Shown: piece after piece, positions 1-41,365 of the stretch
Layout: every line of letters starts with the position of its first letter
How positions within the stretch are numbered: position 1 is the stretch's first letter
Source of the DNA: a bacterium
GTDB taxonomy: Bacteria; Patescibacteriota; Minisyncoccia; Phycocordibacterales; JAKAEA01
NCBI GenBank assembly: GCA_021785065.1
Contig: JAJYGQ010000007.1
Coordinates: forward strand, 1-41,365
Direction: 5' to 3'
Length of the DNA stretch: 41,365 nucleotides
Position numbers and translations under genes: made by a program
Notes under the pieces: model-generated
The model's input: the letters and a program-made list of their open reading frames with translations, nothing else
Databases searched by the model: none
What the model was told of the DNA's origin: nothing

Positions 1-2
1 AC

Positions 3-3000
3 CCCGCTATAGCGACTATTGCTTTATCTAAACGATACTCAAGTGATGCAAAAGGCAATATTGCTCTGTTCCACACGCTTGTTGGACATTATCGCGACAA
101 GATGCCTGTTACGGCGCGCATGGCTCGCGAAGATTTTTTGGGTCGACACGGATCACTTGCGACCCCTCCGGGTATTCTCTCGAGTCTCGCGGCTACCGAG
201 CATCCTGAGCACACTCTTGACCCAATTTTTTCTCTCACAAAACGAGTGACAATTGCTGCCGGTCAATCAGTATCCTTGTCATTTATTACCGGCGTAGCAC
301 CAACGGAAGAAGCGGCGCTACGTATCGCAACAAAATATCAAAAAACAAGAATTCCTTTTCGCTATACAGAATTTTTCCATCGACCGGCGCGGGCGGTCGA
401 TGCACTTGGTGCTATTGGGGTAACGCCGTACCACGTCAACCTATTCCAGCGTCTTCTCTCGGGTATTGTTTCGTTTGAATTCAGTCAGTGTTTACCTGAG
501 CGTTTCTTCAAGGGAACGTCGTATATGCAAACCCTTTGGAAATATGGCATTTCGGGTGATCGGCCGCTTATCGTTGTGCGAATTTCTAATGCCGGCGATA
601 TTCCGTTTATCCGCGCGGTCTTACTTTTTTATCGATACTGTCAGTATAAAAATGTACCCGTTGATCTTGTTATTCTTAATGAATATCCGGCGGGATACAT
701 AAAAACATTCGAAGACGATGTTGGATTACTCATTCGTCAGCTCGCTGATCCCAATGGCGGTTCTGAAAAAGGTTCTGTATTTCATCTTAAAACTGTGTTG
801 ATGGATGCTGCGGACGTGCAATTGATTGGCGCGCTCAGCCGTCTCTGGCTTGATAGCGATAAGGGGTCTTTGGAAAAGCAGGTCAAGGAGTTAACGGTTC
901 GCCCGCCCGCTGTCGTTCCCGCAAAATTAACGGTTGCTAAGACGGCGGTTTTCAAGAAAGAAGAATTGGCCCGGCCACGCGGACTGACGTTCGCTAATGG
1001 CATTGGTGGTTTTGATGAAAATCAGGGCGAGTATGTTTTATATCTTTCTAAAACAAGTCGTACACCAGCGCCATGGGTGAATATTATTGCTAACGAACAA
1101 TTTGGTACGCTGGTAACAGAAAGCGGGGCGGCAACAACATGGTCAATTGATAGTTTTGATAATCGCCTTACCCCGTGGCAAAACGATAAATTACTCGACC
1201 ATTCTGGAGAAGCCTTTTATCTACGCGATGAAGAAACGGGTGTTGTGTGGAGTCCAACACCATCGCCAACAAAAATTACCAATCCCTACATTGTGCGGCA
1301 CGGTACCGGCTACAGCGTTTTCGAATCGCTCTCATTTGAAATCAAGACCGCGCTAACTATTTTTGTGCCGACCCATGATCGAATAAAACTTTGTGTCTTT
1401 AGTATAACGAATACCAGTAATCGAGCGCGGACAATTTCGCTGACCACATACGTGGAACCAGTACTCAATGCGTTTCGAGAAAAATCTCGGGCACATATAG
1501 CTATCGAACGTGATGATGCTACAGGTATTATGATTGCTCGCAACAGATTTCGTCACGACTTTTTTGAGCGGTGTATGTTCGTTGATGGGGGAGCGCAAAG
1601 CGCTTTCACTGCTGATCGCCGTGAATTTTTGGGTGCTCACGGGCGCATTGATATGCCCGCTGCCTTGCGTCGCAAAACTTTATCGGGCTCATTAGAGCAG
1701 CACGATAGTTGCATTGCCTTGTTCCGCACAATAACCCTTGCCCCCGGTCAAACGTTTGAATGTGTCGTGAGTATTGGAGATGAAGTCGACACGTCACAGG
1801 CGCTTGCTACCGCAACTCGCTACCGCTCGCTCGATGTAGTACATCAAGCGCTCGCCGAAGTAAAAACGTTTTGGAATGCCGAGTTGAGCGCAGTTACTTT
1901 TCAAACTCCCGATCAATCATTAAATATTTTGGCAAATCGTTGGCTGCTCTATCAAGCACTCTCATCTCGTATGTTTGCGAAGACAGGCTTTTATCAACCC
2001 TCGGGAGCATTCGGCTTCCGTGATCAACTACAAGATATGGCGGCGTTCGTGTGGACCAACCCTTCTCGATTCCGCGAACATATTCTAAATGTCGCTCGTC
2101 ATCAATTTCGTGAGGGTGACGCTCTTAACTGGTGGCATACCCACAATGATTTCGGCGTGCGCAGCACCGTAGCCGACCACCACGCCTGGCTGCCGTGGGC
2201 GGTGAGTCTATATGTTTCTGTAACGGGCGATGAAACTCTACTCAATGAAAGAGTCGAATTTATCGAATCCCCCGTTATGATTACTGCTATTACAAAGCGC
2301 TGGGCCGGCATTCCTCAAAAAACCACCGAAACAGCAACGATATACGAACACTGTATTCGGGCGATTGAGAAGAGCCTCACCTTAGGCGCGCACGGTTTAC
2401 CACTGATGGGCGGTGGCGATTGGAACGATGGTCTTAATCGCGTGGGTGATGCCGGCCGCGGCGAAAGTGTATGGTTTGGCTGGTTCCTCATTCACATCTT
2501 GTCGCATTTTATTCCGCTTGCCGAACACGCTGGCGATCTTGAAAAAGTGCAACGCTACACGAGTATCATTAACGATCTCCATGCGGCCATTGAAAAACGA
2601 GCATGGGACGGTGCCTGGTACTACCGAGCATTTCTCGATAGTGGCGCGCCTATCGGTTCCTCCAATAATCGGGAATTTAAAATAGATTCAATAGCACAAT
2701 CATGGTCGGTGCTCTGTGGGTATGGCGATCGAGAACGAAGTCATAAAGCAATTGCATCAATAAAAGAAAAATTAATGGCTGATGGAGACTCTATTCGACT
2801 TATTGATCCGCCCCTCGATAAAATAACTATCGATGTTGGTTATCTCGCCGCCTATCCACCAGGTGTTCGTGAAAACGGTGCGCAATACAATCATGCTGCG
2901 CTCTGGGCTATTCAAGCATTTGCTCTTCTTGGTGACGAAGATGCTCTTGAAGAAGGTTTACGGCGCATTAATCCTATCACCCGATCTGATTCAAAAGAGA

Positions 3001-3386
3001 AGGCGATGGTCTATCACGTGGAACCCTATGTTATTGCTTCGGATATTTATACCGCTCCGTCGTATCCTGGCCGTGGCGGATGGACGTGGTACACCGGCTC
3101 AGCGGGAGTTTTCTACCGGACGCTCATCGAATACATTTACGGAATTCATAAACTAGGAAACACAATTTCATTTGAACCTTCGCTGCCGCGTTCGTGGAAT
3201 GAATGCAGTTTGAAATACCGCCATGGGCGCGCCGTATATAAAATTACTATCCGCCGCGACGACACGCTAAAGGAAAAAATTTCTATTACTCTTGCTGGTC
3301 AAAAAATGTCAGGAAATAGTATTACTTTAAATAGCGAAGAAGGGGAGCGGGTTATTGAAGTGCTTCTTGGACGATCGTCTAGTTAA
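3..3386 (+). CDS. NdvB-like / GH94 glycoside phosphorylase domain protein, 5' end missing
   Basis: The reading frame is open to the left edge, so this is the C-terminal part (over 1,120 residues) of a larger protein. It resembles the C-terminal half of cyclic beta-1,2-glucan synthases (COG3459, GT36/GH94). Visible family motifs are GFRDQLQD (near base 2010), a GD-LNWWH stretch (near 2115) and GGGDWNDGLNRVG (near 2410), whose DWND aspartate is the expected GH94 general acid. A beta-sandwich region precedes the (alpha/alpha)6 barrel, as in GH94. In NdvB this part trims or phosphorolyses the glucan, while a membrane GT84 domain, not visible here, makes it. Whether the missing N-terminus has that GT domain cannot be told. 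The next gene has its own promoter, and no terminator is evident between them. Confidence 0.8.
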   Translation, partial: PAIATIALSKRYSSDAKGNIALFHTLVGHYRDKMPVTARMAREDFLGRHGSLATPPGILSSLAATEHPEHTLDPIFSLTKRVTIAAGQSVSLSFITGVAPTEEAALRIATKYQKTRIPFRYTEFFHRPARAVDALGAIGVTPYHVNLFQRLLSGIVSFEFSQCLPERFFKGTSYMQTLWKYGISGDRPLIVVRISNAGDIPFIRAVLLFYRYCQYKNVPVDLVILNEYPAGYIKTFEDDVGLLIRQLADPNGGSEKGSVFHLKTVLMDAADVQLIGALSRLWLDSDKGSLEKQVKELTVRPPAVVPAKLTVAKTAVFKKEELARPRGLTFANGIGGFDENQGEYVLYLSKTSRTPAPWVNIIANEQFGTLVTESGAATTWSIDSFDNRLTPWQNDKLLDHSGEAFYLRDEETGVVWSPTPSPTKITNPYIVRHGTGYSVFESLSFEIKTALTIFVPTHDRIKLCVFSITNTSNRARTISLTTYVEPVLNAFREKSRAHIAIERDDATGIMIARNRFRHDFFERCMFVDGGAQSAFTADRREFLGAHGRIDMPAALRRKTLSGSLEQHDSCIALFRTITLAPGQTFECVVSIGDEVDTSQALATATRYRSLDVVHQALAEVKTFWNAELSAVTFQTPDQSLNILANRWLLYQALSSRMFAKTGFYQPSGAFGFRDQLQDMAAFVWTNPSRFREHILNVARHQFREGDALNWWHTHNDFGVRSTVADHHAWLPWAVSLYVSVTGDETLLNERVEFIESPVMITAITKRWAGIPQKTTETATIYEHCIRAIEKSLTLGAHGLPLMGGGDWNDGLNRVGDAGRGESVWFGWFLIHILSHFIPLAEHAGDLEKVQRYTSIINDLHAAIEKRAWDGAWYYRAFLDSGAPIGSSNNREFKIDSIAQSWSVLCGYGDRERSHKAIASIKEKLMADGDSIRLIDPPLDKITIDVGYLAAYPPGVRENGAQYNHAALWAIQAFALLGDEDALEEGLRRINPITRSDSKEKAMVYHVEPYVIASDIYTAPSYPGRGGWTWYTGSAGVFYRTLIEYIYGIHKLGNTISFEPSLPRSWNECSLKYRHGRAVYKITIRRDDTLKEKISITLAGQKMSGNSITLNSEEGERVIEVLLGRSSS

Positions 3387-3388
3387 TC

Positions 3389-3417
3389 TTGCTTATTTTA
3401 TTATAGTGTGTTACAAT
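3389..3417 (+). promoter_or_regulatory. Sigma70-type promoter of the Gly/Tyr-rich gene
   Basis: TTGCTT (3389-3394) is followed after 17 bases by TACAAT (3412-3417). The expected start near 3424 gives a leader of about 40 bases, in contrast to the leaderless genes elsewhere. The leader holds a perfect ten-base SD (AAAGGAGGTG, 3452-3461). Confidence 0.55.
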
Positions 3418-3465
3418 TTAGTTTGAAACCTCAAAAGACCCATTTTTAAAGAAAGGAGGTGTCTT

Positions 3466-3903
3466 GTGAGGAAAAATAACGTTCTATTTATTGTTTTGGC
3501 CGCGTTGGTGGCCATCTGTATCAGTGCGCCGCCACCAGCTCGCGCCGCCTATGTGTCGGTTGACGTGGGCAATATTGTCCACGTCCGCGTGGGTGGTGGA
3601 TGCGGTTGGTACGGGAATTGGGGTAATTGTTGGCAGGCGTATGTACCGACCTGTCCATCCTACTCCTACTCGCCGTGTTACGGTGCTGGTGGCTATAGCT
3701 ATTATCCGTATAGCTATGGCTATCAACCCAATTATTATGGGTATGGTGGTGGATATGGTGGTTATAACTACTACCATTATCGAACCAGCCGCCGGTTTTA
3801 CGGCAGGCGCGATGATTATCACTTTCACTATCATCCGCGGCCGGATTTCCGCTCAGGCGAGCGGTACCATCAACAGGGGGGGTGGGGCCATCGTCGGCGT
3901 TAG
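3466..3903 (+). CDS. Secreted Gly/Tyr-rich low-complexity protein
   Basis: 145 residues with no recognised domain. Residues 1-27 form a signal peptide with a hydrophobic core and an ARA-A cleavage site (about 27/28). The mature part contains four cysteines (C46, C55, C63, C71) that could form two disulfides, then a Tyr/Gly-rich core (about residues 64-105) made of short Tyr-Gly steps. The tail is rich in Arg, His and Tyr. The GTG start is chosen because AAAGGAGGTG sits just upstream at normal spacing and the signal peptide begins there. A strong terminator follows directly, so it is monocistronic. Composition suggests an extracellular, aggregating or adhesive coat protein, but that is inference. 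It is secreted with fair certainty; function is unknown. Confidence 0.75.
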   Translation: MRKNNVLFIVLAALVAICISAPPPARAAYVSVDVGNIVHVRVGGGCGWYGNWGNCWQAYVPTCPSYSYSPCYGAGGYSYYPYSYGYQPNYYGYGGGYGGYNYYHYRTSRRFYGRRDDYHFHYHPRPDFRSGERYHQQGGWGHRRR

Positions 3904-3923
3904 TTTCGGCGAGACCCCTCAAC

Positions 3924-3962
3924 ACCGCATTCTCGATCTTATGTCGAGAATGCGGTTTTTTT
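3924..3962 (+). terminator. Rho-independent terminator
   Basis: A perfect 13-bp stem (3924-3936 with 3944-3956), a 7-base loop and a run of seven T. It closes the Gly/Tyr-rich gene. Confidence 0.9.
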
Positions 3963-4001
3963 GTATCAATCATTATATATAGGCGTCCACACCAAAATTA
4001 C

Positions 4002-4010
4002 TGCTATAAT
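4002..4010 (+). promoter_or_regulatory. Extended -10 promoter before the ECF sigma gene
   Basis: TGC-TATAAT with no convincing -35. Transcription would start near 4017, giving a leader of about 40 bases without an SD. Confidence 0.5.
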
Positions 4011-4056
4011 CGTATAGTAATGAAAGTAATAGGTGCATTAGTTCGTATTATCTATT

Positions 4057-4689
4057 ATGAGGTTTTTAGGCACCAACAAGAAAAACTCCTTGGAAAAATC
4101 GGGAGGTTTTGACGAATCTACGCTTGCAACTTTAGGTGACGCTGAATTAGTAGAAAAGTATCGCGCTGGTGCGGAAAAGGCTTTTACCGTACTTGTGCAA
4201 CGGCATACGGGGGCGGTGTATAGTTTCGTGGCGCGATATGTTGGTGGTGGTAGTGAAGCGGAAGATATCGTACAGAATGTTTTTGTAAAAGTATGGAAAC
4301 ATCTGGGACGTTTTGATATACAGCGAAATTTTCGTACGTGGATTTTTACTATCGCTAAAAATACTGCTCTTGATTGGTTAAAAAAGAAAAAAGCAATTAC
4401 TTTTTCTGAATTACATACGCACGACGACACTACGTTATTTGAAGAGACGCTTGCTGCTGATGAGCCATTGCCAAGCGATGTCTTTGATACGTCGCGGAGT
4501 CAGGAGGAATTGTCGACGGCGCTGTCGACGCTTTCCGCGGATTATCGGGCAGTGGTACTTCTCCGGCTTGATAGTCAACTCACTTTTCGCGAAATTGCGG
4601 AGGCGTTGGGTAAGCCCCTCAATACGGTTAAAAGCCATTATCGTCGAGCGGTTGGTTTATTAGATCAGCAACTTAGTCGCACCAAATAA
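4057..4689 (+). CDS. ECF-type RNA polymerase sigma factor
   Basis: 210 residues. Region 2 lies at about residues 30-95, with the typical EDIVQNVFVKVWKHL helix near residue 70 followed by FRTWIFTIAKNTALDWL. Region 4 is at about 145-200 (LSADYRAVVLLR, then a TFREIAEALGKPLNTVKSHYRR helix-turn-helix). Regions 1 and 3 are absent, as in group IV sigma factors. It would direct RNA polymerase to a small set of promoters, commonly envelope-stress genes. The next gene encodes a small two-helix membrane protein in the position where an anti-sigma factor is often found, and the MacAB-like export genes follow on the same strand. The start is the ATG giving the usual N-terminal length; no SD is seen. Confidence 0.88.
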   Translation: MRFLGTNKKNSLEKSGGFDESTLATLGDAELVEKYRAGAEKAFTVLVQRHTGAVYSFVARYVGGGSEAEDIVQNVFVKVWKHLGRFDIQRNFRTWIFTIAKNTALDWLKKKKAITFSELHTHDDTTLFEETLAADEPLPSDVFDTSRSQEELSTALSTLSADYRAVVLLRLDSQLTFREIAEALGKPLNTVKSHYRRAVGLLDQQLSRTK

Positions 4690-4746
4690 AAGTCTACTTT
4701 CGTACAAGGGGTATATAATCGTGCTACTATAGAAGCCATATAATAT

Positions 4747-5157
4747 ATGACCACACCCAGAATATCAGTGACAAATACAAATCAATTAACGCCGCCCGCG
4801 GGTCTCGTACAGCGTATTTTGCAGCGCATAGAGATTGAAAAAATGCGCCAAGCAATTCGACGTTCTCTTATGTTTTGGGTTTCGGTTACTTGTCTTGCGA
4901 CGGCCGGTCTTGCGACGGCCGGTCTTCTTTTTTTTCAAGAGGCCGCATCTTCTGGCTTCAGCACCTATGTAAGTCAGGTGTGGGCGCTTGCTAATAATAA
5001 CCCCGCGTTAGTTTTTAATCACTGGCAAGATATTGTAACGTCTATCGGTGAAGCCCTTCCGGTTGTTGGTTTAGTAGGTATAGCGGTAGCTATCGGTTTT
5101 ACTTTTTGGTCGTTTGATAAAGTTATTGGTTTTAGTCGAAAGTGGAGAGCGGTATAA
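4747..5157 (+). CDS. Two-helix membrane protein, possible anti-sigma partner
   Basis: 136 residues, family not recognised. About 40 cytosolic residues containing a charged helix are followed by a hydrophobic segment (about 42-65), a loop of about 30 residues and a second hydrophobic segment (about 96-118). The position directly behind an ECF sigma gene makes an anti-sigma or sigma-regulating role possible, but no zinc-finger anti-sigma motif (HxxxCxxC) is visible. The first membrane segment contains an exact tandem duplication of 15 bp (4894-4908 and 4909-4923), giving LATAG twice in a row. An AT-rich stretch with TATAAT-like sequence lies immediately before the ATG. Confidence 0.6.
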   Translation: MTTPRISVTNTNQLTPPAGLVQRILQRIEIEKMRQAIRRSLMFWVSVTCLATAGLATAGLLFFQEAASSGFSTYVSQVWALANNNPALVFNHWQDIVTSIGEALPVVGLVGIAVAIGFTFWSFDKVIGFSRKWRAV

Positions 5158-5169
5158 CTACTCATCACT

Positions 5170-5658
5170 ATGCGCGCTTCAAAAACTGTTGTGTGGGTTG
5201 TCGGTAGTATTATCGGTATTATTGTCGTGCTTCTTGCTTTTCGTACGGGTATGGTAATTGGGTATCGCCAAGGGCAATATTCAGTGCAGTGGCAACATTT
5301 CCACAATGGTGCGACCGCACTCTCTGCAAGTCGCGCTAATTTCTTCCAAGTATTTACTAATCCCAATGGCATTATGAATGATCACGGGGCTATCGGCACT
5401 ATCGTAGCGGTGGGAACGACGACTGCAACAGGTACGAGTTTCATTGTGCACGATATTCACGATGCAATAAATAAAACTATATACGTTTTTTCTACCACAA
5501 CTGTGGTAAATAGAGGTGGCACGACGCCGAGTACGCCAGCTCCTCTGACCGCGTTTCGGGTTGGACAGGGGGTTATGGTGATCGGCATACCTGGTGGTCA
5601 AGGGCAAATCTTAGCTAATATTATTCACCTGCTTCCCGCAGCACCGCCGATTCAGTAA
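5170..5658 (+). CDS. Membrane-anchored small beta-domain protein
   Basis: 162 residues. One N-terminal membrane segment (about residues 8-31) precedes an outside domain of about 110 residues rich in Thr, Val, Ile and Gly. The pattern GAIGTIVAVG...FIVHD...TVVNRGG...FRVGQGVMVIG resembles the DUF5666-type small beta-barrel found in exported bacterial proteins; this is a resemblance only. It starts 12 bases after the preceding stop and ends 38 bases before the MacA-like gene, so it probably belongs to the same transcript. Confidence 0.6.
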   Translation: MRASKTVVWVVGSIIGIIVVLLAFRTGMVIGYRQGQYSVQWQHFHNGATALSASRANFFQVFTNPNGIMNDHGAIGTIVAVGTTTATGTSFIVHDIHDAINKTIYVFSTTTVVNRGGTTPSTPAPLTAFRVGQGVMVIGIPGGQGQILANIIHLLPAAPPIQ

Positions 5659-5696
5659 AAACTTTTATTACTGTAATTAATCATAATCGTTTTGCC

Positions 5697-7565
5697 ATGA
5701 AAAATTTTATTAAAAAAGTTGGCGTGTATGTGGGTGCCCATAAAATAATTTCTGCAATTATTAGTATCGCAGTTATTATCGAAGTTATTGCCCTTGCCAC
5801 GGGAGCGGGTAATCCGACTATACCAACATACACGCTTACTGCGGCGCGCCTTGGCACTATTTCTAAAACGGTAAGTGGAACAGGTCAAGTTGAAGGTCAG
5901 AGTCAGGTTAATGTCACACCTCAGGGTTCTGGAGGGCAGGTGACGGCTATTAACGTCGCCCCCGGGCAAATGGTGCGACAAGGACAAACACTCGTAACAC
6001 TTAATGATCAAACGGCACTTTCCTCACTCGATCAAGCCCAAGCTAATATGGCAAGCGCCCAGGCAAATTATGACAAGGTGGTTGAAGGTCTGACACCAGA
6101 AGAAATTGCCGCTGATCAGGCAACGGTTACTAACGCCACCCAATCACTTGTCGCCGAGCTCATTAGTGCCTACACCCAAACAAACAATCTTATACGCACT
6201 AGTATCGATCCGATGTTTACTAATCCGACTACCGCACCGCTATTTAATCTTAGTTTTCTCGATACTAACGGTAATCTCGTGACCTTTACATCGAATGATC
6301 CCGTGTTGGTGGTTCAAATAAATAGGGAGCGTAGTCAACTTAATACTTTACTGCCAACGTGGGAATCTGACGTTGCGTCGTTATCGCTGCAAACAAGCAC
6401 ATCGTCACCGGACCTTACGTCGCATGTTAATTTGGCGCTCAATGATTTACAGTATGTGGCAAATTTTCTTAATGACTTATCTAATGCGGTCTATGGTATT
6501 TCGGCTCAGTATACTAAATATGCCAGTAACATAAGCTCCTATAAGTCGACCGTTGCATCGGCGTTGCAAACAATCGATTCACAGATTTCTAGTGTGACGA
6601 GCAGTAATCAATCGCTCACAACTGCTCAGGTAAATTACAACGTCAATACTGCGCCACCGACTAATGCGAGCGTGCAAAGTGCGCAGGCCTCGTTGATCAG
6701 TGCTCAAGCAAGTTTACAATCGGCTCAAATAGCATATGACGATACTCGCATCACCGCCCCGTTTTCTGGTCAGGTGGGCGATATTAATGTACAAGTAGGT
6801 GATGTGGTGAGTGGTTCAACAGCTGTTGCCACTATTGTTACTACCCAAAAAATTGCCGATATTTCTCTTAATGAAGTTGATGCTGCGACCGTACACGTTG
6901 GCGACAGAGCGCTACTCACCTTTAATGCTTTACCAAATGTAACTATACCGGCGTATGTTTCAGAAATGTCGCTCGTAGGTACCGTGAGCTCCGGCGTTGT
7001 TGATTACGACGTAAAGCTGGCGTTAGCGACAAGTACTGCTAATTTTGCCGATATTTTGCGAAGTAGCGGGCAAGGTAGTGGGCAGGCGGGAATGGGAAGA
7101 ACTTTCCCAAGGGCAGCGGGGGGTTTTTCAACGGGCGCCGCAGGATTTTCTTCAACAACTATTGCGACGTTTGAACAAAATGCTCAAAAGAATTTAACCC
7201 AAGCTTTAACGGAAATTAAACCCGGCATGAGTGTGACCGCTACTATTACGACACAAAGTGATTCGAATGTGGTTTTGGTTCCTAGTTCGGCGGTAAAAAG
7301 TAATCCAGGTGGGCGAGGATCATACGTACAGACATTGCCGGATACAACAACAGCCGGAACTGTTACGACGAAGGCCACTCCACAAAACGTACCAGTTACG
7401 ACGGGTATAACTAATGGTACAGAAACAGAAATTACTTCTGGTCTTAGCGCGGGCGATCTTATTGTGACGCAAGGATCAAGCGCTGGTTCAGCTACGATAA
7501 GCGCCGCGGCCGCCGCGGTATCGCGAGGCGGCTTCGGCGGCGGCCGCGCCTTCTTTGGTGGTTAG
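5697..7565 (+). CDS. MacA/HlyD-like periplasmic adaptor subunit
   Basis: 622 residues. An N-terminal membrane anchor (about 14-37) is followed by a first lipoyl half (TVSGTGQVEGQSQVNV, then VAPGQMVRQGQTLVTL), a long coiled-coil region (about 105-340, with DQAQANMASAQANYDKV and a matching return helix of repeated SAQAS) and a second lipoyl half (DDTRITAPFSGQVGDINVQVGDVV). A beta-barrel and a membrane-proximal domain ending in a Gly/Ala-rich tail complete it. Adaptors of this family link a MacB-type ABC transporter to an outer partner, and the two MacB-like genes follow directly. At 622 residues it is much longer than typical MacA (about 370), mainly because about 150 residues are inserted in the hairpin region. 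In an organism without a classical outer membrane the coiled coil may reach the cell wall or S-layer instead of TolC; that is inference. Confidence 0.85.
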   Translation: MKNFIKKVGVYVGAHKIISAIISIAVIIEVIALATGAGNPTIPTYTLTAARLGTISKTVSGTGQVEGQSQVNVTPQGSGGQVTAINVAPGQMVRQGQTLVTLNDQTALSSLDQAQANMASAQANYDKVVEGLTPEEIAADQATVTNATQSLVAELISAYTQTNNLIRTSIDPMFTNPTTAPLFNLSFLDTNGNLVTFTSNDPVLVVQINRERSQLNTLLPTWESDVASLSLQTSTSSPDLTSHVNLALNDLQYVANFLNDLSNAVYGISAQYTKYASNISSYKSTVASALQTIDSQISSVTSSNQSLTTAQVNYNVNTAPPTNASVQSAQASLISAQASLQSAQIAYDDTRITAPFSGQVGDINVQVGDVVSGSTAVATIVTTQKIADISLNEVDAATVHVGDRALLTFNALPNVTIPAYVSEMSLVGTVSSGVVDYDVKLALATSTANFADILRSSGQGSGQAGMGRTFPRAAGGFSTGAAGFSSTTIATFEQNAQKNLTQALTEIKPGMSVTATITTQSDSNVVLVPSSAVKSNPGGRGSYVQTLPDTTTAGTVTTKATPQNVPVTTGITNGTETEITSGLSAGDLIVTQGSSAGSATISAAAAAVSRGGFGGGRAFFGG

Positions 7566-7583
7566 CAAACGCTACGCGAGTAT

Positions 7584-8306
7584 ATGATTGAATGTAACAA
7601 CATTATAAAAACGTATCGCAATGGCGATAACGAGACACGCGCCCTCCGCGGCGTCTCGTTTAAAATCACCGACGGAGAATTTGTGGCCATTATGGGTCCG
7701 TCGGGTTCTGGAAAATCAACCTTGATGCATATCCTCGGTTGTCTCGATACGCCAACATCAGGCACCTATATTCTCGATGGCCGCGACGTCTCGACAATGT
7801 CCGATGATCAACTTGCCGATATTCGTTCGCAAAAAATCGGCTTCGTCTTCCAATCTTTCAATTTACTCTCGCGTGCAACGGTGATGCGTAACGTAATGCT
7901 GCCGCTCATGTATAGCTCCTTGGTAAGTGAAGAAGAGCGCGCCGGGCGCGCAAGTCAAGCGCTTCTTTCGGCAGGATTGGCAAAAGATCGCTGGCAACAT
8001 TTTTCTAACCAGCTCTCGGGTGGTCAAATCCAACGTGTTGCTATTGCCCGGGCGCTAGTAAATGATCCGGCGCTAATTATGGCTGACGAACCAACGGGAA
8101 ACCTAGATACAAAAACAGGTGAAATCGTTATGGGCACATTTCAACGTCTCAACGAAGAAGAGCATCGCACTATTGTCTTAATTACCCATGAGCCAGATAT
8201 CGCCGCGCACGCTAATCGTATTATTCATATTCGCGATGGTGTTATCGTAGAAGATGCTCATAATCACCATAAAAAAGTTATAGATCAGTCAAAAATCCAT
8301 CTATGA
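7584..8306 (+). CDS. MacB-type ABC transporter ATP-binding protein
   Basis: 240 residues, a complete nucleotide-binding domain of the LolD/MacB class: Walker A GPSGSGKST (about residues 38-46), Q-loop in GFVFQSFNLL, signature LSGGQIQRVAIARAL and Walker B ALIMADEPTGNLD, followed by a switch histidine in LITHE. It powers the permease encoded immediately downstream, with which it overlaps by four bases (ATGA), indicating translational coupling. In MacB of enterics the ATPase and permease are one chain; here they are separate, as in most Gram-positive systems. Confidence 0.93.
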   Translation: MIECNNIIKTYRNGDNETRALRGVSFKITDGEFVAIMGPSGSGKSTLMHILGCLDTPTSGTYILDGRDVSTMSDDQLADIRSQKIGFVFQSFNLLSRATVMRNVMLPLMYSSLVSEEERAGRASQALLSAGLAKDRWQHFSNQLSGGQIQRVAIARALVNDPALIMADEPTGNLDTKTGEIVMGTFQRLNEEEHRTIVLITHEPDIAAHANRIIHIRDGVIVEDAHNHHKKVIDQSKIHL

Positions 8307-9523
8307 AATTAAAAGATTTATTTAACGAAACAACCGCCGCCTTGCTCGGCAACAAAGTGCGTTCCGGCTTAACCGTACTTGGTATTGTGATTGGTATTGC
8401 ATCGGTTATTGCTATGATTTCTATTGGTAATGGCGCGTCGAGTTCTATTCAGGCCAATATTCAATCACTCGGTTCAAATTTACTCATCGTGACGCCAGCA
8501 GCAGCGCGAGTTATTGGCTCCGGGCCATCGGCTGGCCGCGGCAGTGCTCAAAGTTTAACGGTTGCTGATGCTACAGCAATTGCCTCGCAAGTTGCTAATG
8601 TAGTTGGCGTTGCTTCAGAAGTTTCTACGCGCGAGCAAGTGGTCGCCGGCGCTAATAATACTAATACCACCATAGATGGTACTGATCCGAGCTATACCAG
8701 TGTTCGCAATCTCACCATTGCTAATGGCAGTTTCTTTACCGACGCCGAAGCCAGTAGCTTAGCCCAAGTGGCCGTGCTTGGACCAACGACCGCGAGCGAC
8801 TTGTTTGGTACCGCTGATCCGGTCGGACAGACGATTACTATCCAAGGCGTTGCATTTACTGTTATCGGCGTCGCGGCCGCAAAAGGTGGTACGGGTTTTA
8901 ACAACGTCGACGATCGCATTTATATTCCGCTGCGTGATGCCCAAGTGTTTATGACGGGCAATCAATATGTCAATGATATTAATATTGAAGCTGCTTCAGC
9001 GGGTGCTATGCAACAGGTTCAAAATGACGCTACGGCACTTTTACTACAGCGTCATAATATTTCTAATCCTGCTAATGCCGATTTTAGTATTATCAATCAA
9101 GCCGACATTCTTTCTACTGCTTCAAGTATTACCGGAACACTCACCATCTTACTTGCTTCAGTGGCCGGTATCTCACTACTCGTCGGAGGTATTGGTATTA
9201 TGAACATGATGCTTACCACCGTAACAGAACGCACTCGCGAAATCGGTTTACGCAAGGCGATTGGAGCTAAGAAAAAAGATATCCACATGCAGTTTTTAAT
9301 GGAATCAATACTTCTGACTTTTGTGGGGGGTGTTATTGGTATCGTTCTTGGCTGCGCCATAGCTCTTATCATTAGCGCTATTGGCGTTATGCATGCGGCT
9401 ATTTCGGTCTTTTCTATTGTGCTTGCTTTCGGCGTTTGCGCCCTTATTGGTATCATTTTTGGCTATTATCCGGCACGCCGAGCCGCTAATCTTAACCCCA
9501 TAGAAGCATTGCGCTACGAATAG
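8303..9523 (+). CDS. MacB/FtsX-type ABC transporter permease
   Basis: 406 residues. The first membrane helix (about 20-43, GLTVLGIVIGIASVIAMISIG) is followed by a large external MacB_PCD-type domain (about 45-270) and an FtsX core of three helices at the C-terminus with the conserved GIGIMNMMLTTVTERTREIG and LRKAIGAKKKDI stretches, ending NPIEALRYE. These are the hallmarks of type VII ABC transporters, which work by mechanotransmission on an adaptor. It overlaps the ATPase gene and would form a tripartite machine with the MacA-like adaptor two genes upstream. The substrate cannot be predicted. Confidence 0.92.
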   Translation: MKLKDLFNETTAALLGNKVRSGLTVLGIVIGIASVIAMISIGNGASSSIQANIQSLGSNLLIVTPAAARVIGSGPSAGRGSAQSLTVADATAIASQVANVVGVASEVSTREQVVAGANNTNTTIDGTDPSYTSVRNLTIANGSFFTDAEASSLAQVAVLGPTTASDLFGTADPVGQTITIQGVAFTVIGVAAAKGGTGFNNVDDRIYIPLRDAQVFMTGNQYVNDINIEAASAGAMQQVQNDATALLLQRHNISNPANADFSIINQADILSTASSITGTLTILLASVAGISLLVGGIGIMNMMLTTVTERTREIGLRKAIGAKKKDIHMQFLMESILLTFVGGVIGIVLGCAIALIISAIGVMHAAISVFSIVLAFGVCALIGIIFGYYPARRAANLNPIEALRYE

Positions 9524-9598
9524 TTACTAGTGTAATATTATGTAAGGCCCGTCGTCTTTATCTGGTGTAGGGGCTTTATTAATAATTTTAGGAACACT

Positions 9599-9877
9599 AT
9601 GTCAACCACTAGTAAAGTAGTGCTCAGTGTCATTGTCATCCTCTTAATAGCACTTGGTATTTGGTATGCTGCCACGTTCCGACAATCTAATAATCAAGCT
9701 GCTCTTAACAGTGCGCCATCTGCGCCATCTGCGCCTGTCGCAGAAAATGGTTTAAACACTTCGCCGAGCGATACATCAAATACTGCACTTGTGCAGGATA
9801 TGGGATCAATTAATAGCCAAATGCAAGGTCTTTCTAGCGATTCGGCAGCCGTTAATGAAAGTATGCAAACCCCATAG
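9599..9877 (+). CDS. Small membrane-anchored Ser/Ala-rich protein
   Basis: 92 residues, no recognised family. An N-terminal membrane segment (about 7-25) is followed by a Ser/Ala/Pro linker and a short helical tail (DMGSINSQMQGLSSDSAAVNESMQ). It lies 75 bases after the permease and just before the QTQEQA-repeat gene and may be an accessory part of the export cluster. No SD is seen. Bases 9544-9576 hold only a poor inverted repeat, not a convincing terminator. Confidence 0.5.
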   Translation: MSTTSKVVLSVIVILLIALGIWYAATFRQSNNQAALNSAPSAPSAPVAENGLNTSPSDTSNTALVQDMGSINSQMQGLSSDSAAVNESMQTP

Positions 9878-9907
9878 TTATAACTATTACTAGATAGCAA
9901 AAATTGT

Positions 9908-10996
9908 ATGAAAAAAATTACTACAAAATTTTTGGCGGCGGCAGGCGCAAGTGCGGTGGCGACAGCACTGGTAATTTCTCTTGGTGCTACCGCATTTGCC
10001 GACACAGGCGCAAGTAGCGAGGATCAATTATCAGCTGGAGTCCAGTCGGGTGGGGGTGGCGTTGGAGCAGATGGTTCGATAGGCGGTCAGGTGCAAGCAG
10101 GATCAACGGATGGAACACAAAACCAAGAGCAAGCCCAAACCCAGGAACAGACACAGACCCAGGAACAAGCTCAGACGCAAGAGCAAGCGCAAACTCAAGA
10201 ACAAGCCCAGACCCAGGAACAAGCTCAAACTCAAGAGCAGCTGCAGACCCAAGATCGATTACAAACTCAAGATCGATTACGAACCCAGGAACAATTGCAA
10301 ACTCGATCAAGAACACAGCTCGCTACTTCTTCTACCACCACTGCTGGTTTCAATGGTCTACAACAAGCCACGCAGGCACAAATTACTAATCGCCTCAATT
10401 TCCTCCAGAGAATTTTGGCGCGTATTCAAGAAACAAAGTTTCTCTCAACAACTGAAAGAACGAGACTAGAAGCTGAGATTCAGGCGCAAATTAATGGATT
10501 GCAAAATTTCCAGAGTTCTACGACTAACGCGACATCAAGCGCGGCCCTCCGAGAAGATAGACAAACTTTTACTCAGTCAACACAAACATTTGCTCGCATT
10601 GCTCCGCAAAGCGCTATTTTAGCCGCTGCTGATCGCATTCAAAATATTGTCACCATGATGACGACAGTTGGTACTAAGCTGCGAACCCGCCTCAGCGCTA
10701 GTGCAACCACCTCGATAGCTCTTCAAAATAGTCTCACTGACTTTAACGCTAAGATTGCTGCAGCAAACTCGCAAGCATTAGCTGTTCAGGCTGAGGTAAG
10801 TGCGACTACTACCACCCGAACACAGGCACAACTAGTAGTACTCTATCAAGATGCACGAACAAAATTACAAGCTGCCCAAAGTGATCTGGTAGCAGCGCGT
10901 AAAGACGCCATCACTATTCTGCAAGGATTAGGCGTTGCGGTAGAAGAATCAGCAACAGCATCTACGACTGCGGAAGCAACAACAACTGGTCAATAA
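9908..10996 (+). CDS. Exported protein with QTQEQA hexapeptide repeats
   Basis: 362 residues. A signal peptide (1-31, AFA-D cleavage) is followed by a Gly/Ser-rich stretch, eleven consecutive six-residue units (71-136), a Ser/Thr linker and a helical domain (about 148-335) predicted to be coiled coil. The repeats start as QTQEQA, change to QTQDRL and end as QTRSRT, so charge rises from acidic to basic along the array. The helical domain resembles DUF5667-type exported helical proteins only in general character. Its stop lies one base from the stop of the convergent rsmG gene, and no terminator separates them. Confidence 0.75.
   Translation: MKKITTKFLAAAGASAVATALVISLGATAFADTGASSEDQLSAGVQSGGGGVGADGSIGGQVQAGSTDGTQNQEQAQTQEQTQTQEQAQTQEQAQTQEQAQTQEQAQTQEQLQTQDRLQTQDRLRTQEQLQTRSRTQLATSSTTTAGFNGLQQATQAQITNRLNFLQRILARIQETKFLSTTERTRLEAEIQAQINGLQNFQSSTTNATSSAALREDRQTFTQSTQTFARIAPQSAILAAADRIQNIVTMMTTVGTKLRTRLSASATTSIALQNSLTDFNAKIAAANSQALAVQAEVSATTTTRTQAQLVVLYQDARTKLQAAQSDLVAARKDAITILQGLGVAVEESATASTTAEATTTGQ
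10118..10315 (+). repeat. Eleven in-frame 18-bp repeats
   Basis: Eleven tandem 18-bp units code for the QTQEQA-type hexapeptides. Units differ at many third codon positions (for example caa/cag, gcc/gct/gcg), so the peptide is kept while the DNA drifts. This argues for selection on the protein repeat rather than very recent slippage. Confidence 0.9.
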
Positions 10997-10997
10997 A

Positions 10998-11738
10998 TTA
11001 ATTGCCAATTGGTTTTTTGGCAGGAACACCGACGCGCCGCGGATACATTGCGAGCGTCGGTGTTTTTTTGCGAATTACAATCAATCGTCGATCAGCTAAA
11101 GCTGGCAACGGCACAGCCACTTCTTTTTCGTAGATGCCACCTAATGTTTCAATAGCCACAGTTGCTCGTTCTATCGATTCACTACCGAGATTTTTTTGTG
11201 CCACTACCATGCCGTTAATACGCACGAAGGGTAGGGTTAATTCGGCAAGCGTGGCAAGCTCCGCAACAGCACGTCCAACTGCCACGTCGAATGTTTCGCG
11301 TAGACGCGGCTGATGCGCAAGAGTTTCAGCACGATCGATAACTATCGTAACGTTGCGTAGGCCAAGAGCGGTCTTAATGGCTTTTAAAAAATAAGCTTTC
11401 TTTGCTGTTGCTTCCACGAGTGTTACTGCTAAATCTGGCCGAACAATAGCGAGAGGAATACCAGGAAAACCAGCACCCGTACCAATATCTATGATACTGG
11501 CAGGACCTTGCGGTAATAACGTCAGCAGAGAGAGCGAGTCCAGAAAATGTTTCTCCACAATATGCTGCGGCACCACGATGGCCGTCAGGTTAATTTTTTT
11601 GTTCCACGCAATGAGTAGGGACGCGTACTTTTCAAATGCGTCAAGCATATAGGGAGAGAGTGTCACCCCGAGCGTAGCTGCCCCGTGTGAAAGCGTATCC
11701 AAAGGAATAGAATTCACGGCGCCTATAATATACAACAT
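10998..11738 (-). CDS. rsmG: 16S rRNA (guanine527-N7)-methyltransferase RsmG
   Basis: 246 residues. RsmG methylates G527 of 16S rRNA using S-adenosylmethionine. The signature is clear: LLIAWNKKINLTAI and HFLDSL in the N-terminal part, the SAM-binding loop IDIGTGAGFPGIPLAI (about residues 86-101), LVEATAKKAYFL and the GRAVAELATLAE stretch typical of this family. The length is slightly above the family's usual 210-240 because of extra N-terminal residues, so the true start could be internal. A TATAAT box on this strand at 11766-11771 would give a leader of about 20 bases. The 3' end abuts the convergent repeat-protein gene. Confidence 0.92.
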   Translation of the reverse strand: MLYIIGAVNSIPLDTLSHGAATLGVTLSPYMLDAFEKYASLLIAWNKKINLTAIVVPQHIVEKHFLDSLSLLTLLPQGPASIIDIGTGAGFPGIPLAIVRPDLAVTLVEATAKKAYFLKAIKTALGLRNVTIVIDRAETLAHQPRLRETFDVAVGRAVAELATLAELTLPFVRINGMVVAQKNLGSESIERATVAIETLGGIYEKEVAVPLPALADRRLIVIRKKTPTLAMYPRRVGVPAKKPIGN

Positions 11739-11765
11739 TTTTATCTTTTTACAAGGGGTCGCACC

Positions 11766-11795
11766 ATTATAAAAAGCAGTTCAGTAAGATATAAT
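11766..11795. promoter_or_regulatory. Divergent -10 boxes for rsmG (-) and the ABC exporter (+)
   Basis: TATAAT on the minus strand at 11766-11771 points to rsmG; TATAAT on the plus strand at 11790-11795 points to the ABC ATPase, whose ATG follows at 11813. No strong -35 boxes are seen. Confidence 0.45.
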
Positions 11796-11812
11796 AAGAT
11801 TATATAACTACC

Positions 11813-12613
11813 ATGTCTTCACAGCCTATTATTAGCGTTAAAAATCTCATTAAAAATTTCGGGCAAATTCCAGCAGTAAAAGGAATTTCTTTCGACGTCG
11901 AGCCCGGCGAGCTCTTTGCCTTTCTCGGGCCCAACGGCGCTGGAAAGTCGACGACTATTAAAATGCTCACCACCGTCCTTGAGCCAACGTCGGGCGATAT
12001 TCTCCTCAATGGTTTTAATCCAGTGGAGCACCCGGCGGCAGTGCGGCGTTCATTCGGTATCGTTTTTCAAGATCCCACGCTTGATAACGATCTAACTGCT
12101 TACGAAAATATGGAATATCATGCGGTGCTCTATGCGGTGCCGAAGTCAGTATACGTCCCACGCATCAAAGAGTTGATGGAATTGGTTGAACTGTGGGATC
12201 GGCGGAAAAGTTTTGTGCGCGATTTTTCTGGCGGTATGAAGCGCCGCTTGGAAATTGCCCGCGGCTTGCTTCATCATCCCAAAGTATTCTTTTTAGACGA
12301 ACCGACGGTTGGCCTTGATCCGCAAACGCGCAATCATATCTGGAATTATATTCGCGAGCTTAATACTCGCGAACGCACCACCATTTTCTTTACCACGCAC
12401 TATATGGACGAAGCCGAGCGGCAAGCTAGTCGTATTGCCGTGGTGGATCACGGTACTATTGTCGCTACCGGCACCGCTACCGATCTCAAAGCCCAAACTA
12501 AAACCACGTCGCTCGAAGACGCCTTTCTCGCTTTAACCGGTAAAGTAATTCGCAGTGAAGAAGCGTCGGCGGCAGACACTATGCGTGCTCACGCCCGCGC
12601 GTGGCGCCGTTAA
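11813..12613 (+). CDS. ABC-2 type exporter ATP-binding protein (DrrA/YadG-like)
   Basis: 266 residues. Walker A GPNGAGKSTT (about 40-49), Q-loop GIVFQDPTLDNDLTAYENM, signature FSGGMKRRLEIARGL and Walker B FFLDEPTVGLDP with a downstream switch histidine (TTHYMDEAERQ). This is the DrrA-like class that works with six-helix ABC-2 permeases in drug, lipid or polysaccharide export. The C-terminal 40 residues (after LEDAFLALTGK) are a variable extension. The permease gene follows after nine bases. Substrate unknown. Confidence 0.93.
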   Translation: MSSQPIISVKNLIKNFGQIPAVKGISFDVEPGELFAFLGPNGAGKSTTIKMLTTVLEPTSGDILLNGFNPVEHPAAVRRSFGIVFQDPTLDNDLTAYENMEYHAVLYAVPKSVYVPRIKELMELVELWDRRKSFVRDFSGGMKRRLEIARGLLHHPKVFFLDEPTVGLDPQTRNHIWNYIRELNTRERTTIFFTTHYMDEAERQASRIAVVDHGTIVATGTATDLKAQTKTTSLEDAFLALTGKVIRSEEASAADTMRAHARAWRR

Positions 12614-12622
12614 TTAAAAATT

Positions 12623-13390
12623 ATGAACTCATTCAACGCAACTCTTCGCATTATCTACACACTCTGGCTTCGTCAGGTGAAGCGCTATTGGCGCTCGCCG
12701 GCGCGTATCGTTGGCTCGCTTGGCCAGCCGCTTCTTTTTCTGATCGCTCTCGGCTACGGACTTGGCGCCGTATTCCAGCAAGCGGGGCAGGGGAATTTCA
12801 TTTCATTTTTAGCGCCGGGTATTATGTGTATGGCCATTCTTTTTACGAGCATCTTTTCCGGCATTGAAATTATTTGGGATAAACAATTTGGCTTTCTTAA
12901 AGAAACGCTGGTAGCGCCCGTTTCGCGTTGGACTATTATGTTTGGCCGAACGCTCGGTGGCGCTACAGTCGCGCTCATTCAAGGCGTCATTGTTTTTCTG
13001 CTAGCGCTTGCTCTTGGTTTTCACCCCACCAATTTCTGGATGATTATTCCGGCGCTCTTTTTTATGCTGCTCATCGCTCTGCTTTTTACCGCCCTTGGCA
13101 CCGCTATTGCTTCGCGCCTCAACGATATGCAGGGCTTTCAGCTCATTATGAACTTCGTGGTAATGCCCATTTTCTTTCTTTCCGGCGCTATTTTTCCTCT
13201 CGATAAAGTACCCGTTGCTCTTGCGATCGTAGTTAAAATAAATCCGCTTTCCTATGGTATCGATGCGGTGCGTAGCTTGCTCGTGGGTAATGCGGTCTTT
13301 TCGCTAGCCGTTGACGCTACGGTGCTCATCGCTGTGGGGGCGCTCCTTATGACCCTCGGCGCCTGGCTCTTTTCCGGCATTCAAGCTTAA
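12623..13390 (+). CDS. ABC-2 type exporter permease
   Basis: 255 residues with six predicted membrane helices, in the ABC-2 membrane family (DrrB/YadH-like). The typical SLGQPLLFLIALGYGLG opening, the ISFLAPGIMCMAILFTSIFSG stretch, the amphipathic KETLVAPVSRWTIMFGRTLGG coupling region and the MNFVVMPIFFLSGAIFPL signature are all present. It follows its ATPase by nine bases, so the two are co-transcribed. Confidence 0.92.
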   Translation: MNSFNATLRIIYTLWLRQVKRYWRSPARIVGSLGQPLLFLIALGYGLGAVFQQAGQGNFISFLAPGIMCMAILFTSIFSGIEIIWDKQFGFLKETLVAPVSRWTIMFGRTLGGATVALIQGVIVFLLALALGFHPTNFWMIIPALFFMLLIALLFTALGTAIASRLNDMQGFQLIMNFVVMPIFFLSGAIFPLDKVPVALAIVVKINPLSYGIDAVRSLLVGNAVFSLAVDATVLIAVGALLMTLGAWLFSGIQA

Positions 13391-13394
13391 TCTA

Positions 13395-13422
13395 TTGCTT
13401 TTTTAATATTTTATAGTATAAT
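13395..13422 (+). promoter_or_regulatory. Promoter of the adenylate-kinase-like gene
   Basis: TTGCTT (13395-13400), 16-base spacer, TATAAT (13417-13422). The -35 matches the one before the Gly/Tyr-rich gene. The leader would be about 50 bases and contains an AGGAG site (13469-13473). Confidence 0.6.
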
Positions 13423-13479
13423 AGCCGGTTGGAAGCGGCGATGGACCGTTTTATTTTTGTTCTTTTTCAGGAGTGTAAT

Positions 13480-14112
13480 ATGAATCTCATAATTTTGGCG
13501 GGTGCACCCGGATGCGGAAAGGGAGAGCAAGGGAAGCGTCTAGCATCATTGTTTCCTGATGCAATTAAAATGCCTCCAATGAGTACGCTGCTAGAGCGTC
13601 GCCTAAAATGTTCTGACCAAACGGCAATGACCATTCTCGAAAGTATGAATGCGGGGAAAATGGTAGACGATGCAATAGTCGCCGATGTGTTTTTTGATTC
13701 GTTTAAAACGATTCAGTATTCACAAAATTCAAAAAATATTGTTATTGTGGATGGGTTTCCCAGAACTCTTGCACAATATCAGGCTTGTATAAAAAGCCTC
13801 TACAGTGCTGTCGATTATTTGAACCTGGTCTACCTCGATATGCATACTTCTGATGTTACAGAACAAGAAGCAGATCGGGAGCTTTGTTTGCGCATGTTAG
13901 CAAGACGAGATCGTCCAACAGACGAACAGGAGTGTTTGCACCGCATTAGTGTGTTTAAAAAAGACACACTACCCTTTTTAGCAAGAGCAGAGAAAGATTT
14001 TTCTGCTGCTCCGTGGACTCGTTTTATACGGGTTAGTGCTTGGTCCACGGCGGATGTTGTACAGGAAGAAATTGTCGAGGCCCTTGGGCTAAAATCCCCC
14101 CTATTAATATAG
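13480..14112 (+). CDS. Adenylate-kinase-family nucleoside monophosphate kinase
   Basis: 210 residues. The P-loop is GAPGCGKGEQ (residues 7-16), the DGFPRTLAQ motif that binds the monophosphate is near residue 86 and a lid-arginine segment (RMLARRDRPTDEQE) is near 142. The family transfers phosphate from ATP to AMP or another NMP. The core is divergent: the lid is short, without Zn cysteines, and the NMP-binding helix is atypical, so the substrate is uncertain. The start is set by AGGAG seven bases upstream; an in-frame ATG at 13429 would add an unlikely extension. It has its own promoter and terminator. It is one of the few larger genes here with an SD. Confidence 0.82.
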   Translation: MNLIILAGAPGCGKGEQGKRLASLFPDAIKMPPMSTLLERRLKCSDQTAMTILESMNAGKMVDDAIVADVFFDSFKTIQYSQNSKNIVIVDGFPRTLAQYQACIKSLYSAVDYLNLVYLDMHTSDVTEQEADRELCLRMLARRDRPTDEQECLHRISVFKKDTLPFLARAEKDFSAAPWTRFIRVSAWSTADVVQEEIVEALGLKSPLLI

Positions 14113-14140
14113 TCTTTATTAGTAGATGGGATACACTTCG

Positions 14141-14170
14141 AGCGCGTGTTTTGGCACGCGCTTTTTTCTT
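14141..14170 (+). terminator. Rho-independent terminator
   Basis: An 8-bp GC-rich stem (14141-14148 with 14155-14162), a 6-base loop and a T-run. It ends the kinase transcript facing the minus-strand LOG gene. Confidence 0.85.
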
Positions 14171-14188
14171 TTCTATATTTCTCTAGAA

Positions 14189-14941
14189 TTATGAATTTTC
14201 TTTTGAGGTTGGCCAGTCATTCGGCAGGCGAACACCAACACGCACTGGCGCCTGTTCAACAATCCGGGTGATTTCTTCTTCATCGTCACTAATAGTAAAG
14301 AGGGTCAAATCTTGCTCATCGATCGTGGAAAATTTCTTCAGTAATTCGCCGTTCAATAGACCACGCAGCGGCTCCCAAAATTCGCTGCCTACGAAAATAA
14401 TCGGCACTGGATCAATTTTTTTTGTCTGTACCAAGGTTAAAATTTCAAAAGTTTCGTCAAAAGTACCGAAGCCGCCGGGAAACATCAGATACGCCTCCGC
14501 CGAAAAAGTGAGCATCACCTTACGGGTAAAAAAGTAATAAAAATCACTGCTGTCGGTGATATAGGGGTTGCGATTTTGTTCGCGCGGCAGCTCTATAGTA
14601 AAGCCCACCGAGCGACCGTTCGCTTCAAAGGCGCCGCGATTAGCCGCTTCCATAATGCCCGGGCCACCGCCGGTCACCACAGCGTAGCCACGTTTGGCAA
14701 GTGTGTGAGCAATGCGTCGTGCTTTTTGATAATACGGATGATCTTCAGGAAAACGGGCTGAACCAAAAAAAGTCACTGATTTTTTATCTGTTTTTTTAAT
14801 CAGATTAAAACCCTGCTCAATTTCGCTATTAATAAGAGATTCACGCTTACGATTTTCCTCGTCAATTTCGCGTAGCGTGAGCGGCGTAGTATCCAAAAAT
14901 TTATCCGGCTTATTAACAATTTTTTTATCCTTTTTATGCAT
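14189..14941 (-). CDS. LOG-family protein (nucleoside 5'-monophosphate phosphoribohydrolase type)
   Basis: 250 residues. The Rossmann-like LOG fold (TIGR00730 group) is shown by VTFFGSARF, VTGGGPGIMEAANRGA (about 91-106), the FFTRKVML helix and PGGFGTFDE (about 155-163), the conserved PGGxGTxxE motif with its catalytic glutamate. The family cleaves nucleoside monophosphates to base and ribose phosphate; in plants it activates cytokinins. In a reduced bacterium nucleotide salvage is the likelier role, but this is inference. An N-terminal extension of about 50 charged residues is present. The start is set by an extended -10 six bases upstream of the ATG, so the transcript is probably leaderless. 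Confidence 0.85.
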   Translation of the reverse strand: MHKKDKKIVNKPDKFLDTTPLTLREIDEENRKRESLINSEIEQGFNLIKKTDKKSVTFFGSARFPEDHPYYQKARRIAHTLAKRGYAVVTGGGPGIMEAANRGAFEANGRSVGFTIELPREQNRNPYITDSSDFYYFFTRKVMLTFSAEAYLMFPGGFGTFDETFEILTLVQTKKIDPVPIIFVGSEFWEPLRGLLNGELLKKFSTIDEQDLTLFTISDDEEEITRIVEQAPVRVGVRLPNDWPTSKENS

Positions 14942-14947
14942 ATAGCG

Positions 14948-14956
14948 ATTATACCA
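14948..14956 (-). promoter_or_regulatory. Extended -10 of the LOG gene
   Basis: TGG-TATAAT on the minus strand, six bases before the ATG at 14941. It predicts a leaderless transcript. Confidence 0.65.
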
Positions 14957-14961
14957 CGCTA

Positions 14962-14970
14962 TGGTATACT
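14962..14970 (+). promoter_or_regulatory. Extended -10 of the FKBP gene
   Basis: TGG-TATACT, seven bases before the ATG at 14978. Together with the LOG box it forms a compact divergent pair in a 36-base gap. Confidence 0.65.
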
Positions 14971-14977
14971 AACGCCC

Positions 14978-15529
14978 ATGAATCCCAATACAACAAATCA
15001 GCCTGGCCAACCTCGGCCCGTCACTCGCGGCGAATGGTGGGCGTTAGGTATCGGTATCCTTATCATTATCATTATTTTTTTACTCATGACGTACACTGGT
15101 TCATATGAACCATCAACATCTACCAATACGTCTACTACTAACGCTACCTCAACTATGTCTCAAACTTCATCATCTTCAAATGTATCCGCTTCTACTACGA
15201 GCCCTCTAACCGTCGCCGAGCCCGGTGACGTGGTAACGGTCAATTACACTGGTAAACTTGCCGACGGCACGGTTTTCGACAGTTCTGCCAGTCACGGTCA
15301 ACCCTTTAGCTTCACCCTTGGTGCTGGTCAAGTAATTCCTGGCTGGGATAAGGGATTGGTAGGTATGAAAGTAGGCGAGACCAAGACGCTGGTTATTCCG
15401 CCAAGTGAAGCCTATGGATCCCAAGGTGTCAAAGATCCCACAACAGGCAAGTATATCATTCCGCCAAACGCTACCTTAACCTTCGTCATCCAGCTTATCT
15501 CCGTGCAGCCACCATCTGCCGGCAAGTAG
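14978..15529 (+). CDS. Membrane-anchored FKBP-type peptidyl-prolyl isomerase
   Basis: 183 residues. Cytosolic start, one membrane helix (about 21-39), a Ser/Thr/Asn linker of about 40 residues, then a complete FKBP domain (about 78-178) with VTVNYTGKLADGTVFDSS, the VIPGWDKGLVGMKVGE hydrophobic pocket and a PPNATLTFVIQLISV end. FKBPs speed proline isomerisation; this one would act outside the membrane on exported proteins. The start at 14978 is chosen over an in-frame upstream ATG because the promoter box leaves no room for a longer leader. Confidence 0.92.
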   Translation: MNPNTTNQPGQPRPVTRGEWWALGIGILIIIIIFLLMTYTGSYEPSTSTNTSTTNATSTMSQTSSSSNVSASTTSPLTVAEPGDVVTVNYTGKLADGTVFDSSASHGQPFSFTLGAGQVIPGWDKGLVGMKVGETKTLVIPPSEAYGSQGVKDPTTGKYIIPPNATLTFVIQLISVQPPSAGK

Positions 15530-15541
15530 TTTTTTCTCACC

Positions 15542-15585
15542 ATCTGGTGTAGAATTGCTCTTCGTTAGGGTTAGTCACACCAGAT
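15542..15585 (+). promoter_or_regulatory. Inverted repeat and possible -10 before tRNA-Ala(GGC)
   Basis: A perfect 9-bp inverted repeat (15542-15550 and 15577-15585) encloses 26 bases. TAGAAT (15550-15555) could be a -10 box for the tRNA, placing the start near 15562. It could also be a weak terminator for the FKBP gene. Confidence 0.3.
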
Positions 15586-15589
15586 TTTC

Positions 15590-15665
15590 GGGCCATTAGC
15601 TCATCTGGTAGAGCGCGCCCATGGCATGGGCGAGGTGACCGGTTCGAGTCCGGTATGGTCCACCA
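15590..15665 (+). tRNA. tRNA-Ala (anticodon GGC)
   Basis: All arms fold: a 7-bp acceptor stem, D-stem GCTC/GAGC, anticodon stem CGCCC/GGGCG with loop ATGGCAT (anticodon GGC), T-stem ACCGG/CCGGT. The third acceptor pair is G-U, the alanine identity element. CCA is encoded (15663-15665). Confidence 0.95.
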
Positions 15666-15757
15666 CAGCAGACTCGTCAGTCAAAATTAACTCTTGGCCC
15701 GGACCCCAAAATGTGCATGCCGTCCTTGTATAATTACTAGCTAATATATACAAGCAT

Positions 15758-16009
15758 ATGAAGAAACAGAGAATCGCTCCCGACATGAAGGAGCAGATCA
15801 TTAACCGTATCAAGAACGATGGTATTTCCGTCGTGCAAGCCGCCAAAGATCACGGTATTGCCGAAAACACCATCTACGGCTGGATCGCCAAGAAGGTTGA
15901 CGGTGTCAGCCAATCAGACATCATCAAGCTGAAGAGAGAGAATGATCAACTCAAGATGCTGCTGGGTGAAATCACCCTCAAACTCTCCGAAACCCAAAAA
16001 AAGAAGTGA
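15758..16009 (+). CDS. IS3-family OrfA (transposase DNA-binding subunit)
   Basis: 83 residues. A helix-turn-helix (IINRIKNDGISVVQAAKDHG, then IAENTIYGWIAKK) is followed by a leucine-zipper-like helix (IIKLKRENDQLKMLLGEITL). This is the complete OrfA of IS3-type elements, which binds the inverted repeats. A TATAAT box at 15729-15734 is suitable as its promoter. The end reads through the A7G slippery run; the normal stop is TGA at 16007. Confidence 0.9.
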   Translation: MKKQRIAPDMKEQIINRIKNDGISVVQAAKDHGIAENTIYGWIAKKVDGVSQSDIIKLKRENDQLKMLLGEITLKLSETQKKK

Positions 16010-16482
16010 GAGATACTGACGTTGGCACCAAAGCTCTTCGGGCCAGAGAGCTTGGTGTATCGTTGCGCAGCTTGTACTACAAACCAAAGAAGCCTGACAA
16101 AGATTGGGCGCTCAAGGTGAAGATTGAAGAAGTGCTTCGAGAGCACCCGTCATATGGGTCACGGCGTCTCGCTCTCCACCTCCACATGAACCGGAAGAAG
16201 GTGAAACGAGTAATGAATATCTTCGGCATTATGATCTCACGGTCAGCTCCCGGCTGTCCCTGGGAGAACGGCTACCAAGAGTCCTTTTACGACAAGTTCG
16301 AGGTGGATTTTGGCGACCCGAGTCGCTTCAAAACGCTTGGTGAACTGGTGTTGGCTATTTACCAGCAGATCTGGCAGTACAACAACACGAGGATACACTC
16401 AGTATTGAAAATGGCGCCGGTGCAGTTTGCCCTTCAGGCGGCAGCGACGTACAATGCAGGAAACAAGGACGCCATGCAATGA
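16006..16482 (+). pseudogene. IS3-family OrfB with the catalytic core deleted
   Basis: 158 codons remain open. The N-terminal HTH_21 part is present (HPSYGSRRLALHLHMNRKKV, about residues 48-67), then RVMNIFGIM runs directly into the far C-terminal part (ISRSAPGCPWENGYQESFYDKF...). In intact relatives roughly 120-150 residues lie between these and carry the two aspartates of the DDE triad; only the final glutamate (QESFY) remains. The join kept the frame, so it is a clean in-frame deletion. The protein cannot be an active transposase; the element could move only with help in trans. Confidence 0.85.
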
Positions 16483-16550
16483 ATGGGGTCCACTACACAT
16501 GTTACATTAAAAACATAGAACATAGTATTGAAACTAAAGAAAAACCAAAA

Positions 16551-17045
16551 ATGAACATTGAAGTATCGAGCGATCATCTCACTATGAATGGCGTGACGTA
16601 CAAGTGTGCTGTAGGGAAGGGTGGTATCCGGGCAAATAAAAAAGAAGGTGACAAAGCGACGCCGGTGGGTACATTTCCAATTCGAAGAGTATTTTATCGC
16701 CCTGATCGAATAGAAAAACCCGATACACCTTTTGAAACAGTCGCACTTTCAAAACAAGATGGCTGGTCTGATGATCTGACACGACCAGAATATAACCAGC
16801 TCATTACCTTGCCGTATTCCGGCAGTCATGAAGAATTGTGGCGCGAAGATCATCTCTACGATGTTATTGTAGAACTAGGATACAACGATGATCCACCGAT
16901 TCCTGGAAAGGGTAGCGCTATTTTTATGCACGTCGCGAGCGAGACCTATAGTCCTACAGCCGGGTGCATTGTTCTCTCGCTTCCCGATCTTTTAGAAATA
17001 CTCAAAAAAAGTACGCTTGAAACAAAAATATCTATTAGTGGATAA
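16551..17045 (+). CDS. L,D-transpeptidase (YkuD) family protein
   Basis: 164 residues. The catalytic pattern is HVASETYSPTAGCIVLS, with H127 and the nucleophile C139 spaced as in YkuD domains (COG3786-like). The N-terminal half has the usual AVGKGGIRANKKEGDKATPVG substrate-loop region. Family members cross-link peptidoglycan or anchor proteins through 3-3 bonds. No signal peptide is visible, so the site of action is uncertain; the COG3786 branch is often like this. The start at 16551 is chosen because the upstream in-frame ATG at 16479 lies inside the right IS end. The insertion may have replaced the native promoter; a weak TTACAT/TAGTAT pair remains at 16502-16528. Confidence 0.82.
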   Translation: MNIEVSSDHLTMNGVTYKCAVGKGGIRANKKEGDKATPVGTFPIRRVFYRPDRIEKPDTPFETVALSKQDGWSDDLTRPEYNQLITLPYSGSHEELWREDHLYDVIVELGYNDDPPIPGKGSAIFMHVASETYSPTAGCIVLSLPDLLEILKKSTLETKISISG

Positions 17046-17049
17046 GTTC

Positions 17050-17077
17050 TTGACGTCCTTGTAAGAAGTAGTATTAT
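17050..17077 (+). promoter_or_regulatory. Promoter of the 91-residue SD-driven gene
   Basis: TTGACG (17050-17055), 16-base spacer, TATTAT (17072-17077). The start near 17084 gives a leader of about 59 bases with three GGA sites. Confidence 0.6.
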
Positions 17078-17142
17078 GTTTTTCGGATGTTTCTTGTTTG
17101 GATGCAAGAGACAAAACGAAGATCCTTTTTAAGGAGTTCTCT

Positions 17143-17418
17143 ATGTTTGGAGAAGAAGTCGAACAGTTTCTAAGGCGGGCAAGAGAGATAAACAAGGAAT
17201 TGTGGCGCTTGTTAGAAAGTTTCAAGGAAACTTTCGGCCGGGGGAGATTGGAAACTCTCCTTAACCAATATCGATCAGTGAGCGATGATATTGGAGAGGT
17301 CATTACAGCGCTGTGGGAAGATTTCCAGGCGTCAAACAATGGAAACTTCTTTTCCTTCGCTGGCCAGAAAATCGGCCAACCATTAATGTCAAGGAGGGTA
17401 GAGTCTCGTAGAAAGTGA
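17143..17418 (+). CDS. Small helical protein of unknown function
   Basis: 91 residues, not recognised. It is highly charged and predicted to be mostly helical (EEVEQFLRRAREINKELWRL, then RLETLLNQYRSVSDDIGEVI) with an Arg-rich tail and no membrane segment. The start is set by AAGGAG (17131-17136) seven bases upstream; an in-frame ATG at 17098 lacks an SD. It has its own promoter and terminator. Its leader contains GGA motifs, one in a small hairpin loop (17093-17108), so it could be a CsrA target. Confidence 0.65.
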   Translation: MFGEEVEQFLRRAREINKELWRLLESFKETFGRGRLETLLNQYRSVSDDIGEVITALWEDFQASNNGNFFSFAGQKIGQPLMSRRVESRRK

Positions 17419-17441
17419 GTGGAGGCGGTAAAAAATTAAAA

Positions 17442-17475
17442 AAAGCTCTGGTACATGCCAGGGCTTTCTCTTTAG
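17442..17475 (+). terminator. Rho-independent terminator
   Basis: A 10-bp stem (17442-17451 with 17458-17467, one G-U), 6-base loop and a T/C-rich tail. It ends the small helical-protein gene. Confidence 0.75.
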
Positions 17476-17481
17476 AAAAAT

Positions 17482-17510
17482 TTGATGCGCGGGAGTGTGC
17501 ACGCTATACT
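17482..17510 (+). promoter_or_regulatory. Promoter of tRNA-Val and tgt
   Basis: TTGATG (17482-17487), 17-base spacer, TATACT (17505-17510). The start near 17517 lies just before the tRNA, and no other promoter is seen before tgt. Confidence 0.7.
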
Positions 17511-17524
17511 GCATCGTATTCGTC

Positions 17525-17598
17525 GGGCGGTTAGCTCAGTTGGTTAGAGCGCTCCCTTCACACGGGAGAGGTCAGGAGTTCGAATCTTCTACCGCCCA
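17525..17598 (+). tRNA. tRNA-Val (anticodon CAC)
   Basis: Acceptor GGGCGGT/ACCGCCC, D-stem GCTC/GAGC, anticodon stem CTCCC/GGGAG with loop TTCACAC (anticodon CAC), T-stem AGGAG/CTTCT. The discriminator is A at 17598 and CCA is not encoded. The tgt start codon begins two bases after the tRNA end. Confidence 0.95.
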
Positions 17599-17599
17599 C

Positions 17600-18817
17600 A
17601 TGGCTTTTTCATTCACTATCGAGAAAAAAATGCGTGGCTTGGGGCGCGCGGGAGTGGTGCACACGCCACACGGCGACATTTTGACACCGGCCTTTGTGCC
17701 GGTGGCAACCAAAGCAACCGTTAAAGCCCTCACGCCAGAGCAGGTGCGTGAACTTGGCGCGCAGGTGGTGCTTGCTAATACGTATCATTTATATCTGCAG
17801 CCCGGCGATGCGTTAGTTGCACGAGCGGGAGGCTTTGGAAAATTTATGGGTTGGAGCGGGCCTACTATTACTGATTCCGGCGGCTTCCAAGCATTTTCGC
17901 TTGGCGCGGCGTTTGGTACGGGAATTAGTAAATTGCTCAAAAAAAGTGACGAACTTATTTTACCAGAAGCGCAGGCTGATATTGAAGAGCGCGAAAATGA
18001 AGCAGAGAAAAAAGCGGCGCGCTTGGCAAAAATTGATCGTGACGGCGTGATGTTTCGCTCGCATATCGATGGCTCGGCTCATTATTTTACGCCAGAAAAA
18101 TCTATCGACATTCAACATAATCTCGGTGCCGATATTATTTTTGCTTTTGATGAATGCACGTCGCCGACTGAGCCTATTCACTATCAGCGCGAGGCACTTG
18201 ATCGCACCCACGCTTGGGCGCGGCGGAGTTTAACACGACACCAGGAACGAAAGAGTGAGCAGGCACTTTTTGGCATTGTGCAGGGCGGCCGGCACGAAGA
18301 ATTGCGAAAAATAAGCGCCGCGGCGATTGGTGAGATGGATTTTGCTGGTTTTGGTATTGGCGGATCATTTGCTAAAGAAGATATGTCGCAAGCGGTGCGG
18401 TGGGTGAATGAAATCTTGCCACCGGAGCGGCCACGCCATCTTCTCGGCATCGGCGAGCCAGCTGATATTTTTGGTGCTGTAGAAAATGGCTGTGATCTTT
18501 TTGATTGCGTCGCGCCCACGCGCAATGCTCGCACTGGCACACTCTACACCAGCACGGGCAAATTAAATATTTTAAATAGTCAGTTTATGCAAGATTTTTC
18601 GCCAGTTGATGCGCAGTGTGATTGCTTTACCTGCCGCACTTATACCCGTGCTTACCTTGCTCATCTTTTCCGCGCTAAAGAAATGCTTGCCGCCACCCTT
18701 GCCTCAATTCACAATCTTCGTTTTATTATTAAGTTGACCGAAGATATTCGGTCGAGTATTTTACACGACACTTTTGAGAGATACAAAGAATCATTTTTCA
18801 AGGTTTATATACATTGA
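17600..18817 (+). CDS. tgt: tRNA-guanine transglycosylase
   Basis: 405 residues. Tgt exchanges G34 for a queuine precursor in GUN-anticodon tRNAs. Seen: TDSGGFQ with the general base D92, FDCVAPTRNARTG with the nucleophile D302, and the zinc set C340, C342, C345 and H371 at family spacing. Between SGGFQAFSLG and GVMFRSHIDGS there are about 37 extra residues forming a charged helix (about 118-145). The ATG at 17600 is two bases beyond tRNA-Val; longer in-frame starts would read through the tRNA. No SD is possible, so translation probably starts from an RNA end made by tRNA 3' processing. No other queuosine genes are in the window. Confidence 0.93.
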   Translation: MAFSFTIEKKMRGLGRAGVVHTPHGDILTPAFVPVATKATVKALTPEQVRELGAQVVLANTYHLYLQPGDALVARAGGFGKFMGWSGPTITDSGGFQAFSLGAAFGTGISKLLKKSDELILPEAQADIEERENEAEKKAARLAKIDRDGVMFRSHIDGSAHYFTPEKSIDIQHNLGADIIFAFDECTSPTEPIHYQREALDRTHAWARRSLTRHQERKSEQALFGIVQGGRHEELRKISAAAIGEMDFAGFGIGGSFAKEDMSQAVRWVNEILPPERPRHLLGIGEPADIFGAVENGCDLFDCVAPTRNARTGTLYTSTGKLNILNSQFMQDFSPVDAQCDCFTCRTYTRAYLAHLFRAKEMLAATLASIHNLRFIIKLTEDIRSSILHDTFERYKESFFKVYIH

Positions 18818-18844
18818 CATCTTTTTATCATCATACTACTCTTG

Positions 18845-19005
18845 AATTAGGTGGACGTCTTTTTAAAAAACATCCACGACAATTTGTACGGTAGTAGTTG
18901 GGATGTTTGCGCGCATTTTAAACGTACCCAGGGCAATTTGCGTGGTAGTAGCTCTGGAAAATATTCAGAAACACGTCACACGTCATGTCGCGAGTCCCGG
19001 TAGTT
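18845..19005 (+). ncRNA. Candidate structured RNA with two tandem hairpin modules
   Basis: The 250-base gap between tgt and uvrB has no coding frame of note but contains a 24-base segment repeated 54 bases apart (18874-18897 and 18928-18951), sharing CAATTTG and GGTAGTAG. Each copy sits inside its own outer stem (AACATCC with GGATGTT; CCAG with CTGG). Inside, a small hairpin changes from ACA-AUU-UGU to GCA-AUU-UGC, a compensatory A-U to G-C change. A strong terminator follows. TTGACA at 18814-18819 is a possible -35, with a poor -10. I do not recognise the family. Boundaries are approximate. Confidence 0.45.
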
Positions 19006-19049
19006 ACCACCCAACTTCCTGAGGGGAAGTTGGGTGGTTTTCCTTTTTG
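19006..19049 (+). terminator. Strong Rho-independent terminator
   Basis: A perfect 13-bp stem (19007-19019 with 19025-19037), 5-base loop and T-rich tail on the plus strand only. It ends the tgt or ncRNA transcript before uvrB. Confidence 0.92.
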
Positions 19050-19064
19050 TAAATTTTTGTAACG

Positions 19065-19073
19065 TGATATATA
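19065..19073 (+). promoter_or_regulatory. Extended -10 of uvrB
   Basis: TGA-TATATA, placed after the terminator. The start near 19080 gives a leader of about 12 bases to the ATG at 19092, which argues against the GTG at 19074. Confidence 0.45.
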
Positions 19074-19091
19074 GTGGAAGCCTTTATCGCT

Positions 19092-21149
19092 ATGTCTAAA
19101 AACCCCTTTCAACTTGCAACGAAGTTCGCGCCAGCGGGAGATCAGCCGAAGGCTATTGCCGCATTGGTAGATGGTTTTAAAAAAGATATGCAGCATCAAA
19201 CGCTGCTCGGCGTGACGGGAAGCGGCAAGACGTTTACTGCCGCAAATGTTATTGCTGCTCTTGGCAAGCCGACGCTCGTGATTGCCCACAACAAAACGTT
19301 GGCCGCGCAGCTGGCACAAGAGTATCGGGAATTTTTTCCCGACAACGCCGTACACTATTTTGTTTCGTACTACGATTTTTATCAGCCGGAAGCATATATG
19401 CCGGTGACTGATACGTATATTGAGAAAGAAGCGCAAATTAACGAAGAAATTGATCGCTTGCGACACGCTGCCACCCAAGCGCTTTTGACGCGGCGTGACG
19501 TGATTGTCGTCGCTACCGTTTCCTGTATTTACGGTTTGGGATCGCCGGTTGAATATGAAAAAGTGAATATGCGATTGGAACGGGGCGCAAAGTGGGACGA
19601 GGGACGTGCTGGCCTTATTCGTCGCTTGATTGAAATTCATTATGAGCGTGTTGCCGGCGACTTAACCCCGGGCACCTTTCGCGCGCTAGGAAACACGGTA
19701 GAAATTATGCCGGTAAGTGACAAAACTATTTACCGACTTGATTTTGATGGTTTGAAAATTGCTACGATTACCCAGTTAGATGCGGTGAGTAGAAAAATTT
19801 TAAGCGACGTTAAGGTATTTTTTCTTTTTCCAGCGAAACACTTTATTACTGACACAGAGCAAATCGCGCACGCCACCAAAACGATTCGCGCTGAATTAGA
19901 TGCGCGACTTAATGAACTCAATGCTGCTGGCAAGCTACTTGAGGTTGAGCGGTTGAAACGCCGCACCACCTACGATCTTGCAATGATTAAAGAGATCGGC
20001 TACTGTAACGGTATTGAGAATTATTCTCGGCACTTTTCTGGCAAGGCGCCCGGCGAGCCACCGGATACACTGCTTTCATATTTTCCGCACACGGCTGACG
20101 GTGCGGCTGATTTTCTGACGGTCATCGACGAGTCACACGTCACTGTGCCGCAGCTTGCTGGTATGTTTGCCGGCGATCGATCGCGCAAAGACACGCTGGT
20201 GGAGCACGGCTTTCGTTTGCCGAGCGCCCGCGACAATCGGCCATTGCGTTTTGAAGAATTTAAAACGCGTGTTGGGCAAACACTTTACACATCAGCGACG
20301 CCCGGAACGTATGAGCGAGAACACAGTGTGCCGCCCACCGGGCAAACCGTTGAGCAAGTTATTCGTCCCACTGGTCTTATTGATCCCGAGCTTGACGTGC
20401 GACCAGTGATAGAAAAGAAACCCGCGTATAAAGGTCAGGTTTTTGATTTTATCGATGAAGCGGAGAAGGTGATTGCCCGTGGTGGCCGAGTTATCGCGAC
20501 GACACTCACTAAAAAAATGGCCGAGGACTTAAGTGAATTTTTAAAAGAGCGCCACCTCAAAGCGGAATATCTCCACAGTGGCATTAAAACCATTGAACGC
20601 ATCGAGATTTTGACAAATTTTCGCAAAGGGATTTTTGATGTGCTCGTTGGTGTTAATCTTTTACGTGAAGGTCTCGACTTGCCGGAGGTTCAGCTCATTG
20701 GCATTCTTGATGCCGACAAAGAAGGATTCTTACGCTCGGAAACGTCGCTTATTCAAACCATCGGCCGCGCAGCGCGCAATGTGCTGGGTCGCGTTATCTT
20801 GTATGCCGACACTATGACTGGTTCGATGGATCGCGCCATCACCGAAACTAACCGCCGTCGAGCGCTGCAAATTGCTTATAACAAAAAGCACAACATCACT
20901 CCCAAAACTATTGAGAAGAAAATTCACGACATTACTGATCAGTTGGCGACAGAGCATAGTAAAGCAATTAAGGAATTGGTAACTATCGACGCCGAAGAGT
21001 TTAAGAAAAATCCTAAAGCGCTCATTATCCAAAAAGAGCAGCAAATGGCTGACGCGGTTAAGATTTTAGATTTTGAAACAGCGGCCTTGTTGCGCGATGA
21101 AATTCAGATGTTAAAGAGCACAAAAATTAAACCACGAAAAACAAAATAG
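19092..21149 (+). CDS. uvrB: Excinuclease ABC subunit UvrB
   Basis: 685 residues. UvrB is the helicase-like damage-verification subunit of nucleotide excision repair. Motifs in order: NPFQLATKFAPAGDQPKAI, Walker A GVTGSGKTFTAANVI, the beta-hairpin region YYDFYQPEAYMP, DESH Walker B, the ATTLTKKMAEDLSEFL and HSGIKTIERIEIL helicase motifs, the motif VI region IQTIGRAARN and a C-terminal UVR domain (QQMADAVKILDFETAALLRDE) that contacts UvrC. The length matches the family. Followed by csrA and uvrA. Confidence 0.97.
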   Translation: MSKNPFQLATKFAPAGDQPKAIAALVDGFKKDMQHQTLLGVTGSGKTFTAANVIAALGKPTLVIAHNKTLAAQLAQEYREFFPDNAVHYFVSYYDFYQPEAYMPVTDTYIEKEAQINEEIDRLRHAATQALLTRRDVIVVATVSCIYGLGSPVEYEKVNMRLERGAKWDEGRAGLIRRLIEIHYERVAGDLTPGTFRALGNTVEIMPVSDKTIYRLDFDGLKIATITQLDAVSRKILSDVKVFFLFPAKHFITDTEQIAHATKTIRAELDARLNELNAAGKLLEVERLKRRTTYDLAMIKEIGYCNGIENYSRHFSGKAPGEPPDTLLSYFPHTADGAADFLTVIDESHVTVPQLAGMFAGDRSRKDTLVEHGFRLPSARDNRPLRFEEFKTRVGQTLYTSATPGTYEREHSVPPTGQTVEQVIRPTGLIDPELDVRPVIEKKPAYKGQVFDFIDEAEKVIARGGRVIATTLTKKMAEDLSEFLKERHLKAEYLHSGIKTIERIEILTNFRKGIFDVLVGVNLLREGLDLPEVQLIGILDADKEGFLRSETSLIQTIGRAARNVLGRVILYADTMTGSMDRAITETNRRRALQIAYNKKHNITPKTIEKKIHDITDQLATEHSKAIKELVTIDAEEFKKNPKALIIQKEQQMADAVKILDFETAALLRDEIQMLKSTKIKPRKTK

Positions 21150-21221
21150 CGGGTCTTGCCTTCTTATAAAATTTATGGTAGTTTCTTGGCAGGTGTATCT
21201 AGATGTGTTGTCTAGACCTAT

Positions 21222-21257
21222 AGACAGGGATGTCCAGTTTTTACGAAAGGAGTGGAC
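21222..21257 (+). promoter_or_regulatory. CsrA-type binding hairpin and SD in the csrA leader
   Basis: AGACAGGGATGT (21222-21233) matches the CsrA SELEX consensus RUACARGGAUGU at 11 of 12 positions and forms hairpin GACA-GGGA-TGTC with GGA in the loop. A second GGA is in the SD (AAAGGAG, 21246-21252) and a third in TGGAC (21253-21257). TGGAC can also pair with GTCCA (21232-21236), closing a loop around the SD and excluding the first hairpin. Confidence 0.7.
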
Positions 21258-21506
21258 ATGTTGGTTCTTTCCAGAACATCGGGTCAGAGTATAATGATTG
21301 GTGATGGCATTGAGGTTGTCATCGTGGATATTCGGGGTGATAAAGTCAGGTTGGGTATTCAAGCACCCAACACGGTGTCAGTGCACCGGAAGGAGGTGTT
21401 CTTGGCGATACAAGAGGAGAGGAGAGGGAGAAGAAAGCACTCCCCTTCGAGAACCACTCCGACTCCAATCAATAGACCTTGGAGGCAAGCCACCCCCCAA
21501 GGTTAG
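21258..21506 (+). CDS. csrA: Carbon storage regulator CsrA
   Basis: 82 residues. CsrA is a small RNA-binding dimer that blocks or stabilises mRNAs at GGA motifs. The core (1-52) is canonical: MLVLSR (with L4 and R6), [15 protein letters not shown] and SVHRKE (with R44), the RNA-contacting residues. About 30 extra C-terminal residues are basic and Pro/Thr-rich, longer than the usual tail. ATG at 21258 follows AAAGGAG by six bases; an upstream in-frame GTG overlaps the SD. The gene has a long leader with its own CsrA sites, suggesting autoregulation. No fliW or flagellar gene is in the window. Confidence 0.95.
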
Positions 21507-21515
21507 TCGGAGTGG
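21454..21515 (+). other. Nested stem-loop over the csrA 3' end
   Basis: A perfect 11-bp stem (21454-21464 with 21505-21515) encloses a second perfect 7-bp stem (21476-21482 with 21497-21503). It covers the codons of the C-terminal extension and the stop codon and is followed by the normal terminator. A GGA-bearing alternative hairpin (CTTG-GAGG-CAAG, 21478-21489) lies inside. Confidence 0.6.
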
Positions 21516-21538
21516 TAGAGAACACATAATAGGCTTAT

Positions 21539-21570
21539 AGCGCCGAGGACTAACTCTCGGCGCTTTTTTC
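21539..21570 (+). terminator. Rho-independent terminator of csrA
   Basis: A perfect 9-bp stem (21539-21547 with 21556-21564), 8-base loop and six T. Confidence 0.92.
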
Positions 21571-21639
21571 TTTGCGTAATGTATGCTACAGTTTTTCCAT
21601 ACTTAACCCCTAGCGCACATCGCCGGGGCTTTAGACTTT

Positions 21640-24339
21640 ATGAAAAATCACACGAAAACCGATATTGCTGGGGAACACAAAGATAAAATTGTGGTGAAGG
21701 GGGCGCGTACCCACAATCTCAAAAATATTACCGTGGAAATGCCGCGCGATAAGATGGTGGTGTTCACTGGTTTATCCGGTTCGGGTAAATCGTCGCTCGC
21801 TTTCGACACTATTTTTGCCGAAGGTCAGCGTCGTTATGTCGAATCGCTCTCTTCGTATGCCCGACAATTCTTGCGGCAAATGCAAAAACCTGACGTGGAC
21901 GAAATCCAGGGATTGTCGCCAGCAATTTCCATTGATCAAAAATCTCGCTCCAATAACCCACGCTCCAACGTTGCTACCATTACCGAAATCTACGACTACC
22001 TGCGCATTTTATTTGCCCGCGTCGGTAAGCCGCACTGTCTTATATGTGGTCGCGAAATACGACGTCTTTCCCAAGAAGAAATTTTAGCGACCATCTTAGA
22101 ATCAGTAGAAAATTTTTCTGAAAAGGGAAGTGGTAAAAAAGTACTCAATGTTCCTATTAACGAAACAAAGCTGGGGGTGTATGCCCCAGTGGTCGTTGGT
22201 CGCAAGGGTGAATACTATCAGCTGCTCTATGATCTTTTGAGTAAGGGGTATGAGCGCGTGCGTGTCGATGGTGAGATTAAAAAACTTCGTGAGCAAATTT
22301 TACTTGATAAAAATAAGAAACACGATATTGACGTGCTCGTCGACGAACTCTATACGAGCGAGCTTAGCGATGGAGCTGCTGGACGAGAGCGTTTGAGTGA
22401 GGCGGTAGAGCGGGCGCTTGTCGAGTCGGGTGGTTTACTGCGTATCCAACTTACCAGCAAGCACACAGTGCTCCACGAGCGACTTATTTCTGCAAAGTTT
22501 ATGTGCCCGTACGATGGTTTTAGCTATCCAGAAATTGAGCCACGCCTCTTTTCTTTTAATTCTCCATATGGTGCTTGCCAGGCGTGTAATGGTCTCGGTA
22601 CAGAGCATTTTTGGAGTGATGATCCCTGTCCGGTATGTAATGGCACGCGCTTGCGCGAGGAGGCACTACACGTGTACCTCGGCGACAATGCCACGCTTAA
22701 AAAAGTTGGCGCGCCGTCTTCGTCGCGTAAGGCCGCCGACGCTCTGCCGGACAAACACTATCATGAGCCGGAAGGTCTTAATGTCGCCGATCTCATCGGA
22801 CTTTCTATTGCTGACGCTATTTCATTTTTTAACGAACTCAAGCTTACGCCGAAAGAGCGCTCTATCGCTAAAGTGTTGCTGCGAGAAATTGAAGCGCGTC
22901 TGCGTTTTATGCAAGATGTTGGTATTGAATATTTGACGCTCAATCGGCGAGCCAACACCCTTTCCGGCGGCGAGGCCCAGCGCATTCGTCTTGCCAGTCA
23001 ACTTGGTTCTGGTCTAGTGGGTGCGCTGTATGTTTTGGACGAGCCAACTATCGGCTTACACCAGCGCGACAACGATCGCCTCATTAAAACACTGCTCGAT
23101 CTGCGCGATGCCGGTAACACCATTCTCGTTGTTGAGCATGATGAAGACACGATTTTTGCGAGTGACTATATTGTCGACATTGGCCCAAAAGCCGGCGTGC
23201 ACGGCGGCAAGGTGGTAGTGTCAGGCTGGCTTGAAGAATTGCTCACCGCTAAAAAGAATGATTCGAAATCGCTGACGCTCGCGTATTTGCGCGGCGAAGA
23301 AAAAATAGAGGTGCCTCGCGAACGCCGCACCCAAAATGCTGGCAAGATTATGATTCGCGACGCTAATGTTTTCAACATTAAAAAAATGGATGTGGACGTG
23401 CCGCTCGGAAAACTTATTATGGTGACCGGCGTTTCCGGCTCGGGAAAGTCGACCTTTATGTATGAGCTTCTCTATAAGAACTTACAAGCGCGGCTCGATC
23501 GGAAATACCGCTCCGCCGAAACCTTTAACTGCGCGAGTTTCGCTGGTACTGAATATCTTGGTCGGGCGGTGCTCATTGATCAGAGCGCTATCGGCCGCAC
23601 GCCTCGCTCTAATCCGGCGACCTACACTGGCGCCTGGACATTTATTCGCGACCTTTTTGCTGCTGAGCCGGAAGCGCGCGCTCGCGGCTGGAAAGCTAAT
23701 CGTTTTAGTTTCAATGTGAAGGGCGGACGCTGCGAAGCTTGCCAGGGTAATGGCGAAGTGGCGGTGGAAATGAGTTTTTTGCCGACCGTGTACGTGCCTT
23801 GCGACATTTGCGATGGCAAGCGTTTTATGAAAGAAACGCTGGAAATTAAATATAAAAAGAAAAATATTTACGACGTGTTGCGGATGACGGTAGAGGAAGC
23901 CCTTGAATTTTTTCAAGATATTCCTGCCATTTCCGATCGTCTGCGCGTGCTAAACGACGTTGGCCTTGGCTATCTCGAGCTCGGCCAATCGGCTACCACC
24001 CTTTCCGGCGGCGAAGCCCAGCGTGTTAAAATTTCCGCTGAACTTTATCGTCCTCACGTGCAAAAAAGCATATATCTTTTAGACGAGCCAACCATCGGTC
24101 TCCATTACGAAGACGTGCGCAAGCTTATAGAAATTTTACAAAAGCTCGTGGAAAAGGGGAATACTGTTATCGTTATCGAGCATAATATGGATCTCATTAA
24201 ATCAGCTGACTATATTATCGACATTGGTCCCGAAGGTGGCGTCGGTGGGGGACAAGTAGTGGCAAAAGGCACTCCTGAAGAAGTCGCCGCGAGCGCAAAA
24301 AGTCATACTGGCCACTATCTTAAAAAAGCCCTCAAATAA
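21640..24339 (+). CDS. uvrA: Excinuclease ABC subunit UvrA
   Basis: 899 residues. UvrA is the dimeric ATPase that finds bulky DNA lesions and loads UvrB. Both ABC units are complete: Walker [10 protein letters not shown] (about 44-52) and GVSGSGKST (about 595-603), signatures [17 protein letters not shown] and [17 protein letters not shown], Walker [14 protein letters not shown] and [13 protein letters not shown]. Zinc motifs appear in the first half (CQACNGLG...CPVCNG) and in the second (CEACQGNG...CDICDG). It is slightly shorter than the usual 940. A terminator separates it from csrA; no SD is evident. It is followed by a minus-strand small gene. Confidence 0.97.
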
Positions 24340-24359
24340 AAAGACCGGTTGTCCGGTCT
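24337..24359 (-). terminator. Terminator between uvrA and the small minus-strand gene
   Basis: A 7-bp stem (24342-24348 with 24353-24359) with loop TTGT. The T-run lies on the minus strand, so it best serves the 66-residue gene; it may also slow transcription leaving uvrA. Confidence 0.6.
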
Positions 24360-24382
24360 AGTAGTTTCTGGTATTTTTAGTT

Positions 24383-24583
24383 TTAATTTTCGCCACTCCC
24401 ACGAGAAGCACTTTGTCGGGATGGCGTGCGACGAGCCCTCAAGTCGCGTGCCTCTTCAGTAAGTTCTCTTATAGTCTTTTTATATAGCTTTAATTCCTTC
24501 AAGAATCTTTCTTCGGCTACCTCTCTTCTTCGATCAATGGATATCTGGCACTGATCAATTGAGTGTTGTTCTGCGTGTGACAT
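24383..24583 (-). CDS. Small charged coiled-coil protein of unknown function
   Basis: 66 residues, not recognised. A long charged helix (DRRREVAEERFLKELKLYKK, then TIRELTEEARDLRARR) with heptad-like spacing makes up the middle, followed by an Arg/Ser-rich tail. A strong SD (AAAGGAG, 24591-24597 on this strand) eight bases before the ATG supports it as real, and a terminator follows. It is divergent from uvrC and convergent with uvrA. Its -10 (TATAGT, 24631-24636) overlaps the uvrC promoter, so the two promoters may compete. A link to repair is only positional. Confidence 0.6.
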   Translation of the reverse strand: MSHAEQHSIDQCQISIDRRREVAEERFLKELKLYKKTIRELTEEARDLRARRTPSRQSASRGSGEN

Positions 24584-24630
24584 GTACTACTCCTTTAGAA
24601 AAAACATTGAAAACATTCCAAAAATAGAGT

Positions 24631-24638
24631 ACTATAAA
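24631..24638. promoter_or_regulatory. Overlapping divergent -10 boxes (uvrC and small gene)
   Basis: TATAAA on the plus strand (24633-24638) lies four bases before the uvrC ATG; TATAGT on the minus strand (24631-24636) serves the 66-residue gene with a leader of about 40 bases. The two boxes share most of their bases, so both cannot be occupied at once. Confidence 0.45.
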
Positions 24639-24642
24639 ATTA

Positions 24643-25917
24643 ATGACTAGTCAAGAATTCAGCGAGAAGATTTTGCCGCAGCTACCCGATACACCAGGGG
24701 TGTATCTTTTTAAAGATGCCAGTGGCAAGGTGCTTTATGTGGGAAAAGCGACGTCATTACGCGACCGGGTGCGCAGCTATTTTAGTGCTGATCTTATCGC
24801 GACACGTGGCCGCCGACTTGTTGATATGGTTACTAAAGCCGCAAGTATCGATACAATCTCGACCGATTCAGTACTCGAAGCGCTCATTTCTGAAGCAAAT
24901 CTCATAAAGTATCATCAACCACTCTATAATATTGAAGAAAAGGATAATCGAAGTTGGAATTATGTGGTGATTACTGAAGAAGAGTTCCCGAAAGTTTTAT
25001 TGATTCGCGGTCGAGTCTTGGCTAGCGAAACTAATGCCCTGTATCGACACATATTTGGTCCATTTCCATATGGCAGCCAATTACGAGAGGCACTTAAAAT
25101 AATTCGGAAAATTTTTCCGTTTCGTGACGAAAAGTGTGTGCCGGCGAATGTGCAAATTGCCGCCGGCAAAAAACCACGACCGTGTTTTAATCGGCAGATT
25201 GGTCTGTGTCCTGGTGTATGTACCGGCGAAATAAGTCGCGAAGCATACGCGGAACATATTGCTCACTTCATTCTTTTCTTTCAAGGTAAGAAAAAAGAAT
25301 TGATTGCAACGCTTGAAAAAGAAATGAACAAGTATGCTGCCGCCGAAAAATTTGAAGAAGCAGCCCACGTCCGAAAAACTATTTTTGCCCTCACGCATAT
25401 CCAAGACATCGCACTATTGAAGCGACAAGATAAGATAGGCGACGCGCGCGGCGGTGCATTTTTTCAGAACACCGAACAAGGATTTCGCATTGAAGCGTAC
25501 GATGTTGCCCATAGTAGCGGCACGCACACCGTGGGGGTTATGACCGTAGTAACTGATGGTGAACCAACTAAAAGTGATTACCGGAAGTTTCGCATTCGCA
25601 CAAAAAACGGCGGTGACACGGGCGCATTACAAGAAATCTTACGCCGACGCCTTGATCACCTGGAATGGCCACTGCCGCAGCTCATTGTCGTCGATGGCGG
25701 CCAAGCTCAAATTAACACGGCAAAAAAATTACTAGCGGCCCGTGGTTTTACTATTACACTAGCAGCGGTAGTAAAAGACGAACATCATAAACCGCGTGAC
25801 ATTATCGCCCCCGCGTCTATTGCGGGCGAACACAAAACAGAAATTCTCCTGGCCAATGCCGAGGCCCACCGCTTTGCCGTCACCTATCATCGTCGGCGCC
25901 GCGATCGGCTGAGCTAA
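24643..25917 (+). CDS. uvrC: Excinuclease ABC subunit UvrC, lacking the C-terminal HhH domain
   Basis: 424 residues against about 600 for the family. UvrC cuts DNA on both sides of the lesion. Present: GIY-YIG nuclease (PGVYLFKD, LYVGKATSLRDRVRSYF), the cysteine cluster (CFNRQIGLCPGVC), a UVR domain (EKEMNKYAAAEKFEEAAHVR) and the RNase H-like nuclease with DVAH, SDYRKF and LIVVDGG aspartates. The chain ends at AEAHRFAVTYHRRRRDRLS, exactly where the tandem HhH domain normally starts. A normal stop follows and ddl begins at once, so this looks like the natural end rather than damage. The segment before LIVVDGG is also shortened. Confidence 0.93.
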   Translation: MTSQEFSEKILPQLPDTPGVYLFKDASGKVLYVGKATSLRDRVRSYFSADLIATRGRRLVDMVTKAASIDTISTDSVLEALISEANLIKYHQPLYNIEEKDNRSWNYVVITEEEFPKVLLIRGRVLASETNALYRHIFGPFPYGSQLREALKIIRKIFPFRDEKCVPANVQIAAGKKPRPCFNRQIGLCPGVCTGEISREAYAEHIAHFILFFQGKKKELIATLEKEMNKYAAAEKFEEAAHVRKTIFALTHIQDIALLKRQDKIGDARGGAFFQNTEQGFRIEAYDVAHSSGTHTVGVMTVVTDGEPTKSDYRKFRIRTKNGGDTGALQEILRRRLDHLEWPLPQLIVVDGGQAQINTAKKLLAARGFTITLAAVVKDEHHKPRDIIAPASIAGEHKTEILLANAEAHRFAVTYHRRRRDRLS

Positions 25918-25919
25918 TT

Positions 25920-25928
25920 TGTTATACT
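25920..25928 (+). promoter_or_regulatory. Extended -10 of ddl
   Basis: TGT-TATACT directly after the uvrC stop and six bases before the ddl ATG; predicts leaderless ddl mRNA. Confidence 0.65.
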
Positions 25929-25934
25929 AAAGCA

Positions 25935-26927
25935 ATGTCAAAAACAGTTGTTGCTGTATTGCGCGGCGGCCCCTCAAGTGAATACGACGTATCGCTCAAA
26001 TCGGGCAGTACGGTATTACGCCATTTAGAACAATCGCCGCTCAATGAAAAATATCAACCAGTTGATGTTTTAATATCTCGCGACGGCCAGTGGCACCGCG
26101 ATGGGTACGAACGCCCGCCAGCTCGAGCACTTGCCGGTGCCGATGTTATTTTTAATGCTCTGCACGGCCAGTTTGGTGAAGATGGCGGTGTACAGAAAAT
26201 TCTCGACGACATTTCATTGCCGTACACTGGTTCTCAAGCATTTGCTTCAGCAGTGGGGATGAATAAGTTGCTCACTAAAAAAATTTTTCAACAAGCGGGA
26301 ATTAAAACGCCCTACTATATAGTGATACGCCACAATGATGATGTGCGCGAAAAATACGATCAAATATTTCATTCTTTTTTATTGCCGTTTATTGTTAAGC
26401 CGGCGCGAGCTGGTTCATCCGTGGGAGTGACAATTGTTAAAAAGTATATTGATTTTTTTAGCGCCTTAGAAGCAGCTTTTGCTCATAGCGATACCGCGCT
26501 TGTCGAAGAATATATACGCGGGCAAGAGGCGACCTGCGGCGTGATCGATACGTTTCGTAATCAGACACGCTATGCACTACCCCCGGTAGAAATCGTACCT
26601 CCCACTACAAGTCAGTTTTTTGACTATCGAGCTAAGTATGGTGGTGGAAATGAAGCCGCCCAAGAACGCTGCCCGGGCAATTTTTCACCCGCGCAAAAAC
26701 AAGAAATTGAACGAGCGGCCATTGCCGCCCACGAAGCCCTTGGCGCGCGCCATTATTCTCGTACCGATTTCTTAGTAAATCCACAACGCGGCATTTACGC
26801 CCTAGAAATTAACACATTGCCCGGCCTTACCGATGCTTCACTGCTGCCTAAATCGCTTGACGCGATCGGCGCTAGTCTCGGTGACTTTTTTGACCACGTC
26901 ATCAACTTGGCCAGAAACGAAAAATAG
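25935..26927 (+). CDS. ddl: D-alanine--D-alanine ligase
   Basis: 330 residues, the usual length. Ddl joins two D-alanines with ATP for peptidoglycan precursors. The ATP-grasp fold is recognisable: VLRGGPSSEYDVSL at the start, NALHGQFGEDGGVQ, LPYTGSQAFASAVGMNKLLTK, the KPARAGSSVGVT loop, LVEEYIRGQEATCGV and the metal-binding ALEINTLPGLTDASLLPKS near the end. No SD; promoter box six bases upstream. Confidence 0.96.
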   Translation: MSKTVVAVLRGGPSSEYDVSLKSGSTVLRHLEQSPLNEKYQPVDVLISRDGQWHRDGYERPPARALAGADVIFNALHGQFGEDGGVQKILDDISLPYTGSQAFASAVGMNKLLTKKIFQQAGIKTPYYIVIRHNDDVREKYDQIFHSFLLPFIVKPARAGSSVGVTIVKKYIDFFSALEAAFAHSDTALVEEYIRGQEATCGVIDTFRNQTRYALPPVEIVPPTTSQFFDYRAKYGGGNEAAQERCPGNFSPAQKQEIERAAIAAHEALGARHYSRTDFLVNPQRGIYALEINTLPGLTDASLLPKSLDAIGASLGDFFDHVINLARNEK

Positions 26928-26935
26928 GGTAGGAT
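26907..26935 (+). promoter_or_regulatory. Promoter of the tRNA-Ala/Ala/Pro cluster
   Basis: TTGGCC (26907-26912), 17-base spacer, TAGGAT (26930-26935), partly inside the ddl 3' end. The start near 26942 lies eight bases before the first tRNA. Confidence 0.5.
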
Positions 26936-26949
26936 AGTTGAGCAAATCT

Positions 26950-27022
26950 GGGCCCATAGCTCAGTTGGTAGAGCGCCCGCTTTGCAAGCGGGAGGTCAGC
27001 GGTTCGAACCCGCTTGGGTCCA
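26950..27022 (+). tRNA. tRNA-Ala (anticodon TGC)
   Basis: A complete cloverleaf with anticodon loop TTTGCAA (TGC), D-loop AGTTGGTA and T-loop TTCGAAC. The G3-U70 alanine pair is present. CCA is not encoded (CCC follows the discriminator). Confidence 0.96.
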
Positions 27023-27054
27023 CCCGCCAGCAGGTCACAGATTTGAATACGTTC

Positions 27055-27128
27055 GGGCCTATAGTCTAGTAGTACGACGCGGCATTCGCATTGCCGAGGC
27101 GGGGGTGCGATTCCCCCTAGGTCCACCA
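27055..27128 (+). tRNA. tRNA-Ala (anticodon CGC) with an atypical elbow
   Basis: Acceptor GGGCCTA/TAGGTCC, anticodon stem CGGCA/TGCCG with loop TTCGCAT (CGC), T-stem GGGGG/CCCCC, CCA encoded. G3-U70 supports alanine. The D-loop lacks the usual GG pair (AGTAGTA) and the T-loop reads TGCGATT, with G instead of T at position 55; the variable loop has four bases. Confidence 0.85.
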
Positions 27129-27129
27129 T

Positions 27130-27203
27130 CGGGCTGTAGTATAACGGTAGTATACACGCATGGGGTGCGTGCGGCCCGGGTTCAATTCCCGGCAGCCCGA
27201 CCA
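27130..27203 (+). tRNA. tRNA-Pro (anticodon GGG)
   Basis: Acceptor CGGGCTG/CAGCCCG with the C1-G72 pair typical of bacterial tRNA-Pro, anticodon stem CACGC/GCGTG with loop ATGGGGT (GGG), normal D-loop GG and T-loop TTCAATT. CCA encoded (27201-27203). Confidence 0.95.
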
Positions 27204-27212
27204 GATGACCAC

Positions 27213-27240
27213 GTAAAAACCCGCAGACGCGGGTTTTTAC
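27213..27240. terminator. Bidirectional terminator after the tRNA cluster
   Basis: A perfect 12-bp stem (27213-27224 with 27229-27240) with loop AGAC and A5/T5 arms, able to act for the tRNAs and for the convergent membrane-protein gene. Confidence 0.9.
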
Positions 27241-27261
27241 AAACCACCTAAATAAATCTGA

Positions 27262-27663
27262 TTACATCGGATTTGACGGTGGAGAGTTTGTGGGTTGCCC
27301 CATCGCCACTTTTCCTTTTCCGGCATAGCCACCCAAAATAAGGATGACACCGAGTACTAAGTTAAGCCAAGCATCGGCCATGTTTGAACCGATAAAACCG
27401 AATAGAGCACCAGATTGGAAAAGACCATCAATAAAGAGGATCAATTCCAAAATACCTATAATTTTGAGCCACAAGGTCGAAAGACCCTCACCAGCACCGG
27501 CAGCAATAAGCAAAATAATACCGAAAATCAAATAAATGATATTGTAGATTGCGTCAGTAGTAAAAAGGCTATTATTCGCTCCAATAAGAGGATTGACAAC
27601 AAAGGCCAGTAAACTCAAAAAAACAAAAACGATACCAAAAATAATTGCTAATGTTTTAGCCAT
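27262..27663 (-). CDS. Four-helix membrane protein (DUF4383-like)
   Basis: 133 residues with four hydrophobic segments (about 4-24, 40-60, 66-85 and 99-117). Helix spacing and the GANNSLFTTDAIYNIIYLIFG stretch resemble the DUF4383 family of small membrane proteins with unknown role; the match is by eye. The C-terminus is Pro/Asn-rich. It faces the tRNA cluster and shares the bidirectional terminator. No SD is seen. Confidence 0.7.
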   Translation of the reverse strand: MAKTLAIIFGIVFVFLSLLAFVVNPLIGANNSLFTTDAIYNIIYLIFGIILLIAAGAGEGLSTLWLKIIGILELILFIDGLFQSGALFGFIGSNMADAWLNLVLGVILILGGYAGKGKVAMGQPTNSPPSNPM

Positions 27664-27765
27664 AAAATTTACTTTAGTTACTTATTAACTAATCGACCTT
27701 TGATAACTATAAAAAGTATAGCTCATATCTCGTAAGAAATAAGAACACCTGTGGATAATTCATTT

Positions 27766-27774
27766 TGCTATACT
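27766..27774 (+). promoter_or_regulatory. Extended -10 of the flavodoxin-fold gene
   Basis: TGC-TATACT six bases before the ATG at 27781; predicts leaderless mRNA. Confidence 0.65.
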
Positions 27775-27780
27775 AGAATT

Positions 27781-28362
27781 ATGAAAAAGAACATTTTTAT
27801 ACTCGTCGGCCAGGAAGACTGTACAAAGAGTTTTTGTGATGCTCTGGCAAGCACCTACGAAGCAGCTGCACGCCAAGCTGGTCACGATGTCCGGCGCGTC
27901 AACATTGGTGACCTGAAATTTGACCCACTCTTACACCATGGCTATCGTGTCATTCAAGAACTCGAACCTGATTTAAAAAAAGTTCAAGAGGATATGCGTT
28001 GGGCGCAGCACATTGTTATCGTGTACCCGACGTGGTGGAGTTCTATGCCCGCAATCTTAAAAGGCTTCTTCGATCGAGTGTGGTTACCAGGATTTGCATT
28101 TCATTTTCATAAATCTGGTTTTGGTTGGGATGAACTTTTGAAAGGCCGCACGGGGCGAGTCATTACCACAATGGAAGAGTGGCCACTCGCTGAGCGTATT
28201 CTTTTTGGCGATTCCACGAACGAAATCGGCCGGGCAATTCTTAAATTCAGTGGTATTAAGCCAGTGCGTATTCGAAAAATTGGTCCTTTGAAAGATTCCA
28301 CCGAAGCTGAACGAAAGAGCTGGCTTAGTTGGGCAAATCAAATTGGTAGTCGGGCGCTCTAG
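27781..28362 (+). CDS. Flavodoxin-fold NAD(P)H-quinone oxidoreductase-like protein
   Basis: 193 residues, in the Flavodoxin_2 family (NQO/MdaB-like). The core pattern is HIVIVYPTWWSSMPAILKGFFDRVWLPGFAF, the FMN- and quinone-site stretch of these two-electron reductases, followed by LLKGRTGRVITTM. These enzymes reduce quinones or similar compounds with NAD(P)H to avoid radicals. The N-terminus has ILVGQEDCTKSFCDALA in place of the usual GHPRxxSFN-type phosphate loop, so FMN binding may differ. The start is set by the promoter box; an upstream in-frame ATG would precede the transcription start. Confidence 0.85.
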   Translation: MKKNIFILVGQEDCTKSFCDALASTYEAAARQAGHDVRRVNIGDLKFDPLLHHGYRVIQELEPDLKKVQEDMRWAQHIVIVYPTWWSSMPAILKGFFDRVWLPGFAFHFHKSGFGWDELLKGRTGRVITTMEEWPLAERILFGDSTNEIGRAILKFSGIKPVRIRKIGPLKDSTEAERKSWLSWANQIGSRAL

Positions 28363-28437
28363 CTTTTTTCTATTTTTTCTGGTATATTTTATTTGGTGCT
28401 AGTTCCTTTTATTATTACCTGAAAGGGGGTGATCTAT

Positions 28438-28716
28438 ATGGGTAAACAGCACGCAGCGCCCTTTAACGGGCAAATAACAGAAGCTGGATTAAAGGAGATG
28501 ATACGGAGATACGTCCAGCAAGCCCATGAAATCCACGAAACTACTCGTAAAATGAAGCAACATTACGGAGGAATCGAGGATTGGACACCAGAGGATCGCG
28601 CGTGGCGCGATAGTACTCTAGCTGAACTTAAGGCTGGTTGTACCAGTCTCGGATATGATGAAGAAGCCTTTCATCGTATTCTAGCAAGTTTTCTAGAAAT
28701 TATTAGAAACACATAA
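28438..28716 (+). CDS. Small protein of unknown function with a very strong SD
   Basis: 92 residues, not recognised, no membrane segment or signal. Mostly helical and charged (TEAGLKEMIRRYVQQAHEIH near the N-terminus), one cysteine. The leader holds AAAGGGGGTGATC (28422-28434), able to pair with about 13 bases of the 16S rRNA 3' end with a single G-U, which fixes the start. A second small SD-driven frame follows after 14 bases and then a terminator. Regulation is unclear; a TATTAT at 28410-28415 might be the -10. Confidence 0.65.
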   Translation: MGKQHAAPFNGQITEAGLKEMIRRYVQQAHEIHETTRKMKQHYGGIEDWTPEDRAWRDSTLAELKAGCTSLGYDEEAFHRILASFLEIIRNT

Positions 28717-28730
28717 AAAAGGAGTGACCT

Positions 28731-28766
28731 ATGGACAGGAATTGTGTTTCTCTCATTTCTTGGTAA
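28731..28766 (+). CDS. Eleven-residue micro-ORF
   Basis: MDRNCVSLISW, stop TAA. GGAG lies six bases before the ATG, an ideal spacing, and the frame ends just before a terminator hairpin. It could be a translated micropeptide, a leader for transcription control, or chance. No function is assigned. Confidence 0.3.
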   Translation: MDRNCVSLISW

Positions 28767-28802
28767 AAGCCGGCGCTCATTCGACCCGCCGGCTTCCTTT
28801 TG
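28767..28802 (+). terminator. Rho-independent terminator
   Basis: A perfect 9-bp GC-rich stem (28767-28775 with 28787-28795), 11-base loop, T-rich tail. It ends the small-gene transcript before ychF. Confidence 0.85.
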
Positions 28803-28869
28803 TCTCATTTTTACTTTCGTTTATTTTCGTTTTTAATTTTTTCTAAACTTTTTATAAATTTTTCCTAAA

Positions 28870-29970
28870 ATGTCTCTTTCGATTGGTATTGTCGGTCTAC
28901 CTAATGTCGGAAAATCGACACTCTTCAACGCGCTAACCAAGAAAAGCGTTTTGGCAGCAAATTATCCATTTGCCACTATCGATCCGTCGGTCGGCATCGT
29001 AGCGGTGCCTGATGAGCGTGTAGAAAAGTTAGCTGCATTTTCTGCCTCGGCGAAAAAAATCCCGGCGGCTATTGAATTCGTCGACATTGCTGGTTTAGTG
29101 AAGGGCGCATCAGAAGGCGAGGGGCTCGGCAATAAATTTTTGGCAAACATTCGCGAAACTGACGCTATTGCTGAAGTGGTACGAATTTTTGACGATGAGA
29201 GTGTCATCCACGTCGCTAATCATATTGATCCTATCGCCGATATTGAAACAATTGCTTTAGAATTGGGGCTTGCTGACCTACAAACGGTGGAGAAGCGTCT
29301 TGCTAACGTAGTAAAAGACGCCAAGCGCGGCGACAAAGACGCGCGAATTGAAGAGGCACTTTTAGTGCGCTTAATAGAAACGTTGAAAGCGGGGCATTCG
29401 GCGCGCGACGTTGCGGTATCTGAGCAGGAGCAACCGTTTTTGCGTCAGGCGCATCTGCTCACTGCTAAACCAATTCTTTATGTACTCAACAAAAAAGCCG
29501 GCGGAAAAAATCTTGACGAATCACCGAGCGATCCACGCTGGATCAAATTGCAAGAATTTTTGAAAAACACGCGGGCAAGCTCGGTCATCGTCGACGCCGG
29601 CATTGAAGAAGAATTAAAAGAACTAGTAGGGGAGGAAAAAGCAACATTTCGCGCCGAGCTCGGTGCTAAAGATGACGGTATCAACAATCTTATCCGCACT
29701 AGTTACGATATGCTTGGGCTCATCACGTTTTTAACAACCGGTCCCGACGAAACACGAGCCTGGACTATTCGCCGCGGCTCCACCGCGCCCGAAGCTGGCA
29801 CTGCCATCCACACTGATTTTAAAGAAAAATTTATTCGTGCTGAAGTGATTGAGTGGGACAAGCTCCTCGCCGCCGGCTCCTATGCCGCCGCCCGCGACCA
29901 CGGCCTCATTCGCACCGAAGGCAAGGACTATATCGTTAAAGACGGCGACGTGGTTGAGTTTAAAATTTAA
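28870..29970 (+). CDS. ychF: Redox-regulated P-loop ATPase/GTPase YchF (OLA1 family)
   Basis: 366 residues, full length. YchF is a ribosome-linked P-loop NTPase. G1 GLPNVGKST (9-17), the switch region NYPFATIDPS, G3 DIAGLVKGASEGEGLGN (72-88), a coiled-coil stretch near 130-170 and a C-terminal TGS-like domain (GLITFLTTGPDETRAWTI...DGDVVEF) are present. The nucleotide-specificity motif reads NKKA (207-210), neither NKxD (GTP) nor the NxxE typical of ATP-using YchF. TATAAA (28853-28858) eleven bases before the ATG suggests a very short leader. The stop overlaps that of the convergent gene. Confidence 0.94.
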   Translation: MSLSIGIVGLPNVGKSTLFNALTKKSVLAANYPFATIDPSVGIVAVPDERVEKLAAFSASAKKIPAAIEFVDIAGLVKGASEGEGLGNKFLANIRETDAIAEVVRIFDDESVIHVANHIDPIADIETIALELGLADLQTVEKRLANVVKDAKRGDKDARIEEALLVRLIETLKAGHSARDVAVSEQEQPFLRQAHLLTAKPILYVLNKKAGGKNLDESPSDPRWIKLQEFLKNTRASSVIVDAGIEEELKELVGEEKATFRAELGAKDDGINNLIRTSYDMLGLITFLTTGPDETRAWTIRRGSTAPEAGTAIHTDFKEKFIRAEVIEWDKLLAAGSYAAARDHGLIRTEGKDYIVKDGDVVEFKI

Positions 29971-30542
29971 GCTTCCTCAACTTGCACCTCCGGCACTGTT
30001 TTATAGTGGGGATTTTTTATAAATTCGGATTGGCCGTTTTTTTCGACAACGTAGTAAGCGGCGCCGTGGAGGCGTTGGTAGGGGGTGTAGTCGGCATGAC
30101 CAGGTTTGGAGATAGCATCTTTTTCGGAGAAATTGACGGGGCTATCGTCAGAGGTGACGAGCCAGGTCGAGCCAGTGTTGATGGCCAGGTGGCCAGCGCG
30201 TAGGGGAATGACGACACGATCGCCAGCTTTAACTTTAATAGCGCGCACACTTGCAATTTCATCATCAATCATTTTTCCGTCAGCGCCAATAACCCGCTCC
30301 TGGAGCAGCACGATGCCCTCGCCTTGTAGAATAGTGTATGTTTCCTGGATATCGTCGCGATGGTAATGGCCGTAGGATTTTATGTATTCGCCGTTAATGG
30401 TACCTGGCTCCCACACGGTGATATTAGTCTTTTCGCGGCCGCCACGAATCATGTAATAGTGAATAGCCGGCCCAGCGGCATCCGGATGCATAAGTACGTC
30501 ATGCATATCTTCGTGTTTTCGGGCTGCATAAGGTTGTGTCAT
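29967..30542 (-). CDS. Cupin-type glucose-6-phosphate isomerase
   Basis: 191 residues, in the archaeal-type PGI family (PF06560). It converts glucose-6-phosphate to fructose-6-phosphate. The cupin metal site is visible as SYGHYH followed by the glutamate in QETYTILQGEG (about residues 57-76), with a later AGHLAINTGS histidine. This family is unrelated to the usual bacterial Pgi. The start is supported by TATACT (30550-30555 on this strand) seven bases upstream, so it is probably leaderless. Its 3' end overlaps the ychF stop by four bases. Confidence 0.85.
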   Translation of the reverse strand: MTQPYAARKHEDMHDVLMHPDAAGPAIHYYMIRGGREKTNITVWEPGTINGEYIKSYGHYHRDDIQETYTILQGEGIVLLQERVIGADGKMIDDEIASVRAIKVKAGDRVVIPLRAGHLAINTGSTWLVTSDDSPVNFSEKDAISKPGHADYTPYQRLHGAAYYVVEKNGQSEFIKNPHYKTVPEVQVEEA

Positions 30543-30549
30543 ATGGATA

Positions 30550-30555
30550 AGTATA
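30550..30555 (-). promoter_or_regulatory. -10 box of the cupin PGI gene
   Basis: TATACT on the minus strand, seven bases before the ATG; leaderless arrangement without the TG extension. Confidence 0.55.
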
Positions 30556-30630
30556 GCGCAATTGGATAATTTACAAAAATTTTAGAAAAAATTTACGAGA
30601 ATTTTATTGCCCGCACGGTAGGGTACAGTG

Positions 30631-31155
30631 ATGCGCCGATTGTTTTTAGAGATTTTTATACTTGTCGGCCTCTTTATAATAATCGTGATGGGAAGTATGT
30701 GGTATTTTAATAGACAATTTAAAGTTTTTTATAGCCTTGACACACACCATAACGACCAAGAGATAATTTCTGTTATTGATCACGCTCGTCAGTATGTCTA
30801 TTTTGCTATTTATACATTTACGAGAAGTGATATTGCCGATGCACTCATTCGAGCACAAGAACGCGGAGTTACCGTGTGGGGTATTACTGATACCCATCAA
30901 TCAAAAATGCCCGAGGAAGCCGTATTGCTACAACGTCTCAGAACCGCACACATCCCCGTAGAAACCCAAAAACACACTGACGGCATTATGCACATTAAAG
31001 CAATCGTTACTGATAACGAATACGCTTCCGGGAGCTATAACTGGACGACCAGTGCTACAAATGTGAATGACGAAATTTTAGAGGTTGGGAACAATGCGCA
31101 TTTACGCGCTACGTATTTTTCAATTATCAAGAAAATTTTAATAACCAATGAGTAA
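30631..31155 (+). CDS. Membrane-anchored phospholipase-D-family nuclease
   Basis: 174 residues. An N-terminal membrane helix (about 5-25) anchors a single-HKD domain. The catalytic motif is H121-x-K123-x4-D128 followed by GSYNWT (134-139), typical of Nuc-like bacterial endonucleases that act as dimers. The helix orientation suggests the domain is outside the cell. The next gene, an OB-fold protein with the same topology, overlaps by eight bases, and leuS overlaps that one, so the three share a transcript. Known Nuc enzymes cut DNA without sequence preference. Start at the ATG after a GTG; TAGGGT six bases upstream is a weak -10 candidate. Confidence 0.82.
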   Translation: MRRLFLEIFILVGLFIIIVMGSMWYFNRQFKVFYSLDTHHNDQEIISVIDHARQYVYFAIYTFTRSDIADALIRAQERGVTVWGITDTHQSKMPEEAVLLQRLRTAHIPVETQKHTDGIMHIKAIVTDNEYASGSYNWTTSATNVNDEILEVGNNAHLRATYFSIIKKILITNE

Positions 31156-31630
31156 CTATATTGCTCGCGGGTGGCAAAAATTTGGTTGGATTATTATCGT
31201 TGGCATTGTCCTTTTAGGTGGTATGGGGTGGTATTGGTATTCGCAAAACAACGCAACACCCGATCAAATTATAGTAACACCGCCACCAGCACTTTCGGAT
31301 TCAACACAGGTTACCGTGACCCACTCTTCTGCTAGGGGTGTATACGACTATACTGATGCTCCACAGCATATTGGCGAAATGGCGCAGGTGCGTGGTATGG
31401 TTGTCAACGTCTATACATCAAAAACGGGAACAGTATTTCTTGATTTTTGTACGCAGTATAAAACCTGTCCTTTTTCGGCGGTTATTTTCGGTGATGATGC
31501 GGCAAAATTTCCGTCAGGCATTACCCGGTATCAAAATAAAATCGTTATTGCGAGTGGCACCATCCAGACATATAATGGTCAAGCAGAAATGATTATCAGT
31601 AATCCTGATCAAATTCACGTCACATCTTAA
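31148..31630 (+). CDS. Membrane-anchored OB-fold protein
   Basis: 160 residues. A membrane helix (about 13-32), a linker and an OB-fold-like domain (about 75-155) with GEMAQVRGMVVNVYTSKTGT, FLDFCTQYKTCPFSAVIF and IVIASGTIQTYNGQAEMIIS. This pattern is seen in exported nuclease-associated OB domains (YhcR-like), which may bind nucleic acid. It overlaps the PLD nuclease gene upstream and shares one base with the leuS start (TAATG). Two cysteines (FLDFCTQYKTCPF) could form a disulfide. Confidence 0.7.
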   Translation: MSNYIARGWQKFGWIIIVGIVLLGGMGWYWYSQNNATPDQIIVTPPPALSDSTQVTVTHSSARGVYDYTDAPQHIGEMAQVRGMVVNVYTSKTGTVFLDFCTQYKTCPFSAVIFGDDAAKFPSGITRYQNKIVIASGTIQTYNGQAEMIISNPDQIHVTS

Positions 31631-34482
31631 TGAAATCGTACGACCCGAAGAAAATCGAAAAAAAATGGCAAGCTGCTTGGCAGAAGAGCGGTATCTATAA
31701 TGCCAATGACAAAAGCCACAAGCCAAAATTTTATAGCCTCATCGAGTTTCCTTACCCTTCCGGCGATGGCCTACATGTTGGACATGTTCGCTCTAATACC
31801 GCCATGGATATTATTTCTCGCAAGCGGCGAATGGAAGGACACAACGTGCTCTATCCAATTGGCTGGGACGCCTTTGGCCTGCCCACGGAAAATTATGCGC
31901 TCAAAACTGGCAAGGCGCCGGCAGTGGTTACAAAAGAAAATATTGCTACTTTTCGCCGCCAGTTGCAGATGCTTGGTTTTTCATTTGATTGGTCACGCGA
32001 GATTAACACTACTGACCCGAACTATTACAAATGGACCCAGTGGATTTTTCTGGAATTTTGGAAACGTGGCTTGGCCTACAAAAAAAAGACATTCATCAAT
32101 TGGTGTCCAAAAGATAAAATCGGCTTGGCGAATGAAGAGGTGATAAACGGTTGCTGCGAACGCTGTGGTACGACGGTAGAAAAACGTGAGAAAGAGCAGT
32201 GGATGCTTGCCATTACAAAATATGCCAATCGCCTCGACCGTGATCTCGACACTGTCGATTATTTGCCAGAAATCAAGACACAGCAGCGCAACTGGATTGG
32301 CCGGAGTGAAGGCGCAGAGATAGAATTTGCAATCAAAAATTCTGATTTAAAAATTACGACGTTTACCACTCGTGCTGACACATTGTTTGGCGTAACATAT
32401 ATCGTACTTGCCCCCGAGCACGATTTAGTTACCAACGTACTCGAACACACTACAAACGCTGCAGAAATTCAGAAATATATTAATGCCGCAAAAAAGAAAA
32501 CAGAAATTGAGCGGACAGCTGCCGACAGAGAAAAAACCGGCGTCGAACTGAAGGGAATACGAGCAATTAATCCAGCTAATAACGAAGAGGTTCCGGTGTG
32601 GATTGCCGACTACGTGCTTGCCGATTACGGTACTGGTGCCGTCATGGCTGTGCCCGCTCACGATGAGCGCGACTGGGAATTTGCAACGAAGTATAACTTG
32701 CCGATTACAGAAGTAGTCGTTCCTAATATTATCGACAAAAGAAATCCTCCCGTAGCAGGAAAAAAAACCGTAGAACGAAAAAATGTGCACGCTATCGTTC
32801 GCGATCCATCAACGGGAAAATATTTAGGGTTGCAATGGAAAAATTTTGACTGGCTCACTTTTCCTATGGGCGGTATTGAAGATGGGGAAGATGCTGCCAC
32901 AGCAGCCCAACGAGAAGTGTTGGAAGAAACAGGATTTAAAAATCTTAAAGTTATCCGAGTTCTTGCGGGCCAAGCGCGGGCGGAATATTTTGCCGCGCAT
33001 AAAGATCAAAATCGAGTATCGTACACCACCGCGGTGCTTTTGGAATTAGTAGATCACGCTCAAGTCCCCCTAAGTCCCGAGGAAAAAGAAAAATACGATA
33101 TTGTCTGGCTCGATAGTTCAAAACTAAATTACGAGCATATGACTCATGCTGAAATCGGAGTGTGGGTGGAAAAAATTTCCGCTAAAAATCCAGCATATAC
33201 AGGCGAGGGAATGCTTATAAATTCCGGCACGTTCACCAACACGAATTCAAACGAAGCCAAAACAGCCATTGCTAAAAAATTCGGCAAAATTGTGACGACC
33301 TACAAGCTGCGCGACTGGGTGTTTTCGCGGCAACGCTATTGGGGTGAGCCAATCCCGCTTATTCATTGCAAAAAGTGTGGTTGGCAAGCAGTACCTGAAA
33401 AGGATTTGCCGATTATTTTGCCGCCAGTTAAAAATTATCAGCCGACTGATACTGGTGAATCACCACTTGCTGCCACGACAGCCGCGATGAAAAAATGGCG
33501 TACCACAAAGTGTCCGAAATGTGGTGGTGCGGCGACACGCGAAACCGACACCATGCCTAACTGGGCTGGTTCGAGTTGGTATTTTTTGCGCTATATTGAT
33601 CCTCGCAACAAAAAAACTCTCGCTGATAAGAAGAAGTTGAAGACGTGGCAGCCGGTAGATTGGTACAACGGCGGCATGGAGCACACCACCTTGCATCTTT
33701 TGTATTCTCGCTTTTGGAATAAGTTTCTCTACGACATTGGTGCCGCACCAACGAGTGAGCCGTATGCTAAACGCACCGCCCACGGCCTCATCCTCGCTGC
33801 CGATGGTGAGAAAATGTCAAAGTCACGCGGCAACGTTATCAATCCCGACCAAGTTGTTGCCACCTACGGTGCCGACACATTGCGCCTCTATGAGATGTTT
33901 ATGGGCCCTTTTGATCAGCCAGTCACCTGGAATACCGACGGCATTATCGGACCACGCCGCTTTTTAGAGCGAGTGTGGCGATTACAAGAAAAAATTTATA
34001 AAAAAGCCACGGATACTGTGCTTGAAAGCCTCGTACAAAAGACGATCAAAAAGGTTTCTGCTGATATTGAAGCTATGCAATTCAATACCGCTATTTCAGC
34101 AATGATGATTTTAGTTAATAGTTTAGAAAAGGCGGAAAAAATTTCCGCTGAGCTGTACGAAATTCTCCTGCAACTCCTTGCGCCGTTTGCACCGCATATA
34201 ACCGAGGAAATTTGGCATACTCTCGGCCATACGAAATCGATTCATCTCACCCCGTGGCCCAAAACTGATGAGACAAAAATACAAAAGGAGGAGGTGACTA
34301 TTATTGTCCAGGTTGATGGTAAAATGCGTGATAGCTTTCAAGCAATGCCAACACTAGGTGAGCAAGAAGCGGTCAAGCAAGCAAAAAATCTTGCATCCGT
34401 ACAGAAGTGGCTTCTTCAAAAAACCGTGGCGCGCATTGTGTATGTCCCTGGCCGACTTGTCAATATTGTTACAGTATCGTAA
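31630..34482 (+). CDS. leuS: Leucyl-tRNA synthetase with a Nudix domain inserted in the editing domain
   Basis: 950 residues. LeuRS charges tRNA-Leu with leucine. The class I core is intact: HVGH (49-52), KMSKS (728-732), zinc motifs CPKD...CCERC (159-179) and CPKCGG (628-633), anticodon-binding domain and a C-terminal domain. The CP1 editing domain has TTRADTLFG (246-254) and AVPAHDERDWEFA with D345. Straight after this, where relatives continue to AYTGEGMLINSG, about 155 residues (366-520) are inserted. They form a Nudix hydrolase domain with a complete box: G414, E420, R428, E429, E432, E433, G435. The frame is uninterrupted. The gene starts on the stop of the OB-fold gene (TAATG). Confidence 0.95.
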   Translation: MKSYDPKKIEKKWQAAWQKSGIYNANDKSHKPKFYSLIEFPYPSGDGLHVGHVRSNTAMDIISRKRRMEGHNVLYPIGWDAFGLPTENYALKTGKAPAVVTKENIATFRRQLQMLGFSFDWSREINTTDPNYYKWTQWIFLEFWKRGLAYKKKTFINWCPKDKIGLANEEVINGCCERCGTTVEKREKEQWMLAITKYANRLDRDLDTVDYLPEIKTQQRNWIGRSEGAEIEFAIKNSDLKITTFTTRADTLFGVTYIVLAPEHDLVTNVLEHTTNAAEIQKYINAAKKKTEIERTAADREKTGVELKGIRAINPANNEEVPVWIADYVLADYGTGAVMAVPAHDERDWEFATKYNLPITEVVVPNIIDKRNPPVAGKKTVERKNVHAIVRDPSTGKYLGLQWKNFDWLTFPMGGIEDGEDAATAAQREVLEETGFKNLKVIRVLAGQARAEYFAAHKDQNRVSYTTAVLLELVDHAQVPLSPEEKEKYDIVWLDSSKLNYEHMTHAEIGVWVEKISAKNPAYTGEGMLINSGTFTNTNSNEAKTAIAKKFGKIVTTYKLRDWVFSRQRYWGEPIPLIHCKKCGWQAVPEKDLPIILPPVKNYQPTDTGESPLAATTAAMKKWRTTKCPKCGGAATRETDTMPNWAGSSWYFLRYIDPRNKKTLADKKKLKTWQPVDWYNGGMEHTTLHLLYSRFWNKFLYDIGAAPTSEPYAKRTAHGLILAADGEKMSKSRGNVINPDQVVATYGADTLRLYEMFMGPFDQPVTWNTDGIIGPRRFLERVWRLQEKIYKKATDTVLESLVQKTIKKVSADIEAMQFNTAISAMMILVNSLEKAEKISAELYEILLQLLAPFAPHITEEIWHTLGHTKSIHLTPWPKTDETKIQKEEVTIIVQVDGKMRDSFQAMPTLGEQEAVKQAKNLASVQKWLLQKTVARIVYVPGRLVNIVTVS
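32725..33189 (+). other. Nudix domain segment within leuS
   Basis: Codes for residues 366-520 of LeuRS. The Nudix box itself is at 32869-32937 and satisfies Gx5Ex7REUxEExGU at every position. Upstream HAIVRDPSTGKYLGLQW and downstream YTTAVLLELVD and KYDIVWLD are the beta strands expected of a Nudix fold, so a whole domain is present. Confidence 0.9.
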
Positions 34483-34493
34483 ACTATAAATAC

Positions 34494-34524
34494 TTGACAC
34501 ATTTCCTAGGAGATGATAGATATT
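34494..34524 (+). promoter_or_regulatory. Possible promoter of the sigma4-HARE gene
   Basis: A perfect -35 TTGACA (34494-34499). The -10 is uncertain: GATATT (34519-34524) with a 19-base spacer is one option. The ATG is at 34577, leaving a leader of about 45 bases without an SD. Confidence 0.35.
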
Positions 34525-34576
34525 GTATACATCCGCACGCACCATTAGGTTAGTTTAGTCAAACATTTAGGTATTC

Positions 34577-35623
34577 ATGACTACATCACACCAACCCTCA
34601 CTCACCAGCTTCAAACCGAAGCAAGTTACTGATCGGTTGCTTTCTATTTTACCCGAGCGCGCTCGTGATGTGATGGTCTCTCGTTATGGTTTAGGAAAAA
34701 ATCCCGAACGCCTCACCCTCGACGCTATTGGTAAGAAATATAAAATCACCCGCGAGCGTGTACGTCAAATCGAAAACCACGCACTCATTACGATTAGAAA
34801 ATCAAAAGAGTACGAAAAAGATAAAAAATCTTTTGAGGAATTAGAAACCGCCCTAAAACAACTTGGTGGTATTATTTCTGAAGCCGATCTTCTCAACGCG
34901 CTCTCAAAAGACAAGAGTGTACATAATCACCTCAACTTTCTTCTTATTATTGGCGAGCAATTTCGCCGGAAAAAAGAAGATGAGGACTTCCAACATCGTT
35001 GGTACATTGATGATCAGCTTTCAGACATCGTGCACGGTGCACTCCATAAGCTCTACGAATCACTTTCTGATGACGATCTCATTTCTGAGCAAGATATCCT
35101 CCAATCGTTTCTTACTCACCTGAAAGAAGTGTCCGATGAATATAAGAAAGAGGAAATTTTAAAACGATGGCTCGCGCTCTCGAAAGCAATTTCTAAAAAT
35201 CAGCTTGGCGAGTGGGGACGAAGCTCAAGTTCCAATGTTCACGCGAAGGGAATGCGCGACTACGCCTTCCTGGTGATTCGTAAACACGGTTCTCCTATCC
35301 ACTTTACTGAAGTGGCAAAGCAAATCGAAAAACTTTTTAAACGAAAAGCCCACATTGCCACAACCCACAACGAGCTCATTAAAGATCCTCGTTTCGTACT
35401 CGTTGGCCGCGGCCTCTATGCTTTGTCAGAGTGGGGATACATTTCTGGCGTGGTACGAGACGTTATTCGAAAAGTGCTTGAGCAAAACGGCCCTATGTCC
35501 AAGAGTGAAATTGTAGATAAGGTTCTCAAGGAACGTTACGTCAAAGAAAACACCATTATGGTCAATCTCCAAAATCCAAAATACTTTAAGAAAAATAAAG
35601 AGGGGAACTATTATCTTGTGTAG
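34577..35623 (+). CDS. Sigma-70 region 4 / HARE-HTH fusion protein
   Basis: 348 residues. The N-terminus (about 18-75) is a sigma-70 region 4 module (LPERARDVMVSRYGLG, LTLDAIGKKYKITRERVRQIENHAL). The middle (80-220) is helical and unassigned. The C-terminal part (about 225-348) is a HARE-HTH domain of the kind in RNA polymerase delta subunit (YAFLVIRKHGSPIHFTEVAKQI, GRGLYALSEWGY) followed by another winged-helix-like repeat (SKSEIVDKVLKERYVKENTI). No region 2 is present, so it cannot melt promoters as a normal sigma. It may bind the -35 or RNA polymerase as an accessory regulator; inference. Confidence 0.8.
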   Translation: MTTSHQPSLTSFKPKQVTDRLLSILPERARDVMVSRYGLGKNPERLTLDAIGKKYKITRERVRQIENHALITIRKSKEYEKDKKSFEELETALKQLGGIISEADLLNALSKDKSVHNHLNFLLIIGEQFRRKKEDEDFQHRWYIDDQLSDIVHGALHKLYESLSDDDLISEQDILQSFLTHLKEVSDEYKKEEILKRWLALSKAISKNQLGEWGRSSSSNVHAKGMRDYAFLVIRKHGSPIHFTEVAKQIEKLFKRKAHIATTHNELIKDPRFVLVGRGLYALSEWGYISGVVRDVIRKVLEQNGPMSKSEIVDKVLKERYVKENTIMVNLQNPKYFKKNKEGNYYLV

Positions 35624-35658
35624 GTTCGTTATTTTAGAGAGCTCTTTTTTGTAGATTT

Positions 35659-35667
35659 TGTTATACT
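35659..35667 (+). promoter_or_regulatory. Extended -10 of the 416-residue membrane protein gene
   Basis: TGT-TATACT nine bases before the ATG at 35677, giving a leader of zero to three bases. Confidence 0.55.
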
Positions 35668-35676
35668 ATAGTAATC

Positions 35677-36927
35677 ATGAATGCTTTCTGGTCGGTTGTT
35701 ATTCCGCTTTTGCTTCAAGCGTGGTCATTTTTTATAGCCCTGTATCCTATTTGGCTGCCCATTCTCTTGGCGGCTATTTTCTGGGACGTGTGGCTCAATT
35801 ACATACGTGTTAAAAACTGGGCTAAGCTTAAAACAGTACTTTTAGAAATTCGATTACCGCAAGAAATTGTTAAGTCGCCGCGAGCTATGGAGGTGGTTAT
35901 AAATTCTCTCTATAACACCGGTGGGGAAGGTAACTTTGCCCTTCGGTATTGGCAGGGTAATACACGACCCACTTTTTCTTTAGAGTTAGTTTCGGACGGC
36001 GGCCGAGTTCGCTTTTTACTGTGGACCCGAGAAAATTTGCGCAACTATGTAGAATCTCAAATTTATGCTCAGTATCCAGATGTGGAAATTCACCAAGTGG
36101 AAGACTATGCGACGAAAATAGTTTTTGATCCGAAAATCAATACTGTATGGGGTTGTCGATTTGAACTTGCTGCCAGTAACGTTCTCCCGATTGCGTCATA
36201 CGTTGATTACGGTCTCGATCTCGATAAAAATCCTAAAGAGGAATTCAAAATTGATCCGCTGTCACAAACTCTAGAACTTTTAAGCACCGTCAAACCCGGT
36301 GAACATATGTGGCTGCAAATTGTTATTCGTGCTCACAAGAATGAAAAGCGGGGCGGACCATTTTCAGAAGCAAGTGATTGGCGTAAAGAAATACGAAAAA
36401 CTCGTGATGCCGTTTTCGAGGCTATTAAAAAAGAGGGGCGTATTGCGGGAACAACCAACGAGATCGCCACTGTGTCTGCGCTGGGCCGAGCTTACCAAAA
36501 GTATCCCTTCGACTGCGGTATGCGAGCATTGTATATTGTCGATGATAAAGAAAAATTTAGCGTTCCTATGATCGGTACACTTACCAGTTTATTACGACCA
36601 TTCAGTTACTCCGCTGCATCATTTAAGGGGGCTTTTAAAGACGATACTATGGCGGGTTTCAACGGCTTTAAGGTTGCTGGCGGCACCGGTTTTGATTTTC
36701 CCTGGCAAGATTTTAAAAACAAACGCGTAAACCGCTTGCGAAAAAATATTTTAGATCAATATAAGCGCCGGGCATTCTTTTGGCCACCGTATAAAGAAAA
36801 AACTTTTATACTCACGAGCGAATCACTCGCCACGATATGGCATTTCCCCGGCGAAACGTCGGCGGCACCTGGCTTAGAACGGATTCCTTCAACACGAGCC
36901 CAGGCCCCCAACAATTTGCCCGTTTAA
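35677..36927 (+). CDS. Conserved-looking membrane protein with large cytosolic domain
   Basis: 416 residues. Two closely spaced hydrophobic stretches at the N-terminus (about 5-38) are followed by about 370 soluble residues of mixed alpha/beta. The end of the chain (TFILTSESLATIWHFPGETS, then GLERIPSTRAQAPNNLPV) resembles a module I associate with CPR proteins encoded near VirB4/HerA-like ATPases, but no such ATPase is in the window. The function is unknown. mltG follows after nine bases, so the two are probably co-transcribed. Confidence 0.65.
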   Translation: MNAFWSVVIPLLLQAWSFFIALYPIWLPILLAAIFWDVWLNYIRVKNWAKLKTVLLEIRLPQEIVKSPRAMEVVINSLYNTGGEGNFALRYWQGNTRPTFSLELVSDGGRVRFLLWTRENLRNYVESQIYAQYPDVEIHQVEDYATKIVFDPKINTVWGCRFELAASNVLPIASYVDYGLDLDKNPKEEFKIDPLSQTLELLSTVKPGEHMWLQIVIRAHKNEKRGGPFSEASDWRKEIRKTRDAVFEAIKKEGRIAGTTNEIATVSALGRAYQKYPFDCGMRALYIVDDKEKFSVPMIGTLTSLLRPFSYSAASFKGAFKDDTMAGFNGFKVAGGTGFDFPWQDFKNKRVNRLRKNILDQYKRRAFFWPPYKEKTFILTSESLATIWHFPGETSAAPGLERIPSTRAQAPNNLPV

Positions 36928-36936
36928 TTTTCCAGA

Positions 36937-37944
36937 ATGGTATTCTTGAAATTTTTTATTACACATATACGCCACCTGCGGCGCCGGTATTGGATACTGT
37001 TAGGGAGCGTTGCCACTATTGTTGTGCTTGGTGGTATTGGGGGCATTATCTACATTACTACTTTAAGCGCCCCGCCACTGTTTCCACGAGGCGGAGTAAT
37101 TAGCATTACCAATGGTCAGAGTCTTTCTTCAATTGTACGGATGCTACAAGCTGACCACTTTATTCGTTCTCCGTTTTGGTTTACTAATGCCGTACTTTTT
37201 CTTGGTCGTGAACGTCAGGTTCAAGAAGGAGATTATTATTTTTCTCATCCAGAAAATGTTTTTATGGTAGCGTGGCGTCTAACGCACGCTGACTACGAAA
37301 CAAATCAGGTAAAAACAACAATTCCCGACGATGCGACCGTAAGTGACATTGCTCTTATTCTTAAAAAAAATTATCCGACGTTTGATACGGTGCATTTTTT
37401 AACCATCGCTCAGGCACATGAGGGATACCTTTTCCCTGATACGTATTATTTTGGTATTAATCCATCTGCTGAGAGTGTAGTGACCGCGATGACAGCAAAT
37501 TTTCAACGAAAAATTTCTACCGCGAACGCGGCCGCGGCAATCACCGCGTTCAATAAGCCGCTTCCAGAAATTATTACTATGGCATCTATCGTACAGCATG
37601 AGGCACTCACTTCTGAAGATCAGCGAATCGTTGCGGGTATTTTATGGAAACGTTTAGCGATGAATATGCCGCTCGATGTTGATTCCACACTCTACTATAT
37701 TACTGGTAAAACATCGGCCCAGCTTACTATGGCTGATCTTGCCAGCAAATCTCCCTACAACACCTATACACATAAAGGATTACCGCCCACGCCCATTGGC
37801 AGCCCAAGTCTTGATGCCATCATAAATACAGTAACTCCCATTACAACAAATTATCTCTATTTCCTTTCTGATGCGAGCGGCACTATGCATTACGCCGCAA
37901 CCCTTGCCGAACAACACAATAATCAGGTGAAATATGTACGTTAA
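36937..37944 (+). CDS. mltG: Endolytic transglycosylase MltG
   Basis: 335 residues. MltG cuts nascent peptidoglycan strands and sets their length. An N-terminal membrane helix (about 14-36) is followed by a LysM-like part (ITNGQSLSSIVRMLQADHFI) and the YceG catalytic domain with AHEGYLFPDTYYF, MASIVQHEA (general acid E in QHEA, aligning to the second E of the usual EKE), LWKRLAMNMPLDVDSTLYY and YNTYTHKGLPPTPIGSPS. The 3' end overlaps the start of mnmA. Confidence 0.94.
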   Translation: MVFLKFFITHIRHLRRRYWILLGSVATIVVLGGIGGIIYITTLSAPPLFPRGGVISITNGQSLSSIVRMLQADHFIRSPFWFTNAVLFLGRERQVQEGDYYFSHPENVFMVAWRLTHADYETNQVKTTIPDDATVSDIALILKKNYPTFDTVHFLTIAQAHEGYLFPDTYYFGINPSAESVVTAMTANFQRKISTANAAAAITAFNKPLPEIITMASIVQHEALTSEDQRIVAGILWKRLAMNMPLDVDSTLYYITGKTSAQLTMADLASKSPYNTYTHKGLPPTPIGSPSLDAIINTVTPITTNYLYFLSDASGTMHYAATLAEQHNNQVKYVR

Positions 37945-39025
37945 CAAGACTTCTATGCATATTCGGAAACAAAAAGTTTTTATTGGTCTTTCGGGTGGGG
38001 TGGATAGTTCCGTTACGGCTGCTTTACTTTTACGGGCGGGATATGATGTTACGGGCGTGTTTATTAAAGTTTGGAGTCCAAATTGGCTTCCTTGCACATG
38101 GCGCGATGAGCGCCGCGACGCGATGCGCGTCGCGGCGCATCTTGATATTCCTTTTTTAACTTTTGACTTTGAAGATGCCTATAAAAAAAATGTCGTCGAT
38201 TATTTACTTGCCGAATATCAGCGTGGTCGCACCCCTAATCCTGACGTCCTCTGCAATAAAGAAATAAAATTTGGCTCATTTTTACATGAAGCGCTCGGTC
38301 GCGGCGCCGATTTCATCGCCACTGGTCATTACGCACAAAATGTTTTTCGAGATAACACCTTTCATCTTTTAGAGAGCGTCGACACAGAAAAAGATCAGTC
38401 ATATTTTTTATGGACACTTGGACAAGAAGCGCTGCGCCACACTCTTTTTCCGGTGGGTACATATAAGAAACAAGAAGTGCGCAACCTAGCCCGTCATTTT
38501 AATCTTCCTACCGCAACAAAAAAAGATAGCCAAGGTATTTGTTTTTTAGGTCCTGTTGATATGAAAGAATTTTTAGCACACTACGTAACGCCACAACGCG
38601 GTGAGGTTCTTGACGAAGCAGGGAATAGTATCGGCTGGCATCCGGGAGCAGTATTTTTTACCCAGGGCGAACGTCACGGATTTACTATTACTAAACCATC
38701 AGCACAACAACAACCGCAATACATTATTGCAAAAGACATTACTCACAACACCTTAACAGTTGCCCCTCACCAACACTCCCGTTCGTCTACTAGTTCGCAA
38801 GGAATACTTGCATCGGTTCATTGGATATCTCCGCAACCGCCTGCTCCACAAAAAAAGTACCAGGCTCGCTGGCGATACCGTCAAAAAACAAGTCCATGTT
38901 TTGTGCACCATACTGAAAAAAATACCGTCGTCACTTTCGATACTCCGCAAGAGAACCTTTCACCCGGCCAATCACTCGTGCTCTATGATAACGGTGAATG
39001 CTGCGGCGGCGGTATCCTGGTATAA
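37934..39025 (+). CDS. mnmA: tRNA-uridine 2-sulfurtransferase MnmA
   Basis: 363 residues. MnmA adds sulfur to U34 of Lys, Glu and Gln tRNAs. PP-loop SGGVDSS (about 20-26), PNPDVLCNKEIKFG with the first catalytic cysteine, ATGHYAQ, DQSYFLWTL, and DSQGICFLG with the second cysteine are present, followed by the central and beta-barrel domains (GERHGF...). The start could also be the ATG at 37955, which gives the more typical short N-terminus; the 37934 start overlaps mltG by 11 bases. No SD at either. Confidence 0.95.
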   Translation: MYVNKTSMHIRKQKVFIGLSGGVDSSVTAALLLRAGYDVTGVFIKVWSPNWLPCTWRDERRDAMRVAAHLDIPFLTFDFEDAYKKNVVDYLLAEYQRGRTPNPDVLCNKEIKFGSFLHEALGRGADFIATGHYAQNVFRDNTFHLLESVDTEKDQSYFLWTLGQEALRHTLFPVGTYKKQEVRNLARHFNLPTATKKDSQGICFLGPVDMKEFLAHYVTPQRGEVLDEAGNSIGWHPGAVFFTQGERHGFTITKPSAQQQPQYIIAKDITHNTLTVAPHQHSRSSTSSQGILASVHWISPQPPAPQKKYQARWRYRQKTSPCFVHHTEKNTVVTFDTPQENLSPGQSLVLYDNGECCGGGILV

Positions 39026-39026
39026 T
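39018..39026 (+). promoter_or_regulatory. Extended -10 of the ATP-cone nuclease gene
   Basis: TGG-TATAAT, overlapping the mnmA stop and ending six bases before the ATG at 39033; predicts leaderless mRNA. Confidence 0.65.
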
Positions 39027-39032
39027 GGGTAC

Positions 39033-39932
39033 ATGTCTGAACAAATTTTAATTACTAAAACAAACGGCGAAAAAGAACCCTTTGATGAAGAAAAATTAGT
39101 AGCTTCATTACGACGTTCGCGTGCTTCAGCTGCTGCAATACAAGCCGTCCTTGATCATATTCACAAAGAAATTCGAGAGGGGATGACAACTACCTATATT
39201 TATCAGCACGCCCTCGAACTACTTCACAAAGTTCAAAAGAGTGCAGCAATCAGCTATTCGTTGCGCCGCGCTATCGCTGATCTTGGTCCTTCAGGTTTTC
39301 CTTTTGAAAAATTTGTTGCTGAAATATTTAAACAACAAGGCTACACCACGCTTACCGACCAAGTGGTAGCAGGTAAATGCGTAGAGCATGAAGTTGATGT
39401 GGTAGCTTGGAAACCAGACGGCGACCTAGCTATGGTGGAAGCAAAATTTCATAATCAACCGGGCTTAAAGTGCGATCTAAAGGTTGCCCTGTACGTGAAG
39501 GCTCGTTTCGACGATTTAGCCCAAGCGACGTTTACTTATGACAATCAGGCGTATCATTTAAAAACCGGCTGGCTTGTGACCAATACTAAATTCACTATTA
39601 GTGCCATAAAATACGCGGCATGCCAGACAATGAAAATTGTTGGTTGGAGCTATCCCCATAAAGGAAATTTACAAGATCTTATTGAGTCGGCCCATCTCCA
39701 TCCTCTTACTTGTTTACGACTTTTGAGTGAACATGATAAAAAAGCGCTCTTAGGGCAGGGAATAGTACTTTGCCGCGATCTCGAAAAAGATCCTTCGCTT
39801 TTATCAAAACTTGGCCTAGCAGAACTTAATATTGATGCTATTCTTTCGGAAATAAGTCATATTTACGCCGACGATATGCCTAAAAACAAAATGAAAGGAG
39901 CGCCCACCCCTGTTCCAACAGAAACAGCATAA
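39033..39932 (+). CDS. ATP-cone / Mrr-like restriction endonuclease fusion
   Basis: 299 residues. Residues about 5-88 form an ATP-cone (ITKTNGEKEPFDEEKLVASL at the start), the nucleotide-sensing domain of NrdR and ribonucleotide reductases. Residues about 89-205 form a PD-(D/E)XK nuclease of the Mrr/restriction-endonuclease type: GFPFEKFVAEIFKQQGY, E120-V-D122 and E136-A-K138 as the metal site, and GWLVTNTKFT. The last part (about 222-275) looks like a helix-hairpin-helix DNA-binding unit. A soluble nuclease gated by ATP/dATP is the natural reading; defence or DNA-quality control are both possible. The start is set by the promoter box; a longer in-frame start lies inside mnmA. Confidence 0.85.
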   Translation: MSEQILITKTNGEKEPFDEEKLVASLRRSRASAAAIQAVLDHIHKEIREGMTTTYIYQHALELLHKVQKSAAISYSLRRAIADLGPSGFPFEKFVAEIFKQQGYTTLTDQVVAGKCVEHEVDVVAWKPDGDLAMVEAKFHNQPGLKCDLKVALYVKARFDDLAQATFTYDNQAYHLKTGWLVTNTKFTISAIKYAACQTMKIVGWSYPHKGNLQDLIESAHLHPLTCLRLLSEHDKKALLGQGIVLCRDLEKDPSLLSKLGLAELNIDAILSEISHIYADDMPKNKMKGAPTPVPTETA

Positions 39933-39970
39933 CAACACATATTTTTAAACTTCGCTATTGCCTCGTCTTT

Positions 39971-39987
39971 TATAATAAGGCTATAAT
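39971..39987 (+). promoter_or_regulatory. Two TATAAT boxes before the DUF7282-like gene
   Basis: TATAAT at 39971-39976 and at 39982-39987. The second leaves a leader of about 23 bases to the ATG at 40017. No SD is visible. Confidence 0.4.
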
Positions 39988-40016
39988 GGGCATTATTCGT
40001 TTAAAACTCTGCTTCT

Positions 40017-40697
40017 ATGGATAATCCTACACAGCCTGGGCAAAAACAAAATCAGCAACAGCCGCAATTAAATCTGCATCAAAAACCTCAACAGCCGCAC
40101 ACCACTCAACAGAACAATAAACCAACGGGTGGTTCTACTTCTCATACTAATAAAACCGCTCCAGCGACAGCGTCTCCTGCCATGCAAGTTGCCGCCGCTT
40201 TTGTTGTTGGTATTTTAGTTGGTGTTATTGGATATTCACTCGTCAATAAAAATCCCGCAGGATCAGCGGCAGCACTTAATGCTAGTACTGCTTCTTCAAC
40301 TGCAACACTACAAAGTAATGTGAGTACGAGCCCAACCGCTGGTGATGAAATTATTAATGCCACTTCAGTTAGTGACAACAGCGTTATTGTTCACAACCAA
40401 CCCGCCGGAGCAAGCGTAGCTATCGCTCAAGTAGATCTTAAAAATGGCGGTTGGGTTGCCGTGCAAGAAGATACAAACGGTCAGCCGGGTGTTATCCTTG
40501 GCGCCGCATACTTTGATGCGGGTCAAACTTTAAATGGTACTGTACCATTGCTTCGCGCCACTACGCCGGGTACCTCATACCTTGCAGTGATTCACACTGA
40601 TGACGGCACTAAACCCCGCACCTTTAACTATCACACCGATACAGTTCTCAACACTAGCGCCGGCAATCCTATTGACGCTTCGTTCGTCGCGCAATAA
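40017..40697 (+). CDS. Membrane-anchored protein with a DUF7282-like outer domain
   Basis: 226 residues. A Gln/Pro/Asn/Thr-rich cytosolic start of about 55 residues, one membrane helix (57-77), a Ser/Ala/Thr linker and an external beta domain (about 120-226): VIVHNQPAGASVAIAQVDL, GGWVAVQEDTNGQPGVILGA, TSYLAVIHTDDG. The pattern resembles the DUF7282 domain of archaeal and bacterial surface proteins. Function unknown. The MgtC-like gene follows after 12 bases. Confidence 0.65.
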   Translation: MDNPTQPGQKQNQQQPQLNLHQKPQQPHTTQQNNKPTGGSTSHTNKTAPATASPAMQVAAAFVVGILVGVIGYSLVNKNPAGSAAALNASTASSTATLQSNVSTSPTAGDEIINATSVSDNSVIVHNQPAGASVAIAQVDLKNGGWVAVQEDTNGQPGVILGAAYFDAGQTLNGTVPLLRATTPGTSYLAVIHTDDGTKPRTFNYHTDTVLNTSAGNPIDASFVAQ

Positions 40698-40709
40698 AAT
40701 TAGACTACT

Positions 40710-41219
40710 ATGACCTCACTCGTCAGCCTCAGTATCCTCGGTAATGGCTGGCCGTTTCTTCAGCTCGCTATTGCGACAATTTTGGGCATGATTTTAGGTG
40801 TTGAGCGCCTACTGGCCAGCCGCGCCGCTGGGCCACGCACTTACGGTCTCATCTCACTCGGCTCGTGTCTCGCCACCATCATTTCTCTCAATATTGCGCC
40901 TATGTATTTGGCGGGAGAGAGTGCTAATGTTGCCGCGCATGCATTCAGCCTCAATCCTCTCATGATTGTTGCCAATATTCTCGTTGGTATCGGCTTTATT
41001 GGCGCGGGCATGATTGTCTTGCATGGTTCACAAGTAAGCGGTCTAACCACTGCCGCCGGCATTTGGGTAGCTGCTATTATCGGCATCACCGTTGGTTTCG
41101 GTTTTTATGCTCTCGCGGTCTTTACTACATTTCTCACGCTCTTTTTGTTTAGCGTGCTATGGCACTGGGAGCAAAACTGGAAAAAGAACACAACAAATAA
41201 CCCTACCGAGCAACAGTAA
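40710..41219 (+). CDS. MgtC/SapB-family membrane protein
   Basis: 169 residues with about five hydrophobic segments. The family signature is clear: LGMILGVERLLASRAAGPRT near the N-terminus, VGIGFIGAGMIV and GLTTAAGIWVAAIIGITVG. MgtC proteins help growth at low Mg and inside hosts and can inhibit the F1Fo ATP synthase in Salmonella. The C-terminal soluble domain of true MgtC is missing, as in many short SapB relatives. Confidence 0.88.
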   Translation: MTSLVSLSILGNGWPFLQLAIATILGMILGVERLLASRAAGPRTYGLISLGSCLATIISLNIAPMYLAGESANVAAHAFSLNPLMIVANILVGIGFIGAGMIVLHGSQVSGLTTAAGIWVAAIIGITVGFGFYALAVFTTFLTLFLFSVLWHWEQNWKKNTTNNPTEQQ

Positions 41220-41243
41220 ACTACCCCTATCAACTCTCTAAGG

Positions 41244-41252
41244 TGGTACAAT
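41244..41252 (+). promoter_or_regulatory. Extended -10 of the last gene
   Basis: TGG-TACAAT six bases before the ATG at 41259; leaderless arrangement. Confidence 0.55.
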
Positions 41253-41258
41253 AACCTC

Positions 41259-41365
41259 ATGTCGCACTTCGATTCCGTTCGTCGGAAATTTATTTTTAAT
41301 CCGGCTTCAAAAGAACCGTTTAAATTAAGCCGCTCCAAAATCGACCTTTTTATGGAGTGTCCGCG
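41259..41365 (+). CDS. PD-(D/E)XK nuclease-like protein, 3' end outside the window
   Basis: Only 35 codons are visible. FKLSRSKIDLFMECPR matches the conserved N-terminal motif (S-x-S-x2-x-F-x-x-C-P) of PDDEXK_1 / AddB-RecB-like nuclease domains, which are common as stand-alone genes in Parcubacteria. The cysteine would be the first ligand of an Fe-S cluster if the rest is of the AddB type; this cannot be checked here. The start is supported by the extended -10. Confidence 0.65.
   Translation, partial: MSHFDSVRRKFIFNPASKEPFKLSRSKIDLFMECP

Follow-up and report, generated by a model that had tools for sequence, protein, structure and literature searches.

The gap between tgt and uvrB in this genome holds two hairpins that present the same 16-nt loop on two stems of unlike sequence, enclosed together between the tgt stop codon and a strong intrinsic terminator that is followed by the uvrB promoter (Table 1). 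We tentatively read the pair, at a little below even confidence, as a lineage-specific structured noncoding RNA element that would have arisen when a stem-loop of ∼36 nt was duplicated locally, and regard an RNA element and a neutral hairpin duplication as about equally likely. The window analysed, 41,365 nt in length, is one complete contig of the assembly. A tRNA gene lies inside the tgt ORF as called, so the true tgt start is probably near 17630; the stretch 17630–18814 is 70% identical to tgt of a same-family relative. Seven neighbouring ORFs carried TGT, UvrB, UvrA, YkuD, FKBP or integrase-core domains, or none, and the integrase-core fragment (rve_3, IS3-like), at 16006–16482, lies upstream of tgt and of the YkuD gene.

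Table 1. Features in and around the tgt–uvrB gap (positions of the window).
Feature	Position	Strand	Remarks
tgt ORF (Pfam TGT)	17495–18817	+	stop at 18817
tRNA gene	17525–17598		inside tgt ORF as called
Possible promoter	18814–18842	+	TTGACA-17-TACTCT; overlaps tgt stop
Possible closing stem	18851–18864 with 18967–18981	+	predicted; would join hairpins in one multibranch fold
Direct repeat, 36 nt	18862–18897 and 18916–18951	+	two copies, 72% identical
Hairpin 1	18868–18908	+	12-bp stem, one bulged A (A18876), 16-nt loop AAUUUGUACGGUAGUA
Hairpin 2	18928–18957	+	7-bp stem, sequence unlike hairpin 1, 16-nt loop AAUUUGCGUGGUAGUA
Intrinsic terminator	19006–19038	+	14 perfect bp, then T-rich tail TTTCCTTTTT
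uvrB promoter	19047–19075	+	TTGTAA-17-TATAGT; beyond terminator
uvrB	19092–21149	+	ATG at 19092; same frame also open from GTG at 19074

The motif CAATTTG-NNN-GGTAGTAG occurs exactly at 18880–18897 and 18934–18951, 54 nt from start to start, as the initial annotation had noticed; the 566-kb genome, of a size that suggests a member of the ultrasmall Patescibacteria, contains no further exact copy and two looser matches (2 mismatches), both single. Given that the similarity of the twin modules extends 5' of the motif as one 36-nt repeat at 72% identity, a local duplication is the probable origin of the pair. Each module does lie in its own stem of different sequence, as had also been proposed: hairpin 1 pairs AAACAUCC-(A)-CGAC with GUUG-GGAUGUUU, and hairpin 2 pairs CCAGGGC with GCUCUGG. 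The shared loop reads AAUUUG(UAC/CGU)GGUAGUA and is closed by the same C-G pair in both. Loop and closing pair are identical at 15 of 18 positions and the stem arms at 7 of 17 (Fisher p = 0.015), and both copies pair exactly up to the loop despite this divergence. Two of the inner four pairs are changed on both sides between the copies (A-U to G-C and C-G to G-C). An inner mini-hairpin changing from ACA/UGU to GCA/UGC had been cited as further support; its pairing is indeed kept, but it has only 3 bp, one of which varies, and is missing from the predicted folds, and because its single compensatory change also keeps the outer stem, it adds nothing. The pattern of kept loop and changing stem comes from two copies at one locus and, as the repeat suggests, from one local duplication. 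The predicted closing stem has modest support from folding (18849–18985, z = −2.3), while a further outer stem, giving a larger closed structure, was dropped (z = −1.2).

Random flanks yield stems this good at frequencies of 3.3e-4 for copy 1 (0.03%) and 4.1e-3 for copy 2 (∼0.4%), or ∼1e-6 jointly. Hairpin pairs with a loop of at least 15/18 and stems of at least 7 numbered 0 in 60 Markov genomes (510 kb, one strand each), and looser pairs (loop 14/18, stems of 6) numbered 7 in 60 such genomes. In the real genome, every other such pair was, on a reading of the list, a low-complexity tract or a tandem repeat. The alternative that survives best is a neutral local duplication of a functionless intergenic hairpin, at most a passive stabiliser of the tgt mRNA 3' end, which we consider a substantial possibility although appreciably short of an even one. 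The loops would then seem kept by chance or owing to a recent duplication, and the continuation of the similarity beyond the loop fits such an origin. Stems that are so far diverged and yet pair exactly are hard to reconcile with it, at the frequencies just given for random flanks. Fold energy favours neutrality: that of 18868–18958 is ordinary (z = −1.5; 23% of 260 intergenic 91-nt windows were as low or lower), and the z of −4.0 for the whole tgt–uvrB gap is due to the terminator hairpin, so that fold energy is no evidence for the element. The earlier argument that kept loops on changing stems mark a functional RNA is supported as to structure but not as to function.

The absence of homologues from relatives likewise agrees with neutrality. 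Neither covariance models nor exact patterns nor BLAST turned up a homologue of the modules in ∼1,000 related genomes, and the outcome was the same for 84,980 species genomes, for IMG/VR, and for phages and plasmids. A pattern search with 1 mismatch in 98 relatives gave a lone, single-copy match (in G035); BLASTN of the gap against 31 genomes stayed at noise level, and against plasmids and phages it returned no homologue. The single-module model (R1) had no convincing match in samples of the order, class and phylum, the matches listed being single copies and mostly within coding frames; with laxer filters in 39 relatives it gave two matches in the same-genus genome G001, apparently inside coding sequence. 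The twin model (R2), run on sets of 41 and 397 genomes, matched other hairpins. The exact tandem pattern met only unrelated tandem repeats in the 84,980 genomes and IMG/VR, the single pattern met 61 stretches in IMG/VR, none with a stem of at least 4 further pairs, and of at least 120 pairs of GGTAGTAG in IMG/VR, the 80 examined included no convincing R1 match. By eye, the modules were absent from the 3' flanks of tgt in ∼28 relatives and from the upstream flanks of uvrB in 27. Homologues with covarying stems, the mark of a structured RNA, were thus not found in the genomes searched, and with no homologue in any collection there is no independent covariation. The initial annotation had proposed a covariance-model search in related genomes and had counted a lack of homologous modules against its reading; that lack is what we found wherever we searched, by a test that is weak at close range. 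In an order relative, a near-perfect nested palindrome, TGGTTAAAAACACGAAACATCCACGAAATTTTC-AGTA-GAAAATTTCGTGGATGTTTCTAACCA (L212, G348:C8:2367-2425), was also encountered; as AAACATCCACGA...TCGTGGATGTTT it has 12 nt (AAACATCCACGA) in common with the 5' arm of hairpin 1, and as a homologue it was rejected, the match being within noise for 397 genomes.

The close-range test is weak because the only same-genus genome examined, G001 (99% complete), lacks tgt and a full-length uvrB, and because the gaps of same-family genomes hold other genes. The twin modules were absent from G001 and from three same-family genomes. Given that same-family genomes have both tgt and uvrB, the two genes have apparently both been lost within the genus. 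They are adjacent in several genomes of the order and nearly abut in some. The three same-family genomes have 0.9–1.5 kb between tgt and uvrB, with small protein-coding ORFs that differ between genomes, and the gap therefore looks like a spot of quick turnover for small genes, which again suits a neutral duplication. Similar ORFs of ∼195 aa do lie between tgt and uvrB in two same-family genomes, G002 and G004 (L133 181-777; L135 951-1535, minus strand), and each has WW within its Pro-rich tail.

If the element is an RNA, it would be transcribed either as the tgt 3' UTR or as its own RNA of ∼190 nt, and a tgt 3'-UTR element, raised in the initial annotation, and a separate sRNA are both possible. 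The second version would use the promoter overlapping the tgt stop, with TTGACA at 18814, and would end at the terminator. Its −10 box, TACTCT, is a poor one, and the genome has 37 occurrences of TTGACA-N16..18-TANNNT; a transcript from it would start at ∼18848–18851, where the predicted closing stem begins. The terminator has the G+C-rich stem and following T run of an intrinsic terminator, and is as had been described except in length, which had been put at 13 bp. The separate uvrB promoter beyond it, also described before, stands, and two same-family relatives have a TATAGT box in a comparable position ahead of uvrB. With two unlike stems each presenting AAUUUG-N3-GGUAGUA, the likeliest action, if any, would be that of a bivalent binding platform on which the loop is read by a protein (a dimer) or by a partner RNA. 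For the tandem aptamer or sponge suggested previously, no positive evidence emerged. Loop complements as antisense seeds were rejected, since they were not enriched at gene starts: the 19 sites of CTACTACC include none within −80 to +40 of a gene start.

Several known RNA systems resemble the pair in part. In protein-sequestering RNAs of the CsrB/RsmY type, the same loop sequence occurs several times on different stems, and here too one loop sequence is offered repeatedly on unlike stems; in contrast to them, there are two loops only, with GGU in place of GGA, and no Rfam match. Guanidine-II (mini-ykkC) RNAs have short ACGR loops, and the likeness lies in two close stem-loops with free stems and similar loops, in which the loops do the work. 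In one account, the Guanidine-II loops are described as making kissing loop-loop contact (PMC9300104). Here, however, the loops are 16 nt long and neither AAUUUGUACGGUAGUA nor AAUUUGCGUGGUAGUA is an ACGR tetraloop, the predicted loop-loop pairing between the hairpins is weak (−3.4 kcal/mol), the element follows tgt and precedes a terminator, and the Guanidine-II covariance model of Rfam had no match at E up to 10 in 18818–19073. TIGR arrays of Tas systems, found in phages and parasitic bacteria, are tandem stem-loops with variable palindromic stems (PMC12045711). They share with our pair the varying stems of tandem stem-loops, but their loops contain variable spacers beside a Nop-domain gene, whereas here the loop is constant (15/18) in only two units, and a scan of the seven neighbouring ORFs showed no Nop-domain Tas gene. 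Like 3'-UTR-derived or intergenic sRNAs, the element runs from a stop codon to an intrinsic terminator and has a possible internal promoter; unlike them, it showed no relative and no targets in our searches. No Rfam family reached the gathering threshold in the gap. In the rest of the genome that was scanned (the assembly is 92% complete, its 55.8-kb contig C17 reads N, and a few short stretches lay outside the scan), no RNase P RNA, SRP RNA or 6S RNA was found at threshold. The 23S rRNA gene of this genome is ∼4.7 kb long (L199 5988-10673) and contains a group I intron (8802-9072); the 5S gene comes after it and the 16S gene further downstream.

In our view it is improbable that the pair is the first known member of a new class of two-loop RNAs in ultrasmall bacteria. 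The partner bound by the paired 16-nt loops of such a small RNA would then be a ligand, another RNA or a protein dimer, and relatives with a two-loop RNA would be not yet sequenced or outside the collections searched.

Three further readings fare worse. The first, an improbable one, is a decayed Fic-family fragment (mobile mystery protein B, TIGR02613) in frame 18851–18940 (+), perhaps continued past a frameshift, which would make the twin hairpins incidental. Residues 2–30 matched model positions 51–79 of TIGR02613 in NCBIfam (E = 0.12), a join through the frameshift brought E to 0.026 to 0.077, and a mob_myst_B profile of ten proteins, annotated family members from a plasmid search with a self-made consensus probe, scored 11.7 bits, whereas none of 1000 shuffles exceeded 7.8. 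However, the TIGR02613 match is marginal, or not significant after library correction, and the join was hand-chosen; the score of 12.2 to 14.4 bits compares with a family cut-off of 124.4, which a short fragment could not reach anyway, and another frame gave an equally weak match to an unrelated family. The invariant W-x-W-A-G reads W-D-V-C-A in the candidate, the Fic motif HPFxxGNGR is absent from the sequence examined of this genome, and the neighbours are tgt and uvrB rather than mobile mystery protein A. The candidate also matched nothing in Pfam or PDB and nothing convincingly in phages or plasmids, its codon usage is not gene-like, and it leaves two like loops on two paired stems unexplained.

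It is very unlikely that the pair is a riboswitch-like attenuator, in which opening of hairpin 1 would let transcription continue into uvrB, because uvrB has its own promoter beyond the terminator, with a −10 box kept in relatives. The 3' arm of hairpin 1, AGUUGGG (18896–18902), can pair with the 5' arm of the terminator, CCCAACU (19010–19016), a perfect 7-bp complementarity inside a predicted duplex of −14.2 kcal/mol, and shows 13 nt of similarity to the terminator 3' arm; the terminator hairpin is nevertheless far more stable, and no Rfam aptamer was found. Least probable of all is a small protein gene of 50 codons with a GTG start (18851–19003), whose repeats would read DNLYGSSW and GNLRGSSS: its frame stays open until just before the terminator, would be leaderless with a transcript start near 18848–18851, and lies in the gap that holds small genes in relatives, but it has no ATG, no clear ribosome-binding site, no significant homologue and a codon score as low as that of the bottom 3% of real genes, the codon usage of the frame through the repeats being closer to off-frame stretches than to genes.

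We return to the noncoding RNA element as our tentative reading of the duplicated stem-loop. Very little on regulatory RNA in ultrasmall, reduced bacteria was found in our literature search. One loop on different stems, when seen in one genome, is a lead but not proof; if the element is transcribed and kept in sister species, it would be a cheap, testable RNA candidate in these organisms.
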